Positions 1 to 64,000 of a stretch of DNA of 64,000 bases are shown piece by piece (position 1 is the stretch's first letter; each line of letters begins with the position of its first letter). Made by a program: the position numbers and the translations under genes. The notes under the pieces were generated by a model, which worked only from the letters and a program-made list of their open reading frames with translations, did not search any database and had not been told where the DNA came from. This stretch comes from Streptococcus constellatus subsp. constellatus (GTDB lineage Bacteria > Bacillota > Bacilli > Lactobacillales > Streptococcaceae). The DNA is taken from the NCBI RefSeq assembly GCF_023167545.1, contig NZ_AP014647.1, forward strand, positions 434,001 to 498,000. Direction: 5' to 3'.

Positions 1-396
1 GTGCCAGAAAAGGGAATGGAGACGCCGGGGATTCAGCAGTTTGGTCGTATTGTAGTGCTTCTCATTCCTTTTAATTCTTTTATCAATCTTGGGCAAATTA
101 CTTCTTTCTTTCAATTAATTAAGGTTTTTGTACAAAATATAATGAATATTTTTCTGCTTAGCCCACTAATTTTTCAACTTCTCTGGCTTTTTCCTAAGAT
201 GAGGAGCGCTAAGCGTGTGCTATTTGCCAGTTTTTCAATGAGCTTGTTTATCGAATGCACCCAGATTTTACTAGATATTTTAATTGATGCCAATCGTGTT
301 TTTGAAATAGATGACTTATGGACAAATACATTAGGCGGATATCTAGCTTTTCTATTTTATAAATTTTTGGTAAAGCAACTCTCAAATAAATCATAA
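1..396 (+). CDS. VanZ-like family membrane protein (5' end probably outside window)
   Basis: The reading frame is open from base 1 and ends with TAA at 394-396, so 131 residues are visible and the true start probably lies upstream; the GTG at base 1 could be internal. The protein has three or so hydrophobic segments and the VanZ-type signature near the C-terminus: an ECTQ motif in a membrane segment followed by FEIDDLWTNTLGG. VanZ family proteins are small integral membrane proteins; the founding member raises teicoplanin resistance, but most relatives have no known role. It converges on, and overlaps by 6 bases, the prepilin peptidase gene on the other strand. Confidence 0.75.
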   Translation: MPEKGMETPGIQQFGRIVVLLIPFNSFINLGQITSFFQLIKVFVQNIMNIFLLSPLIFQLLWLFPKMRSAKRVLFASFSMSLFIECTQILLDILIDANRVFEIDDLWTNTLGGYLAFLFYKFLVKQLSNKS

Positions 397-1065
397 GGCA
401 TTTTGGTGAAGAACGATAAATTGTATCATTATCAGGATGCTGCTACCACAGAAAAGACAGGGAACAAAGGCTAACCTGTCTTTTTTTGATTTTAAACCAA
501 AAAGGAGCAGACCAATGATACTAGCAATTTGAATAATGAGAAGAACTTCAGTCAGATGAAAAATAGTTGAGCAAGATGCCAGAAAAAGAAAGTCTCCTGC
601 ACCGATACGTAAATCAACGAAGTGAGCCAAAATCCCAAGTGCTAAAAAAGCAACCATTAAAAGATTGAAGCTTGTCAAAAAAAGGAGAAAAATATGAAAG
701 ATTAACCAGATGAGGAGAGGATATTCTTGTTCTCTTTGATCATAAAGGGATAAGGTCATTCCCATTGCAAGCAAAACGAGCCGGTTGATGTTTAGATAAC
801 CTAAAGATGTTGCAAGAAAGAGACAGCCACCAGTTAGTTCTAGAAGGATGTAACGGATGGGAATTTTTGAGTTGCAAAAACGGCAACGCAGCCGATTGAT
901 AAGCTGTGAAAGAACAGGAATTAAATCACGAGGTGCTAATTTCTGTCCACAAACGTTGCAATGACTAGCAGGTGTGATAATAGACTGTTCAGGAAAGCGA
1001 TCAACGACCAGTCCTAAAAAGGAAGCTACAATACTTCCAACCAAGAAAAAATAAAAATGAATCAT
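391..1065 (-). CDS. pilD: Type IV prepilin peptidase (A24 family, competence pseudopilin processing)
   Basis: A 224-residue polytopic membrane aspartyl protease. N-terminal half carries the two CxxC pairs (CNVC and CRFC) of the zinc-binding cytoplasmic loop found in bifunctional prepilin peptidases; the catalytic aspartates are in LYDQRE and in the GAGD motif (the family GxGD). In streptococci the single prepilin peptidase processes ComGC-type pseudopilins needed for DNA uptake, so it should belong to the competence regulon; I saw no clear cin-box upstream but did not search exhaustively. It is divergent from dpr. Known elsewhere as ComC/CclA/PilD; the name comC is avoided because it also denotes the competence pheromone gene. 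Confidence 0.9.
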   Translation of the reverse strand: MIHFYFFLVGSIVASFLGLVVDRFPEQSIITPASHCNVCGQKLAPRDLIPVLSQLINRLRCRFCNSKIPIRYILLELTGGCLFLATSLGYLNINRLVLLAMGMTLSLYDQREQEYPLLIWLIFHIFLLFLTSFNLLMVAFLALGILAHFVDLRIGAGDFLFLASCSTIFHLTEVLLIIQIASIIGLLLFGLKSKKDRLAFVPCLFCGSSILIMIQFIVLHQNAL

Positions 1066-1136
1066 ACTTTTTTATTCGTAAATTATTCTAAAAAATTGCA
1101 ACTTCTCTAATAAAAGAAATTTATGAGTTTAATTAG

Positions 1137-1212
1137 TTGACTTTCTTATTTAGAAACATTATAATTAAATTATAATAAAAATTAGAATCATTCTAAATAA
1201 AGTGAGGTAAAG
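1137..1212 (+). promoter_or_regulatory. dpr promoter with PerR/Fur-type operators and ribosome binding site
   Basis: A -35 TTGACT (1137-1142), 17-base spacer and -10 TATAAT (1160-1165) form a near-consensus sigma-A promoter. The -10 lies inside the perfect palindrome TTATAATTAAATTATAA (1159-1175), and a second perfect 7-1-7 inverted repeat, TTAGAATCATTCTAA, lies at 1182-1196 just downstream of the expected transcript start. The second matches the PerR/Fur box TTATAATnATTATAA at 13 of 15 positions. AGTGAGGTAAAG just upstream of the dpr ATG is the Shine-Dalgarno. PerR control of dpr is known in streptococci; binding here is inferred. Confidence 0.75.
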
Positions 1213-1215
1213 AAA

Positions 1216-1743
1216 ATGATTAAAGTAAACAACGAAGCAGTCAAGGATGTTGCAACTTTCTCAAGTGTTGGATCTTTGAATAAGTCTCTTCCCAAAACAA
1301 AAGTGGTATTGAACCAAGCGGTAGCAGATTTATACACTGCTCGTATTGCCCTTCACCAAGTACATTGGTACATGCGTGGAGCTGGTTTCATGGTTTGGCA
1401 TCCTAAGATGGATGAATATATGGAATCCTTGGATACAACTTTGGATGAAGTGAGTGAACGTTTGATTACTCTGGGCGGAACTCCATATTCAACTTTGAGT
1501 GAATTCATCCAACACAGCAATATTGAAGAAAAAGAAGGAAAATTTAGCAAGAGTGTCGAAGAAAGTTTGGAACGTGTCATCGAAATCTTCCGTTACTTGG
1601 TGGGTCTTTACCAAAAAGCTCTGGACGTAACAGATGAAGAAGGAGATGATGTAACGAACGATATTTTTGTCGGTGCTAAAGCTGATCTTGAAAAGAATAT
1701 CTGGATGTTAACGGCTGAAATTGGACAAACTCCAGGAGTGTAA
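1216..1743 (+). CDS. dpr: Dps-like peroxide resistance ferritin Dpr
   Basis: A 175-residue cytoplasmic mini-ferritin. The Dps ferroxidase ligands are visible: H in LHQVHWYMRG, then H and D in WHPKMDEYMESLD and E in DEVSERL, spaced as in Dps proteins that build the intersubunit iron site. Dodecamers oxidise and store Fe(II), removing the substrate for Fenton chemistry; this is important in streptococci, which make hydrogen peroxide but lack catalase. The N-terminal extension of about 25 residues ahead of the four-helix core is typical of streptococcal Dpr. The gene stands alone with its own promoter carrying PerR-type operators and is followed by two hairpins. Confidence 0.95.
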   Translation: MIKVNNEAVKDVATFSSVGSLNKSLPKTKVVLNQAVADLYTARIALHQVHWYMRGAGFMVWHPKMDEYMESLDTTLDEVSERLITLGGTPYSTLSEFIQHSNIEEKEGKFSKSVEESLERVIEIFRYLVGLYQKALDVTDEEGDDVTNDIFVGAKADLEKNIWMLTAEIGQTPGV

Positions 1744-1900
1744 GCAAATATTTGAGAATAGAAAATAAAATTTTAAAATCTTTTAGAGTTTAAGATAAAT
1801 TTAAGGAGGTAGCGTTATACTAATACCATCAGATGAAGACCTCCTAACTTTATTTGATAAAAATCCTAAACTTTTCTTTTTCATAATAATCTCCCTATAG

Positions 1901-1926
1901 AAGTCACCAAATTCGGTGGCTTTTTT
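1901..1926 (+). terminator. Rho-independent terminator in the dpr-yqgQ gap
   Basis: Inverted repeat GTCACC/GGTGGC with a short loop, followed by TTTTTT at 1921-1926. A second, looser hairpin (AGGAGGT 1804-1810 with ACCTCCT 1839-1845) lies closer to dpr but lacks a clean T-tract. Confidence 0.75.
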
Positions 1927-2007
1927 GTCTGTTTTTGAATGCTTAAAGAGATAAACATCCTCTTTTTAACCTTGAAATACTCTTAAAATTCTGGTAAAAT
2001 AAGGCTC

Positions 2008-2232
2008 ATGAAAACACTTTATGATGTACAGCAATACCTCAAAAGTTTTGGCATTATTATCTATATGGGGAAGCGCTTGTATGATATTGAAATGATGAAA
2101 ATTGAGCTAGAGAGGATTTACGATGCAGGCTTGATAGAAAAACTAGATTATCTAGAAGCTGAAAGCATCTTACGAAGAGAGCATCGATTAGAATTACAAT
2201 ATTTGAAAAAGAATGAGGAGAAAACATGTTAA
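2008..2232 (+). CDS. yqgQ: YqgQ family (DUF910) small protein
   Basis: A 74-residue protein, charged and predicted mostly helical, without signal or membrane segment. It matches the small DUF910/YqgQ family of Firmicutes, whose function is unknown; in Bacillus relatives lie next to a glucokinase gene, here it overlaps the downstream rhodanese-like gene by 7 bases, so the two are translationally coupled. A promoter is visible just upstream: TTGAAA, 17-base spacer, TAAAAT, with the ATG about 10 bases after it, leaving almost no leader; the start is nevertheless supported by family length. Confidence 0.8.
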   Translation: MKTLYDVQQYLKSFGIIIYMGKRLYDIEMMKIELERIYDAGLIEKLDYLEAESILRREHRLELQYLKKNEEKTC

Positions 2233-2606
2233 ACTGGATTTTATTGGCAATTATTGTTGGAATGTTAGGATGGATGGGCTTTAACTATGTACGTGTCCGT
2301 CGTGCGGCTAAAGTGGTAGATAATGCGGAATTTGGTGATATGATTCGTCAAGGTCAGTTGATTGATTTACGAGATCCAGCCGATTTTCGTCATAAACATA
2401 TTTTAGGGGCACGAAATATTCCGTCACAGCAATTAAAAACAAGCTTAGGAGCGATTCGTAAGGACAAGGCTGTTTTACTATATGAAAATAGTCGTGGACA
2501 ACGTGTGATGAATGCAGCTATTCTATTGAAAAAGCAAGGTTATCAAAATATTTACATCCTCTCTACAGGACTAGATGGATGGAAAGGAAAAGTTAAAAGT
2601 GAGTAA
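2226..2606 (+). CDS. Membrane-anchored rhodanese-like domain protein (no catalytic Cys)
   Basis: 126 residues: an N-terminal membrane segment (about residues 3-20), a short basic stretch, then a rhodanese-homology domain with the typical IDLRDPADFRHKHILGARNIP motif region. The active-site loop, where sulfurtransferases have a cysteine, reads YENSRGQR here, so the enzyme should lack canonical thiosulfate:cyanide sulfurtransferase activity; streptococcal relatives of the YqhL type often look like this. It overlaps yqgQ and ends inside a strong hairpin shared with the convergent rsuA gene. Likely a binding or regulatory rather than catalytic domain, which is inference. Confidence 0.85.
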   Translation: MLNWILLAIIVGMLGWMGFNYVRVRRAAKVVDNAEFGDMIRQGQLIDLRDPADFRHKHILGARNIPSQQLKTSLGAIRKDKAVLLYENSRGQRVMNAAILLKKQGYQNIYILSTGLDGWKGKVKSE

Positions 2607-2629
2607 TCTAAAAGGATTGCTCACTTTTA
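2594..2629. terminator. Bidirectional hairpin between convergent genes
   Basis: A 15-base stem (2594-2608 with 2615-2629; 14 Watson-Crick pairs plus one wobble) with a 6-base loop lies exactly at the overlap of the rhodanese-like stop and the rsuA stop. The T-runs on either side are weak, but the position and strength suit termination of both genes. Confidence 0.7.
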
Positions 2630-3352
2630 ATAGCTTTTTTCTAGGTAGTGCTTCACTATTTCGAGTTCTGATTGGTTGAATGCTCGATATTCTCCTGCGG
2701 CTAAGTTTGGGTCTAACTCAAAAGCTCCAAAATGAGTCCGTTTAAGAGAAGTAACTTTGACACCGACAGTCAAAAACATTTTTTTGATTTGATGAAATTT
2801 TCCCTCAGAAATAGTGACTGTCGCAGTACTTTTGTTTGGAGTAGAAGAATGAATTGTAAGTAGAGCTGGTTTACAAATAGTTCCATCAAGAAAAACAATC
2901 CCTTTTTGAAAGGCTTTTATCATCTGGTTATCTAGGAGACCATTAACCTCTACCTCATACATTTTTGTGATGTGATACTGAGGATGTAGTAGTTGAAAAC
3001 CGAGTGGACCATTGTCAGTGATTAACAGCAATCCACAGGTATCTCGATCAAGTCGACCAACAGAATATAGGTCTTCATTGAAGTCTTCAGGTCTGATGAG
3101 ATCCAGAACGGTTTGGTGTTTCCTATCAGAGTTAGCAGTCACAACACCAAGTGGCTTATTCATCATAAAATATTGATGTGAATTGATGAAGATAGGTTGT
3201 GCCTCTATTGTAATCGTCTGCAAGCCTGTATCAACATTTTGGCTAAGTTTTCGAGCAGGGCAGTCATCTACCAAGATTTTCTTTTTTAGGAGAGCTTGCT
3301 TCATTTTTTTACGGCTAATGTGAGCTTGAGCTAGTAGGACATCTAAACGCAT
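2627..3352 (-). CDS. rsuA: 16S rRNA pseudouridine synthase (RsuA family)
   Basis: 241 residues: N-terminal S4 RNA-binding domain (MRLDVLLAQAHISRKKMKQAL) followed by a pseudouridine synthase domain with the catalytic-aspartate motif GRLDRDTCGLLL. RsuA modifies U516 of 16S rRNA in E. coli; paralogues RluB/E/F act on 23S rRNA, and family membership alone does not settle the target, but length and the S4 spacing favour RsuA. Convergent with the rhodanese-like gene, divergent from typA. Confidence 0.85.
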   Translation of the reverse strand: MRLDVLLAQAHISRKKMKQALLKKKILVDDCPARKLSQNVDTGLQTITIEAQPIFINSHQYFMMNKPLGVVTANSDRKHQTVLDLIRPEDFNEDLYSVGRLDRDTCGLLLITDNGPLGFQLLHPQYHITKMYEVEVNGLLDNQMIKAFQKGIVFLDGTICKPALLTIHSSTPNKSTATVTISEGKFHQIKKMFLTVGVKVTSLKRTHFGAFELDPNLAAGEYRAFNQSELEIVKHYLEKSY

Positions 3353-3484
3353 ATCATTTCCCTTGAATTTTTTCTTATCATACCATAATTTTTTGTGATA
3401 AGAAATGGAAATAAAATTGGAGAAGATTGATTTTTTAATGAAAACATTTACACCTGGTTTAACCGTGTTTTTTACCTCAATCTG

Positions 3485-3493
3485 TGATATAAT
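3485..3493 (+). promoter_or_regulatory. Extended -10 promoter of typA
   Basis: TGaTATAAT, an extended -10 element, 40 bases upstream of the typA ATG; the corresponding -35 is poor, as usual for extended -10 promoters. Confidence 0.55.
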
Positions 3494-3532
3494 TGTTCAG
3501 TTAGAAATAAAACATAAGATATAGAGGACAAA

Positions 3533-5374
3533 ATGACAAAATTAAGAGAAGACATTCGCAATATCGCTATTATTGCTCACGTCGACCATGGGAAAACAAC
3601 CTTGGTTGATGAGTTGCTTAAGCAATCACATACATTGGATGAGCGTAAAGAGTTGCAAGAACGAGCAATGGACTCCAACGATCTTGAAAAAGAACGCGGG
3701 ATTACCATTCTCGCCAAGAACACAGCTGTTGCTTATAATGGTGTTCGCATCAATATTATGGATACGCCAGGGCACGCGGACTTTGGTGGAGAAGTTGAGC
3801 GGATCATGAAAATGGTTGATGGGGTTGTTCTAGTTGTTGATGCTTATGAAGGAACTATGCCACAAACTCGTTTTGTGTTAAAAAAAGCTTTAGAACAAGA
3901 TCTTGTACCAATTGTAGTAGTAAATAAGATTGACAAACCATCAGCTCGTCCAGCGGAAGTCGTGGATGAAGTTCTTGAACTTTTCATTGAACTCGGTGCT
4001 GACGATGACCAATTAGATTTCCCAGTTGTTTATGCTTCAGCTATTAATGGGACATCTTCTATGTCAGATGATCCAGCTGACCAAGAACACACTATGGCAC
4101 CACTTTTTGATACAATTATTGATCATATCCCAGCACCAGTTGATAACTCAGATGAGCCCCTTCAATTCCAAGTTTCTCTTTTGGACTACAATGACTTTGT
4201 GGGGCGTATCGGGATTGGTCGTGTTTTCCGCGGAACGGTGAAAGTTGGTGATCAAGTTACTCTTTCTAAACTAGATGGCACAACGAAAAACTTTCGTGTT
4301 ACCAAGTTATTTGGTTTCTTTGGGCTAGAGCGTCGTGAAATTGACGAAGCCAAAGCGGGTGATTTGATTGCTGTATCTGGTATGGAAGATATCTTCGTTG
4401 GTGAAACCATTACTCCGACGGATGTGGTAGAACCATTGCCGATTCTTCACATTGACGAGCCAACACTGCAAATGACTTTCTTAGTGAACAATTCACCATT
4501 TGCTGGTCGTGAAGGGAAATGGGTAACGTCTCGGAAAGTTGAAGAACGCTTGCAGGCTGAATTGCAAACGGACGTTTCACTTCGTGTGGATCCGACTGAC
4601 TCACCAGATAAATGGATTGTGTCAGGTCGTGGGGAATTACACTTATCAATCCTAATCGAAACCATGCGTCGTGAAGGCTATGAGTTACAAGTATCGCGTC
4701 CAGAAGTTATCGTCAAAGAAATTGACGGTATGCAATGTGAGCCATTTGAGCGTGTGCAAATTGACACTCCAGAAGAATATCAAGGTTCGGTTATCCAAAG
4801 TCTTTCTGAACGGAAAGGTGAAATGCTAGATATGGTATCAACAGGAAATGGACAGACTCGTTTGATTTTTCTTGTTCCTGCACGTGGTTTGATTGGGTAC
4901 TCAACTGAATTCCTTTCTATGACGCGTGGTTACGGGATTATGAACCATACTTTTGACCAATACCTACCATTGATTCCAGGTGAGATTGGCGGTCGTCGTC
5001 GCGGAGCTCTTGTTTCGATTGATACAGGAAAAGCAACGACTTATTCAATCATGTCTATTGAGGAACGTGGAACCATTTTTGTCAATCCAGGTACAGAAGT
5101 TTACGAAGGAATGATTATTGGTGAAAATTCACGTGAAAACGACTTGACGGTCAATATTACAAAAGCCAAACAAATGACTAATGTACGTTCTGCAACGAAA
5201 GATCAAACAGCGGTTATAAAAACACCTCGTATTTTGACATTGGAAGAATCACTCGAATTTTTGAATGATGACGAATACATGGAAGTGACACCAGAATCGA
5301 TCCGTTTGCGGAAACAAATTCTTGATAAAAATCAACGTGCCAAAGCTGCTAAAAAGAAAAAATCAGCTGAATAA
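3533..5374 (+). CDS. typA: Translational GTPase TypA/BipA
   Basis: 613 residues, normal for TypA. The G domain shows G1 AHVDHGKTT (about residues 15-23), the effector motif RGITI, G3 DTPGHADF and G4 NKID; EF-G-like domains II, III and V follow, with the TypA-specific C-terminal domain ending in a lysine-rich tail. TypA is a ribosome-associated GTPase involved in 50S assembly and in growth at low temperature and stress. The gene has its own promoter and is separated by 64 bases from the small membrane-protein gene downstream. Confidence 0.97.
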
Positions 5375-5438
5375 TGAAAGAACGATTTGCTTCGTTGCTA
5401 ATATATTAAAGAAGCAAATAGGCTAGAAAGGAGCAGAA

Positions 5439-5717
5439 ATGTTTTATTTAATCTTTGGAATTCTCATTCTGTTATTTTACATTTTTGCTGCTCCGCAAAG
5501 CATTAAAGGGACTTTAAATGTAGTAGTTTTAGTGATTGCCCTAGTAGCCTTTATCATTTTATTAGGATTAGCAGTATTTCAAATTTTTCAATTACCGTCT
5601 GAATTTTTCATAGGAATTGCAATGATTGGCGTAGCATATTTTTCGCTACGTGATATTTCAAAATTGTCACAAAAAGATAAAAAAATATCGTTTCACTCAA
5701 AACTTCGTGACAGATAA
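5439..5717 (+). CDS. Small membrane protein (DUF3165-like)
   Basis: 92 residues with two to three hydrophobic segments (about residues 1-17, 23-47 and 53-67) and a polar, basic C-terminus. The sequence and location between typA and murD agree with the streptococcal DUF3165 family, for which no function is known. A good Shine-Dalgarno, AAAGGAG, precedes the ATG. Family assignment is from memory of the sequence type, not a search. Confidence 0.7.
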   Translation: MFYLIFGILILLFYIFAAPQSIKGTLNVVVLVIALVAFIILLGLAVFQIFQLPSEFFIGIAMIGVAYFSLRDISKLSQKDKKISFHSKLRDR

Positions 5718-5796
5718 GAATAAAAAGCCATAAAGGATTTTTTATTTTCTGAAAAAAAGGTAAAATAGAGACAGAAGAATTAAAAAGAGGCGTGTT

Positions 5797-7149
5797 ATGA
5801 AGCACATTACAAATTTTGCAAATAAGAAAGTTTTAGTTTTAGGCTTGGCCAAGTCTGGTGAATCTGCTGCTCGTTTATTAGATAAGTTAGGAGCGATTGT
5901 TACAGTGAATGACGGGAAGCCATTTGAGGAAAATCCTGCTGCTCAGTCTCTCCTTGAAGAAGGAATCAAAGTTGTAACAGGTGGTCATCCTTTGGAACTC
6001 TTGGATGAAGAATTTGAACTAATGGTCAAAAATCCTGGTATTCGTTACGACAACCCTATGGTCAAGAAAGCATTGGAAAAGAAAATTCCAGTCATCACTG
6101 AAGTTGAGTTGGCTTATTTGATTTCAGATGCTCCAATTATTGGGATTACGGGCTCTAATGGAAAAACAACAACGACAACAATGATTGCGGAAGTCTTGAC
6201 TGCAGGTGGTCAAAATGGTTTGCTTTCTGGGAATATTGGTTTTCCAGCCAGTCAAGTTGCAACAACTGCAACAAAAAATGATACTTTGGTCATGGAGTTG
6301 TCTTCTTTCCAACTCATGGGCATTGAAACCTTTCATCCAAAAATTGCAGTGATTACCAATCTGATGCCAACTCATATTGATTATCATGGCTCTTTTGAGG
6401 AATATGTAGCGGCTAAGTGGAACATTCAAAACAATATGACTAAAACAGATTTTCTTGTATTGAATTTCAACCAAATATTAGCGAAAGAGTTGGCTGCAAA
6501 GACGCAAGTAACCGTTGTGCCCTTTTCAACAAAAGAAAAAGTAGATGGTGCCTACTTAGAGGGAAATGTTTTGATGTTTCGTGGGGAGGCAATTATGGCA
6601 GCTGATGAGCTTGGTGTGCCAGGGAGTCATAATGTTGAAAATGCCCTCGCAACTATTGCAGTTGCAAAACTACGTGGCATTGAAAATCAAGTCATCAAAG
6701 AAACATTGGCAGGTTTTGGTGGCGTTAAACACCGCCTTCAATATGTTGGTGAAATCAACCATGTAAAATTTTATAATGACAGCAAATCCACAAATATTCT
6801 AGCAACACAAAAAGCCTTATCTGGTTTTGAGAATAGCAAGGTTATCTTGATTGCTGGTGGACTGGATCGTGGCAACGAATTTGACGAATTGATCCCAGAT
6901 ATTCAAGGATTGAAGAAAATGATTATTCTTGGAGAATCCGCAGCACGTGTCAAGAGAGCAGCGGCTAAAGCAGATGTTAGCTATATTGATGCTACTGATG
7001 TGAAAGATGCAACACGAAAAGCTTTTGCTGAAGCTCAAGCAGGCGACATTATTCTGCTCAGTCCTGCAAATGCTAGCTGGGACATGTATCCAAATTTTGA
7101 AGTTCGGGGCGATGAATTTATTACAACATTTGAAGAATTAAAGGGTTAA
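5797..7149 (+). CDS. murD: UDP-N-acetylmuramoyl-L-alanine:D-glutamate ligase
   Basis: 450 residues, typical MurD length. The ATP-binding loop [12 protein letters not shown] lies at about residues 116-127, and the central Mur-ligase NDSKSTN motif is present. MurD adds D-glutamate to UDP-MurNAc-L-Ala in the cytoplasmic stage of peptidoglycan synthesis. It heads the murD-murG-divIB group, with murG starting one base after its stop. Confidence 0.97.
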
Positions 7150-7150
7150 G

Positions 7151-8221
7151 ATGAAAAAGATTATATTTACAGGTGGAGGAACAGTTGGTCATGTGACGCT
7201 AAACCTTTTGCTCATTCCAAAATTCCTAGACGCAGGCTGGCAAGTTCACTATATTGGTGACAAACATGGGATTGAATACCAAGAAATCCAGAAGTCAGGT
7301 TTGGATATCACTTTTCATTCTATAGCGACAGGGAAATTACGTCGTTACTTTTCTTGGCAAAATATGCTGGATATTTTCAAAGTAACGTGGGGGATTTTAC
7401 AATCTTTAGGGATTATGGTAAAGGTTCGTCCACAAGTTCTCTTTTCCAAAGGGGGGTTTGTATCGGTTCCTCCTGTCATTGCAGCGCGTTTATCTAGAGT
7501 ACCAGTTTATGTGCATGAGTCAGACCTCTCTATTGGTCTAGCAAATAAAATTGCTTACAAATGTGCTACGAAAATGTATTCGACTTTTGAACAAGCTCAT
7601 GCTTTGACAAAAATTGAACATATAGGAGCTGTAACAAAAGTAGGAGAAAAAATAACTGCACCAAATGAGCAGATTCAAAGGATTCAGCAACATTTTGATA
7701 AAAATCTTCCGACCCTTCTGTTTGTTGGTGGATCGGCTGGTGCTAAGGTCTTTAATGATTTGGTAACGGAAAATAAAATAGAATTAACTCAGCACTACAA
7801 TGTTATCAATTTATCAGGAGATGCTCATTTAGATGAATTATCCAATCATCTCTATCGGGTTGCCTATGTGACAGATCTCTATCAACCGTTGATGAACTTA
7901 GCAGATGTCGTTATAACACGTGGCGGATCTAATACTATTTTTGAGTTATTGGCTATGGCAAAACTCCATGTGATTGTTCCTTTGGGACGAGAAGCAAGCC
8001 GTGGTGATCAGATTGAAAATGCAGATTATTTTGTAAAAAAAGGCTATGCTAAGAAGTTGGACGAGGGTCAACTAAACTTTGAAAATCTACAAAAAATGAT
8101 AACAGAATTGCTTGAACAGAAAGAATTTTATGAAGAAAACATGAAACAGTCCCACGAAATAAAATCGTTAGATGAATTTTATAACCTTTTAAAAAATGAC
8201 ATGAACAAAGGAAGAAAATGA
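7151..8221 (+). CDS. murG: Undecaprenyldiphospho-muramoylpentapeptide GlcNAc transferase
   Basis: 356 residues. GT-B glycosyltransferase with the N-terminal lipid I-binding glycine loop GGGTVGH (residues 8-14; GGGTGGH in many bacteria, the V form is usual in streptococci) and the C-terminal UDP-GlcNAc site with [10 protein letters not shown]. It converts lipid I to lipid II on the inner face of the membrane. Its 3' end overlaps divIB by 4 bases (ATGA), consistent with coupling of lipid II synthesis and division proteins in one operon. Confidence 0.97.
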
Positions 8222-9279
8222 CAAAAAAGAAGCAAGAGGATCAGAAAGAGCAAGAAATAGAAAAACTTTCTGAGTGGCAAAAAAGAAACAAGGAATACCT
8301 TGAAAAAAAGGCTCAAGAAGAAGCTGAAAAAGAGAAAGAACTAGCAGAGCAAAAAAAGCAGCATTTGCCAAATTCTGAAAAAAAGAAAGTCGAAAAGAAT
8401 GATGAAAGTGCAGAAGAAGTGACAGCGGATACTCAAGAGAACGAGTCAGAGGAGGCAGAAAAGCCTACCGAGACAGAAACTTCTGAGGAAGAACAAGATG
8501 AACCTCTTGATAAAGCAGCCTTGCGAAAAAAGAAGAAAGCAGAACGCAAACAAGCCAAACAAAATGAAAAAGAGACTAGAGAAAAAATTGCTCCTCGTCA
8601 TGTTTACCGTGCTCTTCCAGTCTTGATTCTCAGTTCTGTTTTGTTGATTTTAGCTGTTTATTTTATTAGTCCTTATTCAAAATTAAAGAATATAGAGGTG
8701 ACGGGGAATAAACAACTGTCCAAAACAGAGGTTCTGGAGGCTTCTAGTATTCAAAAAGAGGACTACACCTTGACAACCTATTTGAGCCAAAAAGCCCATG
8801 CTAAGAATATCAAACAGTCAAATTTATGGGCTGAAAAGGCAGAAATAACGTACCGGTTCCCCATTACATTCAAAATTAAAGTGACAGAATATAAAGTTGT
8901 CGCTTATGATTATTCTGGAGAGCAATATTTTCCAGTATTATCTAGCGGAGAAGAAATTGCTAACCCAGTTACTAAATCACAATTACCTAAAAGTTATATT
9001 AGACTTGATTTTTCAGATAAAGCTATGCTTAAGAAATTTGTGCGACAATTAGCAGGTATTTCCGATACGATCAAATCGGAAATTCAAACAGTTCAGCATA
9101 CACCAAGTAAAGCGACCGAGGATTTGTTGACTCTCATGATGACAGATGGAAATAAAATTATAGTTCCTCTGTCAGAAGTGGCCAAAAAGCTACCTTATTA
9201 TGAAAAAATTAAACCACAATTAACCGAAGCAAGTATTGTGGATATGGAAGCAGGGATATTTAGTTATCGAATTAGCTAA
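8218..9279 (+). CDS. divIB: Cell division protein DivIB/FtsQ
   Basis: 353 residues: a long cytoplasmic N-terminal tail (about 1-130) extremely rich in K, E and Q, one membrane segment (about 132-150, [19 protein letters not shown]), and an extracellular POTRA domain starting [15 protein letters not shown], then the beta domain. DivIB forms the divisome subcomplex with DivIC/FtsB and FtsL. The charged tail is longer than in Bacillus and typical of streptococci. Translationally coupled to murG; separated from ftsA by a 122-base gap with its own promoter. Confidence 0.95.
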
Positions 9280-9316
9280 AATAATGCAGAAAATCTAACC
9301 ACTTTTTAAATTTTTA

Positions 9317-9325
9317 TGTTATAAT
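9317..9325 (+). promoter_or_regulatory. Extended -10 promoter for ftsA
   Basis: TGtTATAAT in the divIB-ftsA gap, about 76 bases before the ftsA ATG. It would transcribe ftsA-ftsZ and possibly the whole ylm-divIVA group independently of murD. Confidence 0.6.
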
Positions 9326-9401
9326 ATGCTTTGAATAACTATACTTTTTTGATAGTTAAATTGATAAGTGAGAAACTTGGTAAACAGAGAGGAATGGTCT
9401 A

Positions 9402-10787
9402 ATGGCTAGAGATGGCTTTTTTACAGGATTAGATATCGGAACAAGCTCCATTAAGGTCTTGGTAGCAGAACACGTAAACAATGAATTAAATGTAATTGGG
9501 GTTAGTAACGCCAAAAGTGCTGGTGTCAAAGATGGTATCATTGTAGATATCGAAGCAGCAGCAAGTGCTATAAAGTCTGCAATTTCACAAGCAGAGGAAA
9601 AAGCAGGGATTTCAATTAAGTTGGTGAATGTTGGTTTGCCTGCTAACTTGTTGCAGATTGAAGCAACACAAGGTATGATTCCTGTGACAAGTGAAACGAA
9701 AGAAATTACAGATGCAGATGTTGAAAATGTTGTACGATCTGCTTTGACAAAAAGTATGACTCCAGACCGGGAAGTTATTACCTTTATTCCAGAGGAATTC
9801 ATCGTAGATGGTTTCCAAGGAATTCGTGATCCTCGCGGAATGATGGGAATTCGTTTAGAAATGCGTGGTCTTCTATATACAGGTCCACGTACTATTCTTC
9901 ATAATTTGAGAAAAACGGTTGAGCGTGCAGGAGTTCAAGTTGAAAACATTATCATTTCTCCGCTCGCTATGACAAAATCCGTTCTGAATGAAGGAGAGCG
10001 TGAGTTTGGTGCAACTGTCATTGATATGGGGGGCGGCCAAACAACTGCAGCTTCTGTTCGCAATCAAGAATTACAATTTACCAATATCTATCAAGAAGGT
10101 GGCGAATATGTTACAAAAGACATCTCTAAGGTTTTAAAAACATCTAAGAAGTTGGCAGAGAGCTTGAAGTTTAACTATGGAGAAGCATACGTACCTGCCG
10201 CAAGCAATGAGTCTTTCCAAGTGGAAGTAATTGGTGAAGTGGAACCAGTTGAAGTGACAGAGCGTTATTTAGCAGAAATTATTTCAGCGCGTGTTAAACA
10301 TATCTTTGAACAAATCAAGCAAGATTTAGAGAGAAGACATTTATTAGAGCTTCCAGGTGGTATTGTTATTATTGGAGGCGGTGCGATTTTGCCGGGCGTG
10401 GTTGAATTGGCACAAGAAGTTTTCGGTGTTCCCGTTAAATTATATGTTCCAAATCAAATCGGTATTCGTAATCCAGCGTTTGCCCATGTTATTAGTTTAT
10501 CAGAGTATGCAGGAAACTTATCTGAAGTGGATGTTCTAGCACAAGCTGCTGTTCATGGTGATGAACTTTTACGGCATCAGCCAGTTGAATTCTCTCGTTC
10601 AACACAGCAAAGTCAGTCGTTCAATCCGTTGCAACGCTTTACTCAACCACAACAGCCAACTGCGGCTTTGGTTGATGAAGCAGTAGAAGAAGTTGAACGT
10701 CCAGAACCACTTCCAACACAATCTCAACAGCCAAAAGAAAAATTGACAGATCGTGTTCGAAATCTGCTTGGTAATATGTTTGATTAA
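9402..10787 (+). CDS. ftsA: Cell division protein FtsA
   Basis: 461 residues. Actin-like ATPase with phosphate-1 GLDIGTSSIK near the N-terminus, a phosphate-2 region IDMGGGQTTA and adenosine motif GGIVIIGGGAILPG. A Gln/Pro-rich linker (about 390-440) leads to a C-terminal amphipathic helix (LTDRVRNLLGNMF) that attaches the protein to the membrane. FtsA tethers FtsZ and recruits later divisome proteins. Start chosen at ATG preceded by AGAGAGGAATGG; ftsZ follows after 18 bases. Confidence 0.97.
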   Translation: MARDGFFTGLDIGTSSIKVLVAEHVNNELNVIGVSNAKSAGVKDGIIVDIEAAASAIKSAISQAEEKAGISIKLVNVGLPANLLQIEATQGMIPVTSETKEITDADVENVVRSALTKSMTPDREVITFIPEEFIVDGFQGIRDPRGMMGIRLEMRGLLYTGPRTILHNLRKTVERAGVQVENIIISPLAMTKSVLNEGEREFGATVIDMGGGQTTAASVRNQELQFTNIYQEGGEYVTKDISKVLKTSKKLAESLKFNYGEAYVPAASNESFQVEVIGEVEPVEVTERYLAEIISARVKHIFEQIKQDLERRHLLELPGGIVIIGGGAILPGVVELAQEVFGVPVKLYVPNQIGIRNPAFAHVISLSEYAGNLSEVDVLAQAAVHGDELLRHQPVEFSRSTQQSQSFNPLQRFTQPQQPTAALVDEAVEEVERPEPLPTQSQQPKEKLTDRVRNLLGNMFD

Positions 10788-10799
10788 AGGAGAAGGTAA

Positions 10800-12080
<1,281 letters not shown>

Positions 12081-12081
12081 A

Positions 12082-12753
12082 ATGGATTTAGAAAAGAATA
12101 CATCTCAAGTTTTGGAGAATGTAGCACAGGCTACACAACAAGTTAATCGCTCAGAAAAATCAGTAGAAGTAATAGCTGTCACCAAATATGTTGACAGCTC
12201 TACTGCTAAAGAACTGATTAAAGCAGGGATTCATCATATCGGTGAAAATCGAGTAGATAAGTTTCTAGATAAATATCAGGCTCTACAAGATGAACATGTG
12301 ATTTGGCACTTAATTGGTACGCTTCAAAGGCGAAAAGTGAAAGATGTCATTAACTATGTAGACTATTTCCATGCCTTGGATTCAGTAAAATTAGCTCAAG
12401 AAATCAACAAAAGAGCAGAGCATATCATTAAATGCTTTTTACAAGTCAATATTTCCAAAGAAGCCAGTAAACATGGTTTCACTGTAGAGGAAATTGATAC
12501 TATTTTACCTGAGCTAGAAAAACTTGAAAAGATTCAGATTGTTGGTTTGATGACAATGGCACCATTTGAAGCGAATGAGGCTGAATTAAATGCTATTTTC
12601 CAACAAGCTAATCAATTACAAAAAAGATTACAACGTAAACAGTTACCCAACATGCCTTTTACTGATTTAAGTATGGGAATGAGCCGCGATTATGCAATAG
12701 CCATTGCAAATGGTTCGACTTTTGTCAGAATTGGTACCGCATTTTTTAAATAG
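12082..12753 (+). CDS. ylmE: YggS/YlmE family pyridoxal phosphate-binding protein
   Basis: 223 residues, alanine-racemase-like TIM barrel with the PLP-lysine motif AVTKYVDSSTAKEL near residue 35, GENRVDKF, WHLIGTLQRRK and the C-terminal phosphate site LSMGMSRDY. The family (PLPBP) controls vitamin B6 and amino-acid homeostasis without a known catalytic reaction. Its place between ftsZ and sepF is conserved across Gram-positive bacteria; any direct role in division is unproved. Confidence 0.95.
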   Translation: MDLEKNTSQVLENVAQATQQVNRSEKSVEVIAVTKYVDSSTAKELIKAGIHHIGENRVDKFLDKYQALQDEHVIWHLIGTLQRRKVKDVINYVDYFHALDSVKLAQEINKRAEHIIKCFLQVNISKEASKHGFTVEEIDTILPELEKLEKIQIVGLMTMAPFEANEAELNAIFQQANQLQKRLQRKQLPNMPFTDLSMGMSRDYAIAIANGSTFVRIGTAFFK

Positions 12754-12762
12754 GAAAGTATT

Positions 12763-13305
12763 ATGTCTCTTAAAGATAGATTTGATAAATTCATTGATTA
12801 CTTTACAGAAGATGGTGAAGACGCAAGCGTTCAAACGCCAGAGTTACCACCGCGTGTGAGTAATCAATCTACACCTACCAAAGAAAGACTAGTACATACA
12901 GCGAGTAGCTCTTCACAATCTTCTACAAAGTCGGGAGCAAATGAGAACATTACTCGTCTGCATGCACGTCAGCAAGAATTGGCACAACATCGGACAATTT
13001 CAGATGACAAAGTGACAATCAATGTTCGTTATCCAAGAAAATATGAAGAAACAACTGAAATTGTTGATTTGTTAATTGTTAATGAAAGCATTTTGATTGA
13101 TTTTCAATATATGACAGAAGTGCAAGCTCGTCGTTGTTTGGATTATTTGGATGGTGCTCGTTATGTGCTTGCAGGAAATATAAAAAAAGTTGCAAGTACA
13201 ATGTACCTTTTAACACCAATCAATGTTGTTGTAAATGTTGAGGATTTGAAATTACCTGAGGATTTACAAAGTGGCGAATTTGATTTTGATATGAAACGTA
13301 GATAA
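12763..13305 (+). CDS. sepF: Cell division protein SepF
   Basis: 180 residues: an N-terminal amphipathic helix ([18 protein letters not shown]) that binds membrane, a low-complexity Ser/Thr/Gln linker (about 25-75), and the SepF (DUF552) core with the dimer-forming beta sheet. SepF polymerises into arcs and links FtsZ to the membrane, overlapping in function with FtsA. Nine bases separate it from ylmE and four from ylmG. Confidence 0.96.
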
Positions 13306-13309
13306 AAAC

Positions 13310-13573
13310 ATGGTTTGGATTGTAAATATACTTTATAATTTGGTAAGAGTGTATTCATTTATTTTAGTGGTGTATGCTCTCTTATCTTGGTTTCCGGGTG
13401 CCTATCAAACATCACTTGGTCAGTTGATTTTACGGATAGTAGAGCCTGTTTTGAAACCATTTCAACGTTTCAATTTACAATTTGCTGGTCTTGATTGGAC
13501 GATTCTTATCGTTATCTTTCTTTTGAATTTGATTTCTGGCATCATTTTGAATGCTCTTTTGCTTTTAGCTTAA
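13310..13573 (+). CDS. ylmG: YggT family membrane protein YlmG
   Basis: 87 residues with two hydrophobic segments (about 5-27 and 61-86) flanking the conserved LLSWFPGAYQ and EPVLKPFQRF motifs of the YggT family. Function is not firmly known; the plant homologue affects chloroplast nucleoid distribution, and the location inside the division cluster is conserved. The first codon ATG overlaps no other gene; the start follows the sepF stop by four bases, and the Shine-Dalgarno must lie inside sepF. Confidence 0.93.
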   Translation: MVWIVNILYNLVRVYSFILVVYALLSWFPGAYQTSLGQLILRIVEPVLKPFQRFNLQFAGLDWTILIVIFLLNLISGIILNALLLLA

Positions 13574-13577
13574 ATTC

Positions 13578-14369
13578 ATGAGGAATATTAAACATTTATA
13601 CCAACATTTTACAGAAGAAGATCGTGAATTTGTTGATAAAAGCTTAGAAAAGATGCAGCGAGTTGAGGATTCTTATTCTTTTGAAGTAACTTCGTTTGTG
13701 AATCCACACCAAGTTGAAATTTTACGAAATCTTGGAAATCATTTGCAATTGCAAATATTTTCAAGTTCGGATTATTATACGAGTGAATTGGCTAAAGTCA
13801 TTATTGCTCCTCTCTACTATGAGTTGCAAGTAAGTGATTTTGAAATAGATCTGTTAGAAATCAGCTATGCGAATAAATTTCACCACTTAACCCATTCGCA
13901 AATAATGGGAACAGTGCTGAATCAATTAGGAATTGAGCGCAAAGTTTTTGGTGATATTCTTGTTGCTTCTGGTAGAGCACAAATTATGGTAGATAGAAAA
14001 TTTACTCAATTTTTCATCGATCATATCTCAAGGATAGCAAAGACATCTGTAAAATTGAAACAAGTGGATTTTTCACAACTGATAGCTGTTCAAGCAGATT
14101 CAAAGCTAAGAGATGTGCTTGTTTCTAGTATGCGTTTGGATAAAGTCTTAGCTGCTTCATTTCGTTTGTCACGAAGTGTTGCGACTAAGTTGATAGCAAC
14201 AAAGCAAGTTAGGGTAAATTATTCTATGTTGGATAATCCTAGTCATCATTTGTTATTAAATGACTTGATTAGTGTACGAGGATATGGAAGAGTAAAAGTT
14301 TTAAGAGAAAATGGCTTTTCAAAAAATGGAAAGTACAAATTAACTGTTGAATTATTGTCTAGTAAGTAA
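13578..14369 (+). CDS. ylmH: S4-domain RNA-binding protein YlmH
   Basis: 263 residues. N-terminal part resembles YlmH proteins of Gram-positive division clusters; the C-terminal S4 domain (about residues 180-245, MRLDKVLAASFRLSRSVATKL) binds structured RNA. Work in Bacillus links YlmH to rescue of stalled ribosomal subunits carrying peptidyl-tRNA; nothing here tests that. Ten bases precede divIVA. Confidence 0.93.
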   Translation: MRNIKHLYQHFTEEDREFVDKSLEKMQRVEDSYSFEVTSFVNPHQVEILRNLGNHLQLQIFSSSDYYTSELAKVIIAPLYYELQVSDFEIDLLEISYANKFHHLTHSQIMGTVLNQLGIERKVFGDILVASGRAQIMVDRKFTQFFIDHISRIAKTSVKLKQVDFSQLIAVQADSKLRDVLVSSMRLDKVLAASFRLSRSVATKLIATKQVRVNYSMLDNPSHHLLLNDLISVRGYGRVKVLRENGFSKNGKYKLTVELLSSK

Positions 14370-14378
14370 GGAGAAAAT

Positions 14379-15140
14379 ATGGCTATTACATCATTAGAAA
14401 TTAAAGATAAAGCTTTTGCTCACAAATTTAGAGGATATGATGTTGACGAAGTAGATGAATTTCTTGACATCATTGTCCAAGATTATGAAGATTTAGTTCG
14501 TGTCAATCATGAACAAGAGTCAAAAATTAAAAATCTGGAAGAACGTTTGACTTACTTTGACGAGATGAAGGATTCCCTTAGCCAGTCTGTATTGATTGCA
14601 CAAGATACAGCAGAACGTGTGAAACAAGCGGCAAATGACCGTTCTGAAAACATTGTTCATAAAGCTGAGCAAGAAGCCCAACATTTGTTAGATGAGGCAA
14701 AATACAAGGCTAATGAAATTCTTCGTCAAGCGACAGATAATGCTAAGAAAGTGGCTGTTGAAACAGAAGAGTTGAAAAATAAAACGCGTGTCTTCCACCA
14801 ACGTTTAAAATCAACAATTGAAAGTCAATTAAGCATTGTGAATTCTTCAGAATGGGAAGATATTCTTCGTCCAACAGCTACTTACTTGCAAACAAGCGAT
14901 GAAGCTTTTAAAGAAGTTGTTCAATCAGCTCTAGGGGAAGTTGTTGAGACAGCAGAAGAAGATGAAATTGATCTGACACGTCAATTTTCTCCGGAAGAAA
15001 TAGAAGAACTACAGCAACGCATTGAAGAAGCAAATCGTGAATTAGCAGAAACACAAGCATTTGAAACTTTAGACGAGTCTGTTTTGGGTTTGCATTTAAC
15101 AAATGATGAGAACTCAACAGAATCAGTAGATATTTTATAA
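14379..15140 (+). CDS. divIVA: Cell division initiation protein DivIVA
   Basis: 253 residues. The N-terminal membrane-curvature domain contains FAHKFRGYDVDEVDEFLD, the family hallmark; the rest is predicted coiled coil (about 30-165) followed by an acidic tail rich in E and Q (about 190-235). DivIVA localises to septum and poles and organises peripheral versus septal wall growth in streptococci. It closes the division cluster, and a T-box leader for ileS begins within about 20 bases of its stop. Confidence 0.96.
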   Translation: MAITSLEIKDKAFAHKFRGYDVDEVDEFLDIIVQDYEDLVRVNHEQESKIKNLEERLTYFDEMKDSLSQSVLIAQDTAERVKQAANDRSENIVHKAEQEAQHLLDEAKYKANEILRQATDNAKKVAVETEELKNKTRVFHQRLKSTIESQLSIVNSSEWEDILRPTATYLQTSDEAFKEVVQSALGEVVETAEEDEIDLTRQFSPEEIEELQQRIEEANRELAETQAFETLDESVLGLHLTNDENSTESVDIL

Positions 15141-15159
15141 GAAAATGTAAAAACAAGAT

Positions 15160-15368
15160 GCTAACAAAATATTCGCAGCGAGCAGGTGACGGTGAGAGAC
15201 CTGTAATCCCTTTTGTTAGGATTATCATTTTACAAACTTAGATCTGAAAAACAGTAAGATTTAGCGCCTAACTCACGTTACGAGTAAGAGGGATAGGAAT
15301 ATTATTCTTGTCTAAATGAAGGTGGTACCACGAATTTTCGTCCTTTGGATGAATTTGTGGTTTTTTTA
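15160..15368 (+). promoter_or_regulatory. Isoleucine T-box riboswitch upstream of ileS
   Basis: Stem I starts with GCTAACAAAA (pairing with TTTTGTTAG near 15211-15219), followed by a specifier region in which ATC (15224-15226), an isoleucine codon followed by A, is the best candidate. The T-box consensus AAGGTGGTACCACG is at 15319-15332. The competing terminator uses CCACGAATTTTCGTCC with GGATGAATTTGTGG (15328-15360) and a T-run to 15367. Uncharged tRNA-Ile should stabilise the antiterminator and allow ileS transcription. Confidence 0.93.
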
Positions 15369-15403
15369 TTTTAATATGTTACTAATATGAAAAAGGAGAA
15401 CTT

Positions 15404-18196
15404 ATGAAATTAAAGGAAACTCTTAATCTTGGAAAAACAGCTTTTCCAATGCGTGCTGGTTTGCCGAATAAAGAACCTCTTTGGCAAAAAGAATGGGAAG
15501 ATGCAAAATTGTATCAACGCCGTCAAGAATTGAATGAAGGAAAACCGCATTTCACACTTCATGATGGACCTCCATATGCCAATGGAAATATCCATGTTGG
15601 TCATGCTATGAATAAGATCTCAAAAGATATTATTGTGCGTTCAAAATCAATGTCTGGCTATTATGCACCTTACATTCCAGGGTGGGATACGCATGGTCTT
15701 CCAATCGAGCAAGTTCTAGCGAAGCAAGGTGTGAAACGAAAAGAAATGGATTTGGCAGAATATTTAAAGCTTTGTCGTGATTATGCACTGAGTCAAGTGG
15801 ATAAACAACGTGAAGATTTCAAACGCCTAGGTGTCTCAGGTGACTGGGAATATCCATATGTGACTTTGACTCCAGACTATGAAGCTGCTCAAATTCGTGT
15901 TTTTGGAGAAATGGCGAAAAAAGGCTATATCTATCGTGGTGCGAAACCAGTTTACTGGTCTTGGTCATCTGAATCAGCCCTTGCTGAAGCAGAGATTGAA
16001 TACCATGATTTGGTTTCAACTTCACTTTACTACGCCAACAAAGTCAAAGATGGAAAAGGCGTTCTAGATACAGATACTTACATTGTTGTATGGACCACAA
16101 CTCCATTCACCGTCACAGCTTCTCGTGGGTTGACAGTGGGTGCAGATATTGATTATGTTTTGGTACAGCCAGCAGGTGAAACTCGCAAGTTTATTGTAGC
16201 GTCTGAATTGTTGAATAGCTTATCTGAGAAATTTGGCTGGATTGATGTTCAAGTGTTGGCTACTTACCGTGGTCAAGAGTTGAACTACATCGTGACGGAA
16301 CACCCGTGGGATATTGAAGTAGAAGAACTTGTCATCCTTGGTGACCATGTTACAACAGATTCTGGTACTGGTATTGTCCATACAGCACCAGGCTTTGGTG
16401 AGGACGACTATAATGTCGGTGTTGCCAACGGCTTGGAAGTGTTTGTCACTGTTAACGAACGCGGTATCATGATGGAAAATGCTGGTCCTGACTTTGAAGG
16501 CCAATTCTATGACAAGGTTGCACCAACTGTTATTGAGAAACTTGGTGACTTGCTCCTTGCTCAAGAAGAAATCTCTCACTCTTACCCATTTGACTGGCGT
16601 ACGAAAAAACCAATCATCTGGCGTGCCGTACCACAGTGGTTTGCATCTGTATCAAAATTCCGTCAAGAAATCTTGGATGAGATTGAAAAGGTTAAATTCC
16701 ACTCAGAATGGGGAAAAGTGCGTCTTTACAACATGATTCGTGACCGTGGCGACTGGGTTATCTCTCGTCAACGTGCTTGGGGAGTGCCACTTCCAATCTT
16801 CTATGCAGAGGATGGGACACCGATTATGACAGAAGAAACGATTGAGCATGTGGCAGAACTTTTCGCTGTTCATGGTTCGATTGTTTGGTGGCAACGGGAA
16901 GCGAAAGACTTACTTCCAGAAGGATTTACTCATCCAGGATCACCGAATGGTATATTCACTAAAGAAACAGATATTATGGATGTGTGGTTTGATTCAGGTT
17001 CTTCCTGGAATGGCGTAGTTGTGAATCGCCCAGAATTGACTTATCCTGCTGACCTGTATCTTGAAGGTTCAGACCAATATCGTGGTTGGTTCAATTCTTC
17101 TCTGATTACTTCTGTTGCAAATCATGGTGTGGCTCCTTATAAACAAATTCTTTCACAAGGGTTTGCTTTGGACGGTAAAGGCGAGAAAATGTCGAAGTCT
17201 CTCGGCAACACGATTGCTCCAAGTGATGTTGAAAAACAATTTGGTGCGGAAATCTTGCGGCTCTGGGTAACGAGTGTAGACTCCAGTAACGACGTTCGTA
17301 TCTCTATGGATATTTTGAGCCAAGTTTCTGAAACTTACCGTAAGATTCGGAATACCCTCCGTTTCTTGATTGCCAATACATCTGATTTCAATCCGAAAGA
17401 AGATACTGTTGCTTACGATGATCTTCGCTCCGTTGATAAATATATGACTGTTCGTTTTAATCAACTTATTAAGACCATTCGTAAAGCTTATGCGGACTTT
17501 GAATTTTTAGATATTTATAAAGCAATTGTAAACTTTGTGACAGTTGATTTATCAGCTTTCTATCTTGATTTTGCAAAAGATGTTGTTTACATTGAAGCAG
17601 CTAAATCATTAGAACGTCGTCAAATGCAAACCGTCTTTTATGATATTCTAGTAAACATTACAAAATTGTTGACTCCTATTATTCCACATACAGCAGAGGA
17701 AATCTGGTCTTACTTAGAGCATGAACCTGAAGAGTTTGTTCAGTTAGCGGAATTGCCAGATGCGCAGACTTTCCCTAATGAGGAAGAACTGTTGGATACT
17801 TGGACAGCCTTTATGAACTTCCGCAGTCAAGCTCAAAAAGCTTTGGAAGAAGCACGTAATGAAAAGGTTATTGGAAAATCCTTGGAAGCTCACTTAACGG
17901 TTTATCCAAATGAAGTAGTGAGAACACTACTTGAAGCAGTTAATAGCGATGTTGCACAACTTCTCATTGTGTCTAAATTAACAATCGCAGATGAACTAGT
18001 TCCTGAAAATGCTCTTGCTTTTGAGGATGTAGCCTTTACAGTAGAGCATGCAGTAGGTCAAGTTTGTGAACGTTGCCGTCGAGTAGATGAAACAGTCACA
18101 GAACGTAGCTATCATGCAATTGTTTGTGATCACTGTGCAGAAATTGTTGAAGAACATTTTGCGCAAGTGCTTGCAGAAGGTTTTGAAACGAAATAA
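15404..18196 (+). CDS. ileS: Isoleucyl-tRNA synthetase
   Basis: 930 residues, bacterial-type IleRS. Class I motifs HIGH (as HVGH in [11 protein letters not shown]) and KMSKS ([10 protein letters not shown]), the editing CP1 domain between them, and a C-terminal zinc ribbon with CERC and CDHC pairs that marks the bacterial, mupirocin-sensitive type (type is inference from architecture). It charges tRNA-Ile. Expression is under the T-box upstream; AAAGGAG precedes the ATG, and a terminator lies about 60 bases downstream. Confidence 0.98.
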
Positions 18197-18258
18197 AGAG
18201 ATAGAACACACACTTAGTCTCTGGTCAACATAAAGGAATGAACAATAACAGAAAAGAT

Positions 18259-18297
18259 TAAGCTCAACGTTTTTACTAACTTGGGCTTAGTTTTTTG
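18259..18297 (+). terminator. Terminator downstream of ileS
   Basis: TAAGCTCAA (18259-18267) pairs with TTGGGCTTA (18281-18289), one wobble pair, followed by TTTTTT. Confidence 0.8.
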
Positions 18298-18369
18298 TAT
18301 AACGAGAATATTTGAAAGGGAGAAACTATTTACTTTGGTTGTGTTCTAACGGTGACATTTGCTCGCAGT

Positions 18370-18563
18370 CAAGGACTTGGGTGCAAGTTGATCCGGAGAC
18401 TTGTGCTGAAAAATGGCTTGAAAGAGAGATTCGGATAGAGGAGCAAGAGTAGGTTGTTGGTTTGTATGAAAAATTTGGGTTTAAATCTATTAGCGAACCC
18501 TTTATTCTAGAATCACGAGTCTATGTTATCATGATTTATAAGCAAGCGAGAAAAATGAACTAG
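18370..18563 (+). pseudogene. C-terminal remnant of a GNAT-family acetyltransferase
   Basis: The ileS to AI-2E-protein gap (18197-18677) holds no intact gene. In the frame ending at TAG 18561-18563 one reads VVGLYEKFGFKSISEPF followed by about 20 residues, matching the C-terminal beta strand and 'YEKFGF' signature of GNAT acetyltransferases. That frame is broken by TAG at 18450-18452 (where family members have a codon before VVG), and the segment just upstream, LAVKDLGAS in another frame, looks like the preceding acetyl-CoA-binding region. No start or N-terminal half is present. The family assignment rests on this short stretch. Confidence 0.6.
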
Positions 18564-18677
18564 TTTTTGGAATTGTGAGATAGAAGTACATCTTCTTAAA
18601 AAATAATTTGATTCATTTTTAAAAAAGCACTCATTTTTCCTGGAAAATATGATAGAATAGCTGTTAGGAGGAACTGT

Positions 18678-19802
18678 ATGTTTCATAAAAGTAAGTTATT
18701 TTTTTGGACCACCGAAGTCTTACTACTGACAATTATCTTTTTTATCTGGCGACAAATGGAAGGTCTGATTTCCCCCTTTGTGAGTGTTTTAAATACGGTT
18801 TTAATTCCTTTTCTTATCGCAGGCTTTTTATATTATGTAACCAATCCATTGGTGAAATTTTTGGAGAAAGAACTGAAAGTTAAGCGGATTTTTGGTGTTT
18901 TAATTACCTTGGTGCTTTTGTTTGGGCTTATTACCTTGGGGATCATTTATCTCTTGCCTATTTTAATTACGCAGTTGACCAGTTTGATCAATTCTACTCA
19001 GGATGTTTATGAAGGGTTACAAAAGTGGATTAATCAACTTTCTCAGAATGAATTATTTAAAAACTTTAATATTCAATCAATCTTGCGGCAGTTAAATTTA
19101 TCTTATGTGGATATTTTACAAAATATCCTAAATGGTGTAACTAATAGCTTGGGAAGTGTTGTGTCAGCTGTTTTAAACACGCTTTTAATCTTGATTATGA
19201 CACCGATTTTCTTGGTTTATTTCTTAATTGATGGAGACAAATTGCTTCCGATGTTGGAAAGAACTGTTCTGAAGCGAGATAAGCTGAATATCAGTAAGCT
19301 GTTGACCAATCTAAATGCAACGATTGCACGATATATTAGTGGGATTTCGATTGATGCTTTTATTATAGGAACGTTGGCTTTCATTGGTTATAGCGTCATT
19401 GGTTTGAAGTATGCTTTGGTATTTGCTATTTTTTCTGCTATTGCAAATTTAATTCCCTATATTGGGCCAAGTATTGGTTTAATTCCAATGATTATTACCT
19501 ATTTGATTATGGACCCTCAAAAAATGCTCATTGCTGTTCTTTATATGCTCATTGTGCAACAAATTGATGGTAATATTCTCTACCCACGAATTGTAGGTGG
19601 TGTGATGAAGGTGCATCCGATTACCATTATGGTTCTCTTACTTTTGTCGAGTAATATCTATGGGATTGTTGGGATGATTGTAGCGATTCCAACTTATTCC
19701 ATTCTGAAAGAAATTGCGAAGTTCCTAGCAAATTTATATGATAATCACCGATCAACACAGGAACAAAAGAAAAACGAAGAGTATGGGATTATCAACAAGT
19801 AA
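18678..19802 (+). CDS. AI-2E (PerM/YdbI) family membrane protein
   Basis: 374 residues with seven or eight membrane segments in the AI-2E pattern: N-terminal pair (about 10-60), a loop rich in N/Q/L (about 95-150), then the conserved core with GISIDAFIIGTLAFIGY and LIPYIGPSIGLIP. The family includes the proposed AI-2 exporter TqsA and Na+/Li+-proton antiporters, so substrate cannot be deduced. The ATG is preceded by AGGAGG (18665-18670). It appears monocistronic, with a terminator downstream. Confidence 0.9.
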   Translation: MFHKSKLFFWTTEVLLLTIIFFIWRQMEGLISPFVSVLNTVLIPFLIAGFLYYVTNPLVKFLEKELKVKRIFGVLITLVLLFGLITLGIIYLLPILITQLTSLINSTQDVYEGLQKWINQLSQNELFKNFNIQSILRQLNLSYVDILQNILNGVTNSLGSVVSAVLNTLLILIMTPIFLVYFLIDGDKLLPMLERTVLKRDKLNISKLLTNLNATIARYISGISIDAFIIGTLAFIGYSVIGLKYALVFAIFSAIANLIPYIGPSIGLIPMIITYLIMDPQKMLIAVLYMLIVQQIDGNILYPRIVGGVMKVHPITIMVLLLLSSNIYGIVGMIVAIPTYSILKEIAKFLANLYDNHRSTQEQKKNEEYGIINK

Positions 19803-19893
19803 GAAGGGAAACAAAATCGGTATTGCGAAAGCAATTGATTTTGTCAGCCCACTTTCAACTACTGCGCTTCGTTATAAAAACAATATCTTGTAA

Positions 19894-19926
19894 GAGTTTG
19901 GGAAATTTGTATCCCAGACTTTTTGT
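19894..19926 (+). terminator. Terminator after the AI-2E family gene
   Basis: AGTTTGGGA (19894-19902) pairs with TCCCAGACT (one wobble) ending at 19920, followed by TTTTTG. The remaining 19803-20048 gap shows only the promoter region of the next gene. Confidence 0.75.
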
Positions 19927-20048
19927 TTTAAAGTTATCTGAATTACGTTCCGAGCTGGAAAAGACTTCTTTTTTATAATGCGTTTTATTAAAACTAAAAA
20001 TGTATTTTTATGCTAAAATAGAACTAATAAGATAGAGGAGGTGCACTT

Positions 20049-21695
20049 ATGGTAACACGTCGTAAATATTCTCCGCAGGAAATAAGAAAAGATTCTTCTT
20101 ATTTTTCTCCCTTGAAGGCAATAATTGAAACAGCTTTTTATGAAAATCAGGTTGTTGCAATAAAAACAGTGGAAGAAGCCTATCAATTAGCTTCTACAGC
20201 TGCTGGAACAGTTGTCCTAGATATGCCTGTGATTCATACAAAGGAACTAGGCTTGCCTTCTTATGCACGCGTTTTATTAACAAATTCCGGAGCTGTAGTG
20301 GGTCGAACGGCTAAAGCTCGACGGATTTTTGGTAGAGACAGTGAGGAAGATGAAAGGCTGCTTTCAATTGTACGTAGTGCAATCTACCAGGCTCATCATC
20401 GGAGATTTTATAAGGCAGATGCAGTTGTGGGGCTTGATGAGGCTTTTATGGCTTGTGCTCATCTCATGGTTCCCGAGGATGAAATCAATAATTTGTATTC
20501 ATGGCTTTTAAATTTCCAAATTTTAGATGAAGAATTTAAAAATCGGTTGAGAGCTTCTAAAAAGTATGATGAAAATGATATATTTGTCTTTTTTGATCCC
20601 AAATGGAAGCATCCAGATTATCCTGAAGGATTGGTATATTTTGATACTCAGCACAATTGTGTTACTATTCTGGGCTTAAATTACTTTGGTGAGTTAAAAA
20701 AAGCAACCTTAACCTTAGCTTGGGCAACAGCTGCCAGAAATGGTTATGTGGCGTGTCATGGCGGCTTGAAAATTTTTAAACAAGAAGCGGATAAACAAGA
20801 TTATGTAGCTTCTTTCTTTGGTTTATCTGGTTCAGGGAAATCCACACTGACACATGCCAAACACAATGGAAAATATGATATTAAGGTTTTGCATGACGAC
20901 GCCTTTATTATTTCTATAAAAGATGGCTCGTCCATTGCTTTGGAACCATCCTACTTTGATAAAACGAATGATTATCCAATTGGACATAAGGAACAAGATT
21001 TCTTTGTGACCGTTCAGAATTGTGGTGTAACACTAGATGACAATGGATTAAAAAAATTAGTGACAGAAGATATTCGAAACGGAAATGGTCGGACAGTCAA
21101 GTCTCGTTTTGCAACGCCAAATCGGGTCGATCGAATTGATGAGTCTATCCAAGCTATTTTCTGGATTATGAAAGACGATTCTCTCCCGCCTTTAGTTAAA
21201 ATCAATGATCCGCTGATGGCTTCTACGATGGGGTGTACATTGATGACCAAGCGTTCTAACGCTGAAAATGTGATTGGTAAGCATGATGATTTGGTGATTG
21301 AACCTTATGCTAATCCATTTAGAGTGTATCCATTGGTAGAAGACTATCGGAAATTTCGCAGCCTTTTTGAATCTGGTGTCGACTGTTATATTATCAATAC
21401 TGGATTTTATATGGGAAAAGGAATTTCAAAAGAGATTAGTCTGAGTATTATTGAAAAAATTGTTGATGAAGAGGCAATTTTCAAACCATTTGGCTCGTTG
21501 GAAGGTTTTGAATATATGGAATGTGAAGGCTATCCTATTCCAAGTTTTGATTCTCGCTATAAACAATTAATCAGAGAAAGAATGCAGGTACGGTTAAATT
21601 TCTTGCTTGCTTTCAACCAAAAATATCCAAAAACGGCGCTTCCTGTTGATGCAATCTCACGCCTGGAAACCGTTTTGCAAAATTTAGAATCTTAA
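20049..21695 (+). CDS. Phosphoenolpyruvate carboxykinase (ATP)-like protein, divergent
   Basis: 548 residues, about the length of ATP-dependent PEPCK (530-540). A clear P-loop, GLSGSGKST, lies at about 258-266, where the PEPCK kinase-1a motif GLSGTGKTT is expected, and HDDAF follows about 30 residues later in place of the usual kinase-2 GDDEH. An arginine-rich CARTAKARRIF-like region (VVGRTAKARRIFGRDSEED) near residue 85 resembles the substrate-binding arginine segment. The classic enzyme makes PEP from oxaloacetate; most streptococci do not perform gluconeogenesis, so the physiological reaction is uncertain. GAGGAGGTG precedes the ATG. Monocistronic as far as visible. Confidence 0.75.
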   Translation: MVTRRKYSPQEIRKDSSYFSPLKAIIETAFYENQVVAIKTVEEAYQLASTAAGTVVLDMPVIHTKELGLPSYARVLLTNSGAVVGRTAKARRIFGRDSEEDERLLSIVRSAIYQAHHRRFYKADAVVGLDEAFMACAHLMVPEDEINNLYSWLLNFQILDEEFKNRLRASKKYDENDIFVFFDPKWKHPDYPEGLVYFDTQHNCVTILGLNYFGELKKATLTLAWATAARNGYVACHGGLKIFKQEADKQDYVASFFGLSGSGKSTLTHAKHNGKYDIKVLHDDAFIISIKDGSSIALEPSYFDKTNDYPIGHKEQDFFVTVQNCGVTLDDNGLKKLVTEDIRNGNGRTVKSRFATPNRVDRIDESIQAIFWIMKDDSLPPLVKINDPLMASTMGCTLMTKRSNAENVIGKHDDLVIEPYANPFRVYPLVEDYRKFRSLFESGVDCYIINTGFYMGKGISKEISLSIIEKIVDEEAIFKPFGSLEGFEYMECEGYPIPSFDSRYKQLIRERMQVRLNFLLAFNQKYPKTALPVDAISRLETVLQNLES

Positions 21696-21767
21696 TAAAT
21701 AATTTTCTTTGTAATTTCCTTCCAAATTTTTCTTTTTAATACTCCCTGTGCAAGAAGTCAAAAAGTA

Positions 21768-21776
21768 TGCTATAAT
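21768..21776 (+). promoter_or_regulatory. Extended -10 promoter
   Basis: TGcTATAAT, 33 bases upstream of the ATG of the hemolysin-C-like gene. Confidence 0.55.
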
Positions 21777-21808
21777 TAAGATTACTTATATATGAGGAGA
21801 GAACATTC

Positions 21809-23149
21809 ATGGAAGACCCTAGCAGTCAGACCTTGTTACTGCAAGCTTTACTATTATTGGTTTTAACACTATTAAACGCCTTTTTTTCAGCAGCTGAGAT
21901 GGCGATGGTATCCTTAAACCGTGCTCGTGTGGAACAAAAGGCTGACGAAGGCGATGCAAAATATATTCGCTTATTGAAAGTCTTGGAAAAACCTAATCAC
22001 TTTTTATCCACCATTCAAGTTGGAATTACTTTGATTACAATTTTATCAGGAGCTAGTTTGGCTAATACACTCGGTCGGGAAATTGCTTCTTGGATGGGAA
22101 ATTCTGAGACAGCAAGAGCGATTGCAAGCTTCTTATCTGTTGCTATTTTGACTTATGTTTCTATTGTTTTTGGGGAATTATATCCAAAGAGAATTGCTTT
22201 GAATCTCAAAGATGCTCTAGCAGTTCATACAGCACCAGTTATCATTTTCTTAGGGAAAATTGTTGGTCCCTTTGTTTGGCTTTTATCAGCCTCCACTAAT
22301 CTGCTTAGTCGGATAACGCCGATGACCTTTGACGATGCTGATGAGAAAATGACTCGTGATGAGATTGAATATATGCTAACGAATAGTGAAGAAACCCTGG
22401 ATGCTGACGAGATTGAAATGTTGCAAGGAATTTTTTCACTAGATGAGATGATGGCGCGTGAAGTGATGGTTCCTCGTACCGATGCTTTTATGGTGGATAT
22501 CAATGATGATACCAAGGAAATTATTGAAAGCATTTTGAAGCAGAACTTTTCACGGATTCCGGTTTATGATGATGATAAAGACAATGTTATTGGACTGATT
22601 CACACCAAGCGTCTATTAAATGAGGCTTTTACCAATGGTTTTGATAACATTGTGCTGCGAAAAATTTTACAAGAACCACTCTTTGTACCAGAAACCATCT
22701 TTGTAGATGACTTGTTGACAGAGTTGCGAAACACCCAAAATCAAATGGCGATATTGCTAGATGAATATGGTGGTATGTCTGGCTTAGTAACACTTGAAGA
22801 TTTATTGGAAGAGATTGTTGGCGAGATAGATGATGAAACAGATAAGGCTGAAGTAGAAGTGTATCAGGTTTTTGAGCATACTTACTTTGTCCTTGGAACC
22901 ATGAGTTTGAATGATTTTAATGAGTATTTTGAAGTGGAACTGGAAAGTGATGATGTTGATACGATTGCTGGTTATTATCTGACGGGTGTTGGATCCATAC
23001 CGGATGCTAAGGAACGTTTGAGTTATGAAGTAGAAAGTCAGAATAAAAAGCTCATTTTAACCAATGATAAAGTGAAAAATGGACGTGTGACAAAACTCAA
23101 AGTAGAAGTCTCTGAAATAGTAGAAGAAGAAAAAAGAGAGGTAAGATAG
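21809..23149 (+). CDS. DUF21/CBS/CorC-domain membrane protein (HlyC/CNNM type)
   Basis: 446 residues in the order DUF21/CNNM transmembrane domain (about 1-190, opening LLNAFFSAAEMAMVSLNRARVE), a pair of CBS domains (about 210-330, with REVMVPRTD and LDEYGGMSGLVTLEDLLEEIVG) and a C-terminal CorC_HlyC domain (about 350-435). The family is annotated as hemolysin C or magnesium/cobalt efflux; characterised relatives export Mg2+ or sense it, and CBS domains bind adenine nucleotides. The mgtA magnesium P-type ATPase elsewhere in this window is a possible functional counterpart. The stop overlaps the next gene by one base. Confidence 0.9.
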   Translation: MEDPSSQTLLLQALLLLVLTLLNAFFSAAEMAMVSLNRARVEQKADEGDAKYIRLLKVLEKPNHFLSTIQVGITLITILSGASLANTLGREIASWMGNSETARAIASFLSVAILTYVSIVFGELYPKRIALNLKDALAVHTAPVIIFLGKIVGPFVWLLSASTNLLSRITPMTFDDADEKMTRDEIEYMLTNSEETLDADEIEMLQGIFSLDEMMAREVMVPRTDAFMVDINDDTKEIIESILKQNFSRIPVYDDDKDNVIGLIHTKRLLNEAFTNGFDNIVLRKILQEPLFVPETIFVDDLLTELRNTQNQMAILLDEYGGMSGLVTLEDLLEEIVGEIDDETDKAEVEVYQVFEHTYFVLGTMSLNDFNEYFEVELESDDVDTIAGYYLTGVGSIPDAKERLSYEVESQNKKLILTNDKVKNGRVTKLKVEVSEIVEEEKREVR

Positions 23150-23928
23150 TGGAAATCATTTTATATGCCCTAGTTGTATTTATTGCCACTGCTCTAGGGG
23201 CTACTTCAGGTGCAGGTGGTGGTGCGATAATTAAACCCGTATTTGATTTTATTGGTATTGACAATGTTACCGTAATTGGAATGTACTCGACTATTGCTGT
23301 ATTTGCAATGTGCCTTTCTTCAATTTACAAGCATAGTAAATCTGGTGTTGCATTTGAAAAAAAAGTTCTTTATGGTCTTTCAGTTGGTTCTCTACTGGGG
23401 GGGCTAGTTGGAGATTTTATTTTTAAGCTGGTTACACTTGAAATTTCAAATTCAAAAGTTACCTTATTACAGTCTTTCTTGTTATTCTTCGTACTACTTT
23501 CAGTGTTCCTTTTTACTAGGTTAAGTGATAGATTGCCCAAATATAGAATTAGAAATTCAGTTACTATTTTTTTTATTGGCACATTAGTCGGAGCCCTATC
23601 AGTGTTTTTAGGTATCGGAGGTGGACCACTCAATGTTATCGTATTAGTAGGTTTTATGTCTTACAATACAAAAGATTCTGCACCCTACTCTATTGCAATG
23701 ATCTTTTTTGCGCAAATACCCAAAATAATTAAGATGATAATGATAGCTCAACCAGATAGTTTTAGATGGAAGTTGGTACCGCTTATTGTTATCGCTGCAA
23801 TCTTTGGTGGAAGTATTGGAACAAGTATTAATCGAAAATTTTCCAACAAGCAAGTCAATTTTATTTATTCCTGTATGATGCTAGCATTACTAATTTTGTG
23901 TTGTTATAATATTGTTTTTAATTTATAA
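23149..23928 (+). CDS. TSUP (TauE/SafE) family sulfite/anion exporter-like permease
   Basis: 259 residues, about eight membrane segments arranged as two repeats, each with the TSUP glycine-rich motif: GATSGAGGGAIIKP near the N-terminus and LGIGGGPLNV in the second half. The family moves sulfite, sulfoacetate or other small organosulfur anions; the substrate here is unknown. Start is GTG sharing its G with the stop of the upstream gene, preceded by GAGAGGTAAG. Co-transcription with the DUF21/CBS gene is likely. Confidence 0.88.
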   Translation: MEIILYALVVFIATALGATSGAGGGAIIKPVFDFIGIDNVTVIGMYSTIAVFAMCLSSIYKHSKSGVAFEKKVLYGLSVGSLLGGLVGDFIFKLVTLEISNSKVTLLQSFLLFFVLLSVFLFTRLSDRLPKYRIRNSVTIFFIGTLVGALSVFLGIGGGPLNVIVLVGFMSYNTKDSAPYSIAMIFFAQIPKIIKMIMIAQPDSFRWKLVPLIVIAAIFGGSIGTSINRKFSNKQVNFIYSCMMLALLILCCYNIVFNL

Positions 23929-24023
23929 TAGCTAGTCCTACAGAAATTTGAAATAAATATATTACTTGTCTACAATAATGCTATGTAGTTGGACGAAAAT
24001 GAATAAATGAAAATCCACATGCT

Positions 24024-24105
24024 TGTACTGACCCCAAAAAGTTAGACAAATAATTTAAGTAAAGGATTTAGTTTTGTACTGCACAGGACTAAGTCCTTTT
24101 AGTTA
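24024..24105 (-). mobile_element. Truncated 3' end of an IS3-family (IS150-type) element
   Basis: On the minus strand 24102-24055 encodes LKGLSPVQYKTKSFT then a stop, the typical C-terminus of IS150-group transposases, followed by the terminal sequence TGTACTGACCCC AAAAAGTTAGACA (24024-24048 in plus orientation), a usual IS3-family end. The rest of the IS is absent: at 24106 the sequence changes abruptly to the left end of an ISL3 element. Confidence 0.75.
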
Positions 24106-25529
24106 GGCTCTTTGTCAACTGTAGTGGGTTACCCAAAAGTCATACCCTGGAGAGGACCGAATTGGTTCTCTCCTTTTTGATATTCAAAGCGATGAGAATT
24201 CTAGTTTTAAAGTTATCAAAGTTCCGGAAGCCGAAAGCGTTGCGCTTGATGACCTTGATGAGGTTGTTAGTAGCTTCTAGTTTTGGGCAGTTCCAGTGCG
24301 TTCAGGATCTTGTCCTCGTCTTTCATAAAGGTCTTAAAAACAGTTTGAAAGATAGGATTTATACAAGAAATTGTTTCTTCAATGAGTCCAAAGAAATGTT
24401 CAGCTTGTTTCTCTTGAAAATGAAAAAAGTAAAAGTTGGTAGAGCTCATAATGTTCTCGTAGTTCTTGAGAGTAAGAGAGCAGTTTTTCCAGAATCTCTT
24501 GATTTGTCAAATGCATACGAAAAGTTGGGCGATAAAAACGTTTATCGCTGAGTTTCCGGCTGTCTTGTTGGAGCAATTTCCAGTAGCGTTTGATCGCCCT
24601 GTACTCGTGCGATTTTCGGTTCAATTGATTCATGATTTGGATGCGAAGGCGGTTCATAGCTCGACTTAGATGTTGTACAATGTGAAAACGATCCAGCACG
24701 ATTTTAGCGTTTGGAAATAGTTTTCTGGCACTATCGTAGTAGGGGCTAAACATGTCCATGGTAATGACTTTCACCCCATTTCGGACCTGTCTGGAATAGC
24801 GCAGGAAGTGATTGCGAATCGTCACTTGGGTTCGTCCGTCTAGGATAGCTATAATCTTTCTGGAATCGAAATCCTGTGCAATGAAGCTCATCTCTATCTG
24901 CCGATTGAAACAGTCACTTCCCTGACTGTTTCCACATCCCAGCTCATGTGTTCTGGAAGGTAGTTGAGTTCCGTCTTGAACTCAAACTCTTTCAGTTTGC
25001 GAATAACTGTGGACGTGGAGACAGCTAAGCTTTCAGCGATGGCAGTCATAGAGACTTTCTCAATTAGTTTTTGAGCGATTTTCTGCTTGACGATGGTTGC
25101 GATTTGGTGATTTTTCTTGACTAAGGAAGTCTCAGCTACAGCCATTTTTCCGCAAGCCTGATAGCAGAAACGGCGTTTTTTCAAACGAATCAGCGTTTTG
25201 TATCCCGCACACTCTAGATAGGGAATTTTTGATTCTTTCTGGAAGTCATATTTAGCCATTTGTCCTTGGCAGTGAGGGCATTTAGGCGCAGGATAATCAA
25301 GCTTAGCAATGATTTCTTTATGCGTTCCAGCATCTAGAACATCCAAAATAGTGATGTTAAGGTCTTTTATTCCGAGTAAGTTTGTGATAAAATTTAATTG
25401 TTTCATAAGATTCTTTCTAATGATGGTTTGGTCACTTTTCATTATAGGTCTTATGGGACTTTTTTTCTACAACAAAATAGGCTCCATCATTTCTACAGTG
25501 GTGGTACCCACTACAGAAATTATAGAGCC
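24106..25529 (-). mobile_element. ISL3-family insertion sequence, decayed
   Basis: About 1424 bp, the normal size for ISL3-family elements such as IS1167/IS1193. Left end GGCTCTTTGTCAACTGTAGT and right end (reverse strand) GGCTCTATAATTTCTGTAGT share GGCTCT and CTGTAGTGGGT, as expected of imperfect terminal repeats. The single transposase gene on the minus strand is broken in at least three places. No convincing 8-base target duplication was found at the two borders. The right end contains an additional palindrome (25480-25529). Confidence 0.85.
24140..25406 (-). pseudogene. ISL3-family transposase, multiply frameshifted
   Basis: Reads in pieces: 25406-24897 (start MKQLNFITNLLGIKD; zinc-finger-like CPHC near residue 37; helix-turn-helix about 110-140), 24891-24400 (DDE core with MDMFSPYYD and VLDRFHIVQ), about 24440-24290 in a third frame (QEKQAEHFFGLIEE) and about 24290-24140 in a fourth stretch (KLEATNNLIKVIKRNAFGFR, holding the catalytic E, ending SVLSRV and a TGA). 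At 24906-24931 the sequence expected to be coding is replaced by a 10-base hairpin. The enzyme cannot be functional. Confidence 0.88.
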
Positions 25530-25593
25530 GAAATAATCTCAGATTCTTTTAGTTTTTTTAAGTTGTGAAAGTGGTATTTCTGAAAGGTAGTTA

Positions 25594-26304
25594 TCATTTT
25601 TGTCGCTTAGCAAAGTCAATAAAACGGAATTTTTCCAGTTTATGGCGACTATCTGTGAATTGAAATTGCTGTCCATCTGTAAGATAGACTTTGGACTTAA
25701 CAGAAACGACATGTTGATCATTTTCAATGTCCATCAAAATTTTATCGCGGTTTGTAGCTGGATCAATTGTGATTTCTTTTTGGGCATAAGCAATGTGCAG
25801 CCCTAGTTTTCCTTCTAGATAAGCATAAATCGATTGTTCTGCTATTTCTCGAGTCATGGAAGGGACAAGGCTCTTATCAAGGTAATCAATATCTAAGACG
25901 GAAACGACGTCATCTACAACTCTCTGGCGGACAATTCGCCATACCAGACGATATTCAGGAAAGCCTGTGAGATTGGATAACTTTTTATCAACCGTGATTT
26001 TTTCTAACTGAATGACATTTGTTTTAGAATTTATCCCATGCTGTTGCACGAGTTCTTGGTAACTAGTCAGATTGGAGACAGGAAAGTCAATCTGTTCTTG
26101 TTTAGTAACTTTAGAGCCCTGCCCTTTCAGTTTTTGGATAAGACCAGCTTTTTGAAGTAAATCAAGTGACTTGCGAATGGTATCACGGCTGACTTTGTAG
26201 GTTTGGACGAGTTCATGCTCGCTAGGGAGATAATCATTAACTTGATATTTTTCATTTAGAATATCTTGTTCTATGAGTTTAAAAATTTGTTCATATTTCT
26301 TCAT
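25594..26304 (-). CDS. treR: Trehalose operon repressor TreR (GntR family)
   Basis: About 236 residues from the ATG at 26304: N-terminal GntR winged helix (MKKYEQIFKLIEQDILNEKY, then LPSEHELVQTYKVSRDTIRKS) and a C-terminal UTRA ligand-binding domain (about 90-236). TreR of Bacillus is released from DNA by trehalose 6-phosphate. A longer frame starting at TTG 26337 exists but only the 26304 ATG has a good Shine-Dalgarno (GAGGGG 8 bases upstream) and it matches family N-termini. Divergent from treP-treC. Confidence 0.93.
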   Translation of the reverse strand: MKKYEQIFKLIEQDILNEKYQVNDYLPSEHELVQTYKVSRDTIRKSLDLLQKAGLIQKLKGQGSKVTKQEQIDFPVSNLTSYQELVQQHGINSKTNVIQLEKITVDKKLSNLTGFPEYRLVWRIVRQRVVDDVVSVLDIDYLDKSLVPSMTREIAEQSIYAYLEGKLGLHIAYAQKEITIDPATNRDKILMDIENDQHVVSVKSKVYLTDGQQFQFTDSRHKLEKFRFIDFAKRQK

Positions 26305-26382
26305 AATCCCCTCACTTGTTTGTTTTTTATCATACAACTATACTAATTTTATCAAAAATATGAGGAATATGCTACACACAAC

Positions 26383-26431
26383 TTGCATACATCTTTACTA
26401 TCGTTTACAATAAAAACATCAATTGTACAAT
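26383..26431 (+). promoter_or_regulatory. treP promoter and candidate TreR operator
   Basis: TTGCAT (26383-26388), 17-base spacer and TACAAT (26406-26411) form the promoter. The palindrome ATTGTACAAT (26422-26431), extended imperfectly to CATCA...TGATG, sits at the predicted transcript start, an ideal repressor position. Assignment to TreR is inference from location next to divergent treR. Confidence 0.6.
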
Positions 26432-26436
26432 GATGA

Positions 26437-28491
<2,055 letters not shown>

Positions 28492-28616
28492 CATTCGTCG
28501 CAGGTAGACTGAGCTAGGTGAATGAATAACTGAACAAAGTATAGTCTGCAATAAAATATTCTTCTCTGATAAGTATGAAGTTTGAAGAAATTCGTGATAC
28601 AATATAAAACTATACA

Positions 28617-28645
28617 GGGGTGGGAGCGTAAGCCCCATCTCTTTC
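28617..28645 (+). terminator. Possible terminator or attenuator between treP and treC
   Basis: GGGGTGGG pairs with CCCCATCTC-type bases around an AGCGTAA loop (one or two wobble pairs), followed by a T-rich run TCTTTCTTTT. It would lower treC expression relative to treP or end treP transcripts; no other strong signal occupies the 180-base gap. Confidence 0.45.
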
Positions 28646-28671
28646 TTTTGTAAAATAGAAAAGGAAAACAA

Positions 28672-30303
28672 ATGACATTCGATAAAAGAAAAGTAGTCTA
28701 TCAGATCTATCCAAAATCTTATAAAGACACTACAGGAAATGGTATTGGAGATTTACAAGGGATCATTGAAAAAATTCCTTACCTTGCTAAGTTGGGGGTG
28801 GATATGGTTTGGCTCAATCCTTTCTATCCTAGTCCACAGCATGACAATGGATACGATATTTCTGATTATACTGCGGTAAATCCACTCTTTGGGAGTATGG
28901 ACGACTTTGAAGAAATGATTCAAGTTGGAAAAGAATATGGCATCGAGTTTATGTTGGACATGGTGCTCAACCATTGTTCGACAGAGCATGAGTGGTTTCA
29001 AAAAGCCTTGGCTGGAGATAACTATTATCAGGATTTCTTTTTCCTACGTGATGAGCCGACAGACTGGTTGTCTAAGTTTGGCGGCAGCGCTTGGGCTCCT
29101 TTTGGAGACACGGGTAAGTATTACCTGCATCTTTACGATGTGACGCAGGCTGATCTCAATTGGCACAATCCTCGTGTCCGTGAAGAACTTTTTAAAGTTG
29201 TTCATTTCTGGTTAGATAAGGGTGTGAAGGGGTTCCGTTTTGATGTTATTAATGTCATCGGGAAGGATGAAATATTAGAGAATTGTCCGGAGAATGACGG
29301 GAAGCCAGCCTATACTGATAGACCTATCGTACACGAGTATCTTCACATGTTGAATGAGGAGACTTTTGGAACGGATGAGGCTATTATGACTGTTGGTGAA
29401 ATGAGCGCTACGAACATTGAAAATTGTATTCTTTATACAGCTCCAGAACGCCACGAATTATCTATGGCTTTCAATTTTCACCATTTAAAAGTAGATTATG
29501 AAAATGGACAAAAATGGACGTTGAAGAATTTTGATTTTGAAGAATTAAAGCGCCTTTTCCATACATGGGGCAAAGAAATGAGCGACCATAACGGTTGGAG
29601 TGCTCTGTTTTGGAATAATCATGACCAACCCCGTGCACTGAATCGTTTTGTAGATGTTAAGAATTTTCGCAATGAAGGAGCGACCATGCTTGCGGCAAGC
29701 ATTCATCTGTCTCGCGGAACGCCCTATATCTATATGGGAGAAGAAATCGGTATGATTGACCCCGACTATGACAGCATGGAAGATTATGCAGATGTCGAAT
29801 CTTTCAACGCTTATCAAATGCTATTAAATGCTGGCAAAACACCAGAAGAAGCGTTTAAGATTATTCAGGTTAAGTCTCGTGACAATTCCCGAACTCCTAT
29901 GCAGTGGGATGATTCAGAAAATGCTGGCTTTACAAGTGGAACACCTTGGTTAAAAGCAGCTAAATCCTACTCTGAAATCAATGTTAATAATGAAATTCAA
30001 GGTCCAATTTTTACTTTTTACCAAAAATTGATTGCTCTTCGTAAAAAATTGCCTCTTATAGCGGAGGGCAGCTACAAACCAGCTTATGAAGATAGCCAGC
30101 AAGTATATGCCTTCGAGCGTCAATTGGGTGATGAAAAACTGTTAGTGCTCAATAACTTCTACTCAGATCCGATTACAGTAGACGTGTTACCGGAGTACCA
30201 GAATGGTGAAGTTCTCCTTTCTAATTGTGAGGTAGCTCAAATAGCAGCAGTTGTGACCTTGAGACCTTATGAAAGTTTGGCAATTATTGTGAATAAGCGC
30301 TAG
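28672..30303 (+). CDS. treC: Trehalose-6-phosphate hydrolase
   Basis: 543 residues, GH13 family (subfamily with oligo-1,6-glucosidases). Opening KVVYQIYPKSYKDTTGNGIGDLQGI is the family hallmark; catalytic residues are visible as nucleophile D191 in FRFDV, acid/base E243 in VGEMSA and transition-state D318 in NNHDQPR. It splits trehalose 6-phosphate to glucose and glucose 6-phosphate in the cytoplasm. The pairing with treP and treR distinguishes it from dextran glucosidase DexB, which has the same fold. Confidence 0.95.
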   Translation: MTFDKRKVVYQIYPKSYKDTTGNGIGDLQGIIEKIPYLAKLGVDMVWLNPFYPSPQHDNGYDISDYTAVNPLFGSMDDFEEMIQVGKEYGIEFMLDMVLNHCSTEHEWFQKALAGDNYYQDFFFLRDEPTDWLSKFGGSAWAPFGDTGKYYLHLYDVTQADLNWHNPRVREELFKVVHFWLDKGVKGFRFDVINVIGKDEILENCPENDGKPAYTDRPIVHEYLHMLNEETFGTDEAIMTVGEMSATNIENCILYTAPERHELSMAFNFHHLKVDYENGQKWTLKNFDFEELKRLFHTWGKEMSDHNGWSALFWNNHDQPRALNRFVDVKNFRNEGATMLAASIHLSRGTPYIYMGEEIGMIDPDYDSMEDYADVESFNAYQMLLNAGKTPEEAFKIIQVKSRDNSRTPMQWDDSENAGFTSGTPWLKAAKSYSEINVNNEIQGPIFTFYQKLIALRKKLPLIAEGSYKPAYEDSQQVYAFERQLGDEKLLVLNNFYSDPITVDVLPEYQNGEVLLSNCEVAQIAAVVTLRPYESLAIIVNKR

Positions 30304-30320
30304 ATACAGTAAGAAATTCC

Positions 30321-30350
30321 AAAATCGACTGAATCATTCAGCCGATTTTT
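30321..30350 (+). terminator. Terminator after treC
   Basis: AAAATCGACTGAAT and ATTCAGCCGATTTT form a near-perfect stem (13 of 14) ending in TTTTT. Confidence 0.85.
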
Positions 30351-30360
30351 AAAGCCCGAG

Positions 30361-30398
30361 AGAAAGCGCTTGCAATATTCTTCCGTTTTATTTATAAT
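30361..30398 (+). promoter_or_regulatory. Nuclease promoter overlapped by a CcpA cre site
   Basis: -35 TTGCAA (30370-30375), 17-base spacer, -10 TATAAT (30393-30398). AGAAAGCGCTTGCA (30361-30374) agrees with the cre consensus TGWNANCGNTNWCA at 12 of 14 positions and covers the -35 box, a position suited to catabolite repression by CcpA/HPr-Ser-P. Confidence 0.7.
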
Positions 30399-30461
30399 AG
30401 TTACGGTAGAAATACATCTCAAGGAAAGCTGATTTCCAATTTATGATGTAAAGGAGAATAT

Positions 30462-32660
30462 ATGAAAAAAACATCAAAACAATTACCTGTTTTGTTTGCG
30501 ACAGCTATTTTGCTCGCTAGCACTGTTTTAAGTCCTCTTGCTCAGGCGAATGAGACAAGTTCTTCATCTTCGAGCTCAGAATCATCTGTAACGACTTCGA
30601 AATCTAGCTCAGTTGCTTCAACGACACAATCACAGCCATCAGAAGCAATTTCTGACAGTTCAACGAGCAATACGAATGAGCCAAGTAGTACAAGCGAAGA
30701 GACGCCTAAGACAGAAGCTGCAAGCGGTGAAGCCCATGTTACAACTTCTGAATTTACAACAGTGGTAAATATCGGTCAAATACAAGGGGAAGCCCATGAA
30801 TCACCTTATAATGGGAAGAAAGTCAAGGTTTCAAATGTTGTTGTAACAAAGACAGATCGGTATGGCTTTTATGTACAAGATCTCAAAGCTGATGGCAATG
30901 CTAAGACCTCAGATGCTATTTATGTCGTCTCAAAAGAAAAGGTTGCAGTTGGCGATCAGTTGACGATTGAAGGTCAAATCAAAGAAGGTTATATGGAAGA
31001 ACTCAGTGTTCGTCCTGGACAAACTTTCCGTAAACCAACTGACAGCTTAACTGTAACACAATTGTTTGCTTCTAAGGTAACGAAAAACGGTACAGCCGCA
31101 CTACCAGAACCAGTTAATATTTCAGATCGTATGCCAAAAGATATCGTGGATAATACTCCGACTACTTATGATCCAGAACATGATGCATTGGATTATTGGG
31201 AAAGTCTGGAGGGTATGTTGACAACAGTGAAAAAACCTCGTGTGCTTGGCCCACAATATCGAGGAGATATTTATCTCTTGCCGAATGGTTATCAAGCGCT
31301 GCCGCTCAATAATATCGGTGGTGTCAACCTTCGCCCTAATGTCCAAAATACAGCAACTATCCCCGTTTATGTTGGGAATAAATATATTGCAAAAGCTAAA
31401 GATTACTTTAATGAAGATGTTTCTGGTGTTGTAACTTATCGCAGCAAGGTTTATAAGTTGGAGCCAACGAAGTTGCCAGATCTGCAAGATGGCGGTCTAC
31501 AAAGAGAGGTTTCTAAGATTTATCCAAGTGAAGATAAATTGACTATTGCTTCTTACAATATTGAAAACTTCTCGGCGAACAATGCAGCGGGTGAAACACC
31601 TGACGCAAAAGTAGACAAAATTGCTAAATCTTTTATCAACGAAATTCACAGTCCAGATATTATTACCCTTATAGAAGTTCAAGACAATAATGGAAGCGTT
31701 AATGATGGTACTGTCAGCGGTGTGCAAAGCGGTGAAAAACTGGCTGCTAAAATTAAACAATTAGGTGGCAAAGAATACAAATATACCGAAGTCGCCCCTG
31801 TTGATGGAGCAGATGGTGGAAAGCCGGGCTCCAATATTCGTGTGGCTTACTTGTATAATCCTCAACGAGTGAAGCTAGTTGAGCGTGAAGCAGGAAGTAG
31901 CACAGAAGCAGCTGCCTTCAAAGATGGGCATTTGGTGAAAAATCCTGCAAGGATCGATCCAACCAATCCAACCTTTACGAAAGTTCGAAAATCTTTAGCA
32001 GCAGAGTTTGAATTTAAGGGCGAGCATATTGTCGTGATTGCCAATCATTTAAAATCCAAACTCGGTGATGATGCAGTATATGGTTCTAAACAACCAGCAG
32101 TGCAAAATACATTAGCACAGCGGATTGAGCAAGGGAAGTTGTTGAATGCTTTTGTTAAAGAAGGTTTAAAGCAAAATCCTAATTTGAAGTTTGTCTTAAC
32201 TGGTGACTTTAATGACTTTGAATTTTCAGAAACTGCCAAAGCAGTGGCTGGTAATGAATTAGTCAATATGATGCTGAATCACGACGCAGCAGACCGCTAT
32301 TCTTATTTTTACCGTGGTAGCAATCAAAGTTTAGACAATATCTTCGTTTCAAAAAATATTGCTGATAAAACAGTATTCTCACCAGTTCATATCAATGCTT
32401 CCTTTATGGAGGAGCACGGTCGGGCGTCAGACCATGATCCCGTCATTGCACAGCTTGACTTCAGTAAGAAGGATGAGCCACAACCAACTCCTCCTTCCGG
32501 TGGTGATAGTACAACGCCACCAAATAAAGATGATAAACCAACTAAAAAGAGAATTTTACCATCTACAGGAACAACAGGCGCTGAAGTCGCTGTTGTAGGG
32601 ATTGTCATCTTAAGCGCAACCATCCTTTGGCGAAAGAAAGTGACGGATTTAAAGACATAG
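30462..32660 (+). CDS. LPXTG-anchored extracellular nuclease (SWAN/SpnA-like)
   Basis: 732 residues. Signal peptide (about 1-29, cleavage after AQA), a Ser/Thr-rich stretch (about 30-95), an OB-fold nucleic-acid-binding region (about 100-195), an endonuclease/exonuclease/phosphatase domain (about 350-665: SYNIENFS, LIEVQDN, ANHLKSK, TGDFNDFE, RASDHDPV), a Pro/Thr/Lys wall-spanning segment and a sorting signal LPSTG (699-703) with hydrophobic tail and basic end. The same layout is known in cell-wall nucleases of S. sanguinis (SWAN) and S. pyogenes (SpnA), which degrade neutrophil extracellular traps. Surface attachment by sortase A and nuclease activity are inferred from domains. Promoter carries a cre site. 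Confidence 0.9.
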   Translation: MKKTSKQLPVLFATAILLASTVLSPLAQANETSSSSSSSESSVTTSKSSSVASTTQSQPSEAISDSSTSNTNEPSSTSEETPKTEAASGEAHVTTSEFTTVVNIGQIQGEAHESPYNGKKVKVSNVVVTKTDRYGFYVQDLKADGNAKTSDAIYVVSKEKVAVGDQLTIEGQIKEGYMEELSVRPGQTFRKPTDSLTVTQLFASKVTKNGTAALPEPVNISDRMPKDIVDNTPTTYDPEHDALDYWESLEGMLTTVKKPRVLGPQYRGDIYLLPNGYQALPLNNIGGVNLRPNVQNTATIPVYVGNKYIAKAKDYFNEDVSGVVTYRSKVYKLEPTKLPDLQDGGLQREVSKIYPSEDKLTIASYNIENFSANNAAGETPDAKVDKIAKSFINEIHSPDIITLIEVQDNNGSVNDGTVSGVQSGEKLAAKIKQLGGKEYKYTEVAPVDGADGGKPGSNIRVAYLYNPQRVKLVEREAGSSTEAAAFKDGHLVKNPARIDPTNPTFTKVRKSLAAEFEFKGEHIVVIANHLKSKLGDDAVYGSKQPAVQNTLAQRIEQGKLLNAFVKEGLKQNPNLKFVLTGDFNDFEFSETAKAVAGNELVNMMLNHDAADRYSYFYRGSNQSLDNIFVSKNIADKTVFSPVHINASFMEEHGRASDHDPVIAQLDFSKKDEPQPTPPSGGDSTTPPNKDDKPTKKRILPSTGTTGAEVAVVGIVILSATILWRKKVTDLKT

Positions 32661-32740
32661 ATAAACGAGAGAGTTTTAATTTTGGTGTTAGAGCATAGGC
32701 GAAGATTTGTACAAATGTTCAGCAAGAAAAAGAATTTTCT

Positions 32741-32788
32741 AAAATGGTTTAGATTTAGCATTAAAAAATGCTGTATTTAAGCCATTTT
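32741..32788. terminator. Bidirectional terminator between nuclease and rgg genes
   Basis: AAAATGG (32741-32747) pairs with CCATTTT (32782-32788), stem extended inward by TTTAGAT/ATTTAA; T-rich on the plus side and A/T-rich on the minus side, between two convergent genes. Confidence 0.65.
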
Positions 32789-32809
32789 CTTTTTGATATT
32801 AGACTAGTT

Positions 32810-33652
32810 TTACATATATCTTTCTATTTCTGTTGTACAACCCTGTAACATAGACTCTAGATTAGCTAACTTTAAAAGCTGTAGTCCGGTTTCTACTAAG
32901 ATTGAATCTTTTTGACAAATCCCTAAACGAATAGTAGCAAAACCCAATTGATCAACTCTCAGAGTTTCTTGAGCAATCTGATAAGTGATTTTAGTAATTT
33001 TTAAACATTCTTTTATCATTCCTTTATTTAAGAAAATGGTGCTCATATTAGTTAGAAAAGCAAATTCCCATGATTTTATTTCTTTAAAATTCTTGTATTT
33101 TTTTAAAGATAATAAAATTTTATCCATACTTTCCGTTATCTGTTCTATAGGAAAAAGAATCATAGCAGCGTTTAATTTACGTAAATCAGATAGATACCAT
33201 GTGTCACATTTATCAAGTTCTTTCCAAAGTTCTTGTGCAAGAAAATATGAATGTTCATTATCTCTATTTTTACAAATTGAGAGACATAAGTGAGAAATTT
33301 TTGCAATATTTTCAATAGGAAGGTCGTTGTGAGTTTTTAAATAATGGTTACTTTCTTCTAAAATGTTTTCATAATGTTTAGCTGTTTTATACACAGTATG
33401 AGAATTTTCAAAATGTTGAATAATTTTTGAGCGTTCTGAGGGGAGATAAGTGTGACAAATGTAATTAAACTCTTCAAAGCTCATATCTAACTGCTTTAAG
33501 ATATATTCAAAATTTTCTACATTAGGAATTTCTTTATTATTCTCAATCTTAGAGAGTGTTGCACGTGATAAGTTATCTCTGCAAATGTCTAATTGTGTCA
33601 AACCCTTTGATTGTCGAATTTCTTTTAAGATTGTACCAAAATCCCATCTCAT
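32810..33652 (-). CDS. Rgg/GadR/MutR-type transcriptional regulator
   Basis: 280 residues. N-terminal Xre-type HTH (about 5-62: ILKEIRQSKGLTQLDICRDN, then SRATLSKIENNKEIPN) and a long all-helical C-terminal region with TPR-like repeats, the architecture of Rgg regulators that bind short hydrophobic peptides. The start has AAGGAGATAAAATT before ATG. It is divergent from the secreted peptide/ABC cluster, the usual arrangement for an Rgg and its target operon. It does not look like ComR: the first 40 residues differ from those I know of ComR proteins. Base composition is unusually AT-rich, as for the whole island to 36326. Confidence 0.85.
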   Translation of the reverse strand: MRWDFGTILKEIRQSKGLTQLDICRDNLSRATLSKIENNKEIPNVENFEYILKQLDMSFEEFNYICHTYLPSERSKIIQHFENSHTVYKTAKHYENILEESNHYLKTHNDLPIENIAKISHLCLSICKNRDNEHSYFLAQELWKELDKCDTWYLSDLRKLNAAMILFPIEQITESMDKILLSLKKYKNFKEIKSWEFAFLTNMSTIFLNKGMIKECLKITKITYQIAQETLRVDQLGFATIRLGICQKDSILVETGLQLLKLANLESMLQGCTTEIERYM

Positions 33653-33775
33653 AATTTTATCTCCTTATATAAAATATGTTCCTAAAGTTGACAGTTTATG
33701 TAATTTTTCTGTTCTCATGATATCATATAGAAAAAGGGAAAATAAATCTTAAAAAACTTTTTGGGAGGAATTTTT
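33653..33775. promoter_or_regulatory. Divergent control region between rgg and the peptide cluster
   Basis: For the rightward unit the best -10 is TATCAT (33721-33726) with no acceptable -35 at the right distance, as expected for an activator-dependent promoter. TGACAG (33689-33694) and CTGTTC (33709-33714) make a weak inverted repeat. GGGAGGA (33763-33769) is a strong Shine-Dalgarno for the ATG at 33776. Operator identity is speculative. Confidence 0.3.
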
Positions 33776-33986
33776 ATGAAACGCTTAGCTGCTTCACTGG
33801 TATTTTTCACTGTACTTATTTTTTCATTTTTATCGTCAGATGGATGGATACACTGGTGGAAATTATAATAAAGTAAATTTTTTTACCACTATGGAAAGGA
33901 GAAAAACAAACGGAAACTATATTTAAGTGGTGAAGAAATATGTTACATATTGGTATAGTTTTTTTCATAGTATTGATAGAAAGTAA
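33776..33986 (+). pseudogene. Small secreted peptide gene, apparently frameshifted (or 30-residue hydrophobic peptide)
   Basis: As written, ATG 33776 opens a 30-codon frame (TAA 33866-33868): basic start, hydrophobic core MKRLAASLVFFTVLIFSF, and a tail SSDGWIHWWKL. However GATG is tandemly duplicated at 33839-33846. Removing one copy gives the same signal peptide continuing into SSDGYTGGNYNKVNFF and on to 33923, then one in-frame TAA (33924-33926), then VVKKYVTYWYSFFHS up to TAA 33984-33986. That longer reading looks like a bacteriocin-size secreted peptide of about 65 residues with two lesions. The strong ribosome binding site and location next to rgg are certain; which reading is biologically used is not. 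See findings. Confidence 0.55.
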
Positions 33987-34030
33987 GTAATACTGTTCAA
34001 TTTAGGGTATAATTAAGAAAGAAAATCAAA

Positions 34031-34366
34031 ATGAGAAAAGGCTATAAAAAATGTATCATTTTATCGTTAACTATCTTAGGATTAAGTAATACTGGAGTAA
34101 CAGCATTTGCTGCGACTTACGGAAACGGTTCTAATGGTGTTAGAAATACTGAACAATTTCAGGTTCGCTATATCGGTGAAGCATGGACTAATCATCGTGG
34201 GAATAGCACATGGATTAAATATTATCGAAATGGCTCATTTCTAGGCGGAGCAACAGCGTATAAAGATAGCTGGCGTACAGATAATGGAATGGTATACGAT
34301 AGTGTAACAATATGGGACTCAATGAATCCTTGGGCTCCAAAAACCACATTCCGCTATAAATTATAG
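34031..34366 (+). CDS. Small secreted protein, bacteriocin candidate
   Basis: 111 residues. Clear Sec signal peptide (MRKGYKKCIILSLTILGLSN..., cleavage likely after AFA at about residue 27) and a mature part of about 84 residues rich in N, W, Y, G and T (TYGNGSNGVRN; final KTTFRYKL), with no cysteine. I do not recognise the family. Size, lack of double-glycine leader, aromatic-rich mature sequence and the membrane/ABC genes next to it recall the lactococcin 972 group, but I could not align it convincingly. The Shine-Dalgarno is weak (AAGAAAG), and TATAAT at 34008-34013 lies only 17 bases before the ATG. Toxin, adhesin or signal roles all remain possible. Confidence 0.6.
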   Translation: MRKGYKKCIILSLTILGLSNTGVTAFAATYGNGSNGVRNTEQFQVRYIGEAWTNHRGNSTWIKYYRNGSFLGGATAYKDSWRTDNGMVYDSVTIWDSMNPWAPKTTFRYKL

Positions 34367-34403
34367 TTAATGTTGTTTATTATTTAAGATAGAGGAGAGA
34401 GGT

Positions 34404-34805
34404 ATGAAAAAGTTAATCAACGATTATTACAAAAAAATAATTGTACTAGATTTTGGGACAATTTCATTCTTATCTCTCCTTTTTTATAACAATCGTGAAA
34501 GATGGTTTTTGGTTGTTGCTTGTATATTTGTGAATAGTGCGATGACCATTTTTACACTACGATCATATCGTCGTGAGTTTTCAATTCATCATTTTCTGGG
34601 AAAAGCACGGATTCGTTTTTTATATGATTACAGTTGTATTCATGGATTAACATTGGTTACTACACTTATTTCTAGTGTTATTATTTGTCAGTTATGTAAG
34701 AGGGTAGTATCTCTTATTCTTTTATGTCATTTAATAGGGATAGGATTTCTATTATTTTTTATCAATCTACCTCTCTATTTTATTTCTTTAAGGAGGTTCT
34801 TATGA
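34404..34805 (+). CDS. Small polytopic membrane protein of the secreted-protein cluster
   Basis: 133 residues, about four membrane segments (about 15-30, 36-55, 78-95, 102-125), preceded by GAGGAGAGAGG. No family recognised. The last bases overlap the permease start by 4 (ATGA), so the two are co-translated. A role as immunity protein or as part of the ABC transporter membrane unit is plausible only from context. Confidence 0.6.
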   Translation: MKKLINDYYKKIIVLDFGTISFLSLLFYNNRERWFLVVACIFVNSAMTIFTLRSYRREFSIHHFLGKARIRFLYDYSCIHGLTLVTTLISSVIICQLCKRVVSLILLCHLIGIGFLLFFINLPLYFISLRRFL

Positions 34806-35677
34806 AAAGCATTTATATAGTAATTCTCAAAAAGCGGTGGTATCTTTTCGGATTTTTGATTTTTATTGGATTTTGTATGAACCTTTTTTTATGGAATGAA
34901 AGTAGTCAATTGATTCGAGTATACCCAGCACTACAAATTTTGAAAAAAGAAAGTAGACAAAATAGTTATGAAACAGTCTATAATCCTTCTGCAGATTCCT
35001 CTGGTCTAGTAAAAGATGCTAGTAAAGAAGAGAGGAGGTCCTTGTATAAAGTGTTATCTACTTATCTTCGGAAACTAGGTGAGACATCACCATTTTACTA
35101 TCAAAAGTTGAATTACTTAAAAGGTGGAAAATTACAGCCTTTAACGGATTCTGTATTACAATCATCGCTCTTATCAAATGATTGGGATAGCTTATTATTG
35201 GATAATATTTTAATTCGCCGTTTAGAAAAACAACAAGCCCAAGAGTTAAACGCAGAATTTAAAAAAATTAATTTTCCAATAACTCTTCGTACTCTTTCTA
35301 AAACTTATCAATCACAGCATGATTATTATATCACCAATTTTATTTTTGGAATAAGTATCTCAAGCATTCTATTTATCTTTAGTTCAATAATAATTTATTG
35401 GTTGTTAGGAGTAACAATAAAAATCTGTCAATCAGAAATAAAGGTTTTGCGGCTTATTGGTTTGAGCGGGGAACAAATAAGTCAAAATTTAAGTTATTTG
35501 TTGATTGCTCCCATTATCTTTGCTTTCCTTGGATTTTTTGTTTATGTAAGTATTTTAAATATAAAGTTTATTTGGGCGGATTATATCTATCTTGGAGGTT
35601 TAAATATTCTACTTTTTGTTGCTGCTTTTATCATCAGTAAACGTCGTTTGAAAGGAGTTCTCTATGATTTGTCTTGA
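34802..35677 (+). CDS. ABC transporter permease, FtsX/bacteriocin-associated type
   Basis: 291 residues from ATG 34802 (AAGGAGG 6 bases upstream). One membrane segment at the N-terminus (about 11-30), an extracellular domain of about 160 residues, then three membrane segments (about 183-210, 230-250, 258-278) with the intracellular loop EIKVLRLIGLSGEQISQN between them; this is the FtsX/MacB-like fold in half size. It resembles the C-terminal part of the bacteriocin-associated integral membrane proteins (DUF1430) of the lactococcin 972 group. It overlaps the ATPase gene by 14 bases. Confidence 0.7.
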   Translation: MKSIYIVILKKRWYLFGFLIFIGFCMNLFLWNESSQLIRVYPALQILKKESRQNSYETVYNPSADSSGLVKDASKEERRSLYKVLSTYLRKLGETSPFYYQKLNYLKGGKLQPLTDSVLQSSLLSNDWDSLLLDNILIRRLEKQQAQELNAEFKKINFPITLRTLSKTYQSQHDYYITNFIFGISISSILFIFSSIIIYWLLGVTIKICQSEIKVLRLIGLSGEQISQNLSYLLIAPIIFAFLGFFVYVSILNIKFIWADYIYLGGLNILLFVAAFIISKRRLKGVLYDLS

Positions 35678-36326
35678 ACATGTTTCAAAATCCTTTAAAG
35701 GAAAAACAATTTTCACAGATTTGAACTTTCATGCAGATTTTGGAGAAATATCTGTGCTTTTTGGAAAATCTGGTATTGGAAAATCTACACTCTTAAATAT
35801 TATTGCAGGATTAAAACCTATTGATGCTGGACGATATTTTTATCAAGGGGAGATGCTTAATACGAAAGATGACAAAGAAATGAGCTCCTTTCGTAGTTTG
35901 CATATTGGGTATATACCACAAGATTTTGCACTAATAGAAGATTATACTGTCAAAGAAAACCTAATGCTTCCGTGTCTTTATCGAAAAGATTTATCTAAAA
36001 CAGAAATTGAAACAAAAATGCAAGTTTTGATAAGATATTTTGAATTATCAACCATTCTTAACAAAAAGGTTCGATCTCTTTCTGGTGGACAAAAGCAACG
36101 TGTTGCTATTATTCGTAGTCTTATGATAGAACCAGACATTATTCTTGCAGATGAACCAACTGCTAATCTGGATAAAGAGAATCTTCAGCTAGTAATAGAT
36201 TTATTTATGAAAGAAAGAGAAAGTGGGAAAATTATTATTATTGCCACTCATGATGAAAGAATACAATCAATAGCAAACCATATCTATAATATAAAAAATT
36301 ATAGACTAGATGAATGGAAGAAATAA
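35664..36326 (+). CDS. ABC transporter ATP-binding protein, bacteriocin-export/immunity type
   Basis: 220 residues with Walker [10 protein letters not shown] (about 34-42), Q-loop [14 protein letters not shown], signature LSGGQKQR, Walker [13 protein letters not shown] and switch H in ATHDE. The short length and '[14 protein letters not shown]' segment resemble ATPases of the lactococcin 972 bacteriocin ABC group (MacB/LolD class) rather than importers. GGAGT precedes the ATG. With the permease it should export or detoxify a peptide. The last gene of the island; pflA follows after a 154-base gap with its own promoter. Confidence 0.82.
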
Positions 36327-36438
36327 AATTTTAAATTATTCTATCAATTCTTATCTTTTGAAAAATATTGAAAATGAAACTGAAAAACAGATTATTTTCT
36401 AAAAAATAGATAAATTGTCCCTCTATCTAGAAAAGAAG

Positions 36439-36467
36439 TGTTATAATAGTATTATAAAACGTTTTCA
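36439..36467 (+). promoter_or_regulatory. pflA promoter with cre-like palindrome
   Basis: Extended -10 TGtTATAAT (36439-36447); just downstream ATAAAACGTTTTCA (36454-36467) matches cre TGAAAACGTTTTCA at 12 of 14 positions. CcpA control of pyruvate formate-lyase genes is known in streptococci; binding here is inferred. Confidence 0.5.
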
Positions 36468-36480
36468 AGAGGATAAGACG

Positions 36481-37278
36481 ATGGAAAAAGAAGTCATTGA
36501 TTATGGAAAAGTAACAGGTATGGTCCATTCGACTGAAAGTTTTGGAGCTGTTGATGGGCCTGGTATCCGTTTCATTGTCTTTTTACAGGGTTGTAAAATG
36601 CGTTGCCAATATTGCCACAATCCAGATACATGGGCAATGGAAACCAATAATTCAAGAGAGCGAACGGTTGAAGACGTTTTGCAAGAAGCGCTTCGTTATC
36701 GTGGCTTTTGGGGTAAAAAAGGTGGGATTACAGTAAGTGGTGGTGAAGCTCTTTTGCAGATTAATTTTGTGACTGCACTTTTTACCAAAGCTAAAGAATT
36801 GGGAATTCATTGCACTTTAGATACTTGTGCGATGCCGTTCCGCAATACACCAGAGTATCTCAAAGTTTTTGATCGCCTGCTTGAAGTGACAGATTTAGTG
36901 TTGCTGGATATTAAAGAAATCAATGATGCCCAGCATAAATTTGTGACAGGGCACACCAATAAGAATATTTTGGAATGTGCAAAATATCTGTCTGATAAAG
37001 GTGTTCCAATGTGGATTCGCCATGTTTTGGTTCCAACGTTAACAGACCGTGATGACGACTTAAAAGAATTAGGTGAGTTTGTTAAAACGTTAAAAACAGT
37101 TGATAAATTTGAAGTGCTACCTTATCATACAATGGGAGAATTTAAATGGCGTGAATTGGGCACTCCTTATCCATTAGAAGGTATAAAGCCGCCAACTGCT
37201 GATCGAGTAGCAAATGCCAAAGAACTTATGAAAACAGAATCTTATACCGAGTATATGAACCGCATACATAATAGTTAA
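36481..37278 (+). CDS. pflA: Pyruvate formate-lyase activating enzyme
   Basis: 265 residues from ATG 36481, which has AGAGGATAAG upstream; an upstream in-frame TTG at 36415 would add 22 unrelated residues and overlaps the promoter, so it is rejected. Radical SAM cluster ligands are in CKMRCQYC, with GPGIRFIVF before and SGGEALLQ after, as in PflA. It generates the glycyl radical on pyruvate formate-lyase in anaerobic mixed-acid fermentation. The pfl structural gene is not in this window. Confidence 0.95.
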   Translation: MEKEVIDYGKVTGMVHSTESFGAVDGPGIRFIVFLQGCKMRCQYCHNPDTWAMETNNSRERTVEDVLQEALRYRGFWGKKGGITVSGGEALLQINFVTALFTKAKELGIHCTLDTCAMPFRNTPEYLKVFDRLLEVTDLVLLDIKEINDAQHKFVTGHTNKNILECAKYLSDKGVPMWIRHVLVPTLTDRDDDLKELGEFVKTLKTVDKFEVLPYHTMGEFKWRELGTPYPLEGIKPPTADRVANAKELMKTESYTEYMNRIHNS

Positions 37279-37304
37279 TAAAAGCAGGAAGTGAGATTTT
37301 GATC

Positions 37305-37350
37305 AGCACTCAAAAAGTTAGACAGGAAAACTAACGATTGGGTGCTTTTC
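37305..37350 (+). terminator. Terminator after pflA, probably derived from an IS end
   Basis: AGCACTCAAAAAGTTAG pairs with CTAACGATTGGGTGCT (one bulge, one wobble) and is followed by TTTTC. The 14-base stretch CAAAAAGTTAGACA (37311-37324) is identical to part of the IS3-family end at 24035-24048. Confidence 0.65.
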
Positions 37351-37421
37351 TATTCCTCTCTTTGTGAAAATCTTAAAATTGTGCTAAAATAAAGTATATA
37401 AAAAGTTTACGAGGTACGATC

Positions 37422-38357
37422 ATGTCTAAAATTTTAGTTTTCGGTCATCAAAATCCAGATTCAGATGCGATTGGCTCAGCTGTGGCCTTTGCTTATCTTG
37501 CGCGTGAAGCTTATGGCTTGGATACAGAAGCGGTTGCTTTGGGAGAACCAAATGAAGAAACAGCTTTTGTTTTGGATTATTTTGGAGTAACGGCACCGCG
37601 TGTGGTGACATCTGCCAAAGCAGAAGGAGTTGAGCAAGTCATTTTAACAGACCATAATGAATTTCAACAATCTATTTCTGACATTGCAGAAGTAGAAGTC
37701 TATGGCGTTGTGGATCACCATCGTGTGGCAAATTTTGAAACAGCTAGTCCACTTTATATGCGTTTGGAGCCTGTCGGTTCAGCTTCTTCTATCGTTTATC
37801 GCATGTTTAAAGAATCTGGTGTAGCTGTACCAAAAGAACTCGCAGGTTTGATGCTCTCAGGTTTGATTTCAGACACGCTTCTTCTGAAATCACCAACCAC
37901 TCATCCGAGTGATAAAGTGATTGCACCTGAGTTGGCAGAGCTTGCAGGAGTTGATTTGGAAGAATACGGTTTGGCTATGCTTAAAGCTGGAACCAACTTA
38001 GCTAGCAAAACAGCCGAGGAATTGATTGATATTGATGCTAAAACATTTGAATTAAACGGAAACCAAGTTCGTGTAGCACAAGTCAACACAGTTGATATTG
38101 CAGAAGTCTTAGGACGTCAAGCTGAACTGGAAGCAGCTATTGAAAAAACAAATGCGGCTAATGGTTATTCTGACTTCGTTTTGATGATTACCGATATTAT
38201 CAATTCTAACTCAGAAATCCTTGCACTTGGAGGCAATATGGATAAAGTGGAAGCAGCTTTCCATTTCACACTTGAAAATAATCATGCTTTCCTTGCTGGT
38301 GCGGTTTCTCGTAAAAAACAAGTTGTACCACAATTGACTGAAAGTTTTAATGGATAA
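37422..38357 (+). CDS. ppaC: Manganese-dependent inorganic pyrophosphatase
   Basis: 311 residues, family II PPase of the DHH superfamily: [14 protein letters not shown] near the N-terminus, DHHRV in the middle (about residue 97), and the C-terminal DHHA2 domain with SRKKQ. It hydrolyses PPi to drive biosynthesis and depends on Mn2+. A promoter TTGTGA-17-TAAAAT is visible before it, and a terminator follows. Confidence 0.96.
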
Positions 38358-38368
38358 AAATTTGGAAG

Positions 38369-38392
38369 AAAAAGGAGTTTCGGCTCCTTTTT
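38369..38392 (+). terminator. Terminator after ppaC
   Basis: AAAAAGGAG and CTCCTTTTT with a TTTCGG loop and T-run. It lies only 16 bases before the next ATG, so the next gene must start transcription inside or depend on read-through. Confidence 0.75.
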
Positions 38393-38407
38393 TGATACAA
38401 TAGTTCT

Positions 38408-38920
38408 ATGAAGATTCAAGATTTACAAAATGGAGATTTAATTTTTGTATCCAGTCAATCTGATATAGCAGAGGCCATTCAGCGATCAACTGGTTGGTAT
38501 AACCATGTGGCAATCTTCTTTGCTGGTTGGATTTACCATGCGACAAGCAAGCGCGGTGTCATTAAAGAACCGATAGATCAATTTTTACAGGTTGATGAAT
38601 GTTATGCTGTTTATGCTTGTTCTGACATAGATGTAAAAGCTGTCTGGAAAAGAGCAGAGCAACACCTTTATAAACCTTATAATAATAGCTTTTATCCAGA
38701 TACGACAGGCTTTTATTGTTCTGAATATATTGCAGAAATCCTCCCCATTTTTGAAACCATTCCTATGCAGTTCGGTGATGAAAAAGAGAAAATAGCTCCT
38801 TTTTGGCAGCAGTATTACAAAGAGTTAGGTTTAGCAGTTCCTCTTCATCAGCCAGGAACCAATCCTAGCCAATTGGCTCAATCCGAAAAATTAGTTTATA
38901 AAGGAAGATTAGATGATTAA
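38408..38920 (+). CDS. YiiX/NlpC-P60-like permuted papain-fold hydrolase
   Basis: 170 residues without signal peptide. Opening GDLIFVSSQSDIAEAI, histidine in WYNHVAIFF and cysteine in FYCSEYIAE are the signature of the permuted NlpC/P60 group (YiiX/YaeF type), in which the Cys follows the His in sequence. Substrate unknown; relatives are amidases or lipases acting on cell envelope or lipids. Overlaps the next gene by 8 bases. Confidence 0.8.
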   Translation: MKIQDLQNGDLIFVSSQSDIAEAIQRSTGWYNHVAIFFAGWIYHATSKRGVIKEPIDQFLQVDECYAVYACSDIDVKAVWKRAEQHLYKPYNNSFYPDTTGFYCSEYIAEILPIFETIPMQFGDEKEKIAPFWQQYYKELGLAVPLHQPGTNPSQLAQSEKLVYKGRLDD

Positions 38921-39611
38921 AGTAATCAATCCCAGTCGTTTAACACGTCAGCCTTTTTTTCATGAATTGATAAATTATTTAGACCGACATGATGATGTTA
39001 CTTTGCGAGAGATAAAGTGCGAATTTGCAAACTTTTCCAATATTGATCGCTCTATAGAGGACTATATCAAGGCAGGCTATGTGGTTCGAGCAAACAAACG
39101 GTATCAACAAACCCTTCCTCTACTGCAAAATGTGACGGATTTGTCTTTGGATCAGGAAGTATTTGTACGAGATGACAGTTCTCTTTATAAAGAATTGCGG
39201 AATGTGCGCTTTAAGACACGCTTGACCAATCAGACCAACCAGGTTATTTTAGTGGAAACAACAGATTTTCTCAGAGAGCAGCTGACACTTTCCAATTATT
39301 TTTATAAGCTAAAGCAACAATATCCATTGAATAATCAGCAACAAAAGCTTTATAAGTTGATAGGAGATGTTAATCCGGAGTATGCTCTAAAATATATGAC
39401 AACTTTTCTGCTAAAGTATGGTCGTAAAACTGAGCTGATGCAAAAACGGCACGATATTTTTGTAGATGCTCTAGTGATTTTAGGCTATATCGTACCTAAC
39501 GAATCAGGAAACTATGAGTTGAAACTGGATTTTGATAAAGAAACCTTAACCTTTCGTGTACAAAAGTCTGTAGACTTTTACAATAAACATCATAGAATAA
39601 TAAAATTTTGA
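38913..39611 (+). CDS. DUF1803-like protein
   Basis: 232 residues, cytoplasmic, without recognised catalytic motif. The N-terminal 70 residues (PSRLTRQPFFHELINYL, then a predicted helix-turn-helix-like IDRSIEDYIKAGYV) and the place downstream of ppaC match the streptococcal DUF1803 family. Function unknown. It is translationally coupled to the YiiX-like gene. Family assignment is from memory. Confidence 0.6.
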   Translation: MIKVINPSRLTRQPFFHELINYLDRHDDVTLREIKCEFANFSNIDRSIEDYIKAGYVVRANKRYQQTLPLLQNVTDLSLDQEVFVRDDSSLYKELRNVRFKTRLTNQTNQVILVETTDFLREQLTLSNYFYKLKQQYPLNNQQQKLYKLIGDVNPEYALKYMTTFLLKYGRKTELMQKRHDIFVDALVILGYIVPNESGNYELKLDFDKETLTFRVQKSVDFYNKHHRIIKF

Positions 39612-40007
39612 GATTTTTTGATAGATTTATAGGTACAATGGTTATGGTTGGTATGAGGCTGGGATGAAAGTCTCTAGCTTCAAAGGATACGGTGCAATAA
39701 ATCAACGATGCAGTAGCTGATTGCTCCAATAGTCCACTGGACTATTGGAGGTTGAAAAGAACCCTTCCATGAAGATGTGTCAAAAACACAGCTTTGAATT
39801 GGCGGATAGGGGGGTAAAGCAAGTTTCAAGGTTTGTTCGCTTTTCAAGCTCGGAAGAGTACTTTTGATGAAAATTTCGTTTTCCGCACTCGCCACCTCAA
39901 CAGGCTCCCAGACTGTTGAGCAACCTTGCGGAGTGAGACTATAAACTAAAGATTTTTAGTTTTGAGTTCCGTCCCTCTCCCATTTCGTTTTATGAAAGGA
40001 ATATATC
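39612..40007. other. Structured non-coding gap, probable intergenic repeat
   Basis: 396 bases without a credible gene. Contains a perfect hairpin CCAATAGTCCA/TGGACTATTGG (39726-39748), another CTCAACAG...CTGTTGAG (39896-39920), and outer segments (GAGGCTGGGATGAAAGTCTC near 39655 and GAGTTCCGTCCCTCTCCC near 39964) that are rough inverted repeats of each other. GC content is higher than the flanks. A 71-codon open frame on the minus strand has no start signal. Such blocks recur in streptococcal genomes; copy number cannot be judged here. Confidence 0.5.
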
Positions 40008-40766
40008 GTGAATCTTTTAGCAAGAATTTGTCCCACTCAACCCCTGAAGTATCTGAAATGGTTTGATATTGTCATCGTGACGGTCTTGCTATTTGGGCGA
40101 TTTATCTATCGTTCAACAGAACTTTATCTTGCTAGCTTGTCTCCGTCCACTACAACAGCAGTAGCAGATGCAACTAGTAAAACAGCAAATGACGGAGCCG
40201 CTTATTCTAGTAACTTAGAATTACAACTTCTCATGTTAGCTCTGACGGTAGTATATTTGTTGTTTCGTCGATTTGACTTTAAGCAGTTGCCGATTCGTCT
40301 ATCGTGGTCGGTACTCTTTTGGATTCCTTTTATCTTTGCGGTGATGGGGATTCTAGCAGATACCGTGACGACCCTTAGCGGAGAATATAACTATTTTGAT
40401 CCCCAGTTATGGAAATACATTGATCTATTAGAAATTTTCCGTAAGTTTACCGATTTGACACCGATGATGATTCTCTATGCTTTGCTAAATGGCTTTTATG
40501 AAGAATTTTTCTTCTTAGGCTTATTAACCTCGGTAAAAGAAAAATATAAATGGTGGGTTCTTCTTTATTCGATGATCATTCGTGTTTCTTTCCACACTTA
40601 TTATGGAATGCTCTGGGCACTGACGATCGGTGTTGGTTTTGGACTTCTATATTATTGCCTTTACAAATATAAGGTTAAAAATCTCTTACCTTTCTTCCTC
40701 GCGCATGCTCTTGCGGATATCTATGGTTCAAGTCTAATGTATGTTTTGATTAGTTGGAGAAAGTAA
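40008..40766 (+). CDS. CPBP-family intramembrane protease-like protein
   Basis: 252 residues, GTG start preceded by AAAGGAAT. Six or more membrane segments; CPBP motifs are recognisable as NGFYEEFFFLGLL (the EExxxR motif lacks its R), RVSFHTYYG (FxxxH) and HALADIYG (HxxxD). The family includes type II CAAX protease Rce1 and bacteriocin-immunity proteins (PncO, SkkI). The missing arginine makes catalysis uncertain. A role in bacteriocin self-protection is possible but not supported by neighbours. Confidence 0.78.
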   Translation: MNLLARICPTQPLKYLKWFDIVIVTVLLFGRFIYRSTELYLASLSPSTTTAVADATSKTANDGAAYSSNLELQLLMLALTVVYLLFRRFDFKQLPIRLSWSVLFWIPFIFAVMGILADTVTTLSGEYNYFDPQLWKYIDLLEIFRKFTDLTPMMILYALLNGFYEEFFFLGLLTSVKEKYKWWVLLYSMIIRVSFHTYYGMLWALTIGVGFGLLYYCLYKYKVKNLLPFFLAHALADIYGSSLMYVLISWRK

Positions 40767-40845
40767 AATCATAAGGCAAGATTCTGATTTCTAAAAAATG
40801 ATGCTTATTTTACTTTACTAATATAAAGTTGTTGTTTTTTCAATA

Positions 40846-41900
40846 GATAAATTGCAAAAAAAAGTGCAACAAATCTAAAATTCATCCATAAGAGCCTCAA
40901 ATGCTGTTTTGTAACCTAAGCATTTTCTTGGACGGTGATTTATAGCAAGTAAAGCATTTACTAACGATTCATCAGTAATGTCGGTTAGATTAGTCCTCTT
41001 AGGAAAATATTCTCTAAGCAATCCATTTGAATTTTCATTACTTCCTCTTTGCCAAGATGAATAAGCGTCCGCAAAGTAAAAGTCTATTCCTAAAGCTTCC
41101 ACTTGAGGATAACAAGCAAATTCTTTTCCTCTGTCTGATGTAAATGTTTTTAAAAAGTTCTTAGGAAAAATCTTCTGAAGTGTTTCTATGACTGAAAACA
41201 TTGACCTAGCTGATCGGTCAGGTATTTTAAATGCCAGATAAAAACGTGTTTTTCGCTCTACAAATGTAGCCAAGCATCCTTTGCTTTTCCCTCTGGAAGA
41301 AACCATGGTATCTAATTCCCAATGACCGAAACTTTGCCTCCTCTTCACTTCTTTAGGTCGTTTGGAAATAGGTTTACCAATAATGAATTTCCCTCTCGTC
41401 TCATGGGGTTCACGTATTTTACCTTTTCGTCTTAACGTCTCTACACTCACTTCGAGTTGGCCATTATATATCCAATTATAAATCGTTTTAAACGATACGA
41501 TTGGCTTATTTTCGTACTGATAACGCCCATGAATCTGCTCGGGTGACCAGGATGCTTTTAAATGACGTTCTATATTTTTCTTCATCAGTGAAGTACATGC
41601 AGTTTTCCTTCCCTTAAGTCTAGATAATTCCTCATATTGCCTTTGTGCTTCTTCGGCAGAATATTTATTTGGACACCGTTTGATTTCTCGGCTAATTGAT
41701 GAACGGTGAAAACCTAACTTAGTTGCAATATAGGACTGATTAAAACCTGCTTCAAGATATGCTTCTATCTTTAGCCGATCAATTATGGTAATATGTAAGT
41801 AGCTCATAGGATCTCCTCGTGTCTGTTTGTGTGCTTACTTACAGTTTACACGATTTGAGAACCTATGGGTTTTTTGTTGCACTATATTTTACAATTTATC
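40846..41900 (-). mobile_element. IS30-family insertion sequence, apparently intact
   Basis: 1055 bp bounded by imperfect inverted repeats: left GATAAATTGCAAAAAAAAGT, right (reverse strand) GATAAATTGTAAAATATAGT, both continuing GCAACAAA. AATA flanks both ends and may be the target duplication. One transposase gene on the minus strand. It sits between a CPBP gene and the terminator of murE, so no gene is interrupted. Confidence 0.88.
40875..41807 (-). CDS. IS30-family transposase
   Basis: 310 residues, full length. N-terminal helix-turn-helix of IS30 type (YIATKLGFHRSSISREIKRC, about 27-46) and a DDE integrase core: D in GHWELDTMVS, D in TFTSDRGKEFA, and E in the region RGSNENSNGLLREYF, including the IS30-specific WQRGSNEN. 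No frameshift or stop, so the element is probably able to move. Confidence 0.95.
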   Translation of the reverse strand: MSYLHITIIDRLKIEAYLEAGFNQSYIATKLGFHRSSISREIKRCPNKYSAEEAQRQYEELSRLKGRKTACTSLMKKNIERHLKASWSPEQIHGRYQYENKPIVSFKTIYNWIYNGQLEVSVETLRRKGKIREPHETRGKFIIGKPISKRPKEVKRRQSFGHWELDTMVSSRGKSKGCLATFVERKTRFYLAFKIPDRSARSMFSVIETLQKIFPKNFLKTFTSDRGKEFACYPQVEALGIDFYFADAYSSWQRGSNENSNGLLREYFPKRTNLTDITDESLVNALLAINHRPRKCLGYKTAFEALMDEF

Positions 41901-41907
41901 AATAATT

Positions 41908-41936
41908 AAAGGTCGAAGACTGTTATCTCGACCTTT
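41908..41936. terminator. Terminator of murE
   Basis: AAAGGTCGA (41908-41916) pairs perfectly with TCGACCTTT (41928-41936); read leftward it is followed by a T-rich stretch which runs into the IS30 end. Confidence 0.8.
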
Positions 41937-41944
41937 ATTCAATT

Positions 41945-43390
41945 CTATAAATACCTTTCCGCAATCGCGTAATCGCCTAGATAGTCTGTTTTTTCTCCAT
42001 TTATGATTTGGTAACAATCAGCACCTTTACCAGCTAGAATAACAGCATCGCCTTCTTTGTTTGTTAAGCTAAGAGCTTTTTTGATAGCTTCTTTGCGGTC
42101 TGCAATCGTGTAAACGTCAAAAGAAATGTAGCTGGCAATTTCTTTAGCAATGGCAATCGGATCTTCGTAGTTAGGGTCATCTGCTGTCAAGATAACTATC
42201 AATTCTGGATGGCGATTGAGTAGTTGTCCAAAATCTTTGCGACGACTTTCTCCTTTATTTCCGGTTGCACCAAGCACTAAAACAATTTTGCCTTTTTGGT
42301 GTTCTTGAACGACAGATAGGAGATTAGCCAGACTGACACCATTGTGCGCATAATCAACAAAAACTTTTGCACCATTGTTTTGAGTCAGCACTTCCATGCG
42401 CCCAGGTACACGTGTAGCAGCAATGCCTTTTTTTATATCAGAAATAGTGGCACCTAAGCGTAGACAGGCAAGGCTAGCAGCAAGTGCATTTTCTTGGTTA
42501 AAACGTCCGATTAGCTGAATGTCAAATTTTTCTGTGAGGATTCCGCTTGTTTCAAAAGAAAATGCTTGCGAATGATGAATTTGATTGTCGGAATATTGTC
42601 CATAGAAATCATGTTCTATAGATGCAACTTGCTCAGCCACCACTTGGAAATAATCCATTTCGCTATTAACGACAACAGTTCGGCTATTTTCCATGAGGAG
42701 TCGCTTATGATAAAAATAATCTTCAAATGTCGGATGTTCAATTGGTCCGATATGATCAGGGCTGATATTAAGGAAAACACCAACGTCAAAGGTTAAACCG
42801 TAAACTCGCTTTTTTAAATAAGCCTGACTGGAAACTTCCATAATCAGATGAGTTCGGCCATTTTCAACCGCTGTCGCCATCATTTTGAACAAATCTAAGC
42901 TTTCCGGTGTTGTCAAAGTAGATTTGAAGAAATGTTCTCCGTCAAGCGTCGTGTTCATAGTAGACAACAAGGCAGGCTGATGACTTTGTTGGAGGATGTG
43001 ATAAGCAAAATAAGCCGAAGTTGTCTTTCCTTTGGTTCCTGTAAATGCGAGCAGTTTGAGTTTGTCTTGCGGATTTCCATAAAATTCCATGGCAAGAAGA
43101 CTCATGGCTTGTTTGACATCATTGACTAGAATCACTGGGATAGTTACTTCAAAATCCGTCTCACTGACATAGAACCGTAAGCCTGATTCAATCGCTTTTC
43201 CCAAAAATTCTTTTTTAAAATTATCACCTTTGACAAAGAAAAGAGTTGAAGCAGTCACATCGCGGCTGTCATAGCTGATGTTATCAAATGTGACATCAGT
43301 AATGTTATAATAGTATTCACCTTTATCAATGATTTCGCGGAAATTGTGATCATTTTTTAAAATTTTTAATGCGTTCTCAATTGTTATCAT
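41945..43390 (-). CDS. murE: UDP-MurNAc-L-Ala-D-Glu:L-lysine ligase
   Basis: 481 residues. ATP loop [14 protein letters not shown] (about 115-128), central EVSSQ and HIGPIEHP motifs, and the specificity motif DDPNYEDP near residue 405, where meso-diaminopimelate-adding enzymes have DNPR; this marks an L-lysine-adding MurE, as expected of streptococci. It acts in the cytoplasm after MurD. Divergent from the murJ-like gene, with an 85-base shared control region. Confidence 0.95.
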
Positions 43391-43475
43391 ATTTCTATTG
43401 TAAACCTAATGGCGAGGTTTTACAAGCGGAAAGGAAAAGTTTATAATAAGATAAGACTACTTTTAGAGGTTATGT

Positions 43476-45104
43476 ATGGATCAACAAACAACAACTCAAC
43501 AAAAACAAATGCTTCTAGGGACAGCTTGGTTGACAGCAAGTAACTTTATCAGCCGTTTTTTAGGGGCGATTTATATCATTCCTTGGTATATCTGGATGGG
43601 CAAACATGGTGCAGAAGCTAATGGCTTGTTTACGATGGGATATAATATTTATGCTTGGTTTCTTCTGATTTCCACAGCAGGCGTACCTGTTGCGGTCGCT
43701 AAGCAAGTTGCGAAATACAACACAATGGATCAAAAGGATCATAGTTTTACCCTCATTCGTGAATTTTTGAAATTTATGCTCTTGTTGGGAGCCATTTTTG
43801 CAGTGGTGATGTATCTCTTATCACCTTTCTTTGCGCATGTATCAGGCGTTGGAAAAGAACTCATTCCTGTCATGCAAAGCCTATCTTGGGCAGTACTGGT
43901 ATTCCCAGCTATGAGTGTTATCCGTGGCTTTTTCCAGGGATTTAACAATTTAAAACCATATGCAATCAGTCAAATTGCTGAGCAGGTGATTCGTGTTATT
44001 TGGATGCTTTTGACAACATTCTTTATTATGAAATTGGGTTCTAAAGACTATGCTGCTGCAGTTACACAATCAACATTTGCTGCTTTTATTGGCATGTTTG
44101 CCAGTATGGCGGTTTTGGTTTATTTCCTCTGGAAAGCGAATTTGCTGTCATCCATTCTGCATAAGCCAGTGTCAAGCACCAACATTAACAGTCGTGCTCT
44201 TTTAGTGGATACGATTCGGGAAGCTATTCCGTTTATTATTACTGGTTCTGCCATTCAGCTTTTCCAGATTATTGACCAAGTAACTTTTATCAATGTTATG
44301 AAATGGTTTACGAACTATACGAATTCTCAGCTGGTGGTTATGTTTAGCTATTTCTCCGCTAATCCCAATAAAATTACGATGATTTTGATTGCGGTAGCGA
44401 CTTCTATCGGGGGTGTAGGAATTCCACTGCTAACAGAAAACTATGTCAAAGGTGATTTGAAGTCTGCAGCACGTCTTGTTCAAGATAACTTAAGTATGTT
44501 ACTGTTATTTCTCTTACCAGCAACAATTGGCTCTGTCTTAGTGGCGCGTCCATTATACACAATTTTTTATGGGCGACCAGATCGTTTAGCTTTAGGTTTG
44601 TTCATTTTTGCTATGTTACAGACAATTATTTTAGGCATTTATACTGTCTTGTCGCCAATGATTCAAGCGCTTTTCCAAAATCGCAAAGCTATTATCTATT
44701 TTGGCTATGGAGTTCTTGTTAAGCTTATTTTGCAAATTCCATTTATTTATTTATTCAGAGCCTATGGTCCGCTTCTTGCAACGACAGTCGGACTGATTGT
44801 TCCAATTGTTTTGATGTACCAACACATTCGCCAAGTAACAGGACTCAATCAAAGAATTCTCGTTAAACGGAGTTTATTGATAGGGATTTTAACTGCTATC
44901 ATGTCTCTTTTAATTGCCATTGTGGAAGTGGTACTGGGAGTTGTCTTTTATCCAAATGGACGCATTTCTAGCATGCTTTATTTAATTATGATTGGTGGTC
45001 TGGGAATTATCATTTATGGAGCAATGGCTTTGCGGGTTCGCTTGTTAGATCGATTTATTGGTGAAAAAGCTCAAGTTTTACGTGAAAAATTTCATATTCA
45101 TTAA
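43476..45104 (+). CDS. MurJ/YtgP-type lipid II flippase (MOP superfamily)
   Basis: 542 residues with about 14 membrane segments. The opening LLGTAWLTASNFISRFLGAIYIIPW and the segment GVPVAVAKQVAKYN are typical of streptococcal YtgP/MurJ proteins, which flip lipid II across the membrane; generic labels call these polysaccharide biosynthesis proteins. Divergent location next to murE supports a wall role. Distinguishing it from other Wzx-like flippases rests on length and similarity only. Confidence 0.88.
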   Translation: MDQQTTTQQKQMLLGTAWLTASNFISRFLGAIYIIPWYIWMGKHGAEANGLFTMGYNIYAWFLLISTAGVPVAVAKQVAKYNTMDQKDHSFTLIREFLKFMLLLGAIFAVVMYLLSPFFAHVSGVGKELIPVMQSLSWAVLVFPAMSVIRGFFQGFNNLKPYAISQIAEQVIRVIWMLLTTFFIMKLGSKDYAAAVTQSTFAAFIGMFASMAVLVYFLWKANLLSSILHKPVSSTNINSRALLVDTIREAIPFIITGSAIQLFQIIDQVTFINVMKWFTNYTNSQLVVMFSYFSANPNKITMILIAVATSIGGVGIPLLTENYVKGDLKSAARLVQDNLSMLLLFLLPATIGSVLVARPLYTIFYGRPDRLALGLFIFAMLQTIILGIYTVLSPMIQALFQNRKAIIYFGYGVLVKLILQIPFIYLFRAYGPLLATTVGLIVPIVLMYQHIRQVTGLNQRILVKRSLLIGILTAIMSLLIAIVEVVLGVVFYPNGRISSMLYLIMIGGLGIIIYGAMALRVRLLDRFIGEKAQVLREKFHIH

Positions 45105-45281
45105 AAGGTCGTAAGGCTTTTTAATGTTGTAGAAAATTTATAAAAATTAAGCTATAATAAAAATAGCTATTCTTGCAATAAAAGTTTATAAATGATGAAT
45201 CCTTCAATAAAAATTATAGAGCAGCTTTTTTGAAAGGATATTTAATGCTAGGCTATTCTAGCGAAGATATCAAGATGCTAT

Positions 45282-45371
45282 GATTTAACAGATGATTTTT
45301 TCCGATTGTCCATTGGGATTGAGGATAGCCAAGATTTGATAACAGATTTAACATTTGCTTTGGAGGTATAA
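45282..45371 (+). pseudogene. 3' stub of a trans-sulfuration enzyme gene (MetB/MetC type)
   Basis: The frame ending at TAA 45369-45371 reads DDFFRLSIGIEDSQDLI and then TDLTFALEV, the characteristic C-terminus of cystathionine gamma-synthase/lyase-type PLP enzymes (usual RLSVGIEDxxDLIxDL). No start and no upstream 350 residues exist: 45105-45281 does not read through. The stub overlaps the Shine-Dalgarno of the following C-S lyase gene, as a full metB normally does in related streptococci. Confidence 0.8.
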
Positions 45372-45372
45372 T

Positions 45373-46539
45373 ATGAGCAAATACAATTTTCAAACAGCAC
45401 CGAATCGCTTGTCTCATCACACTTATAAATGGAAAGAAACAGAGACTGATCCTCAATTGCTACCAGCATGGATTGCAGATATGGACTTTGAAGTCATGCC
45501 AGAAGTGAAAAATGCGATTCACGACTATGCAGAACAGTTAGTTTATGGCTATACGTATGCGAGTGATGAGTTGCTCCAAGCGGTGTTGGATTGGGAAAAA
45601 AGCGAACATCAGTATTCGTTTGATAAGGATTCTATTGTTTTTGTGGAAGGTGTTGTGCCAGCCATTTCTATTGCGATTCAAGCCTTTACCAAAGAAGGAG
45701 AAGCGGTCCTAATCAATTCTCCTGTCTATCCACCCTTTGCTCGTAGTGTCCAGTTAAATAATCGAAACTTAGTATCCAATTCTCTAAAAGAAGAACATGG
45801 TCTGTTTCAAATTGATTTTGAACAATTGGAAAACGATATTGTTGAAAATGATGTGAAACTCTATCTTCTTTGTAATCCGCACAATCCAGGGGGACGTGTT
45901 TGGGAAAGGGAAGTTTTAGAACAGATAGGTCATCTTTGTCAAAAACACCATGTTATCTTGGTATCAGATGAAATTCATCAAGATTTGACGTTATTTGGCC
46001 ATGAACATGTTTCCTTTAACACTGTTTCACCGGATTTTAAAGACTTTGCTCTGGTACTTTCTAGTGCTACCAAGACTTTTAATATTGCAGGCACCAAAAA
46101 TTCCTATGCCATTATTGAAAATCCTACGCTATGTGCACAGTTTAAACACCAGCAACTTGTTAATAACCACCATGAGGTGTCAAGTTTAGGCTACATTGCG
46201 ACAGAAACGGCCTATCGTTATGGGAAACCTTGGTTAGTGGCATTAAAAGCTGTGTTAGAAGAAAATATTCAATTTGCAGTGGAGTATTTTGCCAAAGAGG
46301 CTCCGCGTTTAAAAGTAATGAAACCACAAGGGACCTATCTGATTTGGCTTGATTTCAGTAACTATGGTTTGACAGATGATGAACTCTTTACTTTATTGCA
46401 TGACCAAGCAAAAGTCATTCTCAATCGGGGAAGTGATTATGGAAGTGAGGGTGAGCTGCATGCGAGACTAAATATTGCAGCGCCTAAGTCTTTGGTAGAA
46501 GAGATTTGTAAGAGAATCGTGTGTTGCTTGCCCAAATAA
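45373..46539 (+). CDS. patB: PatB/MalY-type cystathionine beta-lyase (C-S lyase)
   Basis: 388 residues from ATG 45373 with GGAGGT 6 bases upstream; an in-frame TTG at 45355 lies inside the upstream stub and is rejected. Fold-type I PLP enzyme with NPHNPGGRVW, SDEIHQDL and the PLP lysine in SSATKTFNIAG. The family cleaves cystathionine or cysteine to pyruvate, ammonia and homocysteine or H2S; oral streptococcal homologues make H2S. With metB lost upstream, a role in cysteine breakdown rather than methionine synthesis is more likely (inference). Confidence 0.92.
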   Translation: MSKYNFQTAPNRLSHHTYKWKETETDPQLLPAWIADMDFEVMPEVKNAIHDYAEQLVYGYTYASDELLQAVLDWEKSEHQYSFDKDSIVFVEGVVPAISIAIQAFTKEGEAVLINSPVYPPFARSVQLNNRNLVSNSLKEEHGLFQIDFEQLENDIVENDVKLYLLCNPHNPGGRVWEREVLEQIGHLCQKHHVILVSDEIHQDLTLFGHEHVSFNTVSPDFKDFALVLSSATKTFNIAGTKNSYAIIENPTLCAQFKHQQLVNNHHEVSSLGYIATETAYRYGKPWLVALKAVLEENIQFAVEYFAKEAPRLKVMKPQGTYLIWLDFSNYGLTDDELFTLLHDQAKVILNRGSDYGSEGELHARLNIAAPKSLVEEICKRIVCCLPK

Positions 46540-46574
46540 AATAAAAAGAAATGTTCGAAAACAGTCACTTTTGG

Positions 46575-46603
46575 TTGACAATCGTTCTTAAGAGGAGTAT
46601 AGT
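46575..46603 (+). promoter_or_regulatory. mgtA promoter
   Basis: TTGACA (46575-46580), 17-base spacer, TATAGT (46598-46603). The predicted transcript starts about 46610, at the very beginning of the M-box. Confidence 0.85.
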
Positions 46604-46611
46604 TAGTATGA

Positions 46612-46800
46612 AAAATCGGTAGGTGAGGCTACCATAGGGATACGGATGACTACCGCAAAGTAGTGGAGACACTATGCGCTGGTTAGCAGTTGAGATCGCT
46701 AAGGTTTTGACTAATGTCATTTCACTGCCCTACGGAGTTAAAGCTTGAACGGTAACACAAGACATACAGTCCTGCCATGTTTTTCATGGTAGGATTTTAT
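46612..46800 (+). promoter_or_regulatory. M-box (ykoK) magnesium riboswitch with terminator
   Basis: The core GTAGGTGAGGCTACC, ATAGGGATACGGATGACTACC and the closing GTTAAAGCTTGAACGG follow the M-box consensus (TTAGGTGAGGCTCC...GGAGATACGCTGCTGCC...GCTAAAGCTC). A terminator hairpin, TCCTGCCATG (46770-46779) with CATGGTAGGA (46785-46794) and TTTTAT, follows. Mg2+ binding is expected to favour termination and so shut off mgtA when magnesium is plentiful. It is not of the yybP-ykoY class. Confidence 0.9.
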
Positions 46801-46852
46801 CGTTTTGAGCTGATTTTTTAAAGAAAAAATGCAAGGGAAAGGGGTGGAGAAT

Positions 46853-46951
46853 ATGCCGAATGATGATCACCCGAGTCAACAGGAAAACAGTCGATTACCA
46901 TATCTGAGCATTCCTCACGCTCCCTTGGAATCGACTCTAGCAAATGAATGA
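46853..46951 (+). CDS. Putative mgtA leader peptide
   Basis: A 32-codon ORF (ATG 46853, TGA 46949-46951) between the M-box terminator and mgtA, with a strong Shine-Dalgarno GGGGTGGAG at good spacing; an in-frame ATG at 46829 has none. The peptide starts MPNDDHPSQQ and contains five prolines and several acidic residues (LPYLSIPHAPLE). Pro/acid-rich leader ORFs control mgtA in enterobacteria through ribosome destabilisation at low Mg2+. Nothing comparable in streptococci is known to me. Evidence is the ribosome binding site, position and associated RNA structures; no homology was tested. Confidence 0.5.
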   Translation: MPNDDHPSQQENSRLPYLSIPHAPLESTLANE

Positions 46952-46996
46952 CATCTGAGTAAAAAGGCTGTATGCAGCTATTTTGTCACTCGGATG
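46951..46996 (+). promoter_or_regulatory. Hairpin between leader ORF stop and mgtA ribosome binding site
   Basis: ACATCTGAGT (46951-46960) pairs with ACTCGGATGT (46988-46997 region) in a 10-pair stem with one wobble; AAAA/TTTT and GCTG/CAGC extend it inside. It begins at the last base of the leader ORF and ends about 12 bases before GAGGAG of mgtA. No T-run follows, so it is not a terminator. An identical ATCTGAG within the ORF (46902-46908) could pair with the same CTCGGAT instead. Confidence 0.6.
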
Positions 46997-47020
46997 TATC
47001 TTATATAGAGGAGAAAATCA

Positions 47021-49675
47021 GTGAAAACAGCAAAAGAAAGATTAACAGATGCTCTTCGTATGTCTGTAGTGGATACGATGACATTTTTCAACACATCTAG
47101 ATTGGGTTTGACAGAGGAGCAAGTAGAAGAAAATCGCGATCTATACGGTGAAAATGAATTGACCAAAGGGCAAGAAGATTCAATTGTTAAAAAAATTTAT
47201 GAGTCTATTATCAACCCATTTACCGTTATTCTTTTACTCATTGCATTGGTGTCCTTGGTTACCAATGTTTGGCTGGCAAAGCCAGGGCAAGAAGATCCGA
47301 CAACGTTTATCATTATTGTTGTCCTTGTCTTGCTGTCTGGTAGTATTCGCTTTGTGCAAGAATTGCGGAGTGACAAAGCTGCCAGTAATCTTTCGCGTAT
47401 GATTGTCAATACAGTGACAGTTGTTCGTGAGGGAAAAGAGCAAGAAATTCCGATTACAGAATTAGTGGTGGGAGATATTATCCGCTTGAGTGCAGGAGAC
47501 ATGTTGCCAGCAGATGTGCTAATTTTGGATTCGCGCGACTTCTTCGTACAACAGTCAGGTTTGACAGGTGAAAGTGACGCTGTTGAAAAAATGGCACTGG
47601 ATAAATGTGAGATAAAAGAAACTGAGAGTTTACTTGAATCTGACTCACTTGCCTTTATGGGAACCAATGTAATCTCTGGTCGTGCTATCGCGCTTGTGCT
47701 TGTTGTTGGCGACGACACAAAAATGGGAGCTATTGAGCAAACGCTTAACACTTATGATGAACCAACTTCATTTGAACGAGAAATGAACAGTATTTCATGG
47801 TTGTTGATTCGTCTTATGTTGGTACTCGTACCTATTGTCTTTTTTATCAATGGTCTGACAGATGGGGATTGGCTAGAAGCTGGTGTATTTGCACTCAGTG
47901 TTGGTGTCGGTTTGACGCCAGAAATGCTTCCTATGGTCATCACAGCAAGCTTAGCGAAGGGGTCAATTCTTATGGCAAAAGAAAAAGTTGTCATCAAGAA
48001 ACTCAATGCCATTCAAGATTTAGGAGCAATTGATATTCTTTGTACGGATAAAACAGGGACATTGACACAAGATGAGATTGTCTTGGAGTATCCACTTGAT
48101 ATTCATGGAGATCTTGATTTGGCTGTGCTTCGTCGGGCTTACTTAAATTCTTATTATCAAACAGGGTTAAAAAACCTGATGGATCGTGCCATTATCAATC
48201 GGACAGAAAAAGAAGCTGAAAAGCATGAAATCGTTCGCAATTTAGACCAAGCTTTTAAGAAGATTGATGAATTACCTTTTGATTTTGAACGCCGTCGTAT
48301 GAGTGTACTGGTTCGAGATGATGAGAATGTCGTTAGCATGGTGACAAAGGGTGCTTTAGAAGAAATGTTGACTATTTCAAATTCTGTCGAATATAAAGGG
48401 AACATTCTTCCCTTGACAGAAGAAATCCGTCAAGAAATTTTAGCAGAAGTCGCACAGTTAAATGAGCAAGGTCTGCGTGTGCTGGGAGTCAGTTATCGTT
48501 CGGACTTGGATGCTGATTATGAATACACGGTCAAAGATGAGTCTGACATGATTCTGACAGGTTATCTTGCTTTTCTCGATCCACCAAAACCGTCAGCAGC
48601 CCCTGCTATTAAAGCATTAGCCGAGTATGGCGTAGCTACCAAAATTTTAACAGGTGACAATGAAAAAGTTACAGAAGCAGTTTGTGAGAAGGTTGGCTTA
48701 GATGCAAAGAACATCTTGCTAGGCTCTATGATTGAAACGATGTCGGATGAAGAATTGAGCAGAGTTGTTGAAACCACAACTGTTTTTGCTAAATTATCGC
48801 CTGACCAAAAGGCGCGCATCATTTTACAACTGAAAGCAAACGGGCACAAGGTTGGTTATATGGGTGATGGAATCAATGATGCTCCTTCTATGAAAGTAGC
48901 TGATGTAGGTATTTCAGTTGATACAGCTGTTGATATTGCAAAAGAAACAGCTGATGTTATTCTGTTAGATAAAGACTTATTGGTGCTTGAAAAAGGCTTG
49001 GTGGAAGGTCGCAAAGTCTATGCCAACATGACCAAGTACATCAAGATGACAGTGAGTTCCAACTTCGGAAATATCTTTTCTTTGCTAATCTCAAGTATTT
49101 TCTTACCATTTTTGCCTATGGCACCGATTCATTTGATTGTGTTGAATTTGGTCTATGATATTTCTTGTATCGCTTTACCATTTGACAATGTAGACCGTGA
49201 ATTTTTGCAAAAGCCTCGCATTTGGAGTGCAAAATCCATTACTCGTTTCATGGCCTGGATTGGTCCAATTAGTTCTATTTTTGACTGTACAACCTTTTTA
49301 ATTTTGTTCTTTATTATTGCACCAATGATAACAGGGTCTGTTTATCATCATGGTATGTCTAGTAATTTCATTACGATTTTCCAAACAGGTTGGTTTATTG
49401 AGTCCATGTGGACGCAAACGATGGTTATCTATATGTTGCGCTCACCCAAATTACCATTTATTCAAAGTAGACCGGCTTTATCCGTAGTCATGACCACTCT
49501 AGCGGCAGTCTTCTTTGTGACTTTATTGCCCTACGGTCCTTTTGCAGCTCTTTTAAAAGTCACTCCATTAAATGGGATGTATTTCTTATTCCTAATCCTC
49601 ATTATGGTATTGTATATGGCAAGTGTTACATTTGTGAAGCATTTATATATAAAAAAATACCACGAATGGTTATAA
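47021..49675 (+). CDS. mgtA: Magnesium-translocating P-type ATPase
   Basis: 884 residues, GTG start preceded by GAGGAG. P3B-type ATPase with actuator TGES (GLTGESDAV), phosphorylation motif DKTGTLTQD, hinge MGDGINDAPS and about ten membrane segments, ending as MgtA proteins do. It imports Mg2+ with ATP. The M-box upstream supports magnesium as the signal; in related streptococci some MgtA proteins have instead been tied to Mn/Ca homeostasis, which sequence cannot exclude. Monocistronic, with a terminator downstream. Confidence 0.94.
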   Translation: MKTAKERLTDALRMSVVDTMTFFNTSRLGLTEEQVEENRDLYGENELTKGQEDSIVKKIYESIINPFTVILLLIALVSLVTNVWLAKPGQEDPTTFIIIVVLVLLSGSIRFVQELRSDKAASNLSRMIVNTVTVVREGKEQEIPITELVVGDIIRLSAGDMLPADVLILDSRDFFVQQSGLTGESDAVEKMALDKCEIKETESLLESDSLAFMGTNVISGRAIALVLVVGDDTKMGAIEQTLNTYDEPTSFEREMNSISWLLIRLMLVLVPIVFFINGLTDGDWLEAGVFALSVGVGLTPEMLPMVITASLAKGSILMAKEKVVIKKLNAIQDLGAIDILCTDKTGTLTQDEIVLEYPLDIHGDLDLAVLRRAYLNSYYQTGLKNLMDRAIINRTEKEAEKHEIVRNLDQAFKKIDELPFDFERRRMSVLVRDDENVVSMVTKGALEEMLTISNSVEYKGNILPLTEEIRQEILAEVAQLNEQGLRVLGVSYRSDLDADYEYTVKDESDMILTGYLAFLDPPKPSAAPAIKALAEYGVATKILTGDNEKVTEAVCEKVGLDAKNILLGSMIETMSDEELSRVVETTTVFAKLSPDQKARIILQLKANGHKVGYMGDGINDAPSMKVADVGISVDTAVDIAKETADVILLDKDLLVLEKGLVEGRKVYANMTKYIKMTVSSNFGNIFSLLISSIFLPFLPMAPIHLIVLNLVYDISCIALPFDNVDREFLQKPRIWSAKSITRFMAWIGPISSIFDCTTFLILFFIIAPMITGSVYHHGMSSNFITIFQTGWFIESMWTQTMVIYMLRSPKLPFIQSRPALSVVMTTLAAVFFVTLLPYGPFAALLKVTPLNGMYFLFLILIMVLYMASVTFVKHLYIKKYHEWL

Positions 49676-49692
49676 GGACTTGGTAATCTTTG

Positions 49693-49720
49693 AAAAGGCT
49701 TGTTTATTATAAGCCTTTTT
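49693..49720 (+). terminator. Terminator after mgtA
   Basis: AAAAGGCTT and AAGCCTTTTT form a perfect stem with T-run. The extended -10 TGtTATAAT at 49731-49739 for upp follows directly. Confidence 0.85.
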
Positions 49721-49772
49721 TATGTTTTTTTGTTATAATAAGAAGAATAAATTGAAAGAAGGAACACCAATC

Positions 49773-50402
49773 ATGGAAAAATTTCAAGTGATCGCACATC
49801 CGCTCATTCAGCATAAATTGTCTATCTTACGCCGTACAGATACATCTACCAAGGCTTTTCGTGAGTTAGTAAATGAAATTGCTATGCTAATGGGTTATGA
49901 AGTTTTACGTGACTTACCATTAGAAGATGTGGAAATTGAAACACCCATTACAAAGACAGTTCAAAAACAACTAGCTGGTAAAAAATTAGCTATTGTCCCA
50001 ATCTTACGTGCAGGTATTGGTATGGTAGATGGTCTTTTGAGTCTTGTACCAGCTGCTAAAGTCGGACATATTGGAATGTATCGTGATGAAGAAACTTTGA
50101 AACCAGTTGAATACCTTGTGAAATTACCGGAAGATATTAGCCAACGTCAAATTTTCGTAGTGGATCCGATGTTAGCAACAGGTGGCTCAGCTATTTTAGC
50201 TATTGATTCACTGAAAAAACGTGGAGCACACAATATTAAATTTGTCTGTCTTGTTTCGGCTCCAGAAGGCGTGAAAGCTTTACAAGAAGCTCACCCAGAC
50301 GTAGAAATCTTTACGGCAGCCCTTGATGATCACTTGAATGAAAATGGCTACATCGTTCCAGGATTGGGAGATGCAGGAGATCGTCTTTTTGGTACAAAAT
50401 AA
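49773..50402 (+). CDS. upp: Uracil phosphoribosyltransferase
   Basis: 209 residues from ATG 49773 (GAAGGA upstream); the longer frame from 49722 crosses the promoter and is rejected. PRPP-binding loop [13 protein letters not shown] (about 128-140) and C-terminal uracil site [12 protein letters not shown] are typical. It salvages uracil to UMP. Confidence 0.97.
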
Positions 50403-50413
50403 TAAGTTTTATG

Positions 50414-50443
50414 TTTGACCTTTTTTGACCAAAAGACTATAAT
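50414..50443 (+). promoter_or_regulatory. clpP promoter with CtsR operator
   Basis: -35 TTGACC (50415-50420), 17-base spacer, -10 TATAAT (50438-50443). On the minus strand 50430-50414 reads GGTCAAAAAAGGTCAAA, a perfect CtsR heptad direct repeat, covering the -35 box. Heat and protein-damage induction through CtsR is therefore expected. Confidence 0.92.
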
Positions 50444-50514
50444 AGTCTCATATTTGAAAAATCTTACTAAGAATTGTTGGTCAGATTAAAATATCAGATG
50501 AAAAGGAGAATACA

Positions 50515-51105
50515 ATGATTCCTGTAGTTATTGAACAAACAAGCCGTGGGGAACGCTCGTACGATATTTACTCACGTCTTTTAAAAGATCGCATTATTAT
50601 GCTAACTGGAGCAGTTGAAGATAACATGGCCAATTCTATTATTGCCCAACTGCTTTTCCTAGATGCTCAAGATAGTACAAAGGATATTTATCTTTATATC
50701 AATACGCCAGGAGGTTCTGTATCGGCGGGTCTAGCGATTGTCGACACAATGAACTTCATCAAATCAGATGTTCAAACAATTGTCATGGGAATGGCTGCGT
50801 CCATGGGAACAATCATCGCTTCAAGTGGTGCTAAAGGCAAACGCTTTATGTTGCCAAATGCAGAGTACATGATTCACCAACCAATGGGTGGAACTGGTGG
50901 CGGTACGCAACAAACCGATATGGCGATTGCTGCTGAACATTTGCTGAAAACTCGAAACAATTTGGAAAAAATTCTTGCAGATAACTCTGGTAAGACCGTT
51001 AAGCAAGTTCATAAAGATGCTGAACGTGACTACTGGATGAGTGCTCAAGAAACACTAGATTATGGTTTCATTGATGAAATCATGGCAAATAACAACTTGA
51101 ACTAA
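50515..51105 (+). CDS. clpP: ATP-dependent Clp protease proteolytic subunit
   Basis: 196 residues, serine protease of the ClpP family. Catalytic serine in [11 protein letters not shown] and histidine in [11 protein letters not shown] are visible, with the acidic residue further on. ClpP tetradecamers work with ClpC, ClpE, ClpX or ClpL ATPases on damaged and regulatory proteins such as ComX in streptococci. Promoter under CtsR. Confidence 0.98.
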
Positions 51106-51126
51106 TGCTCTATTTGCTATTATCTG

Positions 51127-51157
51127 AAAAAAATGTCCTCTGATGGGCATTTTTTTG
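51127..51157 (+). terminator. Terminator after clpP
   Basis: AAAATGTCC (51130-51138) pairs with GGGCATTTT (51145-51153), one wobble, and TTTTTTT. Confidence 0.75.
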
Positions 51158-51195
51158 ATATACTTATAAATGAAAAAATATTAGAAAGAAAACTC

Positions 51196-51465
51196 ATGTT
51201 TAAAAAAGAAGAACGAACAGGTATCATTGTCTATTTATATTATAATCGTGACATAAAAAGAATTGCGTCCATTGGTGATATTGTCTATCATTCCAAAAAG
51301 CATCGTTATCTTCAGTTGTATGTAGATACTGTGCAAGTAGATGGTATTGTTGAGAAACTATCTAAGGAAAAATATGTCAAACAAGTACGGGTTTGTCATA
51401 TTCAAGAATTGGATACAGACTTCGTTGGAAGTTTGTTTAGAGAGAAGGAAAACGTAAACATGTAA
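51196..51465 (+). CDS. ylbG: YlbG family (DUF2129) protein
   Basis: 89 residues from ATG 51196; an in-frame start at 51133 overlaps the clpP terminator and is rejected. The N-terminal [20 protein letters not shown] and central HRYLQLYVD segments match the small DUF2129/YlbG family, which is of unknown function. The Shine-Dalgarno is weak (AGAAAG). Confidence 0.82.
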
Positions 51466-51483
51466 AAAAATTCTGTTGACTAC

Positions 51484-51512
51484 TTGACAATTGTCAGATA
51501 ATTCGGTATATT
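51484..51512 (+). promoter_or_regulatory. livJ promoter with CodY-type box
   Basis: -35 TTGACA (51484-51489), 17-base spacer, -10 TATATT (51507-51512). AATTGTCAGATAATT (51489-51503) matches the CodY consensus AATTTTCWGAAAATT at 13 of 15 positions and fills the spacer. Repression by CodY when branched-chain amino acids are abundant fits the function of the operon. Confidence 0.8.
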
Positions 51513-51547
51513 CTTAACATATTATTTTGAAACAAGGAGTTAAGAAT

Positions 51548-52711
51548 ATGAAAAAGAGAATTGCGCTATCATTTGTTGCTCTTGCAAGCGTTGCTCTTCT
51601 TGCCGCTTGTGGGGAAGTGAAGTCAGGTGGATCTAATGCAACAGGTACAAAAGTTGCTGATAAGACGATTAAAATTGGATTTAACTTTGAAGAGACAGGC
51701 GCAACAGCTGCTTATGGTACAGCCGAGCAAAAAGGCGCTCAGCTTGCAGTTGAAGAAATCAATAAAGCAGGTGGTATTGACGGAAAAAAACTAGAAGTAG
51801 TGGACAAAGATAATAAATCTGAAACAGCAGAAGCAGCTTCTGTAACGACCAACTTAGTAACCCAATCGAAAGTCAATGCAGTTGTAGGACCTGCGACTTC
51901 TGGTGCAACGGCAGCAGCTGTTTCTAATGCGACAAAAGCAGGTGTACCGTTGATTTCACCTAGTGCTACTCAAGATGGCTTGACAAAAAATCAAGAGTAT
52001 TTATTCATTGGGACTTTTCAAGACAGTTTCCAAGGGAAGATTATTTCTAAGTATGTCACAGAAACGTTAAAAGCGAAAAAAGTTGTGCTTTATACGGATA
52101 ATTCAAGTGATTATGCTAAAGGTGTCGCAAAAGCTTTCCGCAATGCGTATAAAGGCAAGATTGTTGCAGATGAAAAATTTGTCGCTGGTGATACGGACTT
52201 CCAAGCAGCTTTGACCAAGATGAAAGGGAAAGATTTTGATGCAATTGTCATCCCTGGTTACTATACTGAAGCTGGTAAAATTGTCAATCAAGCGCGTGGT
52301 ATGGGAATTGATAAACCAATCGTTGGTGGTGATGGCTTTAATGGTGAGGAATTTGTCCAACAAGCAACTCCAGCCAAAGCCTCAAATATCTACTACATCT
52401 CAGGTTTTTCTTCGACAGTTGATGTCTCAGCGAAAGCTAAGAAATTCCTAGAAGCTTACAAGGCTAAATACAACAATGAAGAACCTTCAACATTTGCAGC
52501 GCTAGCATATGATTCTGTTTATCTTGTTGCCAATGCCGCCAAGGGTGCGAAAACATCTGTTGACATCAAAGACAATCTTGCCAAGACAAAGAATTTTGAA
52601 GGTGTAACAGGTGATACCAGCTTTGACAAGAATCATAACACTGTTAAAACAGCCTTTATGATGACCATGAATAATGGGAAAGTCACAGCAGCTGAAACAG
52701 TTAAGCCATAA
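51548..52711 (+). CDS. livJ: Branched-chain amino acid ABC transporter substrate-binding lipoprotein
   Basis: 387 residues from ATG 51548 (AAGGAG upstream). Lipoprotein signal with lipobox LLAAC; mature protein is a type I periplasmic-binding fold (IKIGFNFEETGATAAYG, then AVVGPATSGAT). It captures leucine, isoleucine or valine outside the membrane for LivHMGF. Separated from livH by 383 bases that hold hairpins, giving more LivJ than membrane components. Confidence 0.95.
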   Translation: MKKRIALSFVALASVALLAACGEVKSGGSNATGTKVADKTIKIGFNFEETGATAAYGTAEQKGAQLAVEEINKAGGIDGKKLEVVDKDNKSETAEAASVTTNLVTQSKVNAVVGPATSGATAAAVSNATKAGVPLISPSATQDGLTKNQEYLFIGTFQDSFQGKIISKYVTETLKAKKVVLYTDNSSDYAKGVAKAFRNAYKGKIVADEKFVAGDTDFQAALTKMKGKDFDAIVIPGYYTEAGKIVNQARGMGIDKPIVGGDGFNGEEFVQQATPAKASNIYYISGFSSTVDVSAKAKKFLEAYKAKYNNEEPSTFAALAYDSVYLVANAAKGAKTSVDIKDNLAKTKNFEGVTGDTSFDKNHNTVKTAFMMTMNNGKVTAAETVKP

Positions 52712-53094
52712 TCTTTCATAAAGAACTGCTTAAAATATATTTTATAGTGTATAGAAGAGTAACTATTTATGGTGGACATCGTAGATAGTTACTTCTCTTT
52801 ATGTGGATTAAAAGAAGTAGTTAGGATAGATATCTTAGTTTTAAGAATGTAGCTCATTATGATTTGTAAGATAGAGTAACTGCTAGATCTGTCTTAAATT
52901 GTTTAACATCAATCAGCTATAAGGTGAGAAAAAGGAACTGACGACTTCTTTTGCTCAAACTTGGAATAGAGAGTAAGGAGAACCAATTTCTTTGAAACCG
53001 CGATTTACTCACTCTTTTTTTGCGATAGGATAAGAAAGATGTGAATCACCACATCATCCTTTCGTCGATATTATATTTAGAAAGTGTGGTGGCC
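52712..53094 (+). other. livJ-livH gap with hairpins
   Basis: No gene is visible. AGAAGAGTAACTAT (52753-52766) pairs with ATAGTTACTTCTCT (52785-52798) at 12 of 14 positions. A second structure, AGAGAGTAA (52968-52976) with TTACTCACTCT (53005-53015) and seven Ts, is a plausible terminator. The frame before livH (53041-53094) is open from GTG but does not resemble LivH. The gap probably tunes expression of livHMGF relative to livJ; whether livH has its own promoter is unclear. Confidence 0.5.
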
Positions 53095-53964
53095 ATGCTC
53101 CAACAACTTGTTAATGGTCTAATTTTAGGGAGCGTCTATGCTTTGCTCGCTCTCGGCTATACCATGGTTTATGGAATTATCAAACTCATCAATTTCGCTC
53201 ATGGAGATATTTACATGATGGGTGCTTTTATGGGGTATTTCTTGATAAATTTCCTTCATCTTAATTTTTTCCTTGCCTTAATCTTTGCAATGATTGGGAC
53301 AGCGGCTTTAGGCGTACTAGTCGAATTTTTGGCTTATCGCCCGTTGAGAAATTCGACTCGAATTGCAGCTTTGATTACTGCAATTGGTGTTTCGTTTTTC
53401 TTGGAGTACGTGATGGTGTATTTTGTAGGAGCCAATACTCGTTCGTTCCCCCAAGTGATTGAAACGGTTCGTTATAGTTTTGAACCGATTAGTCTCACCA
53501 ATATCCAATTAATGATTTTGGCTGTTTCCCTAATTTTAATGGTGTTGTTACAAGTCATCGTTCAAAAAACAAAAATGGGAAAAGCCATGCGGGCAGTTTC
53601 GGTCGATAGCGATGCGGCGCAACTAATGGGAATTAATGTCAATCGTACGATTAGTTTCACTTTTGCTTTGGGTTCGGCTTTGGCAGGAGCGGCAGGTGTG
53701 CTCATTGCGCTTTATTATAATTCCCTTGAACCATTGATGGGAATGACTCCAGGGCTGAAATCGTTTGTTGCTGCAGTTCTTGGTGGGATTGGCATTATCC
53801 CCGGAGCAGCATTAGGAGGCTTTGTTATTGGTTTGTTAGAAACCTTTGCAACAGCTTTTGGTATGTCAGATTTCCGTGATGCGATTGTGTATGGTATTTT
53901 AATCTTAATTTTACTCGTTCGTCCTGCAGGGATTCTTGGTAAGAATGTGAAAGAGAAGGTGTAA
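53095..53964 (+). CDS. livH: Branched-chain amino acid ABC permease LivH
   Basis: 289 residues from ATG 53095, where the family sequence begins (MLQQLVNGLILGSVYALLALGYTMVYG). About eight membrane segments; permease loop SVDSDAAQLMGINVNRT. Forms the inner-membrane channel with LivM. A GTG at 53041 would add 18 non-conserved residues. Confidence 0.95.
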   Translation: MLQQLVNGLILGSVYALLALGYTMVYGIIKLINFAHGDIYMMGAFMGYFLINFLHLNFFLALIFAMIGTAALGVLVEFLAYRPLRNSTRIAALITAIGVSFFLEYVMVYFVGANTRSFPQVIETVRYSFEPISLTNIQLMILAVSLILMVLLQVIVQKTKMGKAMRAVSVDSDAAQLMGINVNRTISFTFALGSALAGAAGVLIALYYNSLEPLMGMTPGLKSFVAAVLGGIGIIPGAALGGFVIGLLETFATAFGMSDFRDAIVYGILILILLVRPAGILGKNVKEKV

Positions 53965-53967
53965 GCT

Positions 53968-54918
53968 ATGAAGAAGAATTTAAAAATAAATATTTTATGG
54001 TTTGTTCTCCTTCTTGCTGGGTATGGGTTGATTACCTTGCTTGCTAGTGCCGGAGTTTTGAATGATTTTTATCTACAAATCTTACAACAAATTGGTATTA
54101 ACATCATTTTGGCAGTAGGTTTAAATTTGATTGTTGGCTTTTCAGGTCAATTTTCTCTGGGACATGCTGGATTTATGGCAATTGGCGCCTATGCAGCTGC
54201 GATTATTGGCTCGAAATCAGCTACTTATCCGGCCTTTTTTGCAGCTATGGTATTAGGAGCGGTGATTGCAGGAACAGTAGCTTTGATTGTCGGGATTCCT
54301 ACTCTTCGCTTGAAAGGTGATTATTTAGCGATTGCAACGCTTGGGGTCTCTGAAATCATTCGCATTTTAATCATTAACGGTGGTGATTTGACCAATGGAG
54401 CTGCGGGTATCTTGGGTATTCCTGCCTTTACCAATTGGCAAATGGTATATTTCTTTGTAGTTATTACAACTATTTTGACCATCAATTTTTTCCGTAGCCC
54501 AATTGGACGAGCAACCTTATCAGTTCGTGAAGATGAAATTGCGGCAGAATCTGTAGGGGTCAACACTACTAAAATTAAAGTGGTTGCGTTTGTCTTCGGA
54601 GCTATAACAGCTAGTATTGCAGGCTCACTTCAGGCTGGATTTATTGGTTCTGTTGTGCCGAAAGATTATACCTTCATCAATAGTATCAATGTCTTGATTA
54701 TCGTGGTCTTTGGTGGTCTTGGTTCTATGACAGGTACTATTGTTGCAGCAATTCTCTTAGGCATCTTAAACATGGTGCTACAAAATGTGGCAAGTATTCG
54801 TATGATTATTTACTCTCTTGCTTTGATTTTAGTGATGATTTTCCGACCAGGTGGACTTCTTGGTACTTGGGAATTGAACTTCTCACGCTTTTTTAAAAAT
54901 GATAAGGAGGTCAACTAA
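53968..54918 (+). CDS. livM: Branched-chain amino acid ABC permease LivM
   Basis: 316 residues, eight to ten membrane segments. Conserved GLNLIVGFSGQFSLGHAGFMAIGAYAAA region near the N-terminus (cited in part) and the cytoplasmic coupling loop REDEIAAESVGVN. Pairs with LivH. Starts 3 bases after livH and shares a base with livG. Confidence 0.95.
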   Translation: MKKNLKINILWFVLLLAGYGLITLLASAGVLNDFYLQILQQIGINIILAVGLNLIVGFSGQFSLGHAGFMAIGAYAAAIIGSKSATYPAFFAAMVLGAVIAGTVALIVGIPTLRLKGDYLAIATLGVSEIIRILIINGGDLTNGAAGILGIPAFTNWQMVYFFVVITTILTINFFRSPIGRATLSVREDEIAAESVGVNTTKIKVVAFVFGAITASIAGSLQAGFIGSVVPKDYTFINSINVLIIVVFGGLGSMTGTIVAAILLGILNMVLQNVASIRMIIYSLALILVMIFRPGGLLGTWELNFSRFFKNDKEVN

Positions 54919-55682
54919 TGGCGCTTCTTGATGTAAAAAATCTAACAAAAAATTTCGGCGGGCTGACCGCTGTTGGTGATGTAACCTTGGAGCTGAATGA
55001 TGGGGAATTAGTTGGTCTCATTGGTCCAAACGGTGCAGGGAAAACAACGTTGTTCAACTTGTTAACGGGTGTTTATGAACCAAGTGAGGGAAGTGTGACT
55101 TTGGATGGCCATTTGATCAATGGTAAAGCTCCTTATAAGATTGCTTCGTTAGGGCTTAGTCGCACATTCCAAAATATTCGATTATTTAAGGATTTGACAG
55201 TGCTAGATAATGTCCTGATTGCTTTTGGAAATCATCATAAAGCACATGTCTTTGCTAGCTTCTTTCGTTTGTCAACTTTCTATAAAAATGAGGCAGCATT
55301 GCGTGAGAAAGCTCTCAAATTACTGAAAATTTTTGACTTAGACGGAGAAGCAGAGACTCTTGCTAAAAATTTAGCTTACGGACAGCAGCGGCGGTTGGAA
55401 ATTGTGCGTGCTCTAGCAACAGAACCCAAAATTCTCTTTTTAGATGAGCCTGCTGCGGGAATGAATCCGCAGGAAACAGCAGAATTGACAGAGTTAATCC
55501 GTCGTATTAAAAATGAATTTCAAATCACAATTATGTTGATTGAGCACGATATGAGCCTCGTCATGGAAGTAACCGAGCGAATCTATGTATTAGAATATGG
55601 TCGGTTGATTGCACATGGGACTCCTGATGAGATTAAAAATGATAAACGTGTTATCGAAGCTTATCTGGGAGGTGGAGCCTAA
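54918..55682 (+). CDS. livG: Branched-chain amino acid ABC ATPase LivG
   Basis: 254 residues: Walker A GPNGAGKTT, Q-loop LSRTFQNIRLFK, signature AYGQQRRLEI (LSGGQ variant usual in LivG), Walker B ILFLDEPAAGMN and switch IEHDM. The ARNEAL-type insertion after the Q-loop typical of LivG is present. Overlaps livF by one base. Confidence 0.96.
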   Translation: MALLDVKNLTKNFGGLTAVGDVTLELNDGELVGLIGPNGAGKTTLFNLLTGVYEPSEGSVTLDGHLINGKAPYKIASLGLSRTFQNIRLFKDLTVLDNVLIAFGNHHKAHVFASFFRLSTFYKNEAALREKALKLLKIFDLDGEAETLAKNLAYGQQRRLEIVRALATEPKILFLDEPAAGMNPQETAELTELIRRIKNEFQITIMLIEHDMSLVMEVTERIYVLEYGRLIAHGTPDEIKNDKRVIEAYLGGGA

Positions 55683-56392
55683 TGTCTATGCTAAAAGTTG
55701 AGAATCTTTCTGTTCATTATGGCATGATTCAGGCAGTCCGAGATGTCAGTTTTGAAGTCAACGAAGGAGAAGTTGTTTCTCTTATTGGTGCAAATGGTGC
55801 TGGAAAAACGACGATTCTTCGGACAATTTCAGGACTGGTTCGCCCAAGTTCAGGAAAAATTGAGTTTTTAGGAAATGAAATTCAGAAAGTTCCTGCTCAG
55901 AAAATTGTGGCGGCAGGACTGTCTCAGGTACCGGAAGGACGCCATGTATTCTCAGGTTTGACCGTTATGGAAAATCTGGAAATGGGTGCCTTTCTGAAAA
56001 CAAATCGTGATGAAAATCAAGCAAATCTAAAGAAAGTTTTTTCACGTTTTCCGCGTTTGGAAGAGCGTAAGAATCAAGATGCTGCAACTCTTTCTGGAGG
56101 TGAGCAGCAGATGCTTGCCATGGGACGGGCTCTCATGTCTACTCCTAAACTCTTGCTTTTAGATGAGCCCTCAATGGGATTGGCTCCTCTTTTCATCCAA
56201 GAAATTTTTGATATTATTCAAGATATTCAAAAGCAAGGCACAACTGTCTTATTGATTGAGCAAAATGCTAATAAAGCGCTCTCAATTGCTGACCGTGGCT
56301 ACGTTTTAGAAACAGGAAACATTGTTTTGTCTGGCACAGGAAAAGAATTGCTCGCTTCTGATGAAGTTCGCAAAGCTTATCTTGGTGGGTGA
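55682..56392 (+). CDS. livF: Branched-chain amino acid ABC ATPase LivF
   Basis: 236 residues: Walker A GANGAGKTT, VPEGRHVFSGLTVMENL, signature LSGGEQQM, Walker B LLLLDEPSMGL and switch IEQNA. Last gene of the liv operon, followed by a terminator at 56402. Confidence 0.96.
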   Translation: MSMLKVENLSVHYGMIQAVRDVSFEVNEGEVVSLIGANGAGKTTILRTISGLVRPSSGKIEFLGNEIQKVPAQKIVAAGLSQVPEGRHVFSGLTVMENLEMGAFLKTNRDENQANLKKVFSRFPRLEERKNQDAATLSGGEQQMLAMGRALMSTPKLLLLDEPSMGLAPLFIQEIFDIIQDIQKQGTTVLLIEQNANKALSIADRGYVLETGNIVLSGTGKELLASDEVRKAYLGG

Positions 56393-56401
56393 AACGAGGA
56401 C

Positions 56402-56429
56402 AAAAAGAAGTGGTTTTCTGCTTCTTTTT
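56402..56429 (+). terminator. Terminator after livF
   Basis: AAAAAGAAG and CTTCTTTTT form a perfect stem followed by T. Confidence 0.8.
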
Positions 56430-56539
56430 TATTCACTAATTTATTATTGGAAAGCGGAACAATGACTTTGAAAGCGTTTGAAATAAGCTGAAAAATACAG
56501 TATAATAGAACTGAAAAATCAGAGATAAAGGAGATTTCC

Positions 56540-57196
56540 ATGGCAGTTAAAGATTTTATGACACGAAAAGTGGTGTACATTAGTCCAGACACGACGGTAG
56601 CACATGCTGCTGATATTATGCGTGAGCAGGGATTGCATCGACTTCCTGTGATTGAAAATGACCAATTGGTCGGTTTGGTGACTGAAGGAACGATTGCAGA
56701 AGCAAGTCCTTCAAAAGCAACAAGTTTGTCTATTTATGAGATGAATTATTTGTTAAACAAGACCAAAATCAAAGATGTCATGATTCGTGATGTGGTGACA
56801 GTGTCGCAATTCGCTAGCTTGGAAGATGCAACTTATTTAATGTTAAAAAACAAGATTGGAATTTTACCAGTTGTGGATAACCAACAAGTTTATGGTGTCA
56901 TTACAGATCGTGATGTTTTTAGAGCCTTTCTGGAAATTGCTGGCTATGGAGAAGAAGGCATTCGTGTCCGCTTCATTACAGAAGATGAAGTCGGTGTGTT
57001 GGAAAAAATTGTGCATTTAATTGTTGAAGAAAATCTTAATATCTCTAATGCTGTCAATATTCCACGAAAAGATGGGAAAGTTGTTATTGAAGTGCAAATC
57101 GATGGTGATATTGATTTGCTAGCTTTGAAAGCAAAATTTGAAGATAAAGACATTCAGGTTGAGGATATAACCCGTACTTCAGCAAAAGCTTTATAA
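56540..57196 (+). CDS. CBS-pair protein with C-terminal ACT-like domain (AcuB-like)
   Basis: 218 residues: two CBS domains (about 1-60 and 75-135; VKDFMTRKVVYISPDTTVAHA and IKDVMIRDVVTVSQ) and a C-terminal ACT-like domain (about 140-218). This order is that of AcuB-type proteins, whose ligand and target are unknown; adenosine nucleotides bind many CBS pairs and amino acids bind ACT domains. It lies next to the liv operon but has its own ribosome binding site (AAAGGAG) and is separated by a terminator. Confidence 0.85.
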   Translation: MAVKDFMTRKVVYISPDTTVAHAADIMREQGLHRLPVIENDQLVGLVTEGTIAEASPSKATSLSIYEMNYLLNKTKIKDVMIRDVVTVSQFASLEDATYLMLKNKIGILPVVDNQQVYGVITDRDVFRAFLEIAGYGEEGIRVRFITEDEVGVLEKIVHLIVEENLNISNAVNIPRKDGKVVIEVQIDGDIDLLALKAKFEDKDIQVEDITRTSAKAL

Positions 57197-57202
57197 CAAA
57201 AT

Positions 57203-57246
57203 AAAAACGCATGGAATCAGTAAAAACTAGTAGCATGCGTTTTTTT
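57203..57246. terminator. Bidirectional terminator
   Basis: AAAAACGCATG (57203-57213) pairs with CATGCGTTTTT (57234-57244), followed by T; it serves the CBS gene and the convergent YitT gene. Confidence 0.85.
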
Positions 57247-57253
57247 ATAGTTA

Positions 57254-58117
57254 TTATCTTTGAAGTGGTTGTTTATTAGCATCTAGAGTAAAGCCTTCAC
57301 CCAGGATTTCATGAGCATCTGTAATCGTAATAAAGGCACGTGGATCAACACTATGAATCACATTTTTCATCGTTTGCATTTCGTTCCGTCCAACGACACA
57401 GTAAATGAGTTTTAAGTTGTTTTCACTATAGTAACCTTGTCCATTGATGAAAGTAACTCCGCGGCCGAGATCTTCATCGATTTTCTTTGCTAACTCTTCT
57501 GGATGATTTGTGATCACCATAAATCCTTTACCAGCATAACCGCCTTCACTAATCAAGTCAATCACTCGTGAAGCGATAAAGACAAAAATCAAGGTATAAG
57601 TCACTAGGCGAACATCTTTAAAAACAAGTACAGTGAAAATAAGGACGCAGAAGTCTACAGTAAACATCAATTTTCCCATGGAGATGTTCGTATACTTGTT
57701 AGCGATTCTAGCAATGATGTCCGTACCACCAGTGGTGCCACCAGCATTGAAAACAATTCCTAATCCAACGCCAGCAATAACCCCTGTTAGGAGCGCTACA
57801 ATTACGAGATCGCCTTCAAGGTTAATCACGAAAGGAATTTTCTCAAAGATAGTCAGCCAACCAGAGACTGCAAAGGTTCCTAAGATGCTAGAGTATAATA
57901 GCCGTGAGCCAAAGACTTTCCAGGCAATGATGAAAAGAGGAATGTTGATGATGAGATTCATCAGTGAAACGGGAATTTTAAGTAAATAGTATGTGATGAG
58001 AGTCACCCCAGTCGCGCCCCCTTCATACAAATGATTTGGAATAATCAGATAATTGATGGCGAAAGCAAAAATTCCAGCTCCTAGAATAATCGTCAGATAG
58101 TTTTTAAACTTAGACAT
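57254..58117 (-). CDS. YitT family membrane protein
   Basis: 287 residues: five or so membrane segments (about 7-175) with GGTTGGTDIIARI, then a cytoplasmic DUF2179 domain (about 215-280) containing GRGVTFINGQGYYS. The YitT family is widespread in Firmicutes without an assigned substrate. Monocistronic; convergent with the CBS gene, divergent from tmk. Confidence 0.9.
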   Translation of the reverse strand: MSKFKNYLTIILGAGIFAFAINYLIIPNHLYEGGATGVTLITYYLLKIPVSLMNLIINIPLFIIAWKVFGSRLLYSSILGTFAVSGWLTIFEKIPFVINLEGDLVIVALLTGVIAGVGLGIVFNAGGTTGGTDIIARIANKYTNISMGKLMFTVDFCVLIFTVLVFKDVRLVTYTLIFVFIASRVIDLISEGGYAGKGFMVITNHPEELAKKIDEDLGRGVTFINGQGYYSENNLKLIYCVVGRNEMQTMKNVIHSVDPRAFITITDAHEILGEGFTLDANKQPLQR

Positions 58118-58269
58118 GATAACCTCCTAATAGTTTCTGCACACTCTATTGTATCAAATCTTGAAAGCTTATGTACAATTTTGAAACTAATTTTTAAAGT
58201 TTTTTTGTCGGTGATTTTTCTTTCTTTTTTTGATAAAATAGAGAATAGAAAAATTAGAAATGAGTTACT

Positions 58270-58908
58270 ATGTCAAAAGGAATGTTCATCTCTTTAGAGG
58301 GACCAGATGGTGCAGGGAAATCAAGTGTTTTAGAAGCTTTGATTCCTATTTTAGAAACAAAAGGGCAGGCGTTTATCACAACGCGAGAACCTGGTGGAGT
58401 AGCGGTTGCTGAAAAAATCCGTGATATTATTTTAGATCCTAAGCATACAGAAATCGATGAAAAAACAGAATTGCTACTTTATATTGCTAGCCGCAGGCAG
58501 CATTTGGTAGAGCGCATCGTACCAGCCTTGAACCGCGGTGAGCTTGTGTTAGTAGATCGTTTTATTGATAGTTCTGTTGCTTATCAAGGATTTGGTCGCG
58601 GGCTTAAGGTAGCAGACATTGACTGGCTAAATAATTTTGCGACAGACGGTTTGAAGCCAGATTTGACTCTTTATTTTGATATTGAAGCAGAAGAAGGCTT
58701 AGCCCGCATCGCTAAGAGTAAGGATAGGAGAGCAGATCGTTTAGATCAAGAAAGTGTGGAATGGCATAAACGAGTCCGTGAAGGATATTTATCTATTCTT
58801 GAAAAAGAGCCAAATCGTATGAAAAGGATTGACGCCAGTCAGCCACTTGAAAAAGTAATTTCCGATACGGTAGCAGTGCTAGCAGAGCATGTTGAGAGTC
58901 TAAAATGA
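58270..58908 (+). CDS. tmk: Thymidylate kinase
   Basis: 212 residues. P-loop GPDGAGKSS (about 10-18), TREPGG, the DRF motif [13 protein letters not shown] and LID region KDRRADRLD are all in place. It phosphorylates dTMP to dTDP. Overlaps holB by 4 bases (ATGA), starting the tmk-holB-yabA-rsmI group. Confidence 0.97.
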
Positions 58909-59798
58909 AAATAGAAGAATTAGCTCAGTTACAGCCAGTCTTGTTTGAGCGTTTTGAAGAAATTTTAAGACAGGATCGTCTAAATCATGCTTATCTGTTT
59001 ACAGGAGCTTTCGGTAGTTTTGAGATGGCTCAATGTTTAGCACAGAGTTTATTTTGTACCAATAAAAATGGTGTCTTACCCTGTGGTGAATGTCGAAATT
59101 GCTGCTTGATTGAGGCAGAGGATTTTTCAGATGTGACGGTTGTTCGACCAATCAATAATATTATAAAGACAGAGCGAGTCAGAGAATTGGTACGCAATTT
59201 TTCGCAGTCTGGATTTGAGAGCAACAAGCAAGTTTTTATCATTTGTGACGCAGAAAAAATGCATGTCAATGCGGCTAATTCACTGCTGAAAGTGATTGAA
59301 GAGCCGCAAAGTGAAGTGTATATTTTTTTACTGACGGCAGATGAAAACCTTATTTTGCCGACCATTAAAAGTCGAGCGCAGCGATTTTATTTTCCGAAAA
59401 ATAGTCCTTATTTACTAGAGAAATTAGAACAAGCTGGAGTGATGAAGACGCAAGCAGAATTGTTGACGGTTTACAGTCAGACGGAAGAAGAAGCTATGCG
59501 TTTGGCAGCTAGTTCATCATTTTTTGAACTAGTTAATGAATGTGAATGTTTTGTATCTTTTTGCTTGAATCAAAAAGCAATCGCCTATTTGCAGGTTGCG
59601 AAGTTAGCTGGTCTGGCTGATGATAAGGAAAAGCAAGGACAGGCTTTGAAGGTGCTGGAAATTTTATTTGCTAAAGAGATGGAAACAGAGTGTGGACGCT
59701 ATTATTTAGACGGTATATTTACAGCGAGGAAAATGTGGCAAGCAAATGTTAGTTTTCAAAATGCACTCGAATATATGGTGTTACAAGAAAGAATCTGA
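58905..59798 (+). CDS. holB: DNA polymerase III delta' subunit
   Basis: 297 residues, slightly shorter than E. coli delta'. AAA+ clamp-loader fold; the zinc-finger cysteines C in CTNKNG...CGECRNC are near residue 50-65, and a sensor-1 SRAQ-type segment ([11 protein letters not shown]) near 157. The Walker A region is degenerate, as usual for delta'. It loads the beta clamp with DnaX and HolA. Confidence 0.93.
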
Positions 59799-59832
59799 TG
59801 TGCTGTATTAGCATAGGAAAATGGTAGTGGGG

Positions 59833-60150
59833 ATGAATAAAAAAGAATTATTTGATGCGCTGGATGAATTTTCTCAAAATCTGCTTGTGACTTTGGCAGA
59901 AGTAGAGGCAATTAAGAAAAATCTGAAAGGCGTAGTAGAAGAAAACGTAGCGCTTCGTTTGGAAAATGATAAATTACGAGAGCGGTTGGGCCAAGTGGAG
60001 CATACAACAACACCAAAAACAAAAAGAAATCGCGATAATCTGCGCAAGTTGTATGAAGATGGTTTTCATGTCTGTACGGATTTTTATGGTCAACGCCGTG
60101 AAAATGATGCAGAATGCATGTTTTGTGACGAGTTGCTGTTTAGGGAGTAA
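59833..60150 (+). CDS. yabA: Initiation control protein YabA
   Basis: 105 residues from ATG 59833 ([15 protein letters not shown]), the length and start of pneumococcal YabA; an ATG four codons upstream (59821) is also possible. N-terminal leucine-zipper coiled coil (about 10-60), then a zinc-binding C-terminal domain with HVC and CMFC ([17 protein letters not shown]). YabA bridges DnaA and DnaN to limit replication initiation, fitting its place after holB. Confidence 0.92.
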
Positions 60151-60152
60151 GC

Positions 60153-61016
60153 ATGCAGATTCAAAAAAGTTTTAAAGATCAGTCGCCTTATGGGAAGCTT
60201 TATCTAGTGGCTACTCCGATTGGGAACATGGATGATATGAGTATCCGTATGGTGAATACTCTGAAAGAAGTCAATTTCATTGCAGCAGAAGATACTAGAA
60301 ACACTGGTCTTTTGCTTAGACATTTTGACATTGCGACGAAGCAGATTAGCTTTCACGAGCATAATGCCAAAGAAAAAATTCCTGATTTGATTCGTTTGCT
60401 GAAAAGCGGGCAGGATATTGCTCAGGTTTCGGATGCCGGCTTACCTAGTATTTCTGATCCAGGGCATGATTTAGTCAAGGCTGCTATTGCTGAGGGAATC
60501 GCAGTAGTAACTGTGCCTGGACCGAGTGCGGGAATTTCAGCATTGATAGCAAGCGGTCTAGCTCCGCAACCTCATGTTTTTTATGGATTTTTGCCACGCA
60601 AGGCTGGACAACAGAAAGAATTTTTTGAAAGTAAGAAATCTTATCCTGAAACTCAGATTTTTTATGAATCTCCTCATCGGGTCAAAGCTACTTTAGAAAA
60701 TATGCTCAGTATCTATGGGGATCGTTCTGTAGTACTAGTACGGGAATTAACTAAGATTTATGAGGAATACCAGCGTGGATGGATTTCCGAAGTGATAAAT
60801 TCTGTTTCGGGAAATCCACTCAAAGGAGAATGCTTGTTAATCGTAGAAGGTTTTAAGGAAGAAGAGGTTGAACAGTCAGAAGCGGATTTGTTGGTAGAGA
60901 TTGAACAGTTAGTAGCAGCGGGGACAAAGAAAAATCAGGCTATCAAACAAGTGGCAAAAAAATACGGTTTGAATAAAAGTTCGCTTTATGCACGGTATCA
61001 TGAACAAGCGAAATAG
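60153..61016 (+). CDS. rsmI: 16S rRNA 2'-O-ribose C1402 methyltransferase
   Basis: 287 residues. Tetrapyrrole-methylase fold with VATPIGNMDDMS near the N-terminus, EDTRNTGLLL, SDAGLPSISDPGHDLV and VPGPSA motifs, all typical of RsmI. With RsmH it makes N4,2'-O-dimethyl-C1402 in the decoding centre. The order yabA-rsmI is common in Firmicutes. Confidence 0.96.
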   Translation: MQIQKSFKDQSPYGKLYLVATPIGNMDDMSIRMVNTLKEVNFIAAEDTRNTGLLLRHFDIATKQISFHEHNAKEKIPDLIRLLKSGQDIAQVSDAGLPSISDPGHDLVKAAIAEGIAVVTVPGPSAGISALIASGLAPQPHVFYGFLPRKAGQQKEFFESKKSYPETQIFYESPHRVKATLENMLSIYGDRSVVLVRELTKIYEEYQRGWISEVINSVSGNPLKGECLLIVEGFKEEEVEQSEADLLVEIEQLVAAGTKKNQAIKQVAKKYGLNKSSLYARYHEQAK

Positions 61017-61027
61017 TGAGAAAAATC

Positions 61028-61537
61028 ATGATTTTTTACAAACAAATGTATCTCTCTCCTTTAGGAGAAATGTCTCTTGTTGCTAATGAATCAGGTCTTG
61101 TTGGAGTTTGGTTTTTACAGCAGAAATATTTTGAACATGGTTTAGAAGAAGGAAACCTGCTTCTGGAAAAAAATGATGTTTTGAAAGAAACGGAACTTTT
61201 GCTAGAACACTATTTTAGCGGAGATTGTCCAGATTTTTCGAGTCTTCCTTTAGCTTCTGTTGGGACAAATTTTCAACAACAAGTTTGGGCTTATCTGCAA
61301 ACTATTCCTTACGGAGAAACAGTTACTTATGGTCAGATAGCAAAGAAGTTAGGTAATCGTTCTGCGCAGGCTGTTGGCGGTGCTGTAGGTAGAAATCCTT
61401 TTTCTATCATCGTTCCTTGTCATCGGGTGCTAGGCAGTCAAGGACAACTAACTGGCTATGCTGGGGGGCTGGACAAGAAACGGTGGCTTTTGGAGCATGA
61501 GGGCGTTGAGCTTAACGAGAAAGCTTTAGATAAATGA
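61028..61537 (+). CDS. ogt: Methylated-DNA-protein-cysteine methyltransferase
   Basis: 169 residues from ATG 61028; an upstream GTG at 61016 shares bases with the rsmI end. The active-site PCHRVLGSQGQ with the acceptor cysteine and the DNA-binding segment YGQIAKKLGNRSAQAVGGAVG are typical. It repairs O6-alkylguanine by suicide transfer. Ogt and Ada-C are not separable by sequence alone. Confidence 0.93.
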   Translation: MIFYKQMYLSPLGEMSLVANESGLVGVWFLQQKYFEHGLEEGNLLLEKNDVLKETELLLEHYFSGDCPDFSSLPLASVGTNFQQQVWAYLQTIPYGETVTYGQIAKKLGNRSAQAVGGAVGRNPFSIIVPCHRVLGSQGQLTGYAGGLDKKRWLLEHEGVELNEKALDK

Positions 61538-61554
61538 TAAATGGAGGAGAAAAT

Positions 61555-61908
61555 ATGTTACGATTTATTGAATATCCAAAATGTTCGACCTGTCGCAAAG
61601 CTAAAACTGAATTAAACCAATTGGGTTTGGACTTTGAAGCAGTAGATATTGTCAAAGAAACACCGAGTAAAGAGGAGATTCTAACTTGGATTGAAAATTC
61701 TGATTTGAGCCTTAAATCTTTCTTCAATACTAGCGGACTCAAATACCGTGAGTTAGGTTTGAAAGACAAACTATCAGGATTGTCAATTGAGGAAGCCGCA
61801 GATCTTCTAGCAGCAGACGGCATGCTCATCAAGCGTCCGATCTTAGAAAAAGATGGGAAAATCCTGCAAATAGGCTACCGTACAGAGTATGCGACATTAG
61901 ATTTATAG
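61555..61908 (+). CDS. Spx/ArsC-like thioredoxin-fold protein
   Basis: 117 residues from ATG 61555 with GGAGGAGAAAAT upstream (MLRFIEYPKC); the ORF can be opened at 61534 but that start overlaps ogt. N-terminal CSTC (residues 9-12 about) redox motif, then the ArsC-family RELGLKDKLSGLS and RPILEKDG segments. The YffB/YusI-type subgroup is annotated as arsenate reductase-like but its reaction is unproven; Spx proper has different RNA polymerase contact residues. Confidence 0.85.
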   Translation: MLRFIEYPKCSTCRKAKTELNQLGLDFEAVDIVKETPSKEEILTWIENSDLSLKSFFNTSGLKYRELGLKDKLSGLSIEEAADLLAADGMLIKRPILEKDGKILQIGYRTEYATLDL

Positions 61909-61918
61909 AATAAAAAGG

Positions 61919-61973
61919 AAGTGAGATGACGAAATGGATTTCTTTGAAACCATGACGGTTGTCCCACTTTTTT
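61919..61973 (+). terminator. Terminator-like streptococcal repeat
   Basis: AAGTGAGATGAC (61919-61930) pairs imperfectly with GTTGTCCCACTT (61958-61969), then TTTTTT. It resembles the recurrent streptococcal 'AGTGGGACGACGAAAT...GTCCCACT' block, here degenerate. Confidence 0.5.
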
Positions 61974-62043
61974 AAGCTCTACATTTTGGTATCATTGGCG
62001 TTCATGTTATAATATTTTTAATAAACAAAGGGAAAGGGAAAAA

Positions 62044-62667
62044 ATGGTTTTATCAAAAAAACGTGCACGAAAGGTGATTGAGGAGATAATTGCCCTATTT
62101 CCAGATGCCAAGCCCAGCCTAAATTTTAGAAATCATTTTGAACTGCTGGTAGCGGTCATATTGTCAGCTCAAACAACAGATGCAGCGGTTAATACGGTTA
62201 CACCAACCCTTTTTAAAGCTTATCCGACTCCATTAGAAATGGCTGCGGCGTCAGAAAGCGAAATTGCTAGCTATATCGCTCGTCTGGGACTGTATCGTAA
62301 TAAAGCTAAATTTTTGAAAAAGTGTGCTCAGCAATTGCTCGATGACTTTGATGGTCAAGTTCCTCATACATGGGAAGAATTAAAAAGTTTGGCTGGTGTA
62401 GGGCGTAAAACAGCGAATGTGGTCATGAGTGTTGGATTTGGTATTCCTGCTTTTGCAGTGGATACCCATGTGGAGCGAATCTGCAAACACCATGATATTG
62501 TCAAAAAGTCAGCTACCCCGCTAGACGTTGAACAACGAGTGATGGAAGTTTTACCAAAAAGTGAATGGTTGCCTGCGCATCAGGCTATGATTTGCTTTGG
62601 ACGCGAAATTTGCCATCCTAGAAATCCTAAATGCGATCAATATCCGCAGTTGTACTATTTTGATTGA
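62044..62667 (+). CDS. nth: Endonuclease III family DNA glycosylase, iron-sulfur ligands partly lost
   Basis: 207 residues. Helix-hairpin-helix LAGVGRKTANVV with catalytic Lys of the loop, and catalytic Asp in AVDTHVERI. The C-terminal cluster, normally C-x6-C-x2-C-x5-C, reads CHPRNPKCDQYPQLYYFD, so the third and fourth Cys are Tyr/other. Nth excises oxidised pyrimidines. Streptococcal Nth lacking the FeS cluster is known to me only from similar sequences. Confidence 0.92.
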   Translation: MVLSKKRARKVIEEIIALFPDAKPSLNFRNHFELLVAVILSAQTTDAAVNTVTPTLFKAYPTPLEMAAASESEIASYIARLGLYRNKAKFLKKCAQQLLDDFDGQVPHTWEELKSLAGVGRKTANVVMSVGFGIPAFAVDTHVERICKHHDIVKKSATPLDVEQRVMEVLPKSEWLPAHQAMICFGREICHPRNPKCDQYPQLYYFD

Positions 62668-62671
62668 AAAA

Positions 62672-62692
62672 AAAAGAGGAGAAACCTCTTTT
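62672..62692. terminator. Bidirectional terminator nth/exoA
   Basis: AAAAGAGG and CCTCTTTT perfect stem with AGAAA loop, T-run on plus strand and A-run on the other, between the convergent nth and exoA. Confidence 0.85.
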
Positions 62693-62693
62693 T

Positions 62694-63521
62694 TTATAAC
62701 TCAATTTCCAATACAATTGGTGTGTGGTCTTGCCTTGTACCTGAGTCAATCATTTCTGACTTGGTTACTTTATCTGCAATTCGATTGCTGGTCAGCCAGT
62801 AATCAATTCTCCAGCCACTGTTATTGATTTTGCTGGTCTTGCTGCGTTGTGCCCACCAGCTATAAACATTTGGAATATCGCCGTGAATGTAACGGAAAGT
62901 ATCAGTAAAACCACGATTTAACAGATTGGTAAATCCGGATCGTTCTTCATCTGTAAATCCAGGTGAGCGACGGTTGCTAGAAGGATGAGCGAGGTCAATC
63001 TCATTGTGGGCTACATTGTAGTCCCCTGTCGCAAGGACAGGTTTTTCTATGTCTAAAGCTGTTAGATAGTCAGCATATTTTTTGTCCCACACTTGGCGTT
63101 CTACTAGGCGTTTAAGTCCATCACCGGCATTTGGCGTATAAACTTGTGTAACGAAAAAATTGTCAAATTCCAACGTAATGATGCGCCCCTCGGAATCCAT
63201 AGTAGAAGGTGCACCGATTTCTGGGAAGGTTATTTTTGGAGATAGATTCTCTTTGTATAAAAACATAGTTCCAGCATAACCTTTACGTGCAGGTTCTATA
63301 GAAGAGCGCCATGTAGTTTCATAATGTGGGAATAATTCATCCAAAACTTTTAGATGTTTTTTAGTTGGTCCGTTAGCAGATAATTTAGTTTCCTGAATGG
63401 CGATAATATCAGCGTCTAATCCTACTAAAGTCTGTAAAACAGCCTGTGACAATTGCGCGCGTGCAGAATCGCTGGTCAAAGCTGCGTTGAGAGAGTCAAT
63501 ATTCCAAGAAATGAGTTTCAT
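62694..63521 (-). CDS. exoA: Exodeoxyribonuclease III / AP endonuclease
   Basis: 275 residues, EEP-fold. Metal and catalytic residues are visible: WNIDSLNAAL, IQETKLS, TGDYNVAHN, SGTRQDHTPI with the catalytic His near the C-terminus. It processes abasic sites in base excision repair, beside nth, whose products it would handle. Related in fold to the wall nuclease in this window but cytoplasmic. Confidence 0.95.
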   Translation of the reverse strand: MKLISWNIDSLNAALTSDSARAQLSQAVLQTLVGLDADIIAIQETKLSANGPTKKHLKVLDELFPHYETTWRSSIEPARKGYAGTMFLYKENLSPKITFPEIGAPSTMDSEGRIITLEFDNFFVTQVYTPNAGDGLKRLVERQVWDKKYADYLTALDIEKPVLATGDYNVAHNEIDLAHPSSNRRSPGFTDEERSGFTNLLNRGFTDTFRYIHGDIPNVYSWWAQRSKTSKINNSGWRIDYWLTSNRIADKVTKSEMIDSGTRQDHTPIVLEIEL

Positions 63522-63605
63522 ATAGATACCTTTTCTAGATTCATTTTTTTCTATTTTACCAAAAAAAGGCTAAGCAGGCGAGTTTTGGGTTTGTCATTTT
63601 CTTTG

Positions 63606-64000
63606 TTACCATAGGAATGGAATGATTTTTGTAGTGACTTGATTTTTGTATTCTTGATAGCCTTCTAGATTCTTTTCTAAGAAAGCCTCTTCTCCTTTTA
63701 TGCGCTGGTTGATAATAGGAAGATAAAGAAGCATGACAAGGAAAGCTAAAAGTGAACCTAAAATGAGCGGAATGCTCAGAAACAGGCCAAGGGTTGCTAG
63801 ATACATAGGATGTCTGACGATTCCGTAAAGCCCAGTTGAAATGACGTTTTGCTGGTCTTGAACATCAATAATTCTAAATAAATGGTTATTTTCTCGCAGA
63901 ACTTCAGCATAGAGGAGATAGGATGCTAGAAAAATGAAACTTGCACACCATGTGATTCGGCTGGAAACTTGAAACCAAGAGAAACGATAGTCTAAACCAG
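63606..64000 (-). CDS. Isoprenylcysteine methyltransferase (ICMT)-like family protein, partial
   Basis: The frame is open from 64000 down to the stop at 63606, so about 131 C-terminal residues are visible and the start lies outside. It has several hydrophobic segments and the signature GLYGIVRHPMYLATLG with a C-terminal EGYQEYKNQVTTKIIPFLW, features of the PEMT/ICMT membrane methyltransferase group. Substrate unknown in bacteria. Confidence 0.75.
   Translation of the reverse strand, partial: GLDYRFSWFQVSSRITWCASFIFLASYLLYAEVLRENNHLFRIIDVQDQQNVISTGLYGIVRHPMYLATLGLFLSIPLILGSLLAFLVMLLYLPIINQRIKGEEAFLEKNLEGYQEYKNQVTTKIIPFLW

Follow-up and report, generated by a model that had tools for sequence, protein, structure and literature searches.

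What does a short open reading frame (ORF) contribute when it stands between a Mg2+ riboswitch and the Mg2+ transporter gene mgtA? The window, i.e. the whole stretch of 64,000 nucleotides analysed here, to which all coordinates refer, holds such an arrangement on its forward strand. A promoter-like site (TTGACA-17-TATAGT, 46575–46603, 11 of 12 consensus matches) lies just 5' of an M-box (ykoK) Mg2+ riboswitch aptamer (46608–46760; RF00380, 91.4 bits, E 9.6e-19), whose score exceeds the gathering score of 44 bits of that covariance model. A sequence scan places a terminator-like riboswitch hairpin of 12 pairs, followed by TTATCGTTTT, at 46768–46796. Further downstream are a Shine-Dalgarno sequence (AGGGGTGGAG, 46840–46849) and an ORF of 32 codons, MPNDDHPSQQENSRLPYLSIPHAPLESTLANE (46853–46951, stop codon TGA at 46949–46951), with five prolines and with aspartates at positions 4 and 5. 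The gene mgtA (47021–49675) encodes a Mg2+-translocating P-type ATPase of 884 amino acids (TIGR01524, 1065 bits against a cut-off of 611), which in a similarity search was 99% identical to MgtA of Streptococcus intermedius SK54. Elsewhere in the window, a Cia-dependent csRNA (RF02379) is found at 1828–1926 and the Streptococcus sRNA Srn266 (RF02822) at 25419–25529.

The original prediction, made from the letters of this region, had described the ORF, its Shine-Dalgarno sequence, a stop codon touching the base of a 10-pair hairpin (46951–46997), two copies of ATCTGAG (46902 and 46953), one CTCGGAT (46989) and an internal stem 46889/46936, and all of these elements are present at these positions. 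It had read the ORF as a translated, mgtL-like leader rich in Pro and acidic residues that forms a second layer of control after the M-box. This reading has gained support, as such a leader is kept throughout the genus and acidic-start leaders follow M-boxes well beyond it.

The leader ORF in Streptococcus

We collected 80 mgtA loci by mgtA similarity (L032–L111; 78 from Streptococcus, plus Abiotrophia and Granulicatella), and 79 of them carry, before mgtA, a short ORF with a Shine-Dalgarno sequence and an acidic residue at positions 2–6. The sole miss, L098, is masked with N. This listing is the unselected set; a larger table of 165 leaders was filled by a pattern favouring acidic starts, so that the 154 leaders fitting that pattern are to be read accordingly. 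The others in the table are three leaders whose starts were lost in processing (L131, L132 and L134), two with runs of N (L098 and L168) and six from outgroup loci whose N-termini differ (L108, L144–L147 and L149), and sixteen loci without a pattern-detected mgtA start were left out of it. Frequent leader types are MQIDDHPEPHIHSQSLICVVLSL, MIQIDDHPEPHRTSQSLICVVGTPKVIGS and MIQIDDHPEPHIASQSLICVIGTL, and the group to which the window belongs begins with MPNDDHPSQQ.

Codons 4–7 of the window's leader, Asp-Asp-His-Pro (46862–46873), form the proposed sensing motif. Counted without anchoring on DD, the motif DD[HY] occurs in 43 of 45 unique uORF sequences, the two exceptions being MPEDGH (L033 and L166) and MPEPDS (L110 and L148). 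Within these 43 ORFs the Asp codons vary synonymously (GAC in 34 and GAT in 9 at the first, GAT in 40 and GAC in 3 at the second), and the Pro after His is retained in 41, as CCG, CCC or CCA; across leaders Pro is not universal, as the MDDSS type illustrates. In the alignment with the two most divergent anginosus-group relatives, L007 and L005, a late frame-shifting indel leaves the N-terminus of the leader unaffected. Synonymous codon variation, a drifting C-terminus and an intact N-terminus are together what selection acting on the N-terminal residues of a translated product would leave. Conservation of the reading frame across streptococci, which had been named as a check of the prediction, holds for the N-terminal DDHP block; the rest of the peptide drifts, even in frame. 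On the strength of these comparisons, we conclude that the leader ORF is real and above chance. Four leaders examined had no match in Pfam or NCBIfam.

The M-box was found in 133 of 247 Streptococcus genomes and MgtA (E 1e-180) likewise in 133, and the two lists agree except for G148, which appears on the M-box list alone, and G015, which has just a 44% relative. In three sanguinis/cristatus loci (L034, L036 and L040) the M-box is placed some 900 nt upstream, in L034 with a 204-codon ORF separating it from the leader, yet the leader ORF still adjoins mgtA. Judging by this placement, the leader ORF belongs to mgtA and not to the aptamer.

Predicted folds and the position of the ribosome

Five segments recur in the leaders that were read closely, namely the ORF initiation region (1), a mid-ORF arm (2), a segment opposing region 1 (3), a segment opposing the mgtA start (4) and the mgtA initiation region (5); segment 4 is predicted to pair with either 2 or 5, and L002 fits the scheme poorly. 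In the window, region 1 (46844–46856) contributes GTGGAGAATATGC to a helix with region 3, the anti-initiation segment of the leader ORF (GCATTCCTCAC, 46908–46918), at a pairing probability of 0.83 in naked RNA. Region 2 (AGTCGATT, 46889–46896) can pair with AATCGACT (46929–46936), a part of region 4 (AATCGACTCTA, 46929–46939). This proposed switching helix is the internal stem noted earlier, and its 3' arm overlaps the CTCTA (46935–46939) with which region 4 pairs to TAGAG at the mgtA Shine-Dalgarno sequence (TAGAG/AGGAG, 47006–47013), within region 5 (47006–47023, GTG start at 47021). In naked window RNA this helix 4:5 has a probability of 0.99, i.e. the mgtA start is predicted to be sequestered, at an opening cost of 6.2 kcal/mol; across 19 leaders the corresponding cost is 3.4–10.3 kcal/mol. 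The closed state is not confined to RNA whose leader ORF is being translated, for most leaders are predicted to be closed even without a ribosome.

Covariation was assessed in an alignment of 34 streptococcal leaders of the DDHPEP type, from which the window's own type is absent. Compared with 500 shuffles, which ignore relatedness, and with helices drawn from one of the aligned sequences, helix 1:3 had 94.1% of its cells in standard pairs, with two-sided changes in six pairs and 24 cells (no shuffle scored as high on cells paired or on cells changed, and one did on pairs changed), and helix 2:4 had 93.3% of its cells paired, with two-sided changes in two pairs and two cells (1, 3 and 5 shuffles as high). 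Helix 4:5 had 89.7% of its cells paired, a result matched or exceeded in 88 of 500 shuffles, and showed no two-sided changes; it is conserved without covariation, and was counted on 8 pairs only, because the alignment splits the mgtA Shine-Dalgarno sequence of short-spacer leaders.

The 10-pair hairpin (46951–46997), which lies between regions 4 and 5, is probably more than a chance feature, judging by its relatives. In L007 and L005, whose alignment was inspected by eye, nine of its ten pairs are kept and the outermost is lost in both; the changes comprise one two-sided change and G-U replacements, one in L005 and two in L007. In the folding of the window it stays at 0.97 in most states, until the ribosome runs into it, and in these models it behaves as a constant spacer. 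As a terminator it is not favoured, because no T run follows directly; only its apical part scored terminator-like. The fold of the window's leader region as a whole is modestly unusual (z -1.87, with 8 of 200 shuffles equally stable). The switch that had originally been proposed, in which the two copies of ATCTGAG compete for CTCGGAT, fared badly and is in our view hardly credible. The three segments are present, and their complementarity is kept, with G-U pairs, in anginosus-group relatives, but the copy at 46902 pairs with 46989–46995 at a probability of 0.00 in all 22 folding states of the window (naked RNA and 21 ribosome positions). The repeat itself is at chance level, as 53 of 500 dinucleotide shuffles of 46853–47020 contain a repeated 7-mer with a pairing partner.

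We modelled translation of the leaders by blocking the footprint of a ribosome codon by codon and computing how much it costs to open the start region of mgtA, all folding being thermodynamic and protein factors being left out. In most of the 19 leaders profiled, the predicted cost stays low while the acidic codons are in the P-site, jumps just past them and drops again near the end of the ORF, often below its value at the motif. It amounts to 2.2–2.6 at I-D-D-H against 8.6–8.9 at E-P-H-R in L055, and to 2.0–3.1 at E-P-D-S and then about 10–11 in L110; in L158, one of the leaders of other genera treated below, it is 2.0 at MDD and 9.3 one codon later. Among 79 unique leaders (78 streptococcal and one from Granulicatella, L110/L148; L045 and L177 differ by the choice of mgtA start), which are related and so do not amount to 79 independent tests, 77 had a positive cost difference, and in 63 it reached 2 kcal/mol or more, with a median of 4.0 over the set. 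Three other footprints gave positive differences in 78, 78 and 75 leaders and differences of at least 2 kcal/mol in 51, 71 and 41, the last being the count for the narrowest footprint. When the codons after the motif were permuted, the observed value was reached in at most 4 of 150 permutations for 16 of 19 leaders (18 of the 19 streptococcal), the misses being L002 (54), L099 (20) and L177 (9); the sets for profiles and permutations were both drawn from the 79. Eleven streptococcal loci, some in duplicate, have 109–204 nt between the ORF and mgtA; in 10 of them, L107 being the exception, the cost still dips locally at the motif and then climbs. In L063, L080, L139 and others, region 4 is separated from the start of mgtA by inserts of about 106 or about 152 nt (range about 106–152), which resemble BOX repeats.

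The window's own leader has a weak predicted switch, which is clear only when 8–16 nt upstream are included in the fold. The cost is then 2.1–3.5 at codons 4–7 versus 6.3–7.7 at codons 10–15. With 25–40 nt upstream it is 6.1–7.3 at codons 4–6, 4.3–4.5 at codon 7 and 7.7–8.0 at codons 9–18, and with 70 nt it is 6.1–7.4 at codons 4–6 versus about 10. Helix 2:4 reaches a probability of 0.67 with the ribosome at the start codon and 0.00–0.04 with the ribosome on codons 3–7 (25–40 nt upstream folded), the low values arising because the leader Shine-Dalgarno sequence pairs onward; helix 4:5 remains at 0.96–0.99 on codons 3–7 (25–40 nt upstream folded). The window's permutation test (2 of 150) rests on a high closed state and not on a low open one.

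A candidate attenuator and its rivals

We consider it fairly probable that the nascent leader peptide senses Mg2+ and thereby governs a translational attenuation of mgtA, in series after the M-box terminator. At ample Mg2+, ribosomes would pass the acidic and Pro codons and cover region 2, whereupon region 4 would pair with the mgtA start region and shut mgtA translation. At scarce Mg2+, ribosomes would pause or drop off at Asp-Asp-His-Pro and occupy region 1 only, so that region 2, being free, would capture region 4 and the mgtA start would open. Pausing and repeated drop-off would be equivalent here, in that under either one ribosomes would occupy region 1 and leave region 2 uncovered, the predicted open state; as the naked RNA is closed, drop-off without rapid re-initiation would not open the mgtA start. 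By analogy with MgtL we infer that ribosomes pause or drop off at the motif and that Mg2+ governs this step; the direction in which mgtA responds is likewise inferred. In favour of the proposal, the ORF, its motif and its position are kept in the genus, the helices homologous to 1:3 and 2:4 appear to covary, and opening is predicted with a ribosome on the acidic codons.

In erm-type attenuators (ermB/ermC), a ribosome held in the leader rearranges RNA hairpins and frees the start of the next gene, and the scheme proposed here is alike in this respect; it differs in its signal, which would be Mg2+ sensed through the nascent chain and not a macrolide, and in that the target is a transporter. To our knowledge, nascent-chain Mg2+ sensing is known only from enterobacterial mgtL and mgtP.

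According to the available text on MgtL, low Mg2+ favours ribosome dissociation at EPDP, so allowing transcription of mgtA (PMC11282234). The streptococcal leader resembles mgtL, as far as that text describes it, in being a short ORF with early acidic and Pro codons before mgtA, in the RNA fold being set by the progress of the ribosome, and in that failure to pass the motif is predicted to turn mgtA on (PMC11282234). It differs in having another peptide, in sitting behind an M-box and in its predicted output, which is the initiation of mgtA translation and not Rho-dependent termination. No match in this genome reached the cut-off for Rho, and the two weak ones are atpD and atpA; the enterobacterial mgtL readout should therefore not operate here. 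Rho-dependent termination was rejected as the output on these grounds, and the leader, which may work like MgtL, is for the same reason not filed as an MgtL-type member. In Mycobacterium tuberculosis, an M-box is likewise followed by a conserved translated small ORF, rv1805A before pe20, with a conserved N-terminus and Pro; there, however, the uORF is the main regulated ORF and Rho is involved, and the available text of that report describes no attenuator over a transporter gene (PMC12810186). The Salmonella mgtP leader of mgtCBR, in the published portion available, is also a Pro-rich leader ORF controlling Mg2+ genes, but it relies on consecutive Pro codons and acts on transcription elongation (PMC6460261). 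Our search of the open PMC literature, with subscription journals mostly outside its scope, yielded no account of a leader peptide preceding mgtA in streptococci, and mgtA is not mentioned in the main text of a survey naming the streptococcal uORF candidate fthC (PMC11109978) or in that of a pneumococcal ribosome-profiling paper (PMC9426450). What would be new here is a Gram-positive, Rho-free, mgtL-like candidate sensor before mgtA with a different output.

Other explanations share parts of this evidence. Ribosomes finishing the leader might melt the anti-start helix and hand over to, or re-initiate at, mgtA. Such positive translational coupling agrees with the predicted opening of the mgtA start with a ribosome on the last codons (around codons 20–29 in the window) and with leaders that end 9–32 nt before mgtA, of which there are several. 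Over all leaders, however, the stop lies anywhere between 31 nt within mgtA (L145) and 204 nt ahead of the gene while the N-terminal motif is retained, and coupling leaves the kept acidic start, helix 2:4 and the closure just past the motif unexplained; we regard it as unlikely. An attenuator of the kind we propose could also be real and yet respond to tRNA charging, to the supply of EF-P or ABC-F proteins or to general ribosome stress instead of Mg2+. Leaders of the erm type have been described with similar logic for antibiotics, and the available texts report that in enterobacteria EF-P and EttA relieve pauses at Pro and acidic codons (PMC11282234, PMC6460261). Against such a signal, which we think rather improbable, the leaders accompany Mg2+ riboswitches and genes for two families of Mg2+ transporter, namely mgtA and mgtE.

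It is very improbable that the leader encodes a small peptide acting in trans, e.g. on MgtA, for conservation across leader types is limited to the first residues and the C-terminus varies freely, even by frameshift; the conserved N-terminus and the small membrane ORFs that adjoin mgtA in some Lactobacillales would suit such a peptide. We give equally little credence to the absence of any second layer, with the M-box terminator alone mattering and the ORF incidental. An M-box with its terminator could suffice for the control of mgtA, the z value of the fold is only -1.87 and the window's own switch is weak, but the conservation of the ORF, the covariation of the helices and the permutation tests all speak against an incidental ORF. 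With the Mg2+-sensing attenuator as the preferred reading, an unannotated 32-codon ORF becomes a testable sensor, and its many natural variants could serve to dissect the destabilisation of ribosomes by acidic nascent chains.

Leaders beyond the genus

Within the same order (Lactobacillales), an M-box was found in 17 of 20 further mgtA stretches, and in 15 of these 17 the ORF with the best Shine-Dalgarno energy between the M-box and mgtA is an acidic leader, the exceptions being L154, where it ranked second, and L152. The types include MPEPDS, MPDDAY, MPNADSE, MPGPES, MDDSQ, MEDSS, MDDSH, MGDDP and others. Twenty more distant loci (8 outside the order and 12 within) yielded an M-box in 15, with an MD or ME leader in 10 and none in the other 5. 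In a class-wide sample of 30 loci, taken one per genome from the best M-box matches and with at least five loci already in other sets, the strongest-Shine-Dalgarno ORF before the next gene starts with MD or ME in 21. The next gene in this sample is mgtA in six by motif; among others tested it is mgtE over the cut-off in L229, L230 and L231, and in L207 a weak Nramp-type match. At least two acidic residues at positions 2–6 occur in 17 of 21 distinct leader N-termini versus 2 of 48 window ORFs; the 21 were gathered as acidic leaders and form a biased set, and the choice by best Shine-Dalgarno energy (15 of 17) is the less biased measure. Non-streptococcal leaders often share position, initiation strength and an acidic start without alignable sequence, a likeness that need not mean homology.

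Leaders of other genera, with unrelated sequences, were subjected to the same permutation of codons, for which 15 of the 20 same-order loci were used; left out were L148 (= L110), L149 (with the leader of L146), L161 (nearly L159), and L151 and L152 (no leader). For 12 of the 15, permutations as high as the observed value numbered at most 5 of 100, L150 counting as a pass only because its null is negative (T 0.2), and the start tested in L154, L156 and L159 being that of a small membrane ORF before mgtA. The misses are L144 (8), L146 (14) and L147 (48), in which the start is already closed at the first acidic codon and open one codon earlier. Of nine leaders from the 20 more distant loci, L196 and L203 alone have a clear switch and L199 a marginal one (T 0.5, 5 of 60), and in the same nine a clear switch was absent from L194 and from all five tested outside the order (L186–L188, L190 and L191); an M-box leader therefore does not pass the test automatically. 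Thirteen of the 30 class-level leaders were profiled without a null, with a jump in L222, L229, L230 and L231 and none in the other nine. Most Lactobacillales leaders tested are accordingly predicted by these models to fold as a translational attenuator, and most of those outside the order are not.

Whether acidic-start leaders accompany the M-box widely, if not everywhere, in Bacilli, ahead of mgtA as well as mgtE genes, seems to us a nearly even question. Many of these mRNAs would then hold two Mg2+ sensors in series, the aptamer deciding on transcription and the ribosome sensing afterwards, by Rho-free translational attenuation in most Lactobacillales leaders tested and some leaders of other Bacilli. 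If this is true, the fragility of ribosomes on acidic and Pro codons would be a widespread Mg2+ gauge, and Bacilli would stack such a sensor behind a riboswitch.

Several loci have features of their own. In one genus outside the order, a uniform leader, MDSPSSSR, follows the M-box in L206, L207, L210, L212 and L213 (MDSPASSR in L209); that of L207 precedes the Nramp-like gene, and for the four profiled (L207, L210, L212 and L213) a start-region switch was not predicted. In L003 (1501–3158), from a Streptococcus without an mgtA match, an M-box stands before an mgtE-type gene, of which the fragment scored 225.5 bits with TIGR00400 (cut-off 232.75), and the ORF MDNSPVPEPSLIVKGF is directly upstream of that gene. 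Two tandem M-boxes precede a single mgtA in L152 (128–641). Short ORFs for single-helix membrane proteins of 30 amino acids, e.g. MSELTIFLLFLGVGCFLWGIFYGKKVKKNDRKK, lie between the acidic leader and mgtA, before or overlapping the latter, in L154, L156, L159 and L161; they may resemble MgtS/MgtU, and a small partner of MgtA is a possible role for their products.
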